IMG/VR virus record: IMGVR_UViG_3300030060_002588
Span: 1-53,233 of that record
Source: a virus
Reading direction: 5' to 3' (one strand)
DNA length: 53,233 bases
Shown here: positions 1 through 53,233 of the stretch, piece by piece
Position numbering within the stretch: position 1 is the first letter of the stretch
Layout of the letters: every line of letters starts with the position of its first letter
The notes under the pieces: model-generated
What the model was told of the DNA's origin: nothing
The model's database searches: none
What the model saw: only the letters and a program-made list of their open reading frames with translations
Program-made: the position numbers and the translations under genes

Positions 1-717
1 CAATCCTAAATCTTTAGAAACTTTAGAAAATTTATCATTAACAATATTATCAAATACTTTTTGTTCTCCACTTACACCATATTTCTTTTCAAATATTCTT
101 TTGCCTTTTTCAAAATCACCAGCACCTAATGTAAGTATTTCTTTTTCTTGTAAAATTCTATATTGGTCTGCACTAGTAGTTAAATTTCCTGGACTTTGAC
201 TTTCTAATTTTTCTATTAATGGTTTATTTAATCCGTCTACTGCTTCAGGACTTGTTTTAGATTCTAAGCTAAAATCACCTGTTCTAAAAACATCTTTATC
301 ACCTAATATATTTGCTATATCTTTATCTTTAATTCCATTATCTTTTAAATCTTTAGCAATACCTTTATAAAAATCTATAGGACTTTCTTGTTTCATATGT
401 GCAACATAGTCAGGATTTAGTTCAACTCCCTTAGACCATCTGCCTAAATTTAATCCAGACTTTGGTTTAAAATATTGTAAAACTTTAGAAGTTCCTTCTT
501 GTTCTCCTGGAATTATTGTAGCAAATTTTTGATTATTAAAAACTTGAGAATTTTTAAGCAATCTATTTTGAACTTTTGCATACCAAGGATAAGCTTTAGT
601 GCCAAGAGATAATGCTGCTGCAGCTACACTTCCGTCATCGCTATAAGCTTCTTTTTGTTTTCTTAATCTTTCTTCGTCTGATTTAGTAACATATTCGCTT
701 CTTATCATTCTTGCCAT
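1..717 (-). CDS. S74-type tail protein, N-terminal part (gene wraps the window ends)
   Basis: This is the first 239 codons of a 620-aa protein that continues at the right end of the window (51989-53233). The reading frame is open from the ATG at 717 to base 1 and continues in frame at 53135, which is good evidence for a circular genome. The start follows an AAGGATAAGGA-type ribosome site and comes just after a 41-aa gene. This N-terminal half is mostly polar and charged, with no catalytic motif I can name. Its position between the tail fibre genes and the large internal-protein genes, and the S74-like self-cleavage domain at its far C-terminus, suggest a fibre or minor virion protein. Base 1 (C) differs from the equivalent base 53135 (T); both give Leu. 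Confidence 0.85.
   Translation of the reverse strand, partial: MARMIRSEYVTKSDEERLRKQKEAYSDDGSVAAAALSLGTKAYPWYAKVQNRLLKNSQVFNNQKFATIIPGEQEGTSKVLQYFKPKSGLNLGRWSKGVELNPDYVAHMKQESPIDFYKGIAKDLKDNGIKDKDIANILGDKDVFRTGDFSLESKTSPEAVDGLNKPLIEKLESQSPGNLTTSADQYRILQEKEILTLGAGDFEKGKRIFEKKYGVSGEQKVFDNIVNDKFSKVSKDLGL
2..99. repeat. Terminal direct repeat (left copy), circular overlap
   Basis: These 98 bases are identical to 53136-53233. The repeat lies inside one open reading frame that runs on across the joint. The simplest reading is an assembly overlap of a circular or circularly permuted genome rather than a biological terminal repeat. Unit genome length is then about 53,134 bp. Confidence 0.9.
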
Positions 718-756
718 AATAAATAAATCCTTATCCTTTTTATCTCTTAAATATAA

Positions 757-882
757 TTACGACTGGTTATTTATCCAATCAATAATTTCATTAATCTTAG
801 TTATTAAATCCTTTATAACAACTCCATTTACCGTTGACTCTAAATCTTTATTTGTATCTTCTGTTATTTCTATATTATCCAT
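757..882 (-). CDS. Small acidic protein (41 aa) between tail fibre genes
   Basis: This short ORF begins MDNIEITEDTNKDLES and ends in a helical stretch DLITKINEIIDWINNQS. It starts 2 bases after the stop of the 759-aa fibre gene. Its GGAG ribosome site is formed by the last codons of that gene, so the two are probably translationally coupled. I do not recognise a family. Small proteins in this position are often fibre chaperones or attachment subunits, but nothing in the sequence proves that here. Confidence 0.6.
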   Translation of the reverse strand: MDNIEITEDTNKDLESTVNGVVIKDLITKINEIIDWINNQS

Positions 883-884
883 TA

Positions 885-3164
885 TTACTCCATTGTTATA
901 TATGCACTAAATTCACAATAAGCATAACTTGAATCATTGTCAGTTGTTCTTCGTGTAAAAAAAGCAAGCATATCATTTTTAGTTACAGATACACTTAAAC
1001 CTGTTTGCTCCCATTTATATAAAATGTTTGCTGTTCCTCCTGCTGACTGGGTAGCTCCTATTTGCGACAATGTCCAGTTTCCAGCACTTCCAAATGTTGG
1101 TTGAGCTCCTTTCATGCATATCCATTCAAATGTGTCTGTTGTATTAATATTACCTATAATTGTATATCCTGTTATTGTACCATCTCTAGGAACTAAAAAA
1201 GATGGAGCTAATGAATCAACCCAAGAACCTGGAATAGAGCTACTACCAGTAGTGTTAAAAAAATAAAAATAATTATGACCATAAGTTGTGCTAGCACCAT
1301 AATACCAATTATTATATTGAACTCTTGCTCTACCACCGTATTCAAAAACATGAGGATTTTGAGCTGTTGCAATTTTACCATTATTAGTTATAGGTATATC
1401 AGTTCCTGCATCATCTGTAAAATATAAATTATTAGGTGTATCGTTTTTAACCCAAATTTGCCCATACGCTGCTGAATCAGAATGTGCAGATGATTGCTCT
1501 TTTACGTTAAATGAACCTCCTCTAACAAAAGCATTTGATGTAATGCCTGTATTAAAAAAGAATCTACCTGAACCTGCATCAAGCACTATATCACTTCCTG
1601 CTCCTGATGCTTCTATTTCTAAATCAGTACTTGCAACTATTTTGTCTAAATTTGTTATAGTTAAATCACCACTTGAATATGTTACGTCTGATAAATCATT
1701 TAATGCTGAAGCACCTCCTGAAGCTGCTAAACTTCCATCATTAGTTATTTGAACGTCTTGCCCTGTGTCATCTGTAAAGTATAAATTGTTAGGGCTATCA
1801 TTTTTAATCCAAATTTGTCCATATCCTGCCGCATCACTACCTGCTGAACTTCTTTCTTTTATTAAAAATTTATTTTGCCCAAATTCTATTTTATCATCTG
1901 TAATTGCTATCTTGTCTTCCCCATCTACTCCTATACCTAAATTTGAACCACTTGATGCATAAATATAAGCACTTTCTCCAGCACCATCTAAATATAAAAA
2001 TCTTGAATTGTTACCATCTATATGAACATTTGCATTAAATGTTTTTACACCTGTAATTGTTTGAGTACCTGCTAAAGTTACATCGCCTGCATTTGCAGTA
2101 GCTCCATCTGCTACGTTTAAAAAAGTTAATACGTTTGCTTTTGTCATTTCAGTTACAACACCATCTGAACCTGCATTATTACCAAGCATTCTTGCATTAG
2201 TAACATTTTGCAATTTAGCATATGTAACACCATCATCTTTTATTCTTAATGCATCGCTATTAGTTTCTATTGTAGAATCATCTACATTTACATTTAAAGT
2301 TGCATCTCCTGACGTAGCACCACCTGTTAAACCATCACCAGCTACTACAGATGTAATATCACCATCACCTGTACCTGCACCAATATATGAACGTAAATTA
2401 GCACCTGTAACTCGTTTAACTGTAGTACCATCTAGCATTAAAAACTTATCAGTATCTGAGCCAATTGTTGCAACATCACCAATATCTAATGTACCTAATA
2501 TTTCTAAATTACCAGCAGTATCTAGTATCATTTTTCTGTGATTTGCATCTGTAGTTGATGGCGTTAATGGTGATGCTGAAACAGCTCTGCAAAATTTTAA
2601 TTTATCAGAATCACTATTATCTATACCAACAACCCATTGATTTAAATCAGGCGTTTCTCCACCTCCTCTATATGATAATAATAAATAAGGGTCTGCACTA
2701 GCATTAGTAGTTTGAACGTGTATAAGAGCTCTTCCTGAGCCTGAATTGCGAATTAATAAATCTTCAGTAGATGCACTTCCACTATCTTTACTTCTAGTTA
2801 AAATAATTTCTTCTGTATCTAAAGTTCTATTAGAGTCTATTCCTACTACTTGTTTATTAGAAGTATTTCCAGTACCAACTCTTAATTTTGTAGAAGGGTC
2901 TAATGTTAATTCTCCTGTTCTTTTAGGGCTTCTGCTTATAGGTAAAACTACTGGTTCATTATTTTCAGAACCTTTAGGTCTAAACAAAGATAATCTTGTT
3001 TGATACCATTTTGTATTAATTTTTACAAAAAGAAATAAGCCTTGACCTGAAACAATTCTAATAGTAATATCACCATCTTCTCCTTCTCTGTTTCCAGGAA
3101 AACCCTTACCATATGATATTTTTTTTTGTTTATTTAATATTTGAGATTTTTTAATCATCGTCAT
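885..3164 (-). CDS. Tail fibre protein (759 aa)
   Basis: A long Gly/Ser/Thr/Asn/Asp-rich protein with the look of a trimeric beta-structured fibre: many short repeats such as VVAGDGLTGGATSGDATLNV and long stretches with little predicted helix. The basic N-terminus (about residues 1-65) is probably the particle-attachment end. Residues about 430-475 and 551-595 are two copies of one module (YGQIW-KND-PNNLYFTDD). The C-terminal 150 residues are rich in Trp, Tyr and Phe, as in receptor-binding tips. The start overlaps the end of the 148-aa gene by 14 bases and has no clear ribosome site, which suggests coupling. It probably binds the host surface. The fibre call is from composition and context, not from a named domain. 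Confidence 0.75.
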   Translation of the reverse strand: MTMIKKSQILNKQKKISYGKGFPGNREGEDGDITIRIVSGQGLFLFVKINTKWYQTRLSLFRPKGSENNEPVVLPISRSPKRTGELTLDPSTKLRVGTGNTSNKQVVGIDSNRTLDTEEIILTRSKDSGSASTEDLLIRNSGSGRALIHVQTTNASADPYLLLSYRGGGETPDLNQWVVGIDNSDSDKLKFCRAVSASPLTPSTTDANHRKMILDTAGNLEILGTLDIGDVATIGSDTDKFLMLDGTTVKRVTGANLRSYIGAGTGDGDITSVVAGDGLTGGATSGDATLNVNVDDSTIETNSDALRIKDDGVTYAKLQNVTNARMLGNNAGSDGVVTEMTKANVLTFLNVADGATANAGDVTLAGTQTITGVKTFNANVHIDGNNSRFLYLDGAGESAYIYASSGSNLGIGVDGEDKIAITDDKIEFGQNKFLIKERSSAGSDAAGYGQIWIKNDSPNNLYFTDDTGQDVQITNDGSLAASGGASALNDLSDVTYSSGDLTITNLDKIVASTDLEIEASGAGSDIVLDAGSGRFFFNTGITSNAFVRGGSFNVKEQSSAHSDSAAYGQIWVKNDTPNNLYFTDDAGTDIPITNNGKIATAQNPHVFEYGGRARVQYNNWYYGASTTYGHNYFYFFNTTGSSSIPGSWVDSLAPSFLVPRDGTITGYTIIGNINTTDTFEWICMKGAQPTFGSAGNWTLSQIGATQSAGGTANILYKWEQTGLSVSVTKNDMLAFFTRRTTDNDSSYAYCEFSAYITME
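1378..1512 (-). repeat. Fibre module repeat, copy 2
   Basis: This stretch encodes about 45 residues (AAYGQIWVKNDTPNNLYFTD at its core) that closely match the copy at 1738-1875. It is an internal duplication within the fibre gene. Confidence 0.8.
1738..1875 (-). repeat. Fibre module repeat, copy 1
   Basis: Encodes AGYGQIWIKNDSPNNLYFTD and flanking residues, matching the copy at 1378-1512 at most positions. The protein copies are more alike than the DNA, which suggests an old duplication kept for structure. Confidence 0.8.
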
Positions 3165-3597
3165 GTGTAGATGTAGAAGTGTCTCTTACAACTCTATATA
3201 GTAAACCAAAGTCATTAACATTAAAATCACCTTGTATAAATGGAGACTTTAATCTTAGTTGTATTTGCAATATATTTTTAATAGGCTCACTAAATAAAAC
3301 AATTTTATTAATACTTTTTTTTGTTTCTAATGTTTCATTAGGATTAGTATTACTTATATTATTAAAGCCATGCAATTCTTTAAACTGTTCAGTTAAGTTA
3401 GTTCTATAATCAAAACTTAAAATAAAACTAGAAGGAGTAGAAACACTATAGCTAGTATTTTGCCTTATATTAACAAAATAACCTAATATAGTTTTCATTG
3501 TATCAGGAGTGCCTAAAGTTGTTAATTTAGTTTGTAATAAAAAATTTTCAGTTAAAGAAGATTCATAGTCCCATTGTCTTAAAGATACTGTTGCCAT
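3151..3597 (-). CDS. Hypothetical tail-associated protein (148 aa)
   Basis: The ATG at 3597 shares its A with the TAA of the 1517-aa gene (TAATG junction), and the gene runs 14 bases into the fibre gene. The protein is beta-rich with a polar, Asp-rich tail (THDDD). I see no known motif. It lies between a nozzle-like protein and a fibre protein, so an adaptor between tail and fibre is plausible by position only. Confidence 0.7.
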   Translation of the reverse strand: MATVSLRQWDYESSLTENFLLQTKLTTLGTPDTMKTILGYFVNIRQNTSYSVSTPSSFILSFDYRTNLTEQFKELHGFNNISNTNPNETLETKKSINKIVLFSEPIKNILQIQLRLKSPFIQGDFNVNDFGLLYRVVRDTSTSTHDDD

Positions 3598-6500
3598 TAA
3601 TTAGTACTCCCATATGGTTTTATATCAGGTTTAAGATGAGGTTTTTTAGGCCTTGTTTCGTTAATATCTCCTTCATTTATATATGACATAATTCCATTAT
3701 TACCCATATTAATTATATTAGTTATAGAATTATTTGCACCTGCAAAAAACTTTTCTTTAGATAAAACCCAAGAGTCAGATATAACATTAAATACATATGC
3801 ATCTCCATCAGAAGGAATAACATGGTGTGTTTTTTTAATAACAAATATTTCTTTTGATTTAGGATTATAACCACATATAGAATCTTCAGATATAAAATTA
3901 TTCCATATAGATAAATCTATTCTTTCTCTATTATCTTCATTTAACTCACCACCTTTTATAAACAAATTAAAAACAGATTCACCTGTATATAAAAATGCTC
4001 CATTTTCATTAAACCAAAAAATAGAATCACCTATATCACAAGCATGATTTTTATTTAATATGCCTTTATATTGATGTTTAGCTTCTACAAAAAAATCTTT
4101 TGCTATACCTGTAGATATATCAATTATATAACATACTTTTTCTTTAAATTGCAATACTTTGTCACCAAGATTATGCAATGAAACTATTCTATCTCCATCA
4201 TCTATATCCAAGTCTAAGACATTATCTGGATAAGGGAATGTATCTAATTGATTAATATTACTTATAACCATTCGGTCGTTATGCAATTCTGTTGCACCTC
4301 CTGGTAACGTAGCCTGTATATTTCCTATAAATGCTCTTCTTCCTGCTACAGTTACTGCTTTATATCTAAGATTTGTAGATGTAGAGCGAGGCGATGTACC
4401 TGTAATAGTTTCATACATTTCACCACCTTTTTGCATTGTATTAACTTGGAATGTATTTATTTTTAAAGAAAGAGGGTTAGCAGTATTATTTACAACCCAA
4501 GGATAGCTTCCTTCATTACCAGTTGTATCACTAAATGTAGTTACGTCTCCTGTTTTTACAAAGCCTTGTTTAAAATCTACTCGGCCTAAAGACCATAAAC
4601 TTTCATAGCTTTCTTCTGCACTTGAAAAATATATGTGTATACCTATAATTCTAGGGTCATCAAAAGCCATATCTCCTGATGCATTTGCAGGCTGTATATA
4701 GGTATTTACTTCTAATCTTTTTGTTCCTACAGAGTCTTCTCCTCCAAAAGAAAAAATAGTGTTATCTGCACCACTTTGAAAAACATGACCTGGTAATGAT
4801 TGACTTTCATCATCATATACAGCTGCAGCATAAAATTTAACATCTCCTGCCCAATTAGAATTAATATTTGCATCTGCATTTACTACCTTAAGTTCCATTC
4901 TCATTCTTGCAAATTCTGAAGTAGTTTGGTCTGTTGTACTTATATTATCTGCACGTACATGTAATCCTTTTATATTTGCATCTGTTTTATTGTCTTCAGT
5001 AACACTATAGCTCCAAATTTTATCGTTGTTTCCAATCATTATACCTGCAGTTTCAGTACCTTCTGGCCATTTAAAATTAGTAGGCTCATCTAATGTTCCA
5101 TAAAACCAATCATTAATAAATCTAAATCCTATAAATTTAGTTGGATTAGGTAAATTAAAATTACCTTCTGAAAGTCTAAGTCTATTGCCTTCATTCCACA
5201 TAACAATATCATTATCTTCATTTCTTTCAACATTAATACTAGCTACTGTTACTGTTACCGTAGCAGAGCCACTAGCTCCTTCAGTAAATACTATTATATC
5301 TCCTACATTATAACCTGTACCGCCATTTACAATTTGTACATTTACTGTATCATTTCCTGAAATAGTTGTGCTAGGAGTTATATTAACTGCTATTCCAGCA
5401 CCACTTGATGCTCCACCACTTGCAGAAGTAACTGAAGTTTGAGTCACATTGTAATCAGGATTAGCATCTCCCCAATCTGCACTTAGCAAAGATTCTGTTA
5501 CACTACTTGGGTCATTAAGTATATCGTGGTAAACAAAGGATGTTACAGATTGATTACCTTTACTATATGACCAATTTAATTTTTCTAAATATTGATTTTG
5601 CCAAGAGTTTAAAATTTTAGAATGAAAATATAAATAATTTTTATAAAGAGAAATACTATTTTCTGTATTAGGAATACTATATATACCATTAGACTCATCA
5701 GTTTTAGTGATTAAAGCCATATGCTCATCTTCTTGTCTAAACCTATTTTCAGCTATAACACTAGTATTTAGCACATTAACAAAAAAAGCACCTCCAGTAC
5801 TAAATGCGTCTAATTCAACAACTCTAGCTCCAGAAAGATGAGGCACACGTGCATATGTATCACTAATTCTACTTTCAATTGTTAAATCAGTACCAGCAAT
5901 AGCACTAATTCTAAGCACTTCTAAATCTATTAAAATATAACTTCCTACTGAAAAATTACTTGCTGAAGTTACAGGTATTGTTGTAGTTGTACTATTTATA
6001 TTAGCACTTAATGTTGTGTCTCCTACTCCTGAAGAAGGAATTCTAAATGCAGATAAAAAAACTGTAGAATTACCTGAATAATATTTGTGCATTCTGCTTT
6101 GACCACTATTAAAAGTAGCAACAATAGAATCAGCTAATGCGTCTACGTCTCCATTAGAATAAAATGTATTAGTTATTGCTCCCCAGTTAATTGTAATTTT
6201 ATCTCCAGGGCCAGTTCCTTCTAATTTTAATTTTTTTAAAAATACATTTGAACCACCTAATCCTCTTGTAAATCCATCACCTTTAACAACTAATGGTCTT
6301 AATGGTACTTGTCTTTCTGAAGTAGGAGAAACAGATTCTCCACTAAATGTAGAAGTTTCTTCTGATAAAGTAGAATGTTTTCCTATATATATACTAGCAT
6401 CATCTGAATGAGATGCTGTAGTACCTGTGCATCTATTACCCCAAGTTTTTCCTCTTTCTACTAATATTTTTTGTACACCACTAGCACCTATTTTAGTACT

Positions 6501-8150
6501 TTTAACTCTCATTATTTCACTATTAATTTTTATAAACAAACCAGGTATAAATATTGCTCTTTTAGCTGAATTTCCATAAGGATTAGCGTCAGTTCCATTA
6601 ACTCCATATTCAGTCCATGCTTCTAATGCAATCCATGTATCAGCAGAAGTATTAGCTACACTCCCTTCTATATCCACAAAAGAATCAATCCAACTACCTG
6701 CATCATTACCATGCTCAGTAGATATAAAACTTGGAGCAGGACTATCAGGTTTTAAACTAGAAGCTGTTAAAATAGCACTAATCTCTCTATTTTCTAATTG
6801 GCTATCATTACCATTAGCGTCACTAAAAACTGTTATAAAAGGCTGTTCAAAGGGCAAAAACCCAATGTCTAAGCTTTGGCCACTAGTTATTTGTGCACTC
6901 CATTGATTATATTTATCACTACCTGAAAAAGTATTAACAGCTTTTGCTAACTCTAACATTAAACAAGCGGCCATATGTCTATGCATATTTTTAGCAGAAG
7001 TTACTATTGAACCTGGCATATAAAAATTTTCAACAGAAACACTTGGCTCTGGATAATAATCTTCGCCACCAGCATCTATCCATTCTACTTTTATTGGAGT
7101 TAAATTTTCCCATTGAGTAGCAAAAGCTTCGCCTCCCCAAATACCCATAGCCCATCTAGCATTTAATGCACCTGCACTACCTCCATTTGCTATTAAATCT
7201 TCTTCAAAATCATGTCTGCCCATTTTTGGTATTTCTAAATTAGAAGTTGCACCTGCAACGCCACCCATAACAAATTTAGCTTCATTAAATATTGCAGGCC
7301 ATTCTTCATTTTCTTCTTGTAATGTTTTATTATACTGCTCAACCATAAATGGATTAAATGGTGCACTATCTTGACTAATTGTTTCTTCAAATCCTACAGG
7401 AGAATTATCATCTAATTTCCATGGCAATAAAAATGATTGCGAAACACTAGCATCATACGTATTAAAATCAGTATCATCTTCTTCCCATATATAATTTGGA
7501 GTTTCATCTACAATTTCTTCTCCATTTGGAAGAAGAGTTGATGTTCCATATGGATTTTGATTATAAATATTAACACTAGTGCTATCTTCACCAAAAATAC
7601 CTTCATCTTGAGTATCAGGTAATATTTGATTAGTTATATCTCCTCCATCATTTGTAAACCAATTAGTACCAGACAAAACAGTTACCTCATCAGATATAGG
7701 CACAACATCATCACTAGGTGAGCTAATACATAACTGTATTTTTAAAGTTCCGCCTGTAGGAAATTGGTTTTCAAAAATCCACATTACTGTAGAAAAATAA
7801 AATATAGCATAAGCACTTGGAAAATTAGCAGCACTTCCTGCTTCCCAACCTGAATTAGGCTGAGATATACTTTGTAAAATAGCAGATAAGTTTCCACTAC
7901 TAAGACTTTGGCTAAAAGTATAGTTACTATTGTAGTTATATAATCCCATACCTGGAATTAAATCACCTTCAATTTCTGTAGGGGGTACTTCTAAACTAGA
8001 TTTAGAACTTCCTATTGGTTTTATGATTCCAGACTTTCCAACATAAATATCTTGAAATTCTGCAAATTCATCGACTTGTAAGTCTTTAGGGTCTGTATAG
8101 TTATTAAGACCCCCCTCAAATTTTCCTAGCTTCCATGCTTTTCTAGCCAT
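3597..8150 (-). CDS. Large tail protein, nozzle/stabilisation-like (1517 aa)
   Basis: The N-terminus, GKFEGGLNNYTDPKDLQVDE followed by a GIIKPIG segment, resembles the start of podoviral tail-hub proteins (T7 gp12 and P22 gp10 types), where a Gly-rich opening is followed by a segment ending in a G-x-x-x-P motif. The rest is long, Ser/Thr/Asn-rich and beta-like. The C-terminal third (about residues 1290-1490) looks like propeller strands, for example CYIIDISTGIAKDFFV and SIFWFNENGAFLYTG. It is longer than T7 gp12 (about 800 aa), so extra domains are inserted in the middle. It probably forms part of the short tail through which DNA leaves. The family match is from memory of the N-terminal pattern. 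Confidence 0.65.
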   Translation of the reverse strand: MARKAWKLGKFEGGLNNYTDPKDLQVDEFAEFQDIYVGKSGIIKPIGSSKSSLEVPPTEIEGDLIPGMGLYNYNSNYTFSQSLSSGNLSAILQSISQPNSGWEAGSAANFPSAYAIFYFSTVMWIFENQFPTGGTLKIQLCISSPSDDVVPISDEVTVLSGTNWFTNDGGDITNQILPDTQDEGIFGEDSTSVNIYNQNPYGTSTLLPNGEEIVDETPNYIWEEDDTDFNTYDASVSQSFLLPWKLDDNSPVGFEETISQDSAPFNPFMVEQYNKTLQEENEEWPAIFNEAKFVMGGVAGATSNLEIPKMGRHDFEEDLIANGGSAGALNARWAMGIWGGEAFATQWENLTPIKVEWIDAGGEDYYPEPSVSVENFYMPGSIVTSAKNMHRHMAACLMLELAKAVNTFSGSDKYNQWSAQITSGQSLDIGFLPFEQPFITVFSDANGNDSQLENREISAILTASSLKPDSPAPSFISTEHGNDAGSWIDSFVDIEGSVANTSADTWIALEAWTEYGVNGTDANPYGNSAKRAIFIPGLFIKINSEIMRVKSTKIGASGVQKILVERGKTWGNRCTGTTASHSDDASIYIGKHSTLSEETSTFSGESVSPTSERQVPLRPLVVKGDGFTRGLGGSNVFLKKLKLEGTGPGDKITINWGAITNTFYSNGDVDALADSIVATFNSGQSRMHKYYSGNSTVFLSAFRIPSSGVGDTTLSANINSTTTTIPVTSASNFSVGSYILIDLEVLRISAIAGTDLTIESRISDTYARVPHLSGARVVELDAFSTGGAFFVNVLNTSVIAENRFRQEDEHMALITKTDESNGIYSIPNTENSISLYKNYLYFHSKILNSWQNQYLEKLNWSYSKGNQSVTSFVYHDILNDPSSVTESLLSADWGDANPDYNVTQTSVTSASGGASSGAGIAVNITPSTTISGNDTVNVQIVNGGTGYNVGDIIVFTEGASGSATVTVTVASINVERNEDNDIVMWNEGNRLRLSEGNFNLPNPTKFIGFRFINDWFYGTLDEPTNFKWPEGTETAGIMIGNNDKIWSYSVTEDNKTDANIKGLHVRADNISTTDQTTSEFARMRMELKVVNADANINSNWAGDVKFYAAAVYDDESQSLPGHVFQSGADNTIFSFGGEDSVGTKRLEVNTYIQPANASGDMAFDDPRIIGIHIYFSSAEESYESLWSLGRVDFKQGFVKTGDVTTFSDTTGNEGSYPWVVNNTANPLSLKINTFQVNTMQKGGEMYETITGTSPRSTSTNLRYKAVTVAGRRAFIGNIQATLPGGATELHNDRMVISNINQLDTFPYPDNVLDLDIDDGDRIVSLHNLGDKVLQFKEKVCYIIDISTGIAKDFFVEAKHQYKGILNKNHACDIGDSIFWFNENGAFLYTGESVFNLFIKGGELNEDNRERIDLSIWNNFISEDSICGYNPKSKEIFVIKKTHHVIPSDGDAYVFNVISDSWVLSKEKFFAGANNSITNIINMGNNGIMSYINEGDINETRPKKPHLKPDIKPYGSTN

Positions 8151-8159
8151 TATACTTTC

Positions 8160-8306
8160 CTATTTTTTAAATTTATCAAATATAGGTTTAAGTATCATAT
8201 CAAAAACTACATCATCTTTTTTAGATGGACTTAGCTTTACTACTTTTTCTACTATATACATTGCTAGTAAAATCCATTCCCAATTACTTGTTATTAATGA
8301 CATCAT
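8160..8306 (-). CDS. Small single-pass membrane protein (48 aa)
   Basis: The frame starts with two ATGs at 8306 and 8303 that overlap the TGA of the 94-aa gene, behind a GGAGATAAA ribosome site. The protein has one hydrophobic stretch (WEWILLAMYIVEKVV) and then a Lys/Asp-rich tail. Size and shape fit a holin or spanin-like accessory. It sits close to the endolysin gene at 9374-9766, which makes a lysis role possible. No family is recognised. Confidence 0.6.
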   Translation of the reverse strand: MMSLITSNWEWILLAMYIVEKVVKLSPSKKDDVVFDMILKPIFDKFKK

Positions 8307-8587
8307 TTTTTATCTCCTTTTTTTTTAACTCTTTTTGCTTTACATCCACAATCTGTACAAATCCAATCAGCTTTAGGATGAGAATCTTTTCTTAATATTG
8401 CAACATCTTTTTCAAGTTCTTCTATATACTTTCCTTGTTTTGATATACTTTTTTGCATTTGCTTAACTTGTATATCAAGTTCGTTTTCTTCTTCTACATA
8501 CTTTTTAAGTTTATTTAACTTGTGCTTAGTTTCTATTTTTTTAAAAACTACTTTAAGTACTTGTTTAATTATTATTGCTTGTAACAT
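8303..8587 (-). CDS. Coiled-coil protein with Cys cluster (94 aa)
   Basis: A hydrophobic/basic N-terminus (MLQAIIIKQVLKVVFKK) is followed by a coiled coil at about residues 20-68 and a short Cys-rich segment, WICTDCGCKAKR, then a Lys-rich tail. The cluster could bind a metal but has only three cysteines. It is coupled to the small membrane protein downstream by a 4-base overlap. It may belong to the lysis group with the M15 peptidase. I do not recognise a family. Confidence 0.65.
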   Translation of the reverse strand: MLQAIIIKQVLKVVFKKIETKHKLNKLKKYVEEENELDIQVKQMQKSISKQGKYIEELEKDVAILRKDSHPKADWICTDCGCKAKRVKKKGDKK

Positions 8588-8588
8588 A

Positions 8589-9356
8589 TTATTTATTTCC
8601 GTCTATTAGTTGACCCCATACTCTAGCTTTACCATCTATAATTTGCACTACATCAACAGTAAATTTTCCATCATCATAATAATCTACTATAGCAAATGCA
8701 TGTGCCCAGTTAATTTTTCTATGACCTAACCAAGAATTAGCTTCATCAGACATATCTTTTAAACATCCAATACTCCAAGCTCCTATTGGTCCATCTTTAT
8801 GAGTTGCAGACATATGCTGTAAATCATGCCAATGTCCATACATTACATTACATCCTAACTTTCTAAGATGATTAGCAGTATGATATTGACCTCCATAATG
8901 GTTACCATGATAAAAACTAAGTTTTCCAATATCTAAATATTTTCCATTAGGATAATACTTGTAACCTCTTTCTTCTAATTTTAATGCATTAGGTACTAAA
9001 TATTGAGGCAGGTATGGATGTTCTTGTACTGTAAAATTAAGCCATAATTCATGGTTACCTTCTACAAAATGTTTTTCTTTACAATTAACTTTATCTAATG
9101 CTTCATCTATTATGTCCATTCCAGAATTAACATTTGTAACATCTCTATCAAAATCATCAACAAGATATTCTAATGGTGGTTTTTGTTTGCCTTTCCACTT
9201 ATGTTTAGAAAAAGCTTCCCATTCTCCAGTATCACCTAAGTCTACATATATATTAGGTTTTACTAATTCTATTGCTTTGCAAACTGCTTTTATAGCAGGT
9301 ATATCTGCACATGGAAAATGTTTGTCAGGCGTAACTATAGCTCGTTTTTTTAACAT
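8589..9356 (-). CDS. Calcineurin-like metallophosphoesterase (255 aa)
   Basis: The five metal-binding blocks of this superfamily are visible in order: D11-x-H13 (TPDKH), D42 (YVDLGDTGEWE), N101-H102 (VEGNHE), H150 (SFYHGNH) and H175-x-H177 (YGHWHD). The enzyme should hydrolyse phosphomono- or diesters with two metal ions. The substrate cannot be read from sequence and could be a nucleotide, nucleic acid end or phosphoprotein. It lies 17 bases downstream of the endolysin gene in the late operon, an unexpected place for a DNA-metabolism enzyme. The start at 9356 has an AGGA site. Confidence 0.85.
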   Translation of the reverse strand: MLKKRAIVTPDKHFPCADIPAIKAVCKAIELVKPNIYVDLGDTGEWEAFSKHKWKGKQKPPLEYLVDDFDRDVTNVNSGMDIIDEALDKVNCKEKHFVEGNHELWLNFTVQEHPYLPQYLVPNALKLEERGYKYYPNGKYLDIGKLSFYHGNHYGGQYHTANHLRKLGCNVMYGHWHDLQHMSATHKDGPIGAWSIGCLKDMSDEANSWLGHRKINWAHAFAIVDYYDDGKFTVDVVQIIDGKARVWGQLIDGNK

Positions 9357-9373
9357 ATATTGTCCTGTATTAT

Positions 9374-9766
9374 TTAGTTAGTTAATTCAAAATGTGGAAA
9401 GTCATCAAACTTATTATCATCTACTTCAAAATTCATATTCCAGTCTCCACCCCATCTTAATGATATATCCATGCTATATGCTATTCCTAAAACAAATCCT
9501 GCAAATAAATGGAAACGTTCTCTGTCATTCCAATCAACAGGATAAGGAACCACATCAACAGCCCTAGATGGATTACTGTTATGACGGCCTTTTGGGTACT
9601 TAAGTTTAGTTTTTCCTTCGTCAAACAATTTATTCTGTCTTTCCTCACTTCTATGTCCTTCCAATACAGAGCAATCAACATAATTGATTACTTCATTAAA
9701 TACTTTTTGCAATCTTTCATCACAAGTTGCAAGTCTTTCTCTTGATTTTTTTCCAAATCTTGGCAT
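9374..9766 (-). CDS. M15-family endolysin (L-Ala-D-Glu or D-Ala-D-Ala peptidase)
   Basis: A 130-aa protein with the zinc triad of M15 peptidoglycan peptidases: H62 in GRHNSNPSRAVD, D71 nine residues later, and H125 near the C-terminus in DDFPHFEL. An EGHRS motif with R39 precedes the triad, as in T5-type endolysins. It should cut peptide stems of host peptidoglycan at lysis. Length is normal for this compact single-domain family and there is no signal peptide, so a holin would be needed. Clear GGAG ribosome site before 9766. Confidence 0.88.
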   Translation of the reverse strand: MPRFGKKSRERLATCDERLQKVFNEVINYVDCSVLEGHRSEERQNKLFDEGKTKLKYPKGRHNSNPSRAVDVVPYPVDWNDRERFHLFAGFVLGIAYSMDISLRWGGDWNMNFEVDDNKFDDFPHFELTN

Positions 9767-9774
9767 AATTTCTC

Positions 9775-10248
9775 CTATCCTGTTTCTTCTACTTTAATTG
9801 AATCCCAATACTGAATAGTGGATGAATTTGGAATTATAAAACTAATCCAAAATGTTGTTTGGTTTCCAACCGTAAAAGTTTTTTCAATTGTTTCCTCACT
9901 ACTATTTCTAGTAGCTACAGTAGTATCAACTGCAGTATTACCAGCACTAACACCAAATCCAACAGTACCATTTCCACTACCACCTACAGTAGCAGTTAAT
10001 ACTCCTGTAAATTTATAGGTAGAGTATGGTATGCAAGTATATTCTACTGCAGCATATGCATCACTAGCTGTTGATTGTAAAGTTAAATATGTAGTACCTG
10101 AAGATAAATAACTTACATTCATATCTCTTACATTATCATCCCAAACTCCAAGACCACCTGCTAAATAAAATGGTTCATCTGTAATAAGTGTTGTTCTTTT
10201 AGTATCTCTAGCTTTTGCTACACCACTTGATAAACTTAAACTAGGCAT
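9775..10248 (-). CDS. Beta-rich structural protein, carbohydrate-binding-like (157 aa)
   Basis: Apart from a short basic opening the protein is almost all beta-prone. Alternating strands such as YLTLQSTASDAYAAVEYTC, TYKFTGVLTATV and TTFWISFIIPNSSTIQYWDS resemble jelly-roll carbohydrate-binding modules with a closing D-S-I-K-V strand. It probably decorates the particle or tail. The fold is inferred from strand pattern only. Confidence 0.6.
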   Translation of the reverse strand: MPSLSLSSGVAKARDTKRTTLITDEPFYLAGGLGVWDDNVRDMNVSYLSSGTTYLTLQSTASDAYAAVEYTCIPYSTYKFTGVLTATVGGSGNGTVGFGVSAGNTAVDTTVATRNSSEETIEKTFTVGNQTTFWISFIIPNSSTIQYWDSIKVEETG

Positions 10249-10250
10249 GA

Positions 10251-10532
10251 TTAACCTTTATAAGCTATTACTTTACCACTAGCAAGTGACATTACTTCAA
10301 ATCTACCAAATATAGTGACACCTTTTGGAATTGTAAAATCAGCAGCATCTTCCATAGTATCTTCTATATTTGTACAATCACTTTTATCAACTATAGAATC
10401 TTCAAGAGCTGTAACAGCTACATAAGGACCTGTGTGTTGTGCAGTATCATCTATATATATTGAACCAGCTTGTCCAAGTGCAGCATTTTGTGCTTCTTGT
10501 ACGGTTAATTTACTTAAACTTCTTTTTGCCAT
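10251..10532 (-). CDS. Small structural protein (93 aa)
   Basis: The C-terminal half (FTIPKGVTIFGRFEVMSLAS) has the pattern of small phage head or tail decoration proteins with a beta hairpin. It sits between the connector-type genes and the beta-rich 157-aa protein, two bases upstream of the latter. A perfect AGGAGG ribosome site precedes the ATG. No catalytic residues are seen. Confidence 0.6.
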   Translation of the reverse strand: MAKRSLSKLTVQEAQNAALGQAGSIYIDDTAQHTGPYVAVTALEDSIVDKSDCTNIEDTMEDAADFTIPKGVTIFGRFEVMSLASGKVIAYKG

Positions 10533-10584
10533 ATTATCCTCCTGCCCTAAGCTTTGGCTAGCGTGAATGGGCTATTTGTTATTA

Positions 10585-11235
10585 TTATCGTATTGCATGT
10601 GCACCAGGAGTCATTATCCTTAGTCCACTAATTCTTGATGTTTCATATTTTTCTATCATTTTTTGAAACTCTCTTAATGCAAACTGCCTTACATCTAATT
10701 GACCTGCATCTTCTGCCATTTTAGCTTTAACATAATACACTAAAGCTTTTTGTAAATAATTAGGTAAATCAAACTCAAAAGATTCATCTTCTAATACGCT
10801 TACATCTTGCGATAATGTTGATGCTTCTGTTACTGAGTCACCATTATATTTAGTTTTTAGTATTAATGTAGTAGCTCCAGATATAGCAGCATTTACTTGA
10901 TGCAATCCATTCCATTTATCAGAACCAGTAATTAATATCCATTGGTCTTCAGATGCACTCATAGATGCAACAGTAAGAGACAACAAGCCATTTGATTCTG
11001 TATATGCAGATATAGCTATTGTATCATCTAAATCATTTATTCTATATGTAGGGGAATAACTATATTTTATTTCTATTCCATCTGTTACAGTTGTTATTGG
11101 AGATTCCCATCTATGCTTTGTAGCACCTGGCCCAAAATCTTTATTAGTTACATTATTATCAAATGATACATCTTTTTCTATAATAGCAACTTTATTACCA
11201 TCTAAATAATATGCATATTGTTTACTTGCTGCCAT
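10585..11235 (-). CDS. Putative connector/adaptor protein (216 aa)
   Basis: The N-terminal two thirds are beta-rich. The last 65 residues form a helical unit (LPNYLQKALVYYVKAKMAED) followed by QFALREFQKMIEKYE and an Arg-rich end. That arrangement is like the tail-tubular or adaptor proteins of short-tailed phages. The ATG overlaps the TAA of the 93-aa gene by one base (TAATG). A 52-bp spacer with a weak inverted repeat separates it from the next gene. Function is inferred from position between head and tail genes. Confidence 0.6.
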   Translation of the reverse strand: MAASKQYAYYLDGNKVAIIEKDVSFDNNVTNKDFGPGATKHRWESPITTVTDGIEIKYSYSPTYRINDLDDTIAISAYTESNGLLSLTVASMSASEDQWILITGSDKWNGLHQVNAAISGATTLILKTKYNGDSVTEASTLSQDVSVLEDESFEFDLPNYLQKALVYYVKAKMAEDAGQLDVRQFALREFQKMIEKYETSRISGLRIMTPGAHAIR

Positions 11236-11516
11236 TATACTGCATCTCCATCTTTAACTACAGGTTTATTTATCATTCTAGGTATAGACCTATATTCATC
11301 TCTTGAATTTAAATGATTCTTTACTCTTATATCAAGCATCTTAATCATCTCATTTGGAAGAGTATAAAATCTTTTATCTTTTTCTAAGTCTATTCTCTCT
11401 ACTTTTGTGTGAACTTCTGTTAACATTTGTATTTCTTCTAAACCATCTTTGATATAAGCAATAGCCCTACCAGTTTGATTTAAACCTGCTCTTTCCATTA
11501 ATTCTTTAACTGTCAT
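11235..11516 (-). CDS. Putative head-tail joining protein (93 aa)
   Basis: A helical N-terminus (TGRAIAYIKDGLEEIQML) is followed by strands (ERIDLEKDKRFYTLPNEMIK) that resemble a pattern in podoviral connector proteins, where a helix pair precedes a segment on reaching a DNA-facing barrel. It is only 93 aa and is coupled to the 216-aa gene, so the two may together do the job of one T7 gp11-like adaptor. Clear GGAGATATT ribosome site. Confidence 0.55.
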   Translation of the reverse strand: MTVKELMERAGLNQTGRAIAYIKDGLEEIQMLTEVHTKVERIDLEKDKRFYTLPNEMIKMLDIRVKNHLNSRDEYRSIPRMINKPVVKDGDAV

Positions 11517-11524
11517 AATATCTC

Positions 11525-12040
11525 CTAAGCTACATTATTTAATATTGCAGATACAATTAATCTTACATTGTCTCCAGATGATGTTGCTGATGACGGAACT
11601 CCATTTACCACATTAACTGTTACGCCATGTAAATCTGCTATTGTTGTGTTAGGGCATTTAATTGCTATAATTTCATTTGGCCCTAAAAATATACCATCTC
11701 CTAAATTATAAGCAGCTGTACCTGCATCTAAACATATTACTACTCCTTTTGTAGTAGAAGAATTTCCATCGGAAGTTCCAGTATGTTTAATAACTATCCA
11801 TTTAATTTTATCTCCAGTTGCTACTGCTCCTGCACCAGTTGTAGGTCCTAAATAATCTTCAGTAGTTCCAAGTATATCTCCAGAACTATGCGTTACAGTA
11901 GGTTCAGCATATATCCAGCCATCACCACTACTAGATGTTAATTGGTTTGAAATATCAAAGTCTAAAGTACCTTTTAATTTTCTTTTTATATTATCAGGCA
12001 TTATAGTTGCTGATAATCCACATAAAGCTTTATCTGACAT
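11525..12040 (-). CDS. Structural protein (171 aa)
   Basis: A Ser/Thr/Gly-rich beta-type protein, with segments such as DKIKWIVIKHTGTSDGNSST and GDNVRLIVSAILNNVA. It is probably a minor head or decoration protein. The ATG overlaps the stop of the 343-aa gene (TAATG). No family is recognised. Confidence 0.6.
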   Translation of the reverse strand: MSDKALCGLSATIMPDNIKRKLKGTLDFDISNQLTSSSGDGWIYAEPTVTHSSGDILGTTEDYLGPTTGAGAVATGDKIKWIVIKHTGTSDGNSSTTKGVVICLDAGTAAYNLGDGIFLGPNEIIAIKCPNTTIADLHGVTVNVVNGVPSSATSSGDNVRLIVSAILNNVA

Positions 12041-13071
12041 TATTCTTCCCTTTCGTTTTCTTCAGCAGACTTAGTCATAGTTAAGCCTATTGACTCATTA
12101 TATTTTGACATTAATTTCATATATTCATCCATATACCATTTATATTCTGCAGCTTTTACTTGTAATTCAGCTGAATAAGTACCTATTTCGGCTTGATACT
12201 TATTTACTTCAGCAGTATACTCTCCAGCAATAATTTGCGAATCTCTATCTTTATTTGCTGTTTCTACTTCTATAGTAGATTTAAAAACTTCAAGCTCTCT
12301 ATTATATTCACCAATAGATAGTTCTAAATTTTTTGAATATATTTCTAACTCTTTACTAATTACATCAAATTCTTTTGAAGCTTTATCAAAATCTTCTTTA
12401 TTTATAGATTGATTTACTTTATTAAAACTAGCATTAAAATCTAATGGATTAGTTAATACTGGCAAAGGAGGTAGATTAACATTATCTACATCAAATATTG
12501 CAGGTTGTGGTGCTGTAGGCTTTACAGGCATATTATTATGTATATTATTAGCAGCTGCTTGACAACTCATAGCTGCCGCATATGTCATAATTAAATCTTC
12601 ATATTCATCTGGAAAATCTTCAATAGAACTGTCGCTATATAAAACATCTTTATAAGTTACATGACTTATAATGCCTCTTGTAACACTACTAGTAGGCTTA
12701 GGTAATACAAATAATTTTTGGTTAGATGTATAAAAACATGGATTAAAAGCACTTCTATAATACAAACTAGTTTTATCAGTTGCTAAATATTTTATAGCAG
12801 AAGGTATTTGTGCTGCTGGTCTTACATCATCAGAATTACCATTTTCTCTAACAACAGATAATACAACACCATTTACAGTTACACCTGTTCCATTATCAAT
12901 AGCCTGAGATGCAAACTTATAAGATTCTTGCGGATTTATTCTTATTAATTTATTAATTAAATCTTTAACTGCATCAGTCAAAAAATTACTAACTTCAGTT
13001 TGAGTAGGTGCAGAAGAATCTGTAATATCTATTTGCGTAATACCTTCTATTTGTTGTTCAAATGTTGCCAT
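12040..13071 (-). CDS. Virion protein: connector-like N-domain plus coiled coil (343 aa)
   Basis: The first about 190 residues (MATFEQQIEGITQIDITDSS, then FLTDAVKDLINKLIRINP and DEYEDLIMTYAAAMSCQAAA) match the pattern of head-completion proteins I know from marine podoviruses. Residues about 215-330 are a long charged coiled coil. It lies two genes after the capsid block and ahead of the adaptor candidates. It probably sits at the portal vertex. A tight 8-base spacer and ribosome site precede it. Confidence 0.6.
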   Translation of the reverse strand: MATFEQQIEGITQIDITDSSAPTQTEVSNFLTDAVKDLINKLIRINPQESYKFASQAIDNGTGVTVNGVVLSVVRENGNSDDVRPAAQIPSAIKYLATDKTSLYYRSAFNPCFYTSNQKLFVLPKPTSSVTRGIISHVTYKDVLYSDSSIEDFPDEYEDLIMTYAAAMSCQAAANNIHNNMPVKPTAPQPAIFDVDNVNLPPLPVLTNPLDFNASFNKVNQSINKEDFDKASKEFDVISKELEIYSKNLELSIGEYNRELEVFKSTIEVETANKDRDSQIIAGEYTAEVNKYQAEIGTYSAELQVKAAEYKWYMDEYMKLMSKYNESIGLTMTKSAEENEREE

Positions 13072-13079
13072 AGTTTATC

Positions 13080-13544
13080 CTATACGCTAGCTACAAATAC
13101 TTCAACATCAATAGCGTTACCATCAGGATTTACTTGTATTGAAGCTAAATCAGCCATTGTTCCAAAACTTGGACTAGTGTCTGCTTCAGATAACATTAAA
13201 GCTTCAGGATTGCCTAGTATATGACTTTCACCTGCTGCTAACTCTACTTGATATAAAGTAGCTGCTCCAACAACTGCTAGTTCTAATGCATTGGTATCAT
13301 CTTTATTTGTAATTCTTATATATTTGGCATCTTGTAAATCTATTGCACCTGCGGCACCATGCACATCAGCATTAAAAGTTAATACTGTAGTTGTTTGACT
13401 AGCTGGGCATGTAACTATTCTTTTAAATACTTCATCTATAGCTGATATAGAAAGAGTGTTTGTTCCACCTTGTTGTTGACCATTTAGTGTTACACTTTCT
13501 GTAATAGTTACAGTCATAGTAGCATTTGTTATTGTTGTTGCCAT
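13080..13544 (-). CDS. Structural protein, decoration-like (154 aa)
   Basis: A beta-rich protein with strands such as TTVLTFNADVHGAAGAIDL and AKYIRITNKDDTNALELAVV, typical of small phage surface proteins. The AAGGAG ribosome site is preceded by the strong stem-loop at 13567-13613. No enzymatic motif is seen. Confidence 0.6.
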   Translation of the reverse strand: MATTITNATMTVTITESVTLNGQQQGGTNTLSISAIDEVFKRIVTCPASQTTTVLTFNADVHGAAGAIDLQDAKYIRITNKDDTNALELAVVGAATLYQVELAAGESHILGNPEALMLSEADTSPSFGTMADLASIQVNPDGNAIDVEVFVASV

Positions 13545-13566
13545 TTATTTAAATCTCCTTAGTTTT

Positions 13567-13613
13567 GAGCCTACCCTCCTTTTTGGAGAAACAACCAATA
13601 GGAGAGTAGACTC
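13567..13613 (-). promoter_or_regulatory. Stem-loop in late mRNA after the capsid pair
   Basis: In minus-strand RNA the arms GAGUCUACUCUCC and GGAGGGUAGGCUC pair over 13 positions, two of them G-U. In plus-strand RNA the same two positions are A/C mismatches, so the structure fits the minus-strand message better. No U-run follows on the minus strand, so it is not a standard terminator. An inner CTCC-AAAAA-GGAG hairpin could compete with it. Confidence 0.6.
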
Positions 13614-13634
13614 TTTTTATTCTTATTTAACTTA

Positions 13635-14018
13635 CTAGCTTAAAGCTACTGAGCCAACGTTTTCTACAATAGTTCCATTTCCTGCTGAGTCAAATACACA
13701 TATTATGCATTCATTTGCAGCATTTAATGTTACTACAGTATTACTACCGTCCCAAGTACCTTGAGATAAAGTTACAGTATGAGCTTGAGTACCAGAAGCA
13801 CTAGTATTTTTTATAATAACTACTTGTCCTTTCCAGTCTAAGCCTCTACATCCAGTAATCGCACAAACACCGTCAGTTCTAGCAACTTCAATAAACCTAA
13901 CTACTGTGCTATCTACTGCACCACCTGCATCTGTAAACTTTACCATATAGGAGCTAGCATCTGCTGACAAAGCTATTTCATTATCAGCTTTATTTTGTCC
14001 ATACATTGGATTTGCCAT
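13635..14018 (-). CDS. Putative capsid decoration protein (127 aa)
   Basis: The protein is small, Gly/Ser/Thr/Val-rich and beta-type (VVRFIEVARTDGVCAITGCR, HTVTLSQGTWDGSNTVVTLN). Its gene lies 11 bases downstream of the major capsid gene with an AAGGAGATA site, and the pair is flanked by stem-loops on both sides. That position suggests a high-copy head decoration or stabilising protein. It carries three cysteines, unusual among its neighbours. Confidence 0.65.
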   Translation of the reverse strand: MANPMYGQNKADNEIALSADASSYMVKFTDAGGAVDSTVVRFIEVARTDGVCAITGCRGLDWKGQVVIIKNTSASGTQAHTVTLSQGTWDGSNTVVTLNAANECIICVFDSAGNGTIVENVGSVALS

Positions 14019-14029
14019 ATTCTATCTCC

Positions 14030-15580
14030 TTATAGCCAGACAGCATGAGATTCAGGCATTGACCATTCCATCCCAGCTTCTGTTAAAATTAAATCTACTC
14101 TTCTGTCGACACCTGAGTTCTCTAAAGTTTGAACTCCAACGTAGATTGATGTATCTCTGTTAATACCATTACCAACAAGAGGTCTGTATGCACAGTTTTT
14201 CATATCAATACCAAGCATTTTGATATTAGTACCGTCTAAGTGAATATTTCTAGCAACATTCATATCACCGTATGGTGTTGAGAATGTAGTAATATCTACA
14301 CCTAGAACTTTTTTCTTGCCAGTCATAGCAAAGTCAGCTGTGTACATAGCACCTCTATTATCAGCAGCATTACCTATTGATAAGTTGTTGTGTATGTATC
14401 CACCTAATTTATGCATCCAGTTATAAACTGCTGTACTAACAAAAAATACAGTTGCAGTACTTGAGTTATATCTTGGGTCTAGGTAATTAGACATATCATC
14501 TAAGAAATCATCAGCAGTTTTAGTTGCTGTGTCTAAGCTAAACTGGTTACCATATCCTAAGATATAATCTACAGCACCTTGTGTTGTATAGTATGTATCA
14601 CTCTGAGTACCAAACAAGAGAGAAGCTTCCATATCAAACTTATGTTCAATCAACTTCTCTTTCCAAACTCTAGCCCACTCATTACCTTCATATTTTAATG
14701 ACGTTGCTCTAGCTGTATTAGTCATTGCACATGTAGTTTTGAATATTTGAGTTCTACCAAAGTTTGTAGAGTATGGTTGGTCTTTCCATGTTTCAGGATA
14801 ACCTTCTCCTTCACCATGAGCTGTACCAACAACATATGAACGAGAGCCTTCTAAAACACTAGAAATAGATTGGTCTGCAACTACTTCATCACCAGCAGCT
14901 CCGCCAGGACCAAAGTTATTTGTATGAAAAGAAGCAAGTTCATTTTTGCCTGATTCAAATTTAATAACTTTTCCATCAACTCTAGCACATTCTTTACTAT
15001 CTTTGCTTAGTCCTGTAACAACATTTGTTACTTTTACTAAGTGATAACCAGTAGGAGCACCATCTCCACCGCCTGTAGCATTTACAGGTATTTTTACTAT
15101 TTGTCCTGGTAGGAAAAACTCAGGAGATGTTCCTGTGCCACCTACACTAACATCAGTAGCTGTGTTACCATACACGTTTTGAATGTTACCAGAAGATTTC
15201 CAGTCAGTAGCCATGTATAATTGAACATTATGTCCTACTTGACTAACTGCTGCTCCAGCATCTGATTGGTCTAGTTCTGCATCTGCAAACTCGTCACTTC
15301 CATTAGAAACGAATCCCATTACATATGCGTATCTTTTGTGGTATGAACCTCTTTTTTCAGTAAATTTAAACTGAGGGTCATCCGTTGGTTTTTTACTTAC
15401 TTTACTAACAAAACGAAAGAAAGGGTCCTGAGCTATTGCTAACTCAGAAACTCGGTCACCAAAATTATACTTACGCCTTAAGTCACCAGTATTCAGGGAA
15501 TTTCCTGCTCCTGGTCCCATACCGTTATCAAAATCGGTAACCCCTAATTCGCTCAGTTGAACGTAATCATTTAAAGCCAT
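14030..15580 (-). CDS. Major capsid protein (516 aa)
   Basis: It is identified by context: it directly follows portal and scaffold genes, has a strong GGAGG ribosome site, and is the only mid-size protein in the head region of suitable length. The N-terminal segment (DPFFRFVSKVSKKPTDDPQF, then KRGSYHKRYAYVMGF) and the C-terminal end (ENSGVDRRVDLILTEAGMEW) resemble HK97-fold capsid proteins of podoviruses. No protease gene is seen upstream, so maturation may not involve cleavage of a delta domain. Codon use looks slightly more balanced than in neighbours, as expected for a highly expressed gene. Confidence 0.8.
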   Translation of the reverse strand: MALNDYVQLSELGVTDFDNGMGPGAGNSLNTGDLRRKYNFGDRVSELAIAQDPFFRFVSKVSKKPTDDPQFKFTEKRGSYHKRYAYVMGFVSNGSDEFADAELDQSDAGAAVSQVGHNVQLYMATDWKSSGNIQNVYGNTATDVSVGGTGTSPEFFLPGQIVKIPVNATGGGDGAPTGYHLVKVTNVVTGLSKDSKECARVDGKVIKFESGKNELASFHTNNFGPGGAAGDEVVADQSISSVLEGSRSYVVGTAHGEGEGYPETWKDQPYSTNFGRTQIFKTTCAMTNTARATSLKYEGNEWARVWKEKLIEHKFDMEASLLFGTQSDTYYTTQGAVDYILGYGNQFSLDTATKTADDFLDDMSNYLDPRYNSSTATVFFVSTAVYNWMHKLGGYIHNNLSIGNAADNRGAMYTADFAMTGKKKVLGVDITTFSTPYGDMNVARNIHLDGTNIKMLGIDMKNCAYRPLVGNGINRDTSIYVGVQTLENSGVDRRVDLILTEAGMEWSMPESHAVWL

Positions 15581-15602
15581 TATAGCCTCCTATTTATTTC
15601 AA

Positions 15603-15635
15603 GGGTTAAGTCAGGCTATGGCTATGCCATTAACC
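15603..15635 (-). promoter_or_regulatory. Stem-loop between scaffold and capsid genes
   Basis: GGTTAA and TTAACC arms enclose a GC-rich core containing GGCATAGCC (minus-strand sense). The stem covers the scaffold stop codon and lies 23 bases upstream of the capsid start. No T-run follows. It may help set scaffold-to-capsid ratios by mRNA processing or stability. Confidence 0.45.
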
Positions 15636-16523
15636 TAACAGTTCTTCGATATTTCCATCTGAACTAAGTAACGCATCAAAAACAGAATCACTAGGATTCG
15701 CAGGCTTACCTGCATTGTTTGCATTACTAGCACTAGTAGGTATGTTACGTACATTTTTCATTTGATTAAGCATATCAGATTTAGTAGCGTTAGCAACATT
15801 TTCAGTTACCCTATTTTGATTTAAAATAAGATACATATCATCAAATGTCATTCCTTGTTTAGAAAATCTTTCTTGAGCTTCTGCAACGAAGTTTTCAAAC
15901 TCCTGAACAGTTAAACCGTTTTTTTGCATAAACTCATTAGCAGACTTACTAACTTGATTTTTATAAGCCATTTGTTGATTTTGTTGTTGTTGCTGTGCCA
16001 TAATTTGAGAAGCTTTTTGATTGACAGCATTTCCAATCATTTTGTCAAAAACTTTTCTAGAATTAGACTCAGGATTATTGACCATTTCATCAGGGTCAAA
16101 TACAAAGTCTTCAGGTAGATTTAAGTTATTTTTAACATCACTTGGAACATTGCCACCTTCTTCAAAATAGTTACGAACATGACTCACTAGATTTCCATCT
16201 TTTTTCATCGCATCTAACACAGGCATGAAAGGTTGCAGCTCATTAAGCTGGGCTCTCATTTTTTGTGCTTCACGACTGGAATCACTATACCTCTTTTTTA
16301 AAGTTTCTATTTCAGAGGGTTGTGCACCATCAGTTACAGACTGTTGAGCTTGTGAGGGGTCCACTTGTGGAGTTTCCTGAGCTTGTGTCTTAGGCGTAAC
16401 TTCTTTGTCTTGAACTAGTCCATTTACGTCTTGTTCAAGAGCTTCAAAGAAATTGTCACTATCGGAGCCAAATACACCATCTTCTAGTGCTTTTGGGTTA
16501 CCTTGTGCGTTTTCTTCATTCAT
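15630..16523 (-). CDS. Capsid scaffolding protein (297 aa)
   Basis: An acidic, Gln/Asn/Glu-rich protein with low-complexity runs (MAQQQQQNQQMAYKNQ) and a helix-rich middle (EIETLKKRYSDSSREAQKMR). It lies between portal and major capsid protein, the standard scaffold position. There is no protease triad, so it is a scaffold rather than a protease-scaffold fusion. It should guide procapsid assembly and then leave. Confidence 0.75.
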   Translation of the reverse strand: MNEENAQGNPKALEDGVFGSDSDNFFEALEQDVNGLVQDKEVTPKTQAQETPQVDPSQAQQSVTDGAQPSEIETLKKRYSDSSREAQKMRAQLNELQPFMPVLDAMKKDGNLVSHVRNYFEEGGNVPSDVKNNLNLPEDFVFDPDEMVNNPESNSRKVFDKMIGNAVNQKASQIMAQQQQQNQQMAYKNQVSKSANEFMQKNGLTVQEFENFVAEAQERFSKQGMTFDDMYLILNQNRVTENVANATKSDMLNQMKNVRNIPTSASNANNAGKPANPSDSVFDALLSSDGNIEELLG

Positions 16524-16559
16524 AATTAATTTCTCCTTATAATTAACATATAATATAGT

Positions 16560-18836
16560 TTAGTCAGAGCTTTCCTGCAAACGTTTATTACGTTGCTGAA
16601 TAGTCTCTTTGGTTGTTTTTACTTCATTTTCCATTGTCTTTCTAAAATTCTTTTGAGCAAAGACACTTTCAAATTCTTGTTTTGCAATGCTTGTTTTAGC
16701 ATCATTAGTTCTTTTATTAATCTCAACATCGCCTTGCATAATTTTATTTTTAATACCTGCTTGTACTAGTTGTCTTTCAAGTGTTTCAATTGTACCATCT
16801 TTATCTTTAATCGACTCTTCTAGATTTTGAAGCTGACTTGTTAATTGAGCATATGTACTCTTACGTTTAACAATTTGTTCTTTATTTCTAATATCAGTTT
16901 CAGCAAGTACAGCTATATCGTCAACAACTCCAAGATTCATAAGTTGTTTTAATTCTTCTAAATATGCCCATCTATTAACAGGTAGTGTAGAGCCTGATAC
17001 TATTCTAATATCAAATTTTGCAGCTTCATAGTCTCTCCATTTTCCTATAGCTTTTCCAAAGTCATTATATATAGGAACATTTATCTCTACTTGTTTTTCT
17101 TCTTTTATTCCGTTAGGTTGTATAATTTTAAATACTTTGTGAGCAGTATAAACTGCTTGAGAATATTGTTTTACTATAATACCTAATTGTTTTAATCCTG
17201 GCTCAATACAATGTTTTAACCAATATTTAATTCTTCTTGTACCATACTCATCCATTGCAAGCATACCTTTGTAAGGCATTTGTTGATTAGATGCAGCGTC
17301 TCCCATTTGAGAAGAAAATATACCAGCTAAGTATTCCATATCCTGTTTACCAGTTTGTGTTAAACTGAAAAATGCATTGTTTAACTGAAAAGGTTGTACA
17401 GGTGTAGGAGGTGTATATCCTTGCCTAATAGGAAGTAAAGCTCCAGGGGAGCTAGAATATTTTTCCCAGTAATCTGTATCAACACTACCTTCTTCATACA
17501 TCCATCTTAAACTACTACCAAGCGATGCATTATGTATCATTAGCTGATGTGCTTTATTCATTTCTCTTTGCTTACCTATTAATGGAGATACAGCACTCAT
17601 AGGGAATGGTGTTCCTGTCCACTTATAATGAAATGGAACTATAGGATAATCTTCTAATGGTAAATATTTTTGATATAATGTTTTATCTCCAACTACACAA
17701 CAAAGCTTTACAACAGTTTTATGAAAAGGTATAGCATCTATTATTTTAGGAGCAAACCCTTTATCTTGCAATAATAAATCGTATTCTTTTTTAGAAATAG
17801 CTTTATTATCTGTTCTAGACGCTTCTTGTTGTAATCTGTTTTCTACTTCAATAGCATAAGATTGTAATTGCTGTGCAATCATTTCCTGTTCTTTTTTTAA
17901 TTCTAATTGCATTCTTTCAGGAAGCATTTTACCTTCTTCTACAGCCTTACCTAAACTTGCTTGTAATTCCATAAACTTAACTTCCATTTCAGACCTCATT
18001 TTAGCAACTGCTTCATCTGCTGTTCTTTTTATATCTGCAATCTTTTTTCTATCAGGAGGTATTCTGTAAAATAAATTAATATAAGGAACTTTTTCTTTTT
18101 CGTATAATTCATATAACTCTACAAGTTCATTTTCTTTTTCGCTATAAACAGAATTAGTATGCGTCATTTCTTTATACCCAAAATCTTTTTGAGTTAAGTC
18201 AGCTGTTTTTTCTGAATAATTTTCATACTCCGATTCATTTGAAGATGCTGCCATAATCTTTCTTTTGCTGTCAGGGAATAGTTGAACTAGGTGTCCTTTG
18301 GGGAGTATTTTGCGGATAAGAATATAAGCAGCATCTCTAAATAATAAATCTCTTGATTTGTTGTCGACATATATATCAAATGGTTCTGGTTGTTTTAAAA
18401 CTACTTCTCCCATACCTCTATCTGCATCATGGTCTACAGTTACCATCATATATCCTACAGATTTTGTTACAGCATCATTAACTGCATTAGAATACAAACT
18501 ATCTCCATCTGAACTACTCCATATATAACTAGCTATATCTGAATATACTGCAGCTATATCAGTATCACTACCCTCTGCTCCAACTGCTTGCCATCTAGGT
18601 GTTTGAGCTGTAGCATAAAAATTAAGCATTTCTACTACAGGTGTAATTCTATTAATAGTAAATGTAGGCATACCTTGTTCTTCCAAAGCTACCTTTTCAT
18701 CGTATGTTAATTGATTGTCATTTGCAAAATCAAAGCCTTTTTGATTTATATATTCCCATTGTATTCTATTATCTGTTTTTGAATATTGAAAAAGTTGTTG
18801 AACTCTTTCAGCTATTTTATCTTTTCTTTTGGCCAT
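16560..18836 (-). CDS. Portal protein, P22-type (758 aa)
   Basis: The first 250 residues have the P22-family portal pattern: helical start, FTINRITPVVEMLNFYATAQ, then DAVTKSVGYMMVTVDHDADR and PFDIYVDNKSRDLLFRDAAY. The portal forms the 12-subunit ring through which DNA enters and leaves. Two unusual segments stand out: a charged helical insertion at about residues 260-360, and a C-terminal coiled coil at about 650-758, possibly the barrel inside the head. The length is close to P22 portal (725 aa). The ATG overlaps the upstream stop codon (TAATG). Confidence 0.85.
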   Translation of the reverse strand: MAKRKDKIAERVQQLFQYSKTDNRIQWEYINQKGFDFANDNQLTYDEKVALEEQGMPTFTINRITPVVEMLNFYATAQTPRWQAVGAEGSDTDIAAVYSDIASYIWSSSDGDSLYSNAVNDAVTKSVGYMMVTVDHDADRGMGEVVLKQPEPFDIYVDNKSRDLLFRDAAYILIRKILPKGHLVQLFPDSKRKIMAASSNESEYENYSEKTADLTQKDFGYKEMTHTNSVYSEKENELVELYELYEKEKVPYINLFYRIPPDRKKIADIKRTADEAVAKMRSEMEVKFMELQASLGKAVEEGKMLPERMQLELKKEQEMIAQQLQSYAIEVENRLQQEASRTDNKAISKKEYDLLLQDKGFAPKIIDAIPFHKTVVKLCCVVGDKTLYQKYLPLEDYPIVPFHYKWTGTPFPMSAVSPLIGKQREMNKAHQLMIHNASLGSSLRWMYEEGSVDTDYWEKYSSSPGALLPIRQGYTPPTPVQPFQLNNAFFSLTQTGKQDMEYLAGIFSSQMGDAASNQQMPYKGMLAMDEYGTRRIKYWLKHCIEPGLKQLGIIVKQYSQAVYTAHKVFKIIQPNGIKEEKQVEINVPIYNDFGKAIGKWRDYEAAKFDIRIVSGSTLPVNRWAYLEELKQLMNLGVVDDIAVLAETDIRNKEQIVKRKSTYAQLTSQLQNLEESIKDKDGTIETLERQLVQAGIKNKIMQGDVEINKRTNDAKTSIAKQEFESVFAQKNFRKTMENEVKTTKETIQQRNKRLQESSD

Positions 18837-19759
18837 TACATTCCTTCTGACATTTTATTATTATTTCTAGCCCTATTAGGAAATGGTTGTGTTATATAGT
18901 CCATTTCAGATGCAGGCCCAAATTGTCCATCAATATATGGACCACTATCTTTGTAAGGCTTGCCGCTTAATGGGTCTATATTAGAAACCATTGTAGCACC
19001 AATTGGTCTAGACTCAGGAGTAGAAGATACTTCTAATGGGTTATCAGGTATAGTGCTTACTGTATCAACATCTTCAAACCCTAAACCTCTTCCATGTCTT
19101 CTATACTTAGCTAATCTTTCTTCTCTGTCTCTAGTAGCTATCATATCCATTACAGAGTTCCATTCATCTTTTTCTTTTTGAGTAGATGGATATTCTAAAA
19201 TATCTCTAGCTTGTGCTAGTTTGTTTAAGGTTAATCCTAACATTTTATGAAAATTATCTATAGCTTGCCCTCCAATTCCTTGAAGTTTATCCATAGTAAA
19301 TTTCTTTATGTCTAAAGCATTTTTAAATAAAGGGTTGTCTGGACCTATAGCATTTTCATATGGACCTCCTGTACCTGCTAAATCGAAAGGAATATCATTT
19401 TTTAATATAGGGTCATCTTTTTCTAAATTATCCATAAAATCATTCCAACCTAATCTTAAATTTTCAGCTCCATCTTGAATGTTTTTTCCTAAACCAAATA
19501 AAGTTTTTCCTACTACTTTTCCAACTCCAGGAGCAAATGCTCTTTCTAATATAAAATCAGAAATATTATTTAAGTTTGATAATTGGTCAGTAGGTATTGG
19601 AACTTCTGCGTCCGTTAAACTATTGTTAATTTCTAAAGCTTTAGATGCCATAGGTCTATCTTCATAATATTCGTCTATAAGTTCTTTTGCTGTATCTAAC
19701 TCAAATTGGCCTGGCATAGCCTCATTTGGGTCCATAATATTATTAATTTTTTCTGCCAT
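18836..19759 (-). CDS. Hypothetical protein before portal (307 aa)
   Basis: An acidic protein with a Pro/Gly-rich C-terminal third (GKPYKDSGPYIDGQFGPASE) and amphipathic helices in the middle (FAPGVGKVVGKTLFGLGKNI). No motif is recognised. Its place between holin-like genes and the portal, in the packaging module, suggests a virion or assembly protein. Confidence 0.65.
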   Translation of the reverse strand: MAEKINNIMDPNEAMPGQFELDTAKELIDEYYEDRPMASKALEINNSLTDAEVPIPTDQLSNLNNISDFILERAFAPGVGKVVGKTLFGLGKNIQDGAENLRLGWNDFMDNLEKDDPILKNDIPFDLAGTGGPYENAIGPDNPLFKNALDIKKFTMDKLQGIGGQAIDNFHKMLGLTLNKLAQARDILEYPSTQKEKDEWNSVMDMIATRDREERLAKYRRHGRGLGFEDVDTVSTIPDNPLEVSSTPESRPIGATMVSNIDPLSGKPYKDSGPYIDGQFGPASEMDYITQPFPNRARNNNKMSEGM

Positions 19760-19769
19760 AATAACTCCT

Positions 19770-19958
19770 TTATTTAAAATCTTCTAATTTAAACCAACCT
19801 AATAAAGCAATAAACAATGTAGCTAATGTTCCACCTATTCCTTTTATTCTAGAAATAGCAGATTCATTCTTTCTTACTCTACCGTTTATATCATCTACTC
19901 TTTTTCTAATATATTCTAGATGACTTATTATTAATTCGTCTGTATTTTTTTTATTCAT
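19770..19958 (-). CDS. XhlA-like small membrane protein (62 aa)
   Basis: The protein has a charged coiled-coil region (HLEYIRKRVDDINGRVRKNE) followed by a C-terminal membrane helix (GTLATLFIALLGWFK). This order is that of XhlA-type hemolysin/holin accessory proteins. A longer frame reaches a TTG at 20024. I chose the ATG at 19958 because it overlaps the previous gene's stop by 8 bases like its neighbours and keeps the family-like length; an ATG at 19970 is also possible. It may take part in lysis. Confidence 0.6.
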   Translation of the reverse strand: MNKKNTDELIISHLEYIRKRVDDINGRVRKNESAISRIKGIGGTLATLFIALLGWFKLEDFK

Positions 19959-20070
19959 CTTTCCAGTCATTTTCTTCAAGCATATCAAACAACTCCCACT
20001 TTGATAAATATAATAAACCACCAAAAAAGACTACTATAAACCCTAGTATAAAGTAGCCTAAATAAATCAT
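19951..20070 (-). CDS. Small membrane protein (39 aa)
   Basis: The N-terminus is a single hydrophobic helix (MIYLGYFILGFIVVFFGGLL) followed by an acidic tail ending ENDWKDE. Its ATG overlaps the TGA of the upstream holin-like gene (ATGA), and its end overlaps the next small gene by 8 bases. It is the middle of three consecutive small membrane proteins. A role in lysis is a guess from company and shape. Confidence 0.6.
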   Translation of the reverse strand: MIYLGYFILGFIVVFFGGLLYLSKWELFDMLEENDWKDE

Positions 20071-20369
20071 CTGTTTTCATCATTGTTTAACATGTTTAAA
20101 AATTTATGCTTTAATCCATTACCACTTAATTTAGCAATAATTTCTACTAATGTTTTATAACTTCTTTCTAATCCTTTTTGTTCTATCTGCATTAATTTTT
20201 GCTGGTCTATTAGTTTTATTATTATTAACTCTACTCTATTAAATGATTCTCTTAATTCTTTTTGCAACTCATCTTGTATAAATCTATTTTGTTTCCATAT
20301 AAAAAATCCAAAAGCTAAAGCTACTGCTACAGGGATTCCAAAGGTTTCTAATATATTTAAAATATCCAC
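20067..20369 (-). CDS. Holin-like protein, BhlA/UviB type (100 aa)
   Basis: A membrane helix near the N-terminus (GIPVAVALAFGFFIWKQNRF) is followed by a charged amphipathic helix, the layout of BhlA/UviB-type holins. The start is probably GTG at 20369, whose G is the last base of the terminase TAG (TAGTG). A TTG at 20384 would add five residues. It would form the pore that releases the M15 endolysin encoded 11 kb further along the operon. Family membership is inferred from topology. Confidence 0.6.
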   Translation of the reverse strand: MDILNILETFGIPVAVALAFGFFIWKQNRFIQDELQKELRESFNRVELIIIKLIDQQKLMQIEQKGLERSYKTLVEIIAKLSGNGLKHKFLNMLNNDENR

Positions 20370-21925
20370 TAGGCTATTACCCAAGATTTACTAGATGGTC
20401 TTCTTTTATAAAATCTTTTATCCTTTTTTTCTTCATGTATTCCTATAGGTGGGTTTGCATATTTACATGCATATGCTAATGCATCTATTGCATCATCGTG
20501 TCCCATCCTTGGTCCAAATGTAATAATTTCATGCTCTAAATCATACTGTTCTTTTTTTAAATGTATTTGACCTATTGCAAATCTTTGAGCAAGTATTTCT
20601 TGTATTCTGTCTCTTTTACTTTGCCTTGTACCAGGTTTCTCTTCTTTAAACCTAACAGAAAAATCGTTTCTTCTTCTTGTTTCTGCTCTTAGTGACTGAA
20701 AGACAGGTTTAGACATTGTTGTGTCTTCTACTACAAATAAACTGGGGTGATAAATAGAAGAATAATCAAACATATAATCTACTATGCCTTTATTCTTTTC
20801 TCCTGGGATACCTAACACAGGTATGCCTCTTTTTCTCAAATAGTCTAATACATATATATTATTATCAGAGTCCACCCCAACTACTAATAATACACTATAA
20901 TCAGCATCTCTTCTTTGACTATCTGTTGCTGGGTCAACTCCAGCAAATACATTTATAGGTTTAAGTTGTCCATCTATATTCAAAAAGCAAATATCTGCAT
21001 CCTTATCATATTTAAATTGGCCTTCCCAGTATTTGATGTGGTCTCTAGTAAACATAGAGTCATCTGCAGATTGCACTTCCATCATATACTCTTGGTAAAA
21101 TTTATATGGTTGTCCAGAATCAGCATAAAACTTTTTCTTTCTTTCCATTTCCTTTTTACCGAACCAACTGTTCCATAACATGGTACCATCAGGTTCTATA
21201 GCTTTTTTAAGAACTACATCCCAAGAAAAGTCTTCGCCCTGTTTAGAAGCTTTTTCATAATTAACAATAAGATTATTAATAAAGCTATCATAATGTACAG
21301 GAGTACCATTAATCCTAAGCCTACCACTCCCAGGCTCAAGAGCAGGGAATACCACAGCAGTAATAAGATTTGAGTTCTTGCTTCTAGCTTCTGGAGTAAT
21401 TGTGTTATTCTCGTCTTCAAAGTCATCTAGTATAACAAGGTCATATCTTTTATGTAGTTTTGCTCCTCCTCTAATACCAGAAATATTAGACTTAGATATT
21501 AGCTTACAGCCATTTTTAGTTTCAACATCTGTTTCAGTCCATTTTTGGCCCTTTAAACTACCAAAATAATACAAAATTCTTTCATTAAATTCCAAGTGGT
21601 ATTTTACGTAGTCCATATTACCAGTCGCCAATTTAGCTGTTGCAGATACCCATCCATAAAATAAAGGTTCCTTTGCAAAGCAAAAAGACTGAAGTATATC
21701 AGCCTTTGTTAATACAGTTTTACCATGACCTCTAGGCAGTATAATTGCTACCTGTCTTTTATCTGTATCTGTTATAGCATCTGCAATCTCATAATGAAAA
21801 GGAGGAGTTTCAGAACGCAAGTAATCGTCAGGTAAAAATAATTTACCAAATGCAATTAAATCTTTTTTAGCAAGTTCTAGAGCCTCCTCCTGTTTAGAAA
21901 CATTATGAAAATTGACGTTAGCCAT
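20369..21925 (-). CDS. terL: Terminase large subunit (518 aa)
   Basis: The packaging motor has all expected parts. ATPase domain: Walker A LPRGHGKT at residues 63-70, Walker B LVILDD at 163-168 with the catalytic Glu nearby (E170). Nuclease domain: D331 in FAGVDPATD, E400 in LFVVED and D477/D478 in GHDDAIDALAYA. It pumps DNA through the portal and cuts the concatemer. Length is typical. The ATG overlaps the stop of a 45-aa basic gene (TAATG), so it is coupled. Confidence 0.95.
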   Translation of the reverse strand: MANVNFHNVSKQEEALELAKKDLIAFGKLFLPDDYLRSETPPFHYEIADAITDTDKRQVAIILPRGHGKTVLTKADILQSFCFAKEPLFYGWVSATAKLATGNMDYVKYHLEFNERILYYFGSLKGQKWTETDVETKNGCKLISKSNISGIRGGAKLHKRYDLVILDDFEDENNTITPEARSKNSNLITAVVFPALEPGSGRLRINGTPVHYDSFINNLIVNYEKASKQGEDFSWDVVLKKAIEPDGTMLWNSWFGKKEMERKKKFYADSGQPYKFYQEYMMEVQSADDSMFTRDHIKYWEGQFKYDKDADICFLNIDGQLKPINVFAGVDPATDSQRRDADYSVLLVVGVDSDNNIYVLDYLRKRGIPVLGIPGEKNKGIVDYMFDYSSIYHPSLFVVEDTTMSKPVFQSLRAETRRRNDFSVRFKEEKPGTRQSKRDRIQEILAQRFAIGQIHLKKEQYDLEHEIITFGPRMGHDDAIDALAYACKYANPPIGIHEEKKDKRFYKRRPSSKSWVIA

Positions 21926-22062
21926 TATCTCATTTTTTTCTTCATCTTTGGCATACCTTTTTTAGCCATGACTTTTTTAGTCATTTTTTTTCTACCAGCT
22001 GCTTTAGCTTTGGCTGAAGGTCTACCTCTTTTTTTACCGTATGTACCTTTTCCGTATGGCAT
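21925..22062 (-). CDS. Small basic protein (45 aa)
   Basis: The sequence begins MPYGKGTYGKKRGRPSAKAK and is about 40% Lys/Arg, ending in repeated Lys-Met pairs. It has a perfect AAAGGAGG ribosome site and a TAATG junction with terL. Similar short proteins with an M-P-x-G-K-G-T-Y-G start occur near terminase genes in marine phages as far as I remember. It is likely to bind nucleic acid; function unknown. Confidence 0.7.
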   Translation of the reverse strand: MPYGKGTYGKKRGRPSAKAKAAGRKKMTKKVMAKKGMPKMKKKMR

Positions 22063-22063
22063 T

Positions 22064-22117
22064 TTATTTATCCTCCTTTTTAGGTTCTAAGTCATCTAAT
22101 GTAATTATGTCATCCAT
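22064..22117 (-). CDS. Possible 17-aa acidic microprotein
   Basis: ATG at 22117 overlaps the TAA of the 106-aa gene (TAATG), and the frame MDDIITLDDLEPKKEDK ends one base before the next ATG. It carries the ribosome site of the next gene within its last codons. It may only keep ribosomes moving between two basic-protein genes, or may be a chance frame. Confidence 0.3.
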   Translation of the reverse strand: MDDIITLDDLEPKKEDK

Positions 22118-22437
22118 TATTTCTTTTTTTTATTTCGAGCACTAATTGCTTTAGCTTTTTTTCTAGCGTCTGCTTTAGAAGATGCACCCCAGCCTCTTAA
22201 AGATAATAATAATCTAGTAGGTTTACCTTTACTATCTCTTTCAGGACCTTTCATATTTCCCATTCTTGCTAGAAAACTAGCTCTTCTAGGATTGTCACCT
22301 TTTTTAACAGGAGCTTTTAAATTACTACCTTGTTTTTTAGCAGAAGCTCTACCTTTAGCATTTAATCCACCTTTAGGATTTTTACCAGCTTTTCGCTGCC
22401 ATGCAGGTGACTTATATGTACGTTTCTTTTTAGGCAT
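22117..22437 (-). CDS. Small basic protein, DUF6321-like (106 aa)
   Basis: The core NPKGGLNAKGRASAKKQGSN followed by GDNPRRASFLARMGNMKGPE and LLLSLRGWGASSKADA matches a family conserved in many aquatic phages (DUF6321 by memory). It is rich in Lys, Arg, Gly and Ser and probably binds DNA. It is one of a run of basic proteins ahead of the terminase. No enzyme motif is known for the family. Confidence 0.75.
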   Translation of the reverse strand: MPKKKRTYKSPAWQRKAGKNPKGGLNAKGRASAKKQGSNLKAPVKKGDNPRRASFLARMGNMKGPERDSKGKPTRLLLSLRGWGASSKADARKKAKAISARNKKKK

Positions 22438-22586
22438 TATTTTTTCTTCTTTCTTTTTTTAGCTTTTCCTTTTTTAGGAAATCCAGCTTTCATATTAGCA
22501 TATGCTTTTGCTGAAATAGTAGATTTACTTTTAGGTCTACTAGTACCAGCTTTTTTTCTTTTATTTATATTTTTATATAAAGACAT
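22437..22586 (-). CDS. Small basic protein (49 aa)
   Basis: MSLYKNINKRKKAGTSRPKS is followed by a short KAYANMKAGFPKKG motif and a run of Lys/Arg. The motif looks like a family I have seen beside the previous one in marine phages. Good AAGGAGATA ribosome site, and a TAATG junction with the next gene. Function unknown; nucleic-acid binding is likely. Confidence 0.7.
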   Translation of the reverse strand: MSLYKNINKRKKAGTSRPKSKSTISAKAYANMKAGFPKKGKAKKRKKKK

Positions 22587-22587
22587 A

Positions 22588-22806
22588 TTATCTCCTTACT
22601 ATTAATTCACCATCAAACATTTCAATAATTCTTTGTGCGTTTTCATCTCTCCAAAATTTACAACCCCTTTCAACAACCTCTTTAGGTATTTGTTTAGGGA
22701 GTTCCCACCACATGCACACTTCCGTTGCATTTTCTCCACCCTTCTTGTAGAGAGCACAATATCTGCAATTATTCAGATTTAATTTCTTTTGGTCTTTCTG
22801 CGGCAT
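22588..22806 (-). CDS. Cys-rich small protein (72 aa)
   Basis: Four cysteines are arranged as C-R-Y-C, then EVCMWW and RGCKFW, which could bind a metal. The gene overlaps the end of the 241-aa gene by 38 bases, more than its neighbours do, and has no obvious ribosome site, so translation may depend on re-initiation. Function unknown. Confidence 0.55.
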   Translation of the reverse strand: MPQKDQKKLNLNNCRYCALYKKGGENATEVCMWWELPKQIPKEVVERGCKFWRDENAQRIIEMFDGELIVRR

Positions 22807-23494
22807 CTATCATATCATTTGTTAAACCTTGAAATGCAATGCCTGTTACTTGTTGAACTTTAGCAGAACCTTTATCTTCTAAATCTAATATATCAGACAG
22901 TTTAAATAATGCTTTAAGTTTAGTGTCATCTTTCTCAGCAGTCTGAGCTACTATCTTAATATTTTCAAGCACCATTCTTTCATCTATGTCTAATTCTTGT
23001 AATATAGGTTTTAACTCTTCTTTCACAGCAGTTTTTATCCTTTCTGTTTTAATTAAATTAACAGCTTTCATTCTAGCATAACGTTTATTATTTGTAGGAA
23101 ATGCTTTTACATATGCATCTTCAGGAGATAATCCTTGAGATATATAAGTAACAAACAATTCTTCATTAGCAGTCATGCTTTTTCTATTAACAACAATTTC
23201 TTCAGGCGTACGATTACCACCAAAAGAATATATATTAGTTCTTTTGTCTGTATCCATTATTGTTGATTTTAAATTTATAAAAGTACCTGTGCAAGTACCT
23301 ACATACCCACGTTCACCATTATGTCTAAGCATATTACCTTTTCTAAGTATTTGAATAATGCAATCATCATCTGCTATTACCCAATCTCCTATATTAGCTT
23401 TACGCCAGTCCTTTAATGGTTTTATGTTAGAAGGGACTTCTTCTATAGTGTCGTAAACAGCATGCTTCATTTTATTTACTTTATAATAACGCAC
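22769..23494 (-). CDS. terS: Putative terminase small subunit (241 aa)
   Basis: Residues about 107-165 (MTANEELFVTYISQGLSPED, then AYVKAF and RYARMKAVNLIK) have the pattern of the terminase_2-type small subunit DNA-binding domain: a helix starting with ELFV, a turn, a helix beginning with A, and a stretch of short helices. A helical oligomerisation region follows (DERMVLENIKIVAQTAEKDD). The N-terminal 100 residues are an extra domain I do not recognise. It lies in the packaging module, 0.8 kb upstream of terL. The start is probably GTG at 23494, seven bases after GGAG and overlapping the upstream stop (TAGTG). Confidence 0.65.
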   Translation of the reverse strand: MRYYKVNKMKHAVYDTIEEVPSNIKPLKDWRKANIGDWVIADDDCIIQILRKGNMLRHNGERGYVGTCTGTFINLKSTIMDTDKRTNIYSFGGNRTPEEIVVNRKSMTANEELFVTYISQGLSPEDAYVKAFPTNNKRYARMKAVNLIKTERIKTAVKEELKPILQELDIDERMVLENIKIVAQTAEKDDTKLKALFKLSDILDLEDKGSAKVQQVTGIAFQGLTNDMIDAAERPKEIKSE

Positions 23495-23703
23495 TATGCT
23501 TCTCCAACAATATACAACTCATCAAGCATCTTTAATGTATCTAAGTCAAAGTAGTCATCTAAAAATTCAAAATTAGAATCTATAGGTCCTACTGGATTTA
23601 CAGTAGCTATGCCTTCAGCAATATGTTCTACTGTACCTTCTTCGACATTATAAATTATCTCAAGAGTGTAAATAAGATTTCCCTTTTTGTTTTTCTTTGA
23701 CAT
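23494..23703 (-). CDS. First gene of the late operon, hypothetical (69 aa)
   Basis: An acidic protein with a Lys-rich start (MSKKNKKGNLIYTLEIIYNV). The ATG has no ribosome site upstream and lies just behind a possible -10 sequence, so its mRNA may be leaderless. The divergent spacer with a perfect inverted repeat begins right behind it. No family is recognised. Confidence 0.6.
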   Translation of the reverse strand: MSKKNKKGNLIYTLEIIYNVEEGTVEHIAEGIATVNPVGPIDSNFEFLDDYFDLDTLKMLDELYIVGEA

Positions 23704-24177
23704 GCATAAATATAAAACAATGTGAGCAAATTTCCCAAAAAAATTTGTGAACCACTACCAAATTAGACGTAGGTTCCCCCTGATATAAGCAAAAATTTAA
23801 TTTTAAATTTCATTAAAGCCAGTACTCCGAGGACCCATACTTTAACTTATATTAAAACAATTTGCGGAACTATTGGGGACAAACTCTTTATCCTATTTGG
23901 AGAGCAACCCAACTTCTGAACCTCACAGCAGAACCATTGCAGGGGTACTGGAAGGCTGATAAATCTAAGTAACTGATTTGTTCCTGAACTATAAATTACT
24001 GTAGCTTAATTCTAAAAACAAATAAAAAAGGTTAACTTTCAAAAATTGTAGGATTTTAGTGGAGACCCCAATTTATAGGGTAGGCCCCCTGACAATTCCT
24101 TTTCCTATTTATGGTTTTGGTTATTTTTCAATCGAAAATAGGTTTCAATCAATTAGTTATATGAAAGGATATACGTT
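23704..24177. promoter_or_regulatory. Divergent control region with many inverted repeats (474 bp)
   Basis: No credible gene is seen. It separates the minus-strand late block from the plus-strand early block. Visible stems include AAATTTAA-TT-TTAAATTT (about 23793), TTAAAG/CTTTAA (about 23814-23846), TTGGG/CCCAA around CTCT/AGAG (about 23873-23911), TTCTG/CAGAA, AAATC/GATTT, and CCTATTT/AAATAGG at 24104-24142. A weak sigma70-like pair for the minus strand (TTGGGA, 18 bases, TATATT) lies just before 23703. It probably holds promoters for both directions and possibly an origin. Confidence 0.55.
23727..23747. promoter_or_regulatory. Perfect 7-bp inverted repeat, operator candidate
   Basis: CAAATTT and AAATTTG are separated by seven bases (CCCAAAA). 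The repeat overlaps the candidate -35 region of the late promoter, a usual place for a repressor or activator site. The 75-aa HTH protein at 27796 is a possible binder, by inference only. Confidence 0.45.
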
Positions 24178-24531
24178 ATGATTATCAAAATGTATTTACA
24201 GAAAATATATGTACAGTCTCAACAAAAAGAACTATGGCAATATTCAAGCAAAGAAAGAAAAGCAGTTGCCATCTTTGGACAAGCAATGCAAGGCGTGAGC
24301 ATTAGCAAATATACTCCAGGTGTTACACAGAGTGCTAGCCCTGATATATATTCTTGCTTTGTACCACAATATACTGATGAGATAGCACAAGAAGTCATAG
24401 ACGCAAATGGTAGCAATGTGTTCTACTATGCAACAGATGACGCAGGCAACGAGGCTATCATCACAGAAGAAGAAGGCTTAGCAAAGATGAAAGAATCAAT
24501 GCAAGCAAGTACTGCACAGCCTTCAGTATAG
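24178..24531 (+). CDS. First plus-strand gene, hypothetical (117 aa)
   Basis: A soluble protein with no recognised motif: a Lys/Gln-rich start (MYLQKIYVQSQQKELWQYSS), a middle with alternating polar residues, and an acidic end. An AAAGGA site precedes the ATG at 24178. It is the first gene after the control region, so it is probably among the earliest expressed and might act on the host. That is inference from position. Confidence 0.65.
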   Translation: MIIKMYLQKIYVQSQQKELWQYSSKERKAVAIFGQAMQGVSISKYTPGVTQSASPDIYSCFVPQYTDEIAQEVIDANGSNVFYYATDDAGNEAIITEEEGLAKMKESMQASTAQPSV

Positions 24532-24545
24532 TATCAAAAGAACTT

Positions 24546-24753
24546 GAGAGTATTGGGAATGATTTTGGAACGCAATGCGTAGATAGTGCACATGTCTATG
24601 TCCTTGATGAACCATTGTAGCCATTAGTACATACGCAAAGGAAAGCCTATGTAGTCATTCTATACCAAACAATACTCTCTTGAAAGACATTGGATAGCCT
24701 TTGGCTATGTTTGTTGATGTGTACGTAGTCATATCTCTTGATGTATGTACACA
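24546..24753 (+). ncRNA. Structured non-coding element: nested stems, then two hairpins
   Basis: No gene fits here. GAGAGTATTG (24546-24555) pairs perfectly with CAATACTCTC (24670-24679). Inside it GAATGA (24557) pairs with TCATTC (24655), inside that TGCGTA (24576) with TACGCA (24632), and at the centre ATAG (24583) with CTAT (24596). Two further hairpins follow: ATAGCC-TTT-GGCTAT at 24694-24708 and TGTGTAC/GTACACA at 24718-24753. All pairs are in nested order, as in a folded RNA. Orientation is assumed from flanking genes. Function unknown. Confidence 0.5.
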
Positions 24754-24800
24754 ATAAAACAGAATTATATAAATAAACGTCACATAAACTAGGAGTCATT

Positions 24801-24935
24801 ATGAACTATCGTAACAACAAGGCATTACAAGCCTATAAATCGTACTTATTACACACTTTATTAGCCTTTGTATGTATAACTGTAACTCTAGGTCTTATCA
24901 GCCTATTCTTACGTATTATGAGGTGGATGTACTAA
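24801..24935 (+). CDS. Small membrane protein (44 aa)
   Basis: A good GGAGTCATT ribosome site precedes ATG. A polar, basic N-terminus is followed by one hydrophobic helix (TLLAFVCITVTLGLISLFL) and the end RIMRWMY. It may be an early host-membrane-acting protein. No family is recognised. Confidence 0.6.
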   Translation: MNYRNNKALQAYKSYLLHTLLAFVCITVTLGLISLFLRIMRWMY

Positions 24936-24961
24936 CAAGATATAAATAGGGAGGCGTTCCT

Positions 24962-25090
24962 ATGAACGAAAAAGAGATAGACACACAAGTAAAAGCGTTG
25001 CTTGACTTAACTGACAATAGTTATGCAGCAGCAATGTTTATTGTTTGTCTTGACATTCAAGTAAAAGAGTCTAACAATTATTGCGGATGA
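24962..25090 (+). CDS. Small hypothetical protein (42 aa)
   Basis: A GGGAGG ribosome site is followed by ATG and a short frame beginning MNEKEIDTQVKALLDLTDNS and ending in an Asn/Tyr/Cys tail. It is mostly helical in appearance. Function unknown. Confidence 0.5.
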   Translation: MNEKEIDTQVKALLDLTDNSYAAAMFIVCLDIQVKESNNYCG

Positions 25091-25104
25091 TGACTCTGTC
25101 CATT

Positions 25105-25136
25105 GGGGAGACTATCTAGGAGTGGGTAGTCTCCTC
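25105..25136 (+). promoter_or_regulatory. Leader stem-loop before the 84-aa gene
   Basis: GGGGAGACTA and TAGTCTCCTC form a 10-bp stem (one G-T) around a 12-base loop. It ends 10 bases before the AAAGGAG ribosome site of the gene at 25157. There is no T-run, so it is not a terminator. Confidence 0.6.
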
Positions 25137-25156
25137 GCAATACAAAGGAGATAAAC

Positions 25157-25411
25157 ATGGCAAAAAGAAAACAATTATATTTAGTTCACTATAACAATAT
25201 AACAGGTGAAAGTGTACAAGAAGATAACCTTTGTCCTGAGTGTGATGGTGATGGTGTCTTTGTAGGTGATTACGAAGACGGTGGTAAAGATTTAGATATA
25301 AGTCCTTGTGAGTTCTGTAACATGACAGGTGTTTCTGTACCAAACAAAGACTATAAAGTAGAAGCTTGTGATACAGAAGATGGACCATTATATAGAGTAG
25401 TAAAGATATAG
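25157..25411 (+). CDS. DnaJ-type zinc-finger-like protein (84 aa)
   Basis: Two Cys pairs, CPECDGDG at residues about 26-33 and CEFCNMTG at about 51-58, are each followed by the G-x-G or x-x-G ending seen in DnaJ zinc-finger halves (C-x-x-C-x-G-x-G). Together they could hold one zinc ion. The rest is short and acidic. A strong AAAGGAG ribosome site follows a stem-loop. It may be a chaperone-like or RNA-contacting early protein; function unknown. Confidence 0.65.
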   Translation: MAKRKQLYLVHYNNITGESVQEDNLCPECDGDGVFVGDYEDGGKDLDISPCEFCNMTGVSVPNKDYKVEACDTEDGPLYRVVKI

Positions 25412-26107
25412 AGTTGTCTGGCATACACAGGTAGAGTTTAAAGGCATCTCGAGAGCCCTCTCAAAGTATGCCAATAATTTAAAGAATTGAGTGTGATTAG
25501 CGTCATACGAAATAGTTGCCAGGTGGACAAATTACTCACGTTAGTTAAACATTGACATTCCTAGGGTGTCATAGAGTACTTCTCAAGCAAATGCCACAAC
25601 TCCTGAAACAGGATGAACTTACTATATCAAACTTATTTATAAGCGAGAACACTGGTAAGCAGTCTCTAAGCGTAGATATACGCAATCCACGGTAGATTCC
25701 TTCTTAAGACTGACTGTGGACTAGAATTATATAATTACAAGTATGTAACTAGTTTAGTAGCAGTCCTGAGAAGTTACACTAAGTTTATTCCAGGAACTCA
25801 CAATCTAGATGAAACTGTCAGCTAGTGAGCACTACTATTAAACGAAAAAAAAGCTTGTATAAATTTACAGGTTATTGCTGTAATAAGCCATGGGTCCTGT
25901 AATAAACACGCCAACGGTGAGCAGTTGGAGATACGGTTAGCATTGGTTATAAAATATGTAGCTAAGGATAAACAGTATCAATCACTTAAATAGATGTCGG
26001 AGTCTATTTATAATTATAGAGAGTCAATAACTGGTCCTGTAAGTCCTGAAACATTGGAATGAAGGCAAAGGAATATGTGAGGCTCTCTATAAATTAAGGA
26101 GAACAAT
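25412..26107 (+). ncRNA. Unexplained non-coding region packed with stem-loops (about 700 bp)
   Basis: No gene longer than a few codons fits on either strand. Perfect stems succeed each other: TGGCATAC/GTATGCCA (25419-25473), TCCTG-AAA-CAGGA (25601-25613), GCGTA-GATA-TACGC (25670-25683), TTACAG/CTGTAA (25865-25883), CCAAC/GTTGG (25911-25928), GATAC/GTATC with TTAGC/GCTAA inside (25930-25979), TAAATAGA/TCTATTTA (25987-26010) and a 12-bp stem at 26014-26092. The motif TCCTG recurs at 25601, 25763, 25894, 26034 and 26044. Base composition looks less AT-rich than the genes around it. It could be one or more structured RNAs, an origin, or a set of hairpin promoters. Confidence 0.5.
26014..26092 (+). 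promoter_or_regulatory. Leader stem-loop before the zinc-ribbon gene
   Basis: TTATAGAGAGTC pairs with GGCTCTCTATAA (12 bp, one G-T) around a loop of about 55 bases. It ends just before the AAGGAG ribosome site of the gene at 26108. Confidence 0.6.
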
Positions 26108-26212
26108 ATGGAATGGACATGTATTGAATGTGAATTTCCTTATAGAGATAATGTACAAGGAGACGCTGAAGAACGTATGTGTTATAAATGTTTAAACAAG
26201 GAGAAATTATGA
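26108..26212 (+). CDS. Zinc-ribbon microprotein (34 aa)
   Basis: The sequence MEWTCIECEFPYRDN ends in RMCYKCLNKEKL, giving two C-x-x-C knuckles 17 residues apart, the minimum for a zinc ribbon. AAGGAG ribosome site. It is coupled to the next gene by an ATGA overlap. Such microproteins may bind nucleic acid or host proteins; function unknown. Confidence 0.65.
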   Translation: MEWTCIECEFPYRDNVQGDAEERMCYKCLNKEKL

Positions 26213-26496
26213 GCAATAAAAAAAGAGACTTTATACCAATTGATAAAGACCCTATTCAAATGGTTACTCAAAAATATCGCAGAAATTTGCTTTCTTATAA
26301 TATGATATTTCATTCAGATAAGTGGGAAGAAGTTCCAACAGAAGATTTATGGGAAGATGGTGAAATATCTAATACTACTTGTATGGTTAAAATTTATGAT
26401 AATGTAGTAGTAGAAGGTAAATGGAAATTAATAAGACAAGTGGAAAAAGATATAGATTATTCTACTAACAGTTCTATAAAAAAGGAGAAAAAATGA
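26209..26496 (+). CDS. Hypothetical protein (95 aa)
   Basis: I start it at the ATG at 26209 (MSNKKRDFIPIDKDPIQ), which overlaps the previous stop as ATGA and follows AAGGAG; an upstream start at 26188 would run 25 bases into the previous gene. The protein has a Trp/Glu-rich centre and a Lys-rich end. No known motif. Confidence 0.65.
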   Translation: MSNKKRDFIPIDKDPIQMVTQKYRRNLLSYNMIFHSDKWEEVPTEDLWEDGEISNTTCMVKIYDNVVVEGKWKLIRQVEKDIDYSTNSSIKKEKK

Positions 26497-26684
26497 TAAA
26501 TGATATGGAAAATATAGAAGATGTAGTGTTGTTATTTGACCAAGTATTTGGCAAAGATGACATAGTTGGTGAAAAAGATTTCTTTGAATTTATGAAAAGA
26601 GCTAATAGAGATTTAACAGCTAAACAAAGATATATAATATTAAGAATAACTATAAACGCATTGAGAGGAGCTAATGATGAGTGA
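26493..26684 (+). CDS. Hypothetical small helical protein (63 aa)
   Basis: Overlaps the previous gene by 4 bases (ATGA) with an AAGGAG site. Residues LLFDQVFGKDDIVGEKDFFE and RDLTAKQRYIILRITINAL look like two or three short helices. No family recognised. Confidence 0.6.
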   Translation: MINDMENIEDVVLLFDQVFGKDDIVGEKDFFEFMKRANRDLTAKQRYIILRITINALRGANDE

Positions 26685-26922
26685 TGTAAAATATTGGGAC
26701 AACATGGCTAAAACAGTATTAGAAGGTAAAAAAATTATTAAAGCAGAGTATATATCAGAAGAAGAAGCTTTACGTTATGGCTGGGACTACAGAGGTGTAT
26801 CGCTTATATTAGATGATAATACTCGTATAATAGTAATGCGAGATGATGAAGGTAATAACGCTGGTGTTCTTGCTTATTTAAATGAAGGCGTAGATTCAGT
26901 ATTACCTGTGTTAAGAGACTAA
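26677..26922 (+). CDS. Hypothetical protein (81 aa)
   Basis: Two adjacent ATGs occur at 26674 and 26677. The second is six bases after GGAG and is preferred. The protein has an alpha/beta pattern (VSLILDDNTRIIVMRDDEGN) without a recognised motif. It overlaps the previous gene by 8 bases. Confidence 0.6.
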   Translation: MSDVKYWDNMAKTVLEGKKIIKAEYISEEEALRYGWDYRGVSLILDDNTRIIVMRDDEGNNAGVLAYLNEGVDSVLPVLRD

Positions 26923-26947
26923 TAATAATAAAGTAAAGGAGAGAGTT

Positions 26948-27136
26948 ATGGTAAGTGAAAGGGAATTACCAGTTAGTAAAGAAAAATGGATAGAGTTTAA
27001 AGAAATGCAAATGAGTGGTATGTTTAATATGTTTGACCCACAGGCAAGAGAAGGTACATCTTTAACTCTAACAGAATGGTTGTATGTAATGGAAAATTAT
27101 GATGAACTATCATTAATATATGAAGGGAGAAGATAA
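26948..27136 (+). CDS. Hypothetical protein (62 aa)
   Basis: An AAAGGAG site precedes ATG. A helical, Met/Glu-rich protein (SKEKWIEFKEMQMSGMFNMF). Its TAA shares a base with the next ATG (TAATG). No family recognised. Confidence 0.6.
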   Translation: MVSERELPVSKEKWIEFKEMQMSGMFNMFDPQAREGTSLTLTEWLYVMENYDELSLIYEGRR

Positions 27137-27639
27137 TGGGAATGGATGTGTATGGATTAAATCCAAAAGAAAATACAAAAATGGCAGATTATCCTACTTT
27201 AAATAAATACAATAAAATGGACTACGAAGAAAAGTGGAAAATTCTTGATAAAGCTAAAGGAGAGAGAGATAAATACTGGTCAGAAAAAGATAAATATAAT
27301 AAAGATAATCCAGGTGTTTATTTTCGTAACAATTGTTGGTGGTGGAGACCATTATGGAATTATTGTTATGCAATAGCAGGTGATATAATCTCTGAAGAAG
27401 TATGGGATAATGGTCATTGTAATGATGGAGCAGGTCTTGAAGCAGAAGATGCAAAAATACTAGGAGAAAGAATACTAGAGACTATAGAAAATGGAGAGTG
27501 TCTTAAATTTCAAGCAGATTATATGCAGCGTTGTGAAGACTCTGATGATGATTTTGCTAAGTCATATCCATTTGATATAGATAATGCAAAAGATTTTGCA
27601 CATTTCTGTATAAATAGTGGAGGTTTTCAAATATGTTAA
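27136..27639 (+). CDS. Conserved phage protein of unknown function (167 aa)
   Basis: The opening MGMDVYGLNP, the block PGVYFRNNCWWWRPLWNYCY and the segment DNGHCNDGAGLEAEDAKILG form a pattern I know as a widespread uncharacterised protein in aquatic phages and bacteria. The three-Trp block is its hallmark. In this copy a charged Lys-rich stretch is inserted between the opening and the Trp block. It lies in the early block ahead of the replication genes. Function unknown. Confidence 0.7.
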   Translation: MGMDVYGLNPKENTKMADYPTLNKYNKMDYEEKWKILDKAKGERDKYWSEKDKYNKDNPGVYFRNNCWWWRPLWNYCYAIAGDIISEEVWDNGHCNDGAGLEAEDAKILGERILETIENGECLKFQADYMQRCEDSDDDFAKSYPFDIDNAKDFAHFCINSGGFQIC

Positions 27640-27803
27640 ATAAAAAGCAAAAAAAAGACCTTGCTCAATATACTTTACATGGCAAATATAATCCTAATAC
27701 TCAAAAACCTTATATTGAGATAAGGAAAAACGGAGAGCATTACGCTTATGCTCCTTGGAATCTATTTAAAAATCAAATGAAAATAGGAGATTTATATGGC
27801 TAA
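27633..27803 (+). CDS. Hypothetical protein (56 aa)
   Basis: This gene overlaps both neighbours (7 bases before, 8 after) in the same strand, with GGAGG ahead of the ATG. It starts MLNKKQKKDLAQYTLHGKYN and contains Tyr-rich strands (KPYIEIRKNGEHYAYAPW). No family recognised. Confidence 0.6.
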   Translation: MLNKKQKKDLAQYTLHGKYNPNTQKPYIEIRKNGEHYAYAPWNLFKNQMKIGDLYG

Positions 27804-28023
27804 GAGAATAAGTAAACAAGAAAAAGTATTAATGTATCTTCAAACTTATGGTTCTATTACGCCAATGGACGCTTATGAGCTCTTTCAATCTATGCGATTG
27901 GGAGCCATAATCCATACATTGAGACATACTGAACCGTATTACAATATAGAAACTAAGAATGAAGGTAAAGCAGGTTATGCAAGATATACTCTAAAACCAG
28001 GTGTTTACCCTGATTATGAGTAA
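27796..28023 (+). CDS. Winged-HTH-type DNA-binding protein (75 aa)
   Basis: The pattern KQEKVLMYLQTYGSITPMDA then LGAIIHTLRH and a beta wing (YNIETKNEGKAGYARYTL) fits a small phage helix-turn-helix family (HTH_39-like). It should bind DNA and is the only clear candidate regulator in the genome. GGAGATTTAT ribosome site. Possible targets are the inverted repeats in the 23.7-24.2 kb spacer, by inference only. Confidence 0.75.
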   Translation: MAKRISKQEKVLMYLQTYGSITPMDAYELFQSMRLGAIIHTLRHTEPYYNIETKNEGKAGYARYTLKPGVYPDYE

Positions 28024-28085
28024 TTTCTTGGATAATTGTTGGAGAAATGGTAAATTATAGAGCTGTCAAATTAAGGAGAAAGTAA

Positions 28086-28832
28086 ATGAAAACATTACTA
28101 GTTGACCTAGAAAATGGCTATAAATCTATAGGTAGTAAAGAAACAATTGAACAAGAGTTTGGATTACCTCTTTTAAATTTTAATGACTTTACTTCATTTA
28201 GAACTTTTATAGGCCAATTATGGTCACGTAAAAAAATAGAAAAAAGTGTAAAAGTAGGTACTGTATCTGTCAAGCAAGCGTCTTGGGAAGTAACTGCAAA
28301 CGAAGGTGTAGAGGTAGACTGTATGGTAATAGATACAGCTAGCGAAATGGCTAAGAAGTTTGCTAGAGAACTAAAAGGCAAAGCAGAGGCATTGCAGTTA
28401 AAACAATGGGGTAAACTAAAAGATACCCTAGATAATTTCTTTTCATTTACTAACGCAATACCTTCTAATCTTATTGTTAACTGTCATTGTAAAATGCAAT
28501 TAGACGATGAGAATGGTGTAATGAGAGTTATGCCTTATATAGAAGGTTCTACTAAAGTAGATGTTGGTAAATGGTTTGATTTTGTAGTGTACACTAAGGT
28601 TCGTAAATCTAAAGATGGTAATCGTGAATATGTATGGGTAACATCAAGAGACGAACATTATTGTCATGCAAAAGATAGAACACAAGAATTACCTGCTGAA
28701 ATACCACAAGACTATAGTATAATATTCGATGCTGTTAAGAAAAAAGGATGGGATACTGCTAAAGTACTTGTGATAGGCGAGCCAGGTAGTGGTAAGACGC
28801 TTAGTCTTAAAACGTTAACGAAAGTAAGCTAA
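28086..28832 (+). CDS. P-loop ATPase with permuted motifs, Sak4/AAA_24-like (248 aa)
   Basis: The motif order is unusual. The protein begins at a strand that normally follows the P-loop (MKTLLVDLENGYKSIG). Next come a Walker B-like strand with D84 (VDCMVIDTASEMAKK) and a sensor strand (NLIVNCHCKMQLDD). The Walker A, GEPGSGKT at residues 231-238, is only ten residues from the C-terminus. In RecA-like and AAA_24/Sak4 phage recombinases the Walker A comes first, so this looks like a circular permutation. The neighbours are an SSB-like gene 12 bases downstream and the primase-helicase, which suggests a role in single-strand annealing or strand exchange. The start follows AAGGAG. Confidence 0.7.
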   Translation: MKTLLVDLENGYKSIGSKETIEQEFGLPLLNFNDFTSFRTFIGQLWSRKKIEKSVKVGTVSVKQASWEVTANEGVEVDCMVIDTASEMAKKFARELKGKAEALQLKQWGKLKDTLDNFFSFTNAIPSNLIVNCHCKMQLDDENGVMRVMPYIEGSTKVDVGKWFDFVVYTKVRKSKDGNREYVWVTSRDEHYCHAKDRTQELPAEIPQDYSIIFDAVKKKGWDTAKVLVIGEPGSGKTLSLKTLTKVS

Positions 28833-28844
28833 GGAGAAATAACT

Positions 28845-29363
28845 ATGGGAATAGTTGTAACTAAAAAAGATAGCGGTGGTGGATATGATGAAGGTTGGAA
28901 AACTGTAACTATAAATAAAGCTGTTAAAGGTGACTTTAATGGTTCTAAATATATAGATTTACATTTTGAAGGCTATCCAGAAACCGTTAAATGTAGAGTA
29001 TGGGAAGCTCGTAACAAAGATGGTGAAGAGTTTTCTGTAACAAATATGGTTAGATATTCTAATCCAACTATATTAGAAGAGATGGATAGAGATGGAACTG
29101 CTGCTGCAAGTCTAGATGACTCGCCTGCTGGTTTACAAGGTAAATCATTGCAAGTATTATTTTATAAGAAAGCAAATGGTTACTCAGAAATATCACAGAA
29201 GGTAGCTCCTGCTAGTCCGTTTCAAAACATTGTAGATAATTTTGACGAAAATAGAATTGCTCGTATAAAAGAATCTGCTGAAGCCTACCAAACCAGAAGA
29301 AATCAAGCTAATGGTGTAGTAGCTGAAACAACAGAAGGTAAATCAAGCGATATGCCTTTTTAA
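28845..29363 (+). CDS. SSB-like single-stranded DNA-binding protein (172 aa)
   Basis: The central region has alternating strands and turns (GWKTVTINKAVKGDFNGSKY, TVKCRVWEARN, LQGKSLQVLFYKKANGYSEI) as expected of an OB fold. The C-terminus SSDMPF matches the acidic-Pro-Phe tip of bacterial SSB, which recruits partner proteins. It follows the ATPase gene by 12 bases with AAGGAGAAAT. It probably coats single strands during replication or recombination. The fold is inferred and the C-terminal tip is the best evidence. Confidence 0.7.
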   Translation: MGIVVTKKDSGGGYDEGWKTVTINKAVKGDFNGSKYIDLHFEGYPETVKCRVWEARNKDGEEFSVTNMVRYSNPTILEEMDRDGTAAASLDDSPAGLQGKSLQVLFYKKANGYSEISQKVAPASPFQNIVDNFDENRIARIKESAEAYQTRRNQANGVVAETTEGKSSDMPF

Positions 29364-29376
29364 ATTAATAATCGTA

Positions 29377-29446
29377 AAATTAAATGGAGTTTATGAGCCT
29401 CACGTCAGTATGAAATAGGACTACCGAGCATAACTCCTTTTAATTT
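29377..29446 (+). promoter_or_regulatory. Long leader stem-loop before the primase-helicase gene
   Basis: The arm AAATTAAATGGAGTTTATG (29377-29395) pairs with CATAACTCCTTTTAATTT (29429-29446) at about 17 positions, with one mismatch and one bulge. The left arm contains GGAG and an ATG that opens a six-codon frame (MSLTSV), so it might encode a leader peptide. It ends just before the AAAGGAG site of the next gene. Confidence 0.6.
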
Positions 29447-29465
29447 ATAAAGAAAGGAGATAAAT

Positions 29466-31220
29466 ATGATAAGAGAATTTGCATTTGGATTATCTAATAG
29501 GCATCATTTCTTCCCAACAGATAATTCTGTTAAATGGGAGAACGTTGCTAAAGACACATTTTTATCATTGTATGGATATGATGACGATGTTATAGAATAC
29601 TTTAATAAAAAGAAAACATTGTCTGGATATGACGGTTCTATATATATGCCTAAAGAATTTGTGTTAGATGTAGATGGTGTAGAAGTAGAAGAAGCACAAG
29701 ACAAAGCAATTAAACTTGTATCTTTATTAAGCAACTTAAATGTTCCTTGTAATATTTATTTTAGTGGCAGAGGTTTTCATATAGGCATTCCAGATAAGGC
29801 GTTTAAATGGAAGCCAGGCAGAAACTTGCATTTGTGTGTAAAAGATGAGTTAGATAAAAGAGGTATATATAAATATGCTGATGTATCTGTTACAGACAAG
29901 ACTAGAATTATTAGGCTTAACAATACATTAAACAGTAAATCTAAACTATGGAAGATTTATATAAAAAGTGAAGAATTACTTGAACTAAATGCATTAGGTA
30001 TAAAAGCTTTGGCAAATAAACCAAGACAAATAGAAATACCTACACTTGAATGTGAGCCTGTTTTTGATGTAATGGAACGAGAATCTAAAAAGCAAACTAT
30101 TAAGTTTAAAGAAACTATTGGTAAAGAGCCAGACCCTATGTTATATCCATGCATACAAACAATGTTAAAAGGTGGTACGTATGGTGGTAGACATGCTATG
30201 GCTTTACGTTTAGGTGCTTGGTTAAGATGGCGTTATCCAGAAGACGTAGTAAGATTAATCATGGAAGACTGGCGACAAAGAGTATCAACTGTTGAGCATC
30301 CATTTAAGAAAGATGAGATGGACAGGCTTATTACTGATTGTTATAAAGGTCATGGTGGTAATGGTTATCGTTATGGTTGTAATGATAAAATAATGGATAA
30401 GCATTGTAATTCTACATGTACTTTATTTAAAGCTAAGAAATCACAAGGCATTATGTCTGCTAACGATATGGAAGAAAACTTAATTAGCTGGTTAAAAGGT
30501 GATGTAGTTCCTATAGATATAGGTGGTTTATATAATAAGAACTTTCTTGTATATCCTGGTGAACTTGTAGTAATTCAGGCTCCTCCTAAATCTATGAAGA
30601 CTATGTTATTGCAGAATTGGGTTAACTCATTTAAGAAAAGAACTTACTTTTTAGAAATGGAGATGTCACCAAGGCAGATATGGCAACGTTTTATACAAAT
30701 AGAACAAGGCTGGGACGAAGACCAATTAAGACAACATTATGCTAGAGAAAATTATAGCCTAGCTGATAAGTTTAAATGGTTAAACGTAGATTATCAACCT
30801 TGTTTTGCTATAGAACTAGAAAAGAAAATAAGTATGCTTCCAGAAAAACCAGAGGTAGTTGTTATCGACCATATGGGTTTATTGTTATCTAAACATAGAG
30901 ACTTAAATCTAAAGATGGAGGAGATTGCTGGTGCTTTAACTGAAGTTGCTGTAAAACATAATATAATAGTATTTGCTATATCAGAAATAACTAAAACAGC
31001 TATGACAGAAGGTATGGGTATATCTTCTTCTAGAGGTTCTTTTAGAATTGCTTACAATGCAAGTAAAATACTTTCTTTGTCTGTACAGAAGAATCTAGAA
31101 GGTGATGTACAAAACATGGTAATTAAAACAGAAGCAAATAGAGAACGTGGTTCTTTAGATGTAATACTTAAAATAAATGGTGTTAGAATAGACACATTAA
31201 GGAGTCCAAATGTCAAATAA
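29466..31220 (+). CDS. Primase-helicase: AEP-type primase plus DnaB-like helicase (584 aa)
   Basis: N-terminal archaeo-eukaryotic-type primase: D68-x-D70 (EFVLDVDG), S100-G-R-G-F-H105 (IYFSGRGFHIG) and D139 (YADVSVTDKTRIIRL), the metal and nucleotide sites of AEPs. The middle carries a Cys set (C229, C292, C305, C314, C318) that could bind zinc or an Fe-S cluster. The C-terminal RecA fold has a P-loop APPKSMKT (372-379), a DnaB-like FLEMEMSPRQIW and Walker B VVVIDH (464-469). The P-loop starts with Ala rather than Gly. It should prime and unwind DNA at the fork. No DNA polymerase gene is present, so host polymerase is probably used. Confidence 0.85.
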   Translation: MIREFAFGLSNRHHFFPTDNSVKWENVAKDTFLSLYGYDDDVIEYFNKKKTLSGYDGSIYMPKEFVLDVDGVEVEEAQDKAIKLVSLLSNLNVPCNIYFSGRGFHIGIPDKAFKWKPGRNLHLCVKDELDKRGIYKYADVSVTDKTRIIRLNNTLNSKSKLWKIYIKSEELLELNALGIKALANKPRQIEIPTLECEPVFDVMERESKKQTIKFKETIGKEPDPMLYPCIQTMLKGGTYGGRHAMALRLGAWLRWRYPEDVVRLIMEDWRQRVSTVEHPFKKDEMDRLITDCYKGHGGNGYRYGCNDKIMDKHCNSTCTLFKAKKSQGIMSANDMEENLISWLKGDVVPIDIGGLYNKNFLVYPGELVVIQAPPKSMKTMLLQNWVNSFKKRTYFLEMEMSPRQIWQRFIQIEQGWDEDQLRQHYARENYSLADKFKWLNVDYQPCFAIELEKKISMLPEKPEVVVIDHMGLLLSKHRDLNLKMEEIAGALTEVAVKHNIIVFAISEITKTAMTEGMGISSSRGSFRIAYNASKILSLSVQKNLEGDVQNMVIKTEANRERGSLDVILKINGVRIDTLRSPNVK

Positions 31221-31701
31221 AAGAAGCTTAGGTCAAATAAGTAGTGATATTATGTTAGTTCAAAATAGCTTTGAGTTAACAGAAGAAGAAATAAATGAAC
31301 AACTAGATATATTACATACTGAATTACATGAAAAGGAAAACGGTGTTTACTGGTTCTATAAAAACCTAGATAGCAAGGTCGCTTTAGCTAAAGAGTATAA
31401 AGAAAAAGCAGATGCAGTACTTAAAAAACTTGCATATACTCAGAAAAGACTAAAGGGACTTGTTATAGAGGCTTATGCAGCTAGTGGGCAGCTTCCAGCA
31501 CATGATGAATTTAATCCAATTAAAATAATGGAAACAGGTAAGGTAGAAATATTAGATGAAACTAAAATACCTAGAGAATATTATATTGAAAAGATTGAAT
31601 TAAGATTAGACAAAAAAAGACTACTTGAGGAATTAAAAGAAGGTAAAGATATTCCTGGAGTAGTATTACAAACAAACAAACACGTCAGGGGGTTAAAATG
31701 A
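31210..31701 (+). CDS. Gp157-like protein (163 aa)
   Basis: A helical first half (EKENGVYWFYKNLDSKVALA) is followed by YTQKRLKGLVIEA, then FNPIKIMETGKVEILDETKI, PREYY, and a K-D-I-P-G-V end. This matches the Gp157 family of phage proteins. Members lie in recombination or replication clusters and their role is unclear. It overlaps the primase gene by 11 bases and the next by 4 (ATGA). Confidence 0.8.
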   Translation: MSNKRSLGQISSDIMLVQNSFELTEEEINEQLDILHTELHEKENGVYWFYKNLDSKVALAKEYKEKADAVLKKLAYTQKRLKGLVIEAYAASGQLPAHDEFNPIKIMETGKVEILDETKIPREYYIEKIELRLDKKRLLEELKEGKDIPGVVLQTNKHVRGLK

Positions 31702-32495
31702 TACATCCTTATGGAGAAATAAGAAAGGTGCCTTTGGATTACCAAGGCATCAAGTCTACAGCTTATGCTGTACAAAGGCAAGAAATAAAAGATGAAGGGT
31801 TAAAATGGAAAGAGTGTGGTGTAGTAGGTAGTAATTATCTACTAGTACCTAACTCTGAAGTAAGAGACTTGGCTAATGAAATAGCCACTGAGTCAGCATT
31901 AACTTGGGAACCAATGAAGACATTCTTTAATGGTAAACAATTTGCTTATTTTATGCAATGTAAATCAGATACTACTGAGATAGCTAAAGATGATGATATA
32001 GCTCTTGGTATGGCTTTCTGGAATAGTTATGATGGCTCAACAGCGTTACAGTTTAGAACGTTCCTTGTAAGATTAGTATGTACCAATGGTATGATAACTA
32101 AAGACTTTATGAACTTGATGAAATTCAAGCATAATAAAACGTCTGAAGGATACGATAAACAAATTATTAACGCTGCTAAAGTTGTAGATAACTGTGGAGA
32201 AGATATTGAAACAGTTGCTAAAAGAATGAGAAAGATGGTAGAAACACCAGTTGATTTAAATGAATTAGCTTATATAAGAAATAATTATTTAGGTCATCTA
32301 CCTGTTACATTATGGGGTAAAATAAGTTCACACTTCTTGCAAAAGCATGATAGAGATATATTTGATGATAATGTAAACATGTGGGATTTCTACAATGCAT
32401 GCACAGATATATTGTGGCATGATAAGAAACCAACTATGGCTTCGCTAGAACATAATCAGGTAATAACTGATAGATTGTTAGGAGCTATGTCGTAA
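31698..32495 (+). CDS. DUF932-family phage protein (265 aa)
   Basis: The block SYDGSTALQFRTFLVRLVCT followed by NGMI is the family hallmark, preceded by a Trp-Glu-Pro strand (LTWEPMKTFFNGKQFAYFM). Members are common in phages and plasmids beside recombination genes; function is not settled. ATGA overlap with the Gp157-like gene supports a shared operon. Confidence 0.8.
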   Translation: MIHPYGEIRKVPLDYQGIKSTAYAVQRQEIKDEGLKWKECGVVGSNYLLVPNSEVRDLANEIATESALTWEPMKTFFNGKQFAYFMQCKSDTTEIAKDDDIALGMAFWNSYDGSTALQFRTFLVRLVCTNGMITKDFMNLMKFKHNKTSEGYDKQIINAAKVVDNCGEDIETVAKRMRKMVETPVDLNELAYIRNNYLGHLPVTLWGKISSHFLQKHDRDIFDDNVNMWDFYNACTDILWHDKKPTMASLEHNQVITDRLLGAMS

Positions 32496-32514
32496 TTAAT
32501 GAGGAACGCCAAAA

Positions 32515-32544
32515 GGGGGAGCAGTTACCTTTCGCTGCTCTCCC
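32515..32544 (+). promoter_or_regulatory. GC-rich leader stem-loop before the radical-SAM gene
   Basis: GGGGGAGCAG and CTGCTCTCCC form a 10-bp stem with one G-T and a 10-base loop. It lies 7 bases upstream of the AAGGGGG ribosome site for the ATG at 32562. It is one of the most GC-rich spots in the window. No T-run follows. Confidence 0.65.
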
Positions 32545-32561
32545 TAAGTTTAAGGGGGAAT

Positions 32562-33413
32562 ATGAAATTTATAACACGTAAAACAATGCAAATAAGAGAG
32601 TCAGGTCGTAGTAGTGACTTTATAACACCAAGTTTTGGTTTTGGTTGCTTATATAAATGTAGCTATTGCTATATGAGAAGACATTTGCCAAAAGGTTTAA
32701 ACATTGCAACTAATACAGACTCTATAATAGATGCAATACATCATCATTTATGGTTACTTAAATGGCCTAAAGTGCCTAACCAGACACACGAAAAGTATTA
32801 CACATATGATTTTAGTTGTAACGAAGATTATATTTTACATGCAAAGTATCACGAGTGGGATTTGTTATTTGATTATTTTAAAACAAATGATAAAGCAATG
32901 GGTACAGCTGCAACAAAATATGTTAACAAAAAAATGCTGGGGTATGATGCGAAAAGAAAAATACGCATAAGGTTTAGCATTATGCCTCAGTCATTGTCTG
33001 ATAAATTAGAGCCAGGTACATCTAAGATTATAGACAGAATAAAAGCAGTTAATGATTTTTATGAAGCAGGTTATGACGTTCATTTAAACTACTCACCAAT
33101 AATAGTTTATAAAGATTACATAGAAGATTATAAAAAATTATTTAAATTAGTTGACATGAACATTGATGATTCAATAAAAAACAAAGTTAAGGCAGAATGT
33201 ATATTTCTTACACATAATAAGAAAATGCATGCTATTAATGATAAAGAAGTAGAAGATATTTTATGGCAGCCATCTATACAGGAGACTAAAACTTCAGAGT
33301 ATGGCAATGTAAACATAAGGTATAAATATAAACTAAAACGAAAATATATAAATGATTTTCTTAATGCACATAGTCACAACTTACCATGGCAAGAAGTTAG
33401 GTATATATTTTAA
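32562..33413 (+). CDS. Radical-SAM protein, spore-photoproduct-lyase-like (283 aa)
   Basis: The cluster motif C29-L-Y-K-C33-S-Y-C36 (C-x3-C-x2-C) sits near the N-terminus in FGFGCLYKCSYCYMRRHLPK, as in SPL-family radical SAM enzymes that bind a 4Fe-4S cluster and S-adenosylmethionine. Later strands (IRFSIMPQSLSDKLEPGTSK, YDVHLNYSPIIVY) fit the TIM-barrel pattern of the family. The likely role is repair of UV-made thymine dimers in phage or host DNA, but SPL-like enzymes in phages are not all proven to repair. The frame is open upstream to ATG 32499, but that start has no ribosome site and would include the hairpin. Confidence 0.75.
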   Translation: MKFITRKTMQIRESGRSSDFITPSFGFGCLYKCSYCYMRRHLPKGLNIATNTDSIIDAIHHHLWLLKWPKVPNQTHEKYYTYDFSCNEDYILHAKYHEWDLLFDYFKTNDKAMGTAATKYVNKKMLGYDAKRKIRIRFSIMPQSLSDKLEPGTSKIIDRIKAVNDFYEAGYDVHLNYSPIIVYKDYIEDYKKLFKLVDMNIDDSIKNKVKAECIFLTHNKKMHAINDKEVEDILWQPSIQETKTSEYGNVNIRYKYKLKRKYINDFLNAHSHNLPWQEVRYIF

Positions 33414-33422
33414 GGAGGAATA

Positions 33423-33638
33423 ATGGCAACTAAAAAAATAACAATAAAAGAAGCAGAGAAAAGAATAAATATACTAGCTTATAATCTTAACGTTGCGAAA
33501 GCAGCTATAGATAATATAGGACTTGCTTTTAGCCAGTATTTAAAATACAAAGGCGATGAAGAGGAGTTTAAAAAATATTTAGAAAATAAATCAAAAGTTG
33601 ATAAATTAAAGGAAAGTGTCGAAAATGATGCAAAATAA
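33423..33638 (+). CDS. Hypothetical Lys-rich helical protein (71 aa)
   Basis: A perfect AAGGAGG site precedes the ATG. The protein is helical and charged (IKEAEKRINILAYNLNVAKA). Its end overlaps the next gene by about 14 bases. No family recognised. Confidence 0.65.
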   Translation: MATKKITIKEAEKRINILAYNLNVAKAAIDNIGLAFSQYLKYKGDEEEFKKYLENKSKVDKLKESVENDAK

Positions 33639-33843
33639 GCAAGATATAGTAGAAAGACTAAAAACTTATCAAGATAAAATGTACAAAGGAGGCACTATGA
33701 AATTAGTAGATTTAAAGTTTGAATGCAGAGAATGTAAGATACATTTTACCCCAGGAGAACTTAGAGCTAAAAAATTGATGCAATCAAAAGGAGTTATAAA
33801 TGAATGTAAACAATGTGAAGACAGAAATAGTGATATGTCATAA
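33625..33843 (+). CDS. Zinc-ribbon protein with two possible starts (72 or 48 aa)
   Basis: The C-terminal part has a zinc-ribbon pattern: FECRECKIHFTPGELRAKK, then NECKQCED. ATG at 33625 has a weak, distant site (AAGGA). An in-frame ATG at 33697 has a perfect AAAGGAGG seven bases upstream and gives a 48-aa protein holding the whole ribbon. The short form may be the main product. Function unknown; possibly DNA or RNA binding. Confidence 0.6.
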   Translation: MMQNKQDIVERLKTYQDKMYKGGTMKLVDLKFECRECKIHFTPGELRAKKLMQSKGVINECKQCEDRNSDMS

Positions 33844-33958
33844 TTGTGGATGCACTATGAAAGACAAGTCTAAATTTGACGATGCTATTTCTAGGGCTCT
33901 TTATAAATTAAAACAAGAAACAGGTTTTGGAATAAAGGAGGAACATGAAACCAACTAA
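33800..33958 (+). CDS. Small CxxCxC protein overlapping the zinc-ribbon gene (52 aa)
   Basis: ATG at 33800 lies six bases after AAAAGGAG. The frame overlaps the previous gene by 44 bases in another register. It contains ICHNCGCTMKDKSKFDDAIS and a helical end (ALYKLKQETGFGIKEEHE). The end overlaps the next gene by 14 bases. The ribosome site and Cys pattern support it, though a later in-frame ATG (33857) is possible. Confidence 0.55.
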   Translation: MNVNNVKTEIVICHNCGCTMKDKSKFDDAISRALYKLKQETGFGIKEEHETN

Positions 33959-34133
33959 AGAAAAAACAAAAAAAGTAGTAAAAAAAGACTCTGTAAAGAA
34001 AGACTCTAGTAAAAGACTATCTGATATGGAAGAGCTGATAGTTTTAATAGATGAAAAAATTAGAGCATTAGAAAATGATATGGTAGAAATGCAAAGCATA
34101 TACAATAGAATGAGAGATAGGATAGGTATATAA
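33945..34133 (+). CDS. Coiled-coil protein with Lys-rich start (62 aa)
   Basis: An AAAGGAGGAAC site precedes the ATG. The first 24 residues are Lys/Ser-rich (KPTKEKTKKVVKKDSVKKDS). The rest is an amphipathic coiled coil (DEKIRALENDMVEMQSIYNR). The TAA shares a base with the next ATG. No family recognised. Confidence 0.65.
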   Translation: MKPTKEKTKKVVKKDSVKKDSSKRLSDMEELIVLIDEKIRALENDMVEMQSIYNRMRDRIGI

Positions 34134-34327
34134 TGCTATTATCAAGAAAATATATTAGAAAAGTTTTTACAGACCTAAGTATACAACTTAGCGAAAAAGC
34201 ATTAGATGATATATGTGAGAAGTTAAAAATAGATGTTGGCAAGTACGCTTTAAATGCTAAAGACTTAGGTATAAAACGTGTAACTAAAGAAAAAGTTTCA
34301 ATAATAACAGGAGACTTCGATGCATAA
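34133..34327 (+). CDS. Histone-fold-like small protein (64 aa)
   Basis: The sequence can be laid on an archaeal histone without gaps in the core: a short helix (SRKYIRKVFTDL), a loop with Q-L-S, a long middle helix (EKALDDICEKLKIDVGKYAL, then NAKDLGIK), and a loop R-V-T followed by a short last helix (KEKVSIIT). The R-x-T of the second loop is kept; the Asp that pairs with Arg in histones is Ser here. It might wrap or bend phage or host DNA. This is pattern recognition only; a three-helix protein of another family is possible. Confidence 0.5.
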   Translation: MLLSRKYIRKVFTDLSIQLSEKALDDICEKLKIDVGKYALNAKDLGIKRVTKEKVSIITGDFDA

Positions 34328-34544
34328 AGAGTATATGGATTTAGAAGAGAAAGCAAAGAATCTTATAGCCTTTGCTAGAAATACTAATGAAAATGAACTT
34401 GACAATGTAGTTAAAGCCATTGTAAATTTTGCTAGGGACGAACGAATAAAATTATTACAAGAACTAGCAAAACATTTAGGTATAGATGAAACCATCATCG
34501 GCAAAAGGCAAAGGCAGGAGACTGCAAAATTATTTAAAAGATAA
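34320..34544 (+). CDS. Hypothetical helical protein (74 aa)
   Basis: A GGAG site lies in the end of the histone-like gene, overlapping it by 8 bases. The protein is helical and charged (YMDLEEKAKNLIAFARNTNE, RDERIKLLQELAKHLGIDE). It overlaps the next gene by 59 bases. No family recognised. Confidence 0.6.
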   Translation: MHKEYMDLEEKAKNLIAFARNTNENELDNVVKAIVNFARDERIKLLQELAKHLGIDETIIGKRQRQETAKLFKR

Positions 34545-34821
34545 GCTTTATGATTATTTCCCCTCACTAAGGAAGGGTGACGTGAAAACAGCTGTAATGG
34601 GAGAGTCTGGTGAAGACATTATTCTCTCCCCTGCAGCAAGAGATGTAATACCATTTAGCTTTGAATGTAAAAACCAAGAACGGTTAAACATATGGGAATC
34701 TTTGTCTCAAGCTGAAGACAATTGTGAAGAATACACACCTGCTGTAGTATTTAAAAGAAATAGAACAAAAACATACATAGCCCTTGAGCTAGAAGAATTT
34801 TTAAAAATAATAGGAGAGTAA
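34486..34821 (+). CDS. PD-(D/E)XK-type nuclease, resolvase-like (111 aa)
   Basis: The opening KPSSAKGKGRRLQNYLKDKL is typical of a small phage nuclease family. The active site follows as GESGEDIILSP (D at about 44) and SFECKNQERLN (E and K at about 60 and 62), the D...E-x-K pattern. A later strand (PAVVFKRNRTKTYIAL) completes the fold. It probably cuts branched or damaged DNA during recombination. Its start overlaps the preceding gene by 59 bases, an unusually long overlap, but the conserved opening supports this start. Confidence 0.75.
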   Translation: MKPSSAKGKGRRLQNYLKDKLYDYFPSLRKGDVKTAVMGESGEDIILSPAARDVIPFSFECKNQERLNIWESLSQAEDNCEEYTPAVVFKRNRTKTYIALELEEFLKIIGE

Positions 34822-35007
34822 ATGACTGTAGAGGAAAGACTTGCAAGAGAACAATTAATTAATGAAGTTAAATTATCAATTTACAATAGCATAATAGGTG
34901 ATAGTTTTGAAAGAAATAATTACGAAGATATGCCAGTAAATGATAAAATGAGAGTTATAACACTTATACACAAACTAGATAAATTACCTACCAAGATTGT
35001 TTCTTAA
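34822..35007 (+). CDS. Last plus-strand gene, hypothetical (61 aa)
   Basis: Starts directly after the nuclease stop codon with GGAGAG ahead. A helical, charged protein (TVEERLAREQLINEVKLSIY). No family recognised. Confidence 0.6.
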   Translation: MTVEERLAREQLINEVKLSIYNSIIGDSFERNNYEDMPVNDKMRVITLIHKLDKLPTKIVS

Positions 35008-35045
35008 CTGTTTTATAATAGGATTGTTGTATTTAATATCAATGC

Positions 35046-35066
35046 ATGATGCTACGTTTGCATCAT
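35046..35066. terminator. Stem-loop between the converging blocks, possible terminator
   Basis: ATGATGC-TACGTTT-GCATCAT is a perfect 7-bp stem in the 105-bp gap between the converging plus and minus blocks. On the plus strand GGGTTTTT follows after a few bases, so a weak terminator is plausible. Confidence 0.45.
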
Positions 35067-35112
35067 CTATTGGGTTTTTAATATTCTATAATAAAATATT
35101 TAATTCTATATT

Positions 35113-38100
35113 TTAATCTGTAATCTCATCTATATAATCATACATAAATAAGAATGAATTTTGACCTGTATTTCTTAATAGGTCTACTAGTCTTCGACTA
35201 GGTCTTCCTGTAGAAGGGTCTGTAAATCCTGGAACTATTGGTATTTTTGGATGTCCTTGAAATGCTGTTCTGGCTATATCAAAAGCCTTCTTTTCAGTAT
35301 ATTTAGAAAAAGGTAATATTTCAGGTCTACCATATTTTAATGGACCCATCATAGACATTAGTCTTTCAGCTTTTTGTGCAGCTATTTTTTCATTTTCAAG
35401 AGCTGTTGCAAAAATTATTCCTGCCATTCCGTCTATAGTTAAAGTCCAACCTGCTCCCATCCAAGGTATTCTATAAACCCATTTATTTATAGCTTTTTCC
35501 CATTCTTCTTCATCTTCTGGAGGTTCATAACCTCTACCCCACCAAGTTCTAAGGCCTAAAGCTAAAGGCAATGTATACCAAGATAAATAATCAGAATGCA
35601 TAGCACTTTTTAAACTACCAGTTTGTCTAAAATCTGAAGCAAGTCGCATTAATTTTCTTGATATTGAAAGAGGATTTGTAAAAGCAAAGTCCATAAATAA
35701 TTGCATAGGTAATGAAAATCTTACCATAGAAACTGCAGAAGCCATTTCTGGATTAGTTACTCTTTGTCCTTGGCCTACTTTTAATCCAGCTAAAACTATT
35801 TTTAAAAACGCTCTAAAATTAGCAGTGGTTTTTCCAGACTGTTCGTCTAATTTAAAATCTTTTGGAATTTTTCTTATACTTCTTTCAGTATCACGAATCA
35901 TGGATTTATCTGAAAACATTCTTTGAATAGACCAGTATTTAAATTTAGCCCAAGGTTTAGCAGGACCATATTGATATTCTGGTAAATCTGAAGTAGACAT
36001 TCCAAAGTTAGTTTCAAAAGAATATGCTATACCTATTTGTAAAGCTTTTGCTATATCTTCCCCTTCTGTAAATTCTGACCAATGAATATCATTTCTTAAT
36101 TCTCCATTTTTCCAAGCTTGGTCAACTCCTGTTATAAATGAAATACTTCTTAAGGCCTGCTCTGTATTACTCATTGTTAAATTAAGGCTTCTAACTATAC
36201 TACCAAGACCTCCTACACCAGCAGCGTATCCTCGATTTAAAAAAGCTTTAAAAGAACTTGCATTTACTAAAGGTTTAATTACATATTTTTTTTCTATAGC
36301 AAATTGTATTAACTTTCTAGCAGCTTGCAATTTCATATCAAGTCTAACATCTCTTAAACTAGATTGTATTACATCTAAATTTCTTACATATATATCTTCT
36401 TTTTTAAGCCATGATTTAGAGTTAGATAAAATTTGCACTATTTTTTCTTCATATCTTTTAGCTGCTTTATCCATGCTAGCAGGATTTTTTTTAGTATATT
36501 TATCTTGAGTAGTTGCAACAAATACAGCCATTTCAAATAATAATTGCTCACTAACTTGACTTTCTAACTGAGCTTCAGTTATACCATTTACCATTGCATC
36601 ACTAAAAAAATCTGAAAAATTTGTTACACCTGATAAGTTTATTAGTTTTTGTATTCCTTCTTGTTTTTGAAAATATAAGTTTATTGCATCAAAAGTTTTT
36701 TTAAGACCTGCTTTAAATACAGTATTTGCTAATCCTGAAACATTAGTTATAGCAGAACTAGCTTTATTTAATGATAAACCAGACCATTGAGTTTGCAGTA
36801 TTCTTGATTTTTTCATTTGAGTATGAGGGTCTACATTTGCTCTATATAAAGTACCACTAAAACGTTTTGGAAATAATCTTTCTAATTGTTGCATTATTAT
36901 ATATGCAGGGTTCCAGCTTCTTATAAAATTTGAAAATGTAGTATAGCTTTCATAATCACCAAACATACCGCTTTCTTTAACAGAAGAATAAGTAGTTCTA
37001 TGATTATTAATACCAGCTTTAATTAATGCCATTACTTCTTTTTTACTTTTTAAAAATCTTTTTGACTCAGGTTTTTGTTGGTCTTTTTTAATTAAAATAA
37101 GTCCATCTAATAATGTAGACGCTAAATGATTTCTTTCAATTGCTGTCATTTGAGCTGTTAAAACATCAAGAAATACAGAAATACCTCTTTGACTATTTCT
37201 TAAATCATACGCATTACTAATTCTTTTAAAATGTTTATTGTCTTTTGCTAAATGCATTAAAGTATTTGTTTGAGAATCTACGTGATAATTAGATAAATTG
37301 TTAAAAGTAGTTTGAGCACTTTCTAATTTAGAATTTAAAATTTTAATTTTATCCTTAATAATAGCAATTTCTTCAACTGTATATTTTTCAGTATTTTCTG
37401 CAGCTAATGACAATTTAGATATATCTCTTTCTAATTCATTCATAAGCTTAGAAACCATTTCTCTTAAAACATTAGAATCATATCTTGTAGGATAATAATT
37501 CTTTCTAAATTCAGGCTCATCAGGATAATACGAACCACCATTAGCTAAAACCATTCCATCTGAAACTGTATTTGCAAAGTTTTCTTGTATAATTTCTACT
37601 AATTCTTTTTGGTCATCTGTTAAATGTTCTAATAAATCAACATAAGGTATTGTTTTTATCTCACCATTTGCTTGTTCTACATCTTTATATAAAAGAGTGT
37701 AGTTATCTTTAACCATCTGGCTAGGGTAATCTAATTCTGTAGTATCAAAAAAGAATATTTTCTTTATAGCCATTTCATTAAAACTTTTTCTTGTACTAGG
37801 GTCCATAATATCTTTAGCAAATACTCCATCAAATAAACTAACAAATTTATCTAAAATACCTTGTGTTACATCAGACATTTCTCCTGTAGTATAGTTAAAA
37901 ACAGTATCTAGCAATGGCCTAGCACTTTTAGTTAAATTAACAAACTTTTCTTTTTGCTTATCATTTAATTTTAAATAAAAATTAGCTTTAGGTTCTTTTT
38001 TAACATAATCTTTAAATCTTACTGGCTTTTGAAAACTGTACATAATATCTCCAGGTACTCCCTCTGTCCTACTTTCATATCTCATAGGTCTTTGTCTTCC

Positions 38101-39000
38101 TGGATTATCAGGGTCTTCTTCTAGTCTCATACTATATTCAGTATTAATCATAAACTCATTTTTATCGTTTAAAAATACCCAACCTTTCATATAAGCACCA
38201 AAAAGCTCATACATTTTTATTTCATTATCTACAGGTATTTCACCCTTTTTAACTTTTGTAGTTTTTTTAATAACTATATCTTTTAATTCTTCTGTTATTT
38301 GTTCAAATGATTTATCAAATCCTTTTACTTTATATTTTTTTTCATTTCCTGTAAGAAGATTAGGATATTGCATAAACTTTGACACTCTGTTAGCTATTCT
38401 TGATGCATGTTCTCTAGTACCTTTAGTCATTGCAAACCAAGCTCCAGTAGGGTCAGAAAAAGCAAGATTTTTAGGAGTTGTTAATGTGCCTTGAAAACTA
38501 CCAATTTTAACCCTAGTACGACCAGAAGATGTTTTTTGATTTATAATATCAGATGCTTTATTTATAAACTGAGTTAATGATGCTTCTGGATATTTTGCTA
38601 ATTCTTCAAAAGTTATAGCATTTATAGTTTCTGTTTCTTTTCCAAGTTTTGTTTTTCCTAAATATACATCTTGTGGTTTTCTAGTTAAAATATATTCATG
38701 CATCATAGGTACTATTTGTGGTTCTTGTCTAAGAATTGACATAAAGATTTGAGCAAGTCGTTCTCTTTCTTGTTTTGTACCATATGCTTTTATCCATGAT
38801 ACTTTTAAATCTTTTTCTGGAATTAATGTATGTACATCATAACCTTGTTTTAATAGTTCTTCAGACCATTCATCACTTCTTTGTTGCCATCCTGGAAAAT
38901 ATTTAGTTAAAATATTGTTATAAACCTGACCTGATATAATATCATTATTAATAATAGCACTAACGTTTTCTTTAGTTTGATTGCACTTGTTACTAGCCAT
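35113..39000 (-). CDS. Giant late virion protein, internal/ejection candidate (1295 aa)
   Basis: I take the ATG at 39000, seven bases after a perfect AAGGAGG and sharing a base with the upstream stop (TAATG); a TTG at 39006 would add two residues. The protein is mostly helical. Residues about 900-1100 contain Gly/Ala-rich and amphipathic helices (NRGYAAGVGGLGSIVRSLNL, PEMASAVSMVRFSLPMQLFM) that could insert in a membrane, as in ejected proteins of T7 and polyvalent phage proteins. A further hydrophobic helix lies near residue 1180 (LTIDGMAGIIFATALEN). It is the last gene of the late operon. No enzymatic motif is recognised. Role in DNA ejection is inferred from size and place. Confidence 0.65.
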   Translation of the reverse strand: MASNKCNQTKENVSAIINNDIISGQVYNNILTKYFPGWQQRSDEWSEELLKQGYDVHTLIPEKDLKVSWIKAYGTKQERERLAQIFMSILRQEPQIVPMMHEYILTRKPQDVYLGKTKLGKETETINAITFEELAKYPEASLTQFINKASDIINQKTSSGRTRVKIGSFQGTLTTPKNLAFSDPTGAWFAMTKGTREHASRIANRVSKFMQYPNLLTGNEKKYKVKGFDKSFEQITEELKDIVIKKTTKVKKGEIPVDNEIKMYELFGAYMKGWVFLNDKNEFMINTEYSMRLEEDPDNPGRQRPMRYESRTEGVPGDIMYSFQKPVRFKDYVKKEPKANFYLKLNDKQKEKFVNLTKSARPLLDTVFNYTTGEMSDVTQGILDKFVSLFDGVFAKDIMDPSTRKSFNEMAIKKIFFFDTTELDYPSQMVKDNYTLLYKDVEQANGEIKTIPYVDLLEHLTDDQKELVEIIQENFANTVSDGMVLANGGSYYPDEPEFRKNYYPTRYDSNVLREMVSKLMNELERDISKLSLAAENTEKYTVEEIAIIKDKIKILNSKLESAQTTFNNLSNYHVDSQTNTLMHLAKDNKHFKRISNAYDLRNSQRGISVFLDVLTAQMTAIERNHLASTLLDGLILIKKDQQKPESKRFLKSKKEVMALIKAGINNHRTTYSSVKESGMFGDYESYTTFSNFIRSWNPAYIIMQQLERLFPKRFSGTLYRANVDPHTQMKKSRILQTQWSGLSLNKASSAITNVSGLANTVFKAGLKKTFDAINLYFQKQEGIQKLINLSGVTNFSDFFSDAMVNGITEAQLESQVSEQLLFEMAVFVATTQDKYTKKNPASMDKAAKRYEEKIVQILSNSKSWLKKEDIYVRNLDVIQSSLRDVRLDMKLQAARKLIQFAIEKKYVIKPLVNASSFKAFLNRGYAAGVGGLGSIVRSLNLTMSNTEQALRSISFITGVDQAWKNGELRNDIHWSEFTEGEDIAKALQIGIAYSFETNFGMSTSDLPEYQYGPAKPWAKFKYWSIQRMFSDKSMIRDTERSIRKIPKDFKLDEQSGKTTANFRAFLKIVLAGLKVGQGQRVTNPEMASAVSMVRFSLPMQLFMDFAFTNPLSISRKLMRLASDFRQTGSLKSAMHSDYLSWYTLPLALGLRTWWGRGYEPPEDEEEWEKAINKWVYRIPWMGAGWTLTIDGMAGIIFATALENEKIAAQKAERLMSMMGPLKYGRPEILPFSKYTEKKAFDIARTAFQGHPKIPIVPGFTDPSTGRPSRRLVDLLRNTGQNSFLFMYDYIDEITD

Positions 39001-42000
39001 TAACAATCCTCCTTAATAATACGTTCTAATATTCTATATTTTTCTTGTTTAAGTTTTTTATCATTATTGTTTAAATCTCTTACTTGCTCATTATATAGCT
39101 TAAAGTAATTTTTAACAATTTCAGGGTCTAGCATACTAGCTTGGTCTTTTCTATCACTTACTGGAGGCATACTAAAACCCCATCTTTCTTTGCTTATTTG
39201 TCCTTCTAGAAAATAATAAGTTGCAGTTACTTGAGCTGTATTAGATAGTCCATCAAACATAGCATCGTATTGCTCCTTCCATTCTATCATTTTATCATTT
39301 CTATCTACAGATTGTGGTCCCTTAGCATTATATTCGTCACGTCTTTTTTTCCATTCATTAGACATTTTAATAGCATAATTTAAACCTTTTTGTCTTTCTT
39401 CTTGCTTTCTTTCAACAGATAGTAAATTGTCTTTGTCATATGCTTTGTTTAAATAAAACTCTTTTAGTCTATCTAATTCATTCATACTAGATACATGAGA
39501 GTTCATATGAACCATGTCGTTTACTATAAATGGTGATGCATCATATCCCATTAAATTATATTTTGCTACAGATGTCATTTCTTCTAAAATTTCACTTGGT
39601 GCAATTGCTATCATTTCTATAGGTGCTAGTTCAATACTTCCAATATTTCTAGTTTTTAATTTACTTATTATTTTAAGATTATCTGATAAGTATTTTTGTC
39701 TATTCATAATGTAAGATTTATATATACCACTCTTTTTTAATACATCTCTAAATGCAAATTGAGAACCAAATTCATAACCATTTCTAATTCTGTTAGCCTG
39801 TATATGCAATCTTACTAATGGCTGAATAACTTCATCATAGTCTTTACCTGTTTGAGATATATCAGAACCATCTTCATATGTAAATATTCTTGTCCATATA
39901 AAACTATCATTCTCATATCCCCATTGACCAAGTAATCCATATTTAGAATTATCTACAGATGCTTGCAACATTAATCTTAAAAATTCATCTACTGTTCCTG
40001 TCCATCCTTGTTTATTTTTATATGGTACATTTAAATATACTTTATCTTGTCTACCTTTTAATATTATATTTCTTCCCATTATTTCTTTAGATTCAAAGCT
40101 TTCATAAAATTTATTTATTATTCCATATACTGAGCTAGCATTAGCTATTTCACCTATAGCCATCTCTCCAGATATTAATCTATTAATTAAGCCAGCTCTT
40201 CCTTTTCTACTTAATAAAAAGTATTTTAATTTTTCGTTAACAAAATCATCTAGGTTTAAATCTCTTATTTCTAAATTATTAAAATGATTTACATAATCTA
40301 ATGTCATTTGGTCTGTAGGTAAAAATTCTATCTCTACGTGGTCACCATCAGCATCACCTTCTATTCTGTTTTTAATATCTTCTATGTTCATCATTACAAC
40401 AGCTTCTCTTTCATGCAAGAATTTTACTCTACCCATATATGTACCACCTTCATTAGCTACAGGAGACCTAGTTACCATGCCATAAACTTCATTATTTAAA
40501 AGCCATTGATTAATTTCATCGTTAGTTATTTCACTATTTGGAGCTGTTATGTTATTTGCTTCTTTATATTTGTTAAAGATATAACTAGCTTTATGTCTTG
40601 ATATACTAATTTCTTTTGGTTTTAATGTATTTGTTGCATCCATAGAGACATTGTATACACTTCCGTTTTTACCGCTTAAAGTTAAAGCAGGTTCTATTAA
40701 ATGTCCTTGTACAAGTTGGTCTATAAGCTTACCAGTTTGCTGATGAAACCCTGCACCTAATCTAGCTAATTCTAATATATGTGGTATAAAACCTATCTCA
40801 TCTACACCATGTATATCCTCTAATTTTTTAGCAATTTTTTCTGCTGCAGTTTTACCACCTTTAGTATCAGATGCAAGTCTAATAACTTCTCTAATTTTTT
40901 TCTCTACAATAGGTAAGTAATTATCTTTAAAATTGTTTATTATAACAGGATTGTCTACAAAATTGTATACTTGTTGAATATGTTTTGCATGAGGAGTGCT
41001 ACCTTCTTCAAATTTTATAAACCCAACAGAAACTCCAGGTATTACAAGTTTACCATTATTTAATAACTTACCATCTTTATCAAATAGCATTCCGTTATTT
41101 TCAGAACCAATTTTAATTTCATCACTTGTTGCTAAAAAGTCTAAATAATTTCTTTTTCCTGCTTTATAATCAGGATGTGCTTCTCCTAATACTAAATTAC
41201 CAGAATCATTAACTCTAAATAATACTTCTCTTTTTTTGTTTAATATTTTTAATCCAGGCTCAACTCTTTGATGTTGATGTTTTAATGCATAAGTATTTAT
41301 ACCATCCATCATATATTGTACAGTTTTTGCTACATTAGTACCTTTTCTTAAGCCATGCCCTTTATTTAATTTTACATTAAATGTATCTTTAGATGTCATT
41401 GTTTCTCCGTCACCTATATATTGCTTAGACTTGCCAGATACTTTTTGCATTGGAGAAAATGGCTCTCTATCTTTATATTGAAATAATACTTGTGAAGGAT
41501 TAAAATAATATGCTATTAAATTATCCATATTTTCATTTACTGTTACAGGTGTAAATGGTATTTTTAATCGCTTGTATACATTTGGTCCACCTTTTTTATC
41601 CATTAAATATTTAGGCCAAACTTCTTTCATTCCTTCATGTACTGCTATTTCTGCAGCTCTATTTGTTGCATTGTTTTTATAATCACTAGTTGCAAAAAGT
41701 TTCATAAGTTCTCTGGCTTGAGATGAAGTCATACGTTCTTCAGAAACTTCTTTACTTAAATAATCTGTAACACTTTTATTTGTTTTAGCTATGTTTTTAT
41801 GTTCTTGTTTTATATCTACAATAGCAAGCTTAGGAGAGTTTCCTCTAGAAAATGCAATAACTTTACCATGATTTTTAATTAAATAATTATCTAATGACTC
41901 TAACTCTTGTTGATTTAAAAAGTTATACAGTACGTTATTATTTATCATCATACCATTAGCAAAGATAGTTCTCTTTCTCATGTTCTTTTTAGAAAACCAA

Positions 42001-45000
42001 TTAAATAGTCCTTTAACAGTTGGTAAAAAATCTGCAAGTGTTTTCTTTTGAAAACCTGGATTGCTTCTAGATTTATCATTGTTAGCTAAAAACTTTCTTT
42101 CAGGTCCCATTAGCTCAATAGAGAAAGAACCGTCTGTATTAATTTGTACTTCATAATTTTTAATACCTGACATTTCTTTGTTGTTAGTTCTTTCCATGCT
42201 TCTTATTCTATTATAAAACTTAATCATACCTTCTTTTTTCCATTGAGGTAATGCTCCACGATATTTTATAATTTTTAAAGCTTTTGGCAACCACTTATCA
42301 AATGTATTAAATGCATCTCTTTTAGATAAAACAATCATTCTATTTAAATCTTGTTGTAATAATGTTACTCCAAAGTCTTTTATAAAAGTTAGATTATGAG
42401 AAGGTAATACTTTTTCATTTGTATTTACTAATCCCATTCTTCTAGATATGTCAAACATTGTTTCTTCGTTTTCTTCTAATTGCTCAAACATTTCATCGTA
42501 AATACTATTTTGACCTATTGGTGTTGAATTGTCACCAACTGGTTTCTTAATATTAAACTTACCTCTATACCATGTATAAAAAGTTTCTTTTACTTCAGCT
42601 CTTAATGAAGAGTCCATAATATTAAAGAAATCTTCTTTTCTAGTTTGTTTTTTAAGTGGTTTAGATATATCCCACATTCTATTAAAAAAGTCTTTTAACC
42701 AAGCTTTATCTCTAGACAATTCATCAGACATAGTAAGCTCTTGTTCTTTTTCTACATAAGCCATTAACTGAAATCTATCTGTTGGTCTAAAATCAAATTG
42801 CTCTTTTAATATAGCAGCATCAACTTTTTCTAAAGTAAATCTTCTATTTGAATTAGCAAGTAGTCTTGCAACTTCTTTAAAGCTAGTGTCTGGGTTTAAT
42901 GACCTTGCATATATATTAGTAGTCCAAGAGTTTCCAAATAGTTTAGATTTAAGCCAATCAAAAAATCTTTGTATTGCACGCATAAATACATTGTCTCTTT
43001 TTTTATGTATGTTTTCAGCAACATCTGAAATAGAATGTGCAATCAATTCATCTGATATTTCTTTATCTTTGGAATCAAATTTGTTTAAAAGCTTTACAAT
43101 GTCTTTAGGAAAAAGGTTATATCCGTCAGCTTCATGCACTAACTTATTATACTCATCAATAAAACCAGGTCTTTTCTCATCATTTTGATATGTTTCTACA
43201 ATATTATTTAATTTTTCTTGACCTAATACACTTTCTGATAATTCTTCTAATATATTATTATATAATGCTGGATTCATTTCTCTTATCTCTGTAATAAAAG
43301 GATGCATAAACTCATGGAAACCTGCGTCTGGTGTAGCTAATGCTGTATTAATAGTAACTTTTTTATCTACTTTATCATAATAAGCAGCTATATTGCCTTT
43401 ATAATTAGTTATATCATCAGATATATTGTCTGTAAATTCTAGTTCAATAGCACCTTCAAATTTATCAAACAACATTTTAGCTATCTTTTTAGTTCTTTCT
43501 TGTATTCTTTCTGGCTGTACTTCTGCTTGTCCAGATGCTATTAACATTTGCTTTTTAGATATTTTTTGAAATGCAATATCTTCTAATTCTTTTGTTTCAA
43601 CCTTAGTAACAATAGGTGTGTCTTGTATAAAAAGCCTATCTTGTGTTCTTGTTATTGCTGTATAAAACCATCTAGCTTGCAATTCTTTATCTGCAATTCC
43701 TGTGTCTCTATTTCTCATATATGCTAAATCATCTGCAACAACAAATACATTAGGATATTCCATCCCTTGTACTTTATGCCCTGTAACAGCATATCCATAT
43801 GTAAATGTAGAAATCTGCTGTCTTAGCTTAGGTCTTTTTGATGTAGGGTCTAAGTATTGCCTAAAACCTGCATCGCCTCCTACGACTATAGATTGTGGTA
43901 TTGCTGCTCTGCCTATAGTAGTAGGGAACAGTAAGCCTAATCGACCTTCATTATCTTCAAAAATATGTGCATCTACAGTTGTTGTAATAGGTGTTTTTGT
44001 TTGTGCGTCATAGGATGTTTGCAATCTAACTTTATGTGAAGATATTAGCTTAGGTTCTTTTAATATAAATTGGTCTCCATTGCTATAATCATCATTATTA
44101 GACAATGCAATAAGTCTTTCATTTTTATTAAGTGGGTTAATAGATTTACGTTCATATCTAGCATCTCTTGCAAGCCTGTTCCAACTTTCTCTAGTTTTAT
44201 TTGTATAAGTTACAGCAACTGTATTGTCTTCACCTGATAAAGCGTCAAGCCTTACCATTGTTTCAAACTCTCTTCTAAAATCAACAGGCTTAGATATTTT
44301 AACATTGTCTACATCTTCAACAGGCATTAATGCACCACTATAGCCTTTTTTATTTAAAACAGATTTCATGTTATCATTTCTAATTGCAGTAGCTAGTGTT
44401 AATACACCTCCAGCTTTTTGCCTTTGAACATCTGTCATTTGATAGTCAGTATTCTCCATTATCCTAGGGTCATCACCAACAGGTTTTAATTGAAATCCAT
44501 CACCTATATATATAACTCTAGAACCGTATGTATCTATAATTTTATTTAAATCATCTCTTAGTTTTATATCTATCATAGATGCTTCATCTACAACAATCAA
44601 TGTCTTTTTATCTGGAGTAAAGCCTGTATCTGCAAATTGTTTTGCAGTTTTTAATTCAAATCTTCCTGTTATTTTATTAGGAGGTCCGTATAAAAATTTA
44701 TGCAAAGTACTAAATTCTGCTATGTTTTTAATAGGTTGATTCTTATCTTCAATTCTTCTTACAGCTGTATTAGTAAAAGAACTTAAAACTATTTTATTAT
44801 AACCTTTATCGTTTGCTTGTCTTGCTATATTTTCTACAATAGTTGTTTTACCTGTACCAGCATAACCTGAAAAAACAAAGATATTATCATCTGTAGTATT
44901 AGGGTCGTCTGGGTTTTCTATTAAAACTTCTTTATCTATTTTAGTTAATGCTTCTGATTGTTGCTTTGTAGGTACTAATTTATCACTTCTGTTTTTTATT

Positions 45001-48000
45001 ATATTGCTAGTTTTTACCCTTGTCTTGTCTACTACTTCTTCATCTTTAAGCTCATCTTTTTTAACTCCTAATTTGTCAAGCCTTTCTTCAACTGTGTCGT
45101 CTGCTTTAATTCCAGCTTCTTCACTTCTTTTACTAAAGTCTTCTAATTTTATTTCCGACCTTTTTTGTAATATTTCATCTTCAGCTTTTCTAATATCGCT
45201 TAATTCATTTTGTATTTCAGGAGTCCCTTCTTCTCTATCTTTTTTTATAAGACTAATTTTATATTCTTCTAAGTCCGCAAGTATTTCATCTGCTTGCTCT
45301 ACAGTTAAAATTTCTTCTGATTCAGTTATTGCAATATCTTTATCATAAGTTTCTTCATCTATTTTAACCTCAGCTCTTTTGTCATCAGGTTTTTCTGGTT
45401 TATCTTCAGGTATATATTGTTTAACAGTTATTGGTTTTTCTGGAGCTTTTTCCCACACATAACCTTCTTCAAATAATTCAGGTTTGCCTTCAGGATGTAA
45501 TATGTTTTCAACATAATTTAATTGTTGTCCTTCAGGTGTTGATGATAAAACATGTTTAGCTGGTTCGTATTTAACTTTAATATATCCATCTACTTCTTCT
45601 GTCTTTGAAGGTTCAGGAACTGTAGTAGGTTTAATAATTGTTTCTTCAGTTTCTTGAGCATCAAACTCTGCTTGTACTTCATCTGTAAATTCATCTGAAT
45701 CTGTTATTTCTGGAGTAGATGCATCAAAAGCTTCTATATCACGTTCTAGTTCAGGGATATTTATTTCAGTATCATCTGTATTAACTTCTGAATTATATGG
45801 TCTGCTTAAACTTTCTTCTATAATAGCAAGATAATCTTCAACACCTTCTTGTCCAAAAAAAGACTCTTGAAAGTTTTGTTTAAATACATCTATTGGTACC
45901 TGTATTTCTTCATCTTGCAATAACTCTGGATACTCTTTAATATTTTCTACAATAACTTCAGGGTTAATAACTAAACCATCTTCTTCCATTTTTTCTAATG
46001 TACTAGAGTCTTGCGTATTTAAATTATCTACAGATACAGTATGATTTGTATCTTCATTTTTATAACCTTCCATAAAACCTTTTACTAGTATTTTAGCATC
46101 TTTATATGAAAAGACTTTTTTATTTTCTTCTACCCAGTTATATCCATCTTCATAAGGTGTTGTTGAATTTTGCTTGTCAAGTTCTTCTAAATTACCAATA
46201 GATGAGATAACATCTTCATTTGATTTATCTATTTCTTCAATACCATATTTATCTACAATTTTATTTATAGAATCAATATTTTTATCTATCTTTGTTTTTT
46301 CTCTATTAGCTTCATACTTTTGTTTTTTATTGTCAGTTATAACTTTTATAACTTCATCATTTTTATTAACAACTACAACTCTCCAAACAGGAAAGCCAGC
46401 TTCGTTGTCATATTGTTCAAGCTTAGTTTCTGCTCCTACTAGCCATTTATTAGCCCATGCTACCCTTTTTTCGCCTTCTTCTTTGTTGTAGACATTAAAG
46501 TCCATTGCAGCTTCATTAGCTGATTGAAAGTCAGGATATTCTGTTTGTATATCTTCAAGGGTTCTAGGGTCTTTGCTGTTTAATTCTACTTCATTTATTA
46601 CTTCATTGTTATTTTCATCTAAGCTAATTACTTTGTTGTATAGTTTGTATGCACCATCTTCTGTTTCTTTTACTACTACTCCACCGTTATCTAAATTGTT
46701 TAGTTGATTAACAACAGATAAATTACCTAACCTATTAGCAATACTAGAATTGTCTTGATTCATTCCAGCGATTTGGAACATTTTAGAACCAAGAGCACCT
46801 CCTGCTAAAGGCTCAAAGACTGTACCTCTCCAACTAAATCTACTAGAAAAATCTCCTCTAGGGTCCCATTTATATTCTCTTTGAAATGCAGGACCATAAA
46901 CATCTATTAAGTTTTGATTAACTGATGTAAGAACTTCTTCAAAACCTTCTGACATCATTTCGCTATTATTTTGCACAACAAATGTATTAAAAGTTCTAGC
47001 AGGTAATGTTGATAAAAAAGAATCGTTAGGGTTTATATCTATACCTTTACCTATATTCCTTATTTTATTAATTACTGGAATGTCTTTAATTTTATTTGCA
47101 AACTTATTACTAAATCTGTTGTAAAATTTTTCTCTTATAATATTAGGCGTTATTGCTTCTCTAAATCCTTTTGGAAATAAACTTATTTGCTCAATAAGAC
47201 TTGCAGAAAGTCCATGTGCTACAGCTGAATATTCAGCAGCTATTACAGCATCATAAGGATTTAAAGGTCTTGTAAATATTCTACCATCATCAGTTCGTAT
47301 AACATTTAATCGTAAATAATCTTTAACCATTTCCTCTGCAATTTGAAAATCTGGTTTAAAGTTTTCAGAGCCTCTTTCTTCTTTAATCTTTTTTATTTCT
47401 TTTGTATACTCAGCATTTTTAATTCTTATTAATTCAGATAATTCTTCAGGTTTAAGTTCCATTGGTTGTACTAAATTAGACACTGCATTAGCTAAATAAC
47501 TTGCATGCTCTAAATTATATCCAGCAACACCACTAAATAGAGCTTGTCCTAATAGTGCACCTTTTCTAGACGTTTCTGTTATAACAGCAGCATCTAAAGG
47601 GTCTGGCCCAAAACTTAAAGCTGAATATGCAGTTCCTAGCAATGCTCCTAAACTACCACCAGCTATTTTCCCTAAATATTGTTTACTTAAAATTTGACCA
47701 ACACTAATTGATGTTTGTTGTGCAAAGTTATTAATATAAGTCATTAGCTCACCACTATCGTAAAGCTCTTTCATAGTTTTGCCATTTATACTTTCTAACT
47801 TTGCTTGTATAAGTGGATTATCTTTATAAAACTGTTCTCCATACTCAATACCTTTTTTGATGTATTCAGATGCAATATAAGAATCTGCTTCATAACCTGA
47901 TTTTAAAAATTCTTTCCACATAACATCTGCTTCTTCTTCATTAAAGACACTATCAGTAAAGAAACCACTATCAAGAACTACATTTTTAAAACTTTCTTCT

Positions 48001-48632
48001 GCTTCTAATTCTGTTAAGCCAGCAAAATCTAAACTTAAAAGCGTACTAGCAGGTTCGTAAAATAGTTTAGACTGCAAAAAATTCATTTTAGTATTTTGAA
48101 AAATTCCTCCTCCAAAACCTAGTTCTTCATATTGTTTGTTAAGTTCTTCTTGAGGTGATGCTTTAATATTAGCTGATAGTATAGTCTGAATATCGTCTGG
48201 TCTAGTTACGTTTAAAAAATTAAGAATTTGACTGTCACTCATGTTAGGAAAATTATGCCTGTTGTCTTCTACATAATTTTGTAATGTGTATTGTGGATTT
48301 AATTCTGAAGAACCGTCTTCGTTAACTTTAAATGCATCTTTATTATCATACAGTTCTGTCCCTGCTTGTTCAACTGTAAATTTTGGAATAATGTCTGTTG
48401 TAAGATTTTTATGCTGCTCATACAACTTAGTTAACTCATCTAAAGCATTATTAAGTTGTTGTTTGTTAACTATGTTAGTATTATTTAATGCACTATTAGG
48501 CTTTAAATCTCCAGAATCTATAGCAGTTTTATTAGTTTTAATACTATCTTGATAGTTAGCTTTATGAAGTTTAAGCTCTTCTTCTTTTTCTTCTATAAGC
48601 TTACTAAGATTGTATAAATCTTGGTAACTCAT
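39000..48632 (-). CDS. Giant polyprotein-like virion protein: SF1 helicase, zincin and RNA-polymerase-like domain (3210 aa)
   Basis: One open frame fills 18% of the genome. Residues about 320-375 form a Gly/Ala-rich hydrophobic segment (GKIAGGSLGALLGTAYSALS), a possible membrane or channel part. About 880-1160 is a long acidic linker. An SF1 helicase follows: Walker A GYAGTGKT (1256-1263), Walker B VVDEASM (about 1345), motif III GDGFQLKPV (from 1377), TGHKVQGMEYPNV (about 1620) and YTAITRTQDR (about 1657). Then a zincin: H1773-E-F-M-H1777 and a likely third ligand in ISDELIAHS (E1862). Near the C-terminus, TRSPVANEGG (about 2719), then GDADGDHVEIEFLP with D2760, D2762 and D2764, resembles the R-x-P and NADFDGD blocks of RNA polymerase beta-prime. 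It is probably packaged and ejected. Activities are inferred from motifs. Confidence 0.75.
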   Translation of the reverse strand: MSYQDLYNLSKLIEEKEEELKLHKANYQDSIKTNKTAIDSGDLKPNSALNNTNIVNKQQLNNALDELTKLYEQHKNLTTDIIPKFTVEQAGTELYDNKDAFKVNEDGSSELNPQYTLQNYVEDNRHNFPNMSDSQILNFLNVTRPDDIQTILSANIKASPQEELNKQYEELGFGGGIFQNTKMNFLQSKLFYEPASTLLSLDFAGLTELEAEESFKNVVLDSGFFTDSVFNEEEADVMWKEFLKSGYEADSYIASEYIKKGIEYGEQFYKDNPLIQAKLESINGKTMKELYDSGELMTYINNFAQQTSISVGQILSKQYLGKIAGGSLGALLGTAYSALSFGPDPLDAAVITETSRKGALLGQALFSGVAGYNLEHASYLANAVSNLVQPMELKPEELSELIRIKNAEYTKEIKKIKEERGSENFKPDFQIAEEMVKDYLRLNVIRTDDGRIFTRPLNPYDAVIAAEYSAVAHGLSASLIEQISLFPKGFREAITPNIIREKFYNRFSNKFANKIKDIPVINKIRNIGKGIDINPNDSFLSTLPARTFNTFVVQNNSEMMSEGFEEVLTSVNQNLIDVYGPAFQREYKWDPRGDFSSRFSWRGTVFEPLAGGALGSKMFQIAGMNQDNSSIANRLGNLSVVNQLNNLDNGGVVVKETEDGAYKLYNKVISLDENNNEVINEVELNSKDPRTLEDIQTEYPDFQSANEAAMDFNVYNKEEGEKRVAWANKWLVGAETKLEQYDNEAGFPVWRVVVVNKNDEVIKVITDNKKQKYEANREKTKIDKNIDSINKIVDKYGIEEIDKSNEDVISSIGNLEELDKQNSTTPYEDGYNWVEENKKVFSYKDAKILVKGFMEGYKNEDTNHTVSVDNLNTQDSSTLEKMEEDGLVINPEVIVENIKEYPELLQDEEIQVPIDVFKQNFQESFFGQEGVEDYLAIIEESLSRPYNSEVNTDDTEINIPELERDIEAFDASTPEITDSDEFTDEVQAEFDAQETEETIIKPTTVPEPSKTEEVDGYIKVKYEPAKHVLSSTPEGQQLNYVENILHPEGKPELFEEGYVWEKAPEKPITVKQYIPEDKPEKPDDKRAEVKIDEETYDKDIAITESEEILTVEQADEILADLEEYKISLIKKDREEGTPEIQNELSDIRKAEDEILQKRSEIKLEDFSKRSEEAGIKADDTVEERLDKLGVKKDELKDEEVVDKTRVKTSNIIKNRSDKLVPTKQQSEALTKIDKEVLIENPDDPNTTDDNIFVFSGYAGTGKTTIVENIARQANDKGYNKIVLSSFTNTAVRRIEDKNQPIKNIAEFSTLHKFLYGPPNKITGRFELKTAKQFADTGFTPDKKTLIVVDEASMIDIKLRDDLNKIIDTYGSRVIYIGDGFQLKPVGDDPRIMENTDYQMTDVQRQKAGGVLTLATAIRNDNMKSVLNKKGYSGALMPVEDVDNVKISKPVDFRREFETMVRLDALSGEDNTVAVTYTNKTRESWNRLARDARYERKSINPLNKNERLIALSNNDDYSNGDQFILKEPKLISSHKVRLQTSYDAQTKTPITTTVDAHIFEDNEGRLGLLFPTTIGRAAIPQSIVVGGDAGFRQYLDPTSKRPKLRQQISTFTYGYAVTGHKVQGMEYPNVFVVADDLAYMRNRDTGIADKELQARWFYTAITRTQDRLFIQDTPIVTKVETKELEDIAFQKISKKQMLIASGQAEVQPERIQERTKKIAKMLFDKFEGAIELEFTDNISDDITNYKGNIAAYYDKVDKKVTINTALATPDAGFHEFMHPFITEIREMNPALYNNILEELSESVLGQEKLNNIVETYQNDEKRPGFIDEYNKLVHEADGYNLFPKDIVKLLNKFDSKDKEISDELIAHSISDVAENIHKKRDNVFMRAIQRFFDWLKSKLFGNSWTTNIYARSLNPDTSFKEVARLLANSNRRFTLEKVDAAILKEQFDFRPTDRFQLMAYVEKEQELTMSDELSRDKAWLKDFFNRMWDISKPLKKQTRKEDFFNIMDSSLRAEVKETFYTWYRGKFNIKKPVGDNSTPIGQNSIYDEMFEQLEENEETMFDISRRMGLVNTNEKVLPSHNLTFIKDFGVTLLQQDLNRMIVLSKRDAFNTFDKWLPKALKIIKYRGALPQWKKEGMIKFYNRIRSMERTNNKEMSGIKNYEVQINTDGSFSIELMGPERKFLANNDKSRSNPGFQKKTLADFLPTVKGLFNWFSKKNMRKRTIFANGMMINNNVLYNFLNQQELESLDNYLIKNHGKVIAFSRGNSPKLAIVDIKQEHKNIAKTNKSVTDYLSKEVSEERMTSSQARELMKLFATSDYKNNATNRAAEIAVHEGMKEVWPKYLMDKKGGPNVYKRLKIPFTPVTVNENMDNLIAYYFNPSQVLFQYKDREPFSPMQKVSGKSKQYIGDGETMTSKDTFNVKLNKGHGLRKGTNVAKTVQYMMDGINTYALKHQHQRVEPGLKILNKKREVLFRVNDSGNLVLGEAHPDYKAGKRNYLDFLATSDEIKIGSENNGMLFDKDGKLLNNGKLVIPGVSVGFIKFEEGSTPHAKHIQQVYNFVDNPVIINNFKDNYLPIVEKKIREVIRLASDTKGGKTAAEKIAKKLEDIHGVDEIGFIPHILELARLGAGFHQQTGKLIDQLVQGHLIEPALTLSGKNGSVYNVSMDATNTLKPKEISISRHKASYIFNKYKEANNITAPNSEITNDEINQWLLNNEVYGMVTRSPVANEGGTYMGRVKFLHEREAVVMMNIEDIKNRIEGDADGDHVEIEFLPTDQMTLDYVNHFNNLEIRDLNLDDFVNEKLKYFLLSRKGRAGLINRLISGEMAIGEIANASSVYGIINKFYESFESKEIMGRNIILKGRQDKVYLNVPYKNKQGWTGTVDEFLRLMLQASVDNSKYGLLGQWGYENDSFIWTRIFTYEDGSDISQTGKDYDEVIQPLVRLHIQANRIRNGYEFGSQFAFRDVLKKSGIYKSYIMNRQKYLSDNLKIISKLKTRNIGSIELAPIEMIAIAPSEILEEMTSVAKYNLMGYDASPFIVNDMVHMNSHVSSMNELDRLKEFYLNKAYDKDNLLSVERKQEERQKGLNYAIKMSNEWKKRRDEYNAKGPQSVDRNDKMIEWKEQYDAMFDGLSNTAQVTATYYFLEGQISKERWGFSMPPVSDRKDQASMLDPEIVKNYFKLYNEQVRDLNNNDKKLKQEKYRILERIIKEDC

Positions 48633-48642
48633 TAATTATCCC

Positions 48643-50205
48643 TTATTCGTTTAAATTATCCAATGAACTGAGAACACTTCCAGGATATTGATTATTAATC
48701 CTACTCCACATTATTAATATATGATATAAGTATTGGTCAGATAGTGAAGTTCCTATATCTTTATCTTCTGTCTTTTCATTAAGGTCTAATCCTAAATCTT
48801 GATAAAATTTAGAAAACTCACTGCCATTTCCAATTCTAGGCATATTTGTTTCACTATCTTTTGATTCAGCAAAGTAATTATAAGTATTCCCATCTGCACC
48901 AACATATGATTTTGCAACACCAATAAACTTATCAAATATTGCTTGAACACCTAAATTTTGTAAATTTTTATCATTATATATTGCATAATTATTTTCACCT
49001 GTTGGTTCACCATCTTCGCCTATTATTTCTTTAAATCCTATAGACTCTCTAAATTCTTTTATAAAATTTATTTTATCTTGCTCTCCACCTATAAAAGGCA
49101 TATCGCTTCCTTTAAATAAACCTTCTAAACTAGCCATAGATTCACTAGTTGAACCATCTACAATGCTTAATATAACTTGTTCTAATTCATTTCTTAGCAT
49201 TGCTGCAGAAGTTGGGTCATCATATAGTTTTTGACCAGATTTTAAATTAGTAAACTTAGCTATTTTATATTTGTCTAAAAACTCTTTATCATCTTTATTT
49301 GCATATTCAATCTTAAATGCAGAACTGCCTATAGCTTTAGAATTTATATTTGCTACTACTTCTTGTATCATTTCAAAACTTGAATTAATATTTAATTTAG
49401 GTATTACTTCAGCAGGTGCTGTGCCTGAATACTGAGGAGCAAATCCTACCTTACCATCAACAGTCCATCTTTCTGGCGATAAAAAGGCTCTACCTAAATA
49501 GTTATTTTTATCACTTAAAATTACATTGCCATCTTTATCTGTTTGAGCTATTCTTTGCATGTTTTTATCTAATGCAAATACTGTTGGGTCATCTTTATCC
49601 ATAACATATAAGGGTTGTTTAAAGATATGTGCGTTATCAGGGTCATTAACATATGCATCAAAATCTTCATAATCTAAAACACCTACTTGACCATAGTCAG
49701 TTGATACATTTGTTAAATGGTCGTTTAATGACATAATACCTGTTTCCATAAGATTTAAACTACTATTAATATCATTTATAACTTTTGATGCTTGAGTAAA
49801 TTGTAATTGTTTATCTGCTAAACTACTAACATCGTCCATATAAAAAGTTAAATCATCATTTAATGTTAATCCATGTTCTTTAAATATATCTTCGTATGCT
49901 TGTGTTCTATATTTTTCAGTAACTTTGTCAGCATATAAATCTCTAGTTACATCATGAGCTTCTAAATAATCCATAGATTGTTTTAATCTTGTTTCTGAGT
50001 CTTCTAGTAGCTCTGTATTTCTTTTTTCTTTTATAGCTAAATCTGTTTGCAGTTTTTTATTCTCAGTATCAACCCAATTATTGTAATCATTAAGAGCCAT
50101 TGTATCTTTAACTTTTTGTTGCATTTCAAATGTATTAAATACATGATGTCCAAGGCTATCTAAAGTGTTTAATATCATTTGATATTTTTTTAATTTATCA
50201 CTCAT
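48643..50205 (-). CDS. Late protein, internal virion candidate (520 aa)
   Basis: The first 130 residues are a charged coiled coil (DYNNWVDTENKKLQTDLAIK). The rest is mixed alpha/beta with many Asp and Asn (DKDGNVILSDKNNYLGRAFL) and no motif I recognise. The ATG shares a base with the upstream stop (TAATG). It is part of the group of four large genes ending the late operon, so a role inside the head or in ejection is likely by position. Confidence 0.6.
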   Translation of the reverse strand: MSDKLKKYQMILNTLDSLGHHVFNTFEMQQKVKDTMALNDYNNWVDTENKKLQTDLAIKEKRNTELLEDSETRLKQSMDYLEAHDVTRDLYADKVTEKYRTQAYEDIFKEHGLTLNDDLTFYMDDVSSLADKQLQFTQASKVINDINSSLNLMETGIMSLNDHLTNVSTDYGQVGVLDYEDFDAYVNDPDNAHIFKQPLYVMDKDDPTVFALDKNMQRIAQTDKDGNVILSDKNNYLGRAFLSPERWTVDGKVGFAPQYSGTAPAEVIPKLNINSSFEMIQEVVANINSKAIGSSAFKIEYANKDDKEFLDKYKIAKFTNLKSGQKLYDDPTSAAMLRNELEQVILSIVDGSTSESMASLEGLFKGSDMPFIGGEQDKINFIKEFRESIGFKEIIGEDGEPTGENNYAIYNDKNLQNLGVQAIFDKFIGVAKSYVGADGNTYNYFAESKDSETNMPRIGNGSEFSKFYQDLGLDLNEKTEDKDIGTSLSDQYLYHILIMWSRINNQYPGSVLSSLDNLNE

Positions 50206-51560
50206 TATTCTCGCCCTTCCATTATATTTGCTTCAATTCTTTCAGCACCTTCTCTTACATTTGCTTGTGCAGTTTCTAAAAATTGTTCTATTTGTTGGAA
50301 TCCTGGAGCAAATTGTTCTTGATAAAATCCTCCAGTAGGAGCCCCTACCAATGTATCAGTTCTCATTACATTAGCTCTAGATTCATAATCACCCCAATCT
50401 CCTAATCCACCAAATTCAGCACCACGATTTACAGAACTTTGAACTAGTCTTGAGCCTTGTTCTCTATGAGCATCTGCAATTTGTCTAGCCATACCTAATA
50501 AATCACCTACTCTTTGATTACTTTCTTTTAATATATTTGCAACATTACCACCATACCTTAACTCTGCAGCTTTAAAATCTTTTTCTATACTTTCTTCTTC
50601 AGCTTCTAAGCCTTCTATTTCAGTATCATATGCTAGCCTAGCTCCTCTTTCCGCTTCTTCTAAATTTTCAAATGCTGCTTGACCTCCTGACCTAGTAGTT
50701 CTAGCTGCTTGTTCTCCTGGAGCACTATATGCAAACCCTGATGCTGCTTGTTCTGCTCTTAATGCTTCTTCTGCAGGTAATACTTCTCCTGACATTTGTT
50801 CTCTTTGAATATTTGTTTTTCTAAGTTGCTCTTCTTTTGCGTCTAAAGCCATTTCTTTAGCACCTTCTATAGTCTCTTGTTCTTCTATTTTAGATTGTTC
50901 GGCTATGTCTAATTCTTCTTTTTGTCTTCTAAGTTCAACAGCTTGGTCTGATGCAATATATCTTTGGTCACTATCTAATCCATACTTTTCACCACCTCCT
51001 GTTAAGCCTATATTTTCAAGTTGTTCTTCTTCTAAACCTGTAGAAAGTTCTGTAGCTTCAGTTAAACCTCTAACTGCTAATGCTTCAAAAGGTTTTTTCA
51101 ATGCAAGGTCTACATACTTGTCATAATATCCACCTTGTTTTCCAAAATCTCTAGCCATGCTCTGCATTTTTTCTACTTGACCTCCACCACCTAACCATGT
51201 TTCTCCAGAGTTTAGTCTACTTTCACTATGCTTCCAAGCGTTTAATTCATCTCTATCAACAGTCCCTAAGTCTCCTATAAATTCACCACCAATATTATAT
51301 TCTCCTGAAAATATTGCAGAATCTTCTGTACCTCTTATACTTTCATCTAAGTATTTAGGATACCTTCCTCCTGGCATACCAGCTGCCATGTATCCAGCGG
51401 AATATTCATCATCAGCAACATTCCATTCGTCAGCACCAGAGCTAGTGTGACCACCACATAAATCTACCTTACCTTTATAATCAAAAGAACTAGAAGAAAC
51501 TTCTATAAGTTTTTGTTTCTTTTCATCCCATTGCATTAAGACTTCTGTATATATTTTCAT
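50205..51560 (-). CDS. Late coiled-coil protein, internal virion candidate (451 aa)
   Basis: The C-terminal half is almost wholly charged helix rich in Glu, Ala and Arg (RLAYDTEIEGLEAEEESIEK, ARQIADAHREQGSRLVQSSV). The N-terminal 130 residues are Gly/Tyr-rich. Helical Ala/Glu-rich proteins of this kind are typical of podoviral ejection proteins. The ATG is in an ATGA overlap with the previous gene, behind GGAG. No enzyme motif is seen. Confidence 0.6.
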   Translation of the reverse strand: MKIYTEVLMQWDEKKQKLIEVSSSSFDYKGKVDLCGGHTSSGADEWNVADDEYSAGYMAAGMPGGRYPKYLDESIRGTEDSAIFSGEYNIGGEFIGDLGTVDRDELNAWKHSESRLNSGETWLGGGGQVEKMQSMARDFGKQGGYYDKYVDLALKKPFEALAVRGLTEATELSTGLEEEQLENIGLTGGGEKYGLDSDQRYIASDQAVELRRQKEELDIAEQSKIEEQETIEGAKEMALDAKEEQLRKTNIQREQMSGEVLPAEEALRAEQAASGFAYSAPGEQAARTTRSGGQAAFENLEEAERGARLAYDTEIEGLEAEEESIEKDFKAAELRYGGNVANILKESNQRVGDLLGMARQIADAHREQGSRLVQSSVNRGAEFGGLGDWGDYESRANVMRTDTLVGAPTGGFYQEQFAPGFQQIEQFLETAQANVREGAERIEANIMEGRE

Positions 51561-51970
51561 AAATCTAACTCCATTTCATATCTTTTTAATTTAAACTTAT
51601 AATTTTTAATCCAAAAATCAGGATTTATTTTTGTACACATAATAACTTTAGTGCATTTATTAACTCTAAGAAAATGCCAAAAATTATCTAAGCATTCTTT
51701 TCTTTTTAGCCTAGAATCTTTGGCTTTGTAAAAGCAAATTAAATTGCATACTCTATCATTTTCAAAGTAATCTATATTTTTATCTGCTATAGAAAAAATG
51801 ACAAAACCCTTATTGAAAAAAAACGTTATATTTTTAGGCATGTAAATTAATGTTTTTAAAGTTTTGCCACCATCATTCCACACTAATTTATCAAAATGCT
51901 TAAAATCTTTTTTAGTGATAATATCTGCATTTTCCATGCAATTATCTTTTATCCAACTAGTAAAAATCAA
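51557..51970 (-). CDS. Possible GNAT-fold protein (137 aa)
   Basis: The end of the protein (KVIMCTKINPDFWIKNYKFK, then a strand) is like the last part of a GNAT acetyltransferase fold, where a Pro and Phe motif leads to a final helix and strand. The acetyl-CoA loop (R/Q-x-x-G-x-G/A) is not seen, so enzyme activity is doubtful. The start is probably TTG at 51970, six bases after GGAG; an ATG at 51937 lacks a site. Confidence 0.5.
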   Translation of the reverse strand: MIFTSWIKDNCMENADIITKKDFKHFDKLVWNDGGKTLKTLIYMPKNITFFFNKGFVIFSIADKNIDYFENDRVCNLICFYKAKDSRLKRKECLDNFWHFLRVNKCTKVIMCTKINPDFWIKNYKFKLKRYEMELDL

Positions 51971-51988
51971 TTGTTTCTCCTAAAACTA

Positions 51989-53233
51989 TTAATTTACTCT
52001 TACAAAATCTACATCTATTTTATTATAATCTACCATATCATAGCCACTAAAATCTTTTTCAACAGCTTCTTTTGGTACATCTTGAGAAATAACTCCATTA
52101 TAAGTTCCTTCTGTATCCTTGTAATTAAATTGATATATATTAATTCCAGAAGGTGATTTACCTATTTTCTTTATATTTTTCTTAAGCCTTTTATCACTAA
52201 ATATTTTACCTAGTACTGTATTCTTTTTGAATAATTTATCTCCCAATAAACCCAAAGCCATTACAGTCCATCCTGCAGGTCCCATAGATGCAAAAAGACC
52301 TGTATTACCTGCGGTTGCACCTGCTGTTGCTGCTGTAGAAGCAGCTCCAGTAGCGGCTCCTGCCGCAGCTCCTGTGGCGGCTGTACCAGTTGCTGCTGTT
52401 GCTGCAGTTCCTCCAAATAAATTTTTCATGCCACCTTTACCAATATTTTTAAATGCAGTTACTACTTCCTTTCCTCTACTTCCAGCCCAAGCCTCTTTAA
52501 CTCCACCTTTGCCAACGTTTAAAGCAGCTTTTGTAACCTTGCCAGGCATGCTTTCATTCCATTTTTGTTTTAAAAATCCATCTGCTACTACTTCTCCACC
52601 TGTTGTTGGAGCACTAAGTATTTTACCTGAAGGACTTTCATAGTCAGGTAATGGGTTAGCTAAACTGCCAGGTAGCTTGCGTGCTTTTGCTTTAAATCCA
52701 CCAGTAGCAGGGTCATATATTAAATTAGTTTTTCCTGTAGATGTAGACGCTAAATTGTAATCAATTTTACCTAGATTAGGCCCTGATAAATCTGTAGATA
52801 CTACTCCTATTTCTCCACCTAAAGCTACTTTTTTATCTAACACAGTAGCATCTCTGTCAAATTTAAATGTTCTAAATCCTTGGTCTCTTTTCATTTTTTC
52901 GTAAGATTTTTTAGCCTTACTTAATTCTGCAGCTTGTATTAAATCAGATTGCTCAGGTGTAATACCTGCTATATTTATAACTTTATCAGGGTCATAAGTA
53001 TCTGTAACTCCAGTTTGAAAAGGGTCATTATTATCTATTACTTGAGGGTCTCTTGTATAATTCCTAGTCCAAGGAGTTTCTGCTCCAGATGGTACATGTG
53101 TTGTAGAATAAAGTTTTTTATCTGCACCTTCTCCTAATCCTAAATCTTTAGAAACTTTAGAAAATTTATCATTAACAATATTATCAAATACTTTTTGTTC
53201 TCCACTTACACCATATTTCTTTTCAAATATTCT
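51989..53233 (-). CDS. S74-type tail protein, C-terminal part (gene wraps the window ends)
   Basis: This is the C-terminal part of the 620-aa protein that starts at 717; the last 33 codons of this segment (from 53135) repeat the left end of the window. An Ala/Thr/Gly-rich low-complexity stretch (TAATGTAATGAAAGAATGAA) precedes a hydrophobic helix (GPAGWTVMALGLLGDKLF). The last 69 residues are a short S74-type intramolecular chaperone: S552-D-K-R-L-K557 carries the Ser/Lys pair used for self-cleavage, then YQFNYKDTEGTYNGVISQDV. Cleavage before the Ser would release the chaperone after trimer folding. The membrane-like helix just before is odd for a fibre and might mean a minor or ejected virion role. 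Confidence 0.8.
   Translation of the reverse strand, partial: RIFEKKYGVSGEQKVFDNIVNDKFSKVSKDLGLGEGADKKLYSTTHVPSGAETPWTRNYTRDPQVIDNNDPFQTGVTDTYDPDKVINIAGITPEQSDLIQAAELSKAKKSYEKMKRDQGFRTFKFDRDATVLDKKVALGGEIGVVSTDLSGPNLGKIDYNLASTSTGKTNLIYDPATGGFKAKARKLPGSLANPLPDYESPSGKILSAPTTGGEVVADGFLKQKWNESMPGKVTKAALNVGKGGVKEAWAGSRGKEVVTAFKNIGKGGMKNLFGGTAATAATGTAATGAAAGAATGAASTAATAGATAGNTGLFASMGPAGWTVMALGLLGDKLFKKNTVLGKIFSDKRLKKNIKKIGKSPSGINIYQFNYKDTEGTYNGVISQDVPKEAVEKDFSGYDMVDYNKIDVDFVRVN
53136..53233. repeat. Terminal direct repeat (right copy), circular overlap
   Basis: Identical to bases 2-99. The base just before it (53135, T) differs from base 1 (C); both give Leu codons in the gene that crosses the joint. 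The mismatch probably reflects two closely related strains in the sample. Confidence 0.9.

What the first reader, a model, noticed from the sequence alone, without database searches (positions are those of the whole stretch)
25412..26107. 700-bp non-coding region made of consecutive hairpins
In a compact genome where genes overlap, 700 bases with no gene are striking. I count at least eight perfect stems of 5-12 bp, several nested, in order and almost without gaps from 25865 to 26092. They differ in sequence, so this is not a simple repeat array. Options: structured RNA(s) acting on host or phage, a replication origin, or a run of hairpin promoters.
Basis: seen in the sequence. Interest (0 to 1): 0.75.

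Follow-up and report, generated by a model that had tools for sequence, protein, structure and literature searches.

The report
Mosaic of interchangeable phage RNA modules
A gene-free 700-base stretch of an uncultured marine virus that infects bacteria encodes at least six separate folded RNAs, three of them shown by compensating mutations in related viruses, and these viruses appear to swap the RNAs and even the RNA sub-domains like building blocks, for a purpose not yet known.

Summary
Positions 25412-26107 hold no gene and form a tandem row of hairpin-closed units. The units are RNAs, not promoters or an origin. Relatives in IMG/VR allowed direct tests. Unit A (about 250 nt) has two-sided compensatory changes at 20 of 27 pairs. 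Unit B (about 130 nt) has them at 13 of 29. Both contain pseudoknots. Unit C (about 85-200 nt) has a covarying outer stem around a nearly invariant core. G-U far exceeds A-C in the + strand stems (72 to 3), and 252 of 260 related units lie on the coding strand, so the RNA is read with the early genes. Units Z and S6 and a small hairpin also recur in relatives. Unit order, neighbouring genes and unit content vary from phage to phage.

Inside C, two peripheral hairpins act as cassettes. Identical inserts sit in C elements with unrelated flanks, at either insertion site, and in other scaffolds. No match was found in Rfam 15 or in GenBank phages. Relatives carry a GOLLD RNA and tRNAs in the same region.

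Most likely this is a co-transcribed array of independent, probably trans-acting structured RNAs comparable to phage tRNA/GOLLD islands. Cis-acting leader or processing elements are the main rival. Structure and modularity are shown; function is inferred.

The parts
25412..25474 (+). Unit Z: hairpin closed by GGCATAC (25420-25426) / GTATGCC (25466-25472)
   Evidence: z = -3.6; homologues L166 and L237 (86% and 85% over 62-63 nt), L157 and L261 (92% over 48 nt) at other positions in their genomes; inner stem pairs differ in a compensatory way
25485..25733 (+). RNA A (about 250 nt). Helices 25491-25496/25503-25508 (conserved UUAGCG loop), 25515-25517/25607-25609, 25559-25562/25610-25613 (invariant), 25620-25622/25655-25657, 25661-25665/25707-25711 (pseudoknot), 25687-25692/25714-25719
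   Evidence: 14 homologues, 20 of 27 pairs with two-sided change, 67 cells against 15.5 in shuffles, 98.7% paired, 0/500 shuffles; coordinates
25736..25859 (+). RNA B (about 125-160 nt). P1 25736-25741/25854-25859, P2 25745-25750/25772-25777 (crosses P3 and P4), P4 25752-25760/25835-25843, P3 25765-25768/25791-25794, variable arm 25797-25829, A-rich strand before P1 3'
   Evidence: 20 homologues, 13 of 29 pairs with two-sided change, 63 cells against 16.5, 95.9% paired; core pattern in 47 viral stretches
25865..25902 (+). Unit S6: TTACAGG/CCTGTAA hairpin with inner GGTTATT..AATAAGCC
   Evidence: same scaffold in L145, L147, L153, L175, L202
25911..25928 (+). Small hairpin CCAAC-GGTGAGCA-GTTGG
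   Evidence: 24-nt identical copy in L212; L242 copy with a C-G to A-U outer pair
25930..25979 (+). Hairpin GATAC..GTATC with inner TTAGC..GCTAA
   Evidence: sequence and stem list only; no homologue found
25987..26010 (+). Hairpin TAAATAGA..TCTATTTA
   Evidence: sequence and stem list only; no homologue found
26014..26092 (+). Unit C: outer stem TTATAGAGAG/CTCTCTATAA, core AATAACTGGTCCT..AAGTCC..GGCAAAGGAATATGTGAG, insert 2 = TGAAACATTGGAATGAA, insert 1 absent
   Evidence: 108 distinct homologues; outer stem covaries (99% paired against 51% shuffled at bp 8); inserts exchanged between elements
26098..26212 (+). RBS (AAGGAG) and the next small gene (34-aa zinc-ribbon-like ORF 26108-26212), directly after C
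23766..24132 (+). Conserved leader upstream of the first early gene (24178), with a promoter-like TTTCAAAAATTGTAGGATTTTAGTGG at its 3' part; context, not part of the array
   Evidence: homologues in most loci of the clade
24532..24800 (+). Second non-coding spacer with long-range stem GAGAGTATTG (24546-24555)/CAATACTCTC (24670-24679); sits where some relatives carry GOLLD
   Evidence: z = -2.2; no homologue of the structured part

Best explanation
The region is an island of at least six separate structured RNAs (Z, A, B, S6, a small hairpin, C) in the early operon of an uncultured marine podovirus-like phage. SHOWN by comparative data: A, B and C fold on the + strand into conserved structures, A and B with pseudoknots. 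All lie sense to the early genes. Units recur in other phages in different order and number. C carries interchangeable peripheral hairpin cassettes. INFERRED: the units are transcribed as part of the early polycistronic RNA, each folds on its own like the tRNAs and GOLLD RNA found beside them in relatives, they are released by host RNases at the short AT-rich linkers, and they then act in trans as RNAs on host or phage components. Cassette exchange would adapt the peripheral domains to a changing partner while the cores keep the fold.
For: Covariation with shuffle and slide controls. G-U against A-C in stems is 19:1 (A), 17:0 (B), 36:2 (C) on the + strand. 252 of 260 distinct elements lie on the majority coding strand, and all 33 adjacent element pairs lie on the same strand. 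Order varies: A-B-S6-C in the window, A-C-S5-S4-B in L202, A-B-C in L145, A-C in L153. A tRNA-Met sits 4 nt before A in L146, and GOLLD is in the same early region of L146 (192.7 bits) and L202 (171 bits). Tandem runs of several different units without a gene between them suit separate RNAs better than one leader per gene. C precedes at least eight unrelated gene families, which argues against a gene-specific switch. Cassette exchange.
Against: No transcript data exist. Many C elements end within 20-40 nt of a start codon (median 33 nt where an ATG lies within 150 nt), which also fits a 5' leader. No independent promoter or terminator stands out inside the array. No target, ligand or protein partner is known.
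Confidence: 0.48

Rival explanations
1. Portable cis-acting elements: each unit is a 5' leader or spacer that sets mRNA processing, stability, ribosome access or processive antitermination (as HK022 put RNA does, from general knowledge) for the downstream early genes.
For: Sense orientation; C usually fills the gap between a stop codon and the next RBS, with 70 of 96 having an ATG within 60 nt. The window's upstream 84-aa ORF has a weak match to a Q-like antitermination family (E = 2.9e-5). The core AAAGGA and TCCT strings could compete with the RBS (sequence inspection).
Against: The same C core precedes unrelated genes; runs of several different units occur with no gene between them. A compact genome alone would give short spacing to the next ATG. 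The Q-like match may reflect only CxxC motifs (the same ORF also hits a DnaJ zinc-finger model weakly).
Confidence: 0.28
2. One or more scaffolds are new self-cleaving ribozyme classes that cut the early transcript; peripheral hairpins only stabilise the fold.
For: About 35 nearly invariant core nucleotides around variable stems, intergenic sense placement, pseudoknots, several different classes side by side.
Against: No match to any known ribozyme family in Rfam. Sequence-conserved, exchanged inserts are not expected of mere peripheral stabilisers. No cleavage evidence.
Confidence: 0.1
3. Selfish mobile hairpins (like mitochondrial double-hairpin elements) that jump between intergenic spacers, with no function for the phage.
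For: Exact hairpin boundaries of exchanged inserts, e.g. a 52-nt identical copy in the C scaffold of L212 and in a plain stem of L255; unrelated flanks.
Against: C is usually single copy per genome (21 of 22 positive records), not a multicopy repeat. Compensatory changes and near-invariant cores imply selection. Adjacent units are never antisense to each other. No mobilising enzyme was identified among the window proteins searched.
Confidence: 0.1
4. DNA-level element: replication origin or hairpin promoters.
For: Hairpins in a gene-free region near the switch of gene direction.
Against: GC skew turns at about 24.0 kb where the genes diverge, not at this region; no iterons; promoter-like sites at shuffle level; strand-specific G-U excess and pseudoknots.
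Confidence: 0.03

Closest known systems
GOLLD RNA (RF02032) and ROOL RNA
   Same: Large, highly structured phage/prophage RNAs of unknown function, near tRNAs; GOLLD has a conserved and a variable part (PMC12286853). GOLLD itself occurs in the same early region of two relatives.
   Different: A, B and C match no Rfam model, are shorter (85-280 nt), occur as several different units in tandem, and exchange sub-domains between scaffolds.
Phage tRNA arrays
   Same: Tandem, sense, short linkers, variable content; tRNA-Met directly precedes A in L146.
   Different: Units are not tRNAs; window has no tRNA.
Marine/cyanophage cis-regulatory motifs manA, wcaG, PhotoRC-II (PMC2864571)
   Same: Structured RNAs of marine phages found by comparative genomics, proposed to act in 5' leaders.
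   Different: Those are tied to certain genes; C precedes many unrelated genes; no Rfam match.
Phage hammerhead, pistol, twister ribozymes
   Same: Invariant core with variable stems, intergenic.
   Different: No Rfam match; cleavage untested; inserts conserved and exchanged.
Mitochondrial double-hairpin/repetitive hairpin elements
   Same: Hairpins moving as exact units.
   Different: Not multicopy, sense-only, pseudoknotted with compensatory change, in a phage.

Membership tests
GOLLD RNA (RF02032) | Match to the covariance model at or above 150 bits | tested here: not met
   No match in the window at gathering threshold; no GOLLD row among matches up to E = 10 in 23700-26200. Relatives L146 and L202 do match.
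Any Rfam 15 family | Score at or above gathering | tested here: not met
   in the L146 array only the tRNA passes.
tRNA array | tRNA/tmRNA genes in the array | tested here: not met
   ARAGORN finds none in the window.
Known self-cleaving ribozymes | Rfam match to hammerhead, twister, pistol, hatchet and others | tested here: not met
Self-cleaving ribozyme (any class) | Self-cleavage in vitro | not testable with these tools
   Needs bench work.
Structured RNA (general) | Two-sided covariation above shuffled and slid controls | tested here: met
   A and B. C outer stem: shuffled control only.
N4-type hairpin promoters | Virion RNA polymerase in the genome | tested here: inconclusive
   The 3210-aa protein matches helicase families only; the 1297-aa, 1517-aa and 759-aa proteins match nothing, so absence is not absolute.
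Replication origin | Iterons and skew minimum at the region | tested here: not met
HK022 put-type antiterminator RNA | Reduces termination in cis | not testable with these tools
   Needs a read-through assay.

The most novel reading that the evidence does not exclude
These phages keep a shared toolkit of small RNA domains (scaffolds C, S2-S5 and dozens of insert hairpins) that is recombined across phages with exact helix boundaries, giving each phage its own combination of composite RNAs. That would be a combinatorial RNA system, plausibly driven by an arms race with host RNA-binding or defence factors, with no described counterpart that I found.
Probability: 0.3. Interest if true: 0.93.

Novelty: new variant of a known kind. 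Interest (0 to 1): 0.74.

Why it matters
Several new structured RNA classes appear together, widespread in ocean phages (C in at least 119 viral stretches, B in 47, S4 in 45) and not in the held catalogues. The sub-domain exchange between unrelated scaffolds is a natural example of modular RNA evolution at exact helix boundaries and gives testable material on what large phage RNAs such as GOLLD are for. If the modules are aptamer-like, they are also a natural library of RNA binding motifs.

Tried and rejected
Rfam at gathering and permissive thresholds on the window and relatives: no family for A, B or C. blastn of 25000-26500 against GenBank phages: no match. Hairpin-promoter idea: checked the giant protein, a helicase. 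Origin: repeats and skew. Folding-energy z-scores alone: rejected as proof because coding controls reach -3. Group I intron for A: helix order of AGUCU/AGACU is reversed relative to P7 and Rfam gives nothing. Integron attC idea for C: outer stem lacks the R''/R' pattern (inspection). Multicopy repeat idea for C: one copy per genome in most records. Exact C 17-mer in cellular genomes: 39 hits, about chance, but one (L303) is a true C on a phage-like contig binned with a Flavobacteriales MAG. First regex scan for C used a wrong stem offset and found nothing; corrected. The C set L162 onward was drawn with an exact core 19-mer, so core invariance is inflated there. Protein-drawn loci still show it: 9 of 13 records reached through TerL or helicase matches carry C, one of them (G002) with two mismatches in the 3' core.

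Full report
OBSERVATION. The stretch 25412-26107 contains no ORF of 60 aa or more; the longest frame is 47 aa. In 25865-26092 the number of perfect stems of 5 bp or more (14) is only mildly above chance (9.3), but four are 7 bp or longer against 0.57 expected (0 of 500 shuffles) and the longest is 10 bp. The 696 nt fold at z = -3.2. Because coding controls also reach z = -3, I did not rely on energy.

GENOME. The window is a virus record with a P22-like portal, a TerL only 25-28% identical to the best GenBank phage hits, a DnaB-type helicase-primase, an SPL-like protein and a 3210-aa protein with a Dda-like helicase domain. Late genes run leftwards from 23703 and early genes run rightwards from 24178. 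Relatives with 70-90% identical TerL are common in IMG/VR. One C-bearing contig (L303) with phage replication genes is binned with a Flavobacteriales MAG, a weak host hint.

UNITS. Comparison with these loci split the region into separate units: Z, A, B, S6, a small hairpin, two hairpins without relatives, and C. In relatives the same units recur in other orders or apart, e.g. A-C-S5-S4-B in L202, A and B with genes between them in L076, Z far from A in L157.

STRUCTURE. A (14 sequences, alignment A1): 27 pairs in six helices, 98.7% of cells paired, 20 pairs with two-sided change, 67 such cells against 15.5 in shuffles; slid controls give a covariation score of 0.04-0.09 against 0.58. One helix is a pseudoknot, AGUCU/AGACU in most and GGAAU/AUUCC in L259. 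B (20 sequences, A2): 29 pairs, 95.9% paired, 13 pairs and 63 cells with two-sided change against 16.5, and slid controls 0.03-0.06 against 0.35; P2 crosses P3 and P4. A de novo search over all column pairs ranked most of these helices highest. C: in 101 elements the outer stem alternates A-T and T-A while staying 99% paired at bp 8, 51% after shuffling. In all three, G-U exceeds A-C on the + strand (19:1, 17:0, 36:2), as expected for RNA read with the early genes. Shuffles do not model the phylogeny; the slid controls do keep relatedness.

PLACEMENT. 252 of 260 distinct units lie on the locally dominant coding strand and all 33 adjacent unit pairs are co-oriented. C lies between a stop codon and the next RBS in most cases, before helicase-primase, AAA ATPase, SPL-like, primase-like and several small genes. 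Most records carry one C. In relatives a tRNA-Met directly precedes A (L146) and GOLLD lies in the same early region (L146, L202).

MODULARITY. C is a fixed scaffold, GAGAGCC-AAYAACUGGUCCU-[insert 1]-AAGUCC-<insert 2>-GGCAAAGGAAUAUGUGAGG-CUCUC. Among pairs of C elements sharing insert 2 at 85% or more, most have unrelated flanks on at least one side, and the same insert 1 occurs with several different insert 2s. Inserts occur at either site and in other scaffolds: a 52-nt insert is identical in C of L212 and in a plain stem of L255; GCCTCAnGGGCAAGTCCCnTGGACGA lies in C inserts, in the variable arm of RNA A of L076 and in other spacers, with the stem base covarying. Other scaffolds with conserved halves and free inserts are S2, S3, S4 and S5.

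INTERPRETATION. That these are RNAs, on the + strand, modular and exchanged, is what the comparative sequence data show. That they act in trans after release from the early transcript is inference from tandem arrangement, tRNA/GOLLD neighbours and lack of gene specificity. The strongest rival is a portable cis-acting leader. Ribozymes and selfish hairpins remain possible. Origin and hairpin promoters are disfavoured.

NOVELTY. No Rfam 15 family and no GenBank phage match was found, and searches of the open literature held here returned only general structured-RNA work, GOLLD/ROOL/OLE and marine cis-regulatory motifs. Absence from this library is not proof that the motifs are undescribed. I file the finding as a new variant of phage-encoded structured RNA islands; the combinatorial exchange would be a new kind if confirmed.

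Noticed in passing
window 23766-24132: Conserved leader of the first early gene with conserved blocks (CGGGGAC..GCAACCC) and a 3' string TTTCAAAAATTGTAGSATTTTAGTGG found upstream of the first early gene in many relatives; looks like a promoter or structured leader.
   Followed up: partly
window 24532-24800: Spacer after the first early gene with a 10-bp stem 24546-24555/24670-24679; GOLLD occupies a comparable place in L146.
   Followed up: partly
L146:3788-4208 and L202:6608-6999: GOLLD RNA (RF02032) in the early region of close relatives of this phage.
   Followed up: partly
L217:7688-7768: tmRNA-like match on a phage contig with a tRNA nearby; possibly a phage tmRNA fragment.
   Followed up: no
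window 25157-25411: 84-aa CxxC protein with a weak match to a Q-like antitermination family, directly upstream of the RNA array.
   Followed up: no
L086:3141, L012:2773 and others (rc strand): Conserved GGAGGGGAAGCTC hairpin motif recurring across relatives in other spacers.
   Followed up: no
L303 (PCBP01000024.1): True C element on a contig with phage replication genes, binned in a Flavobacteriales MAG; host hint.
   Followed up: partly
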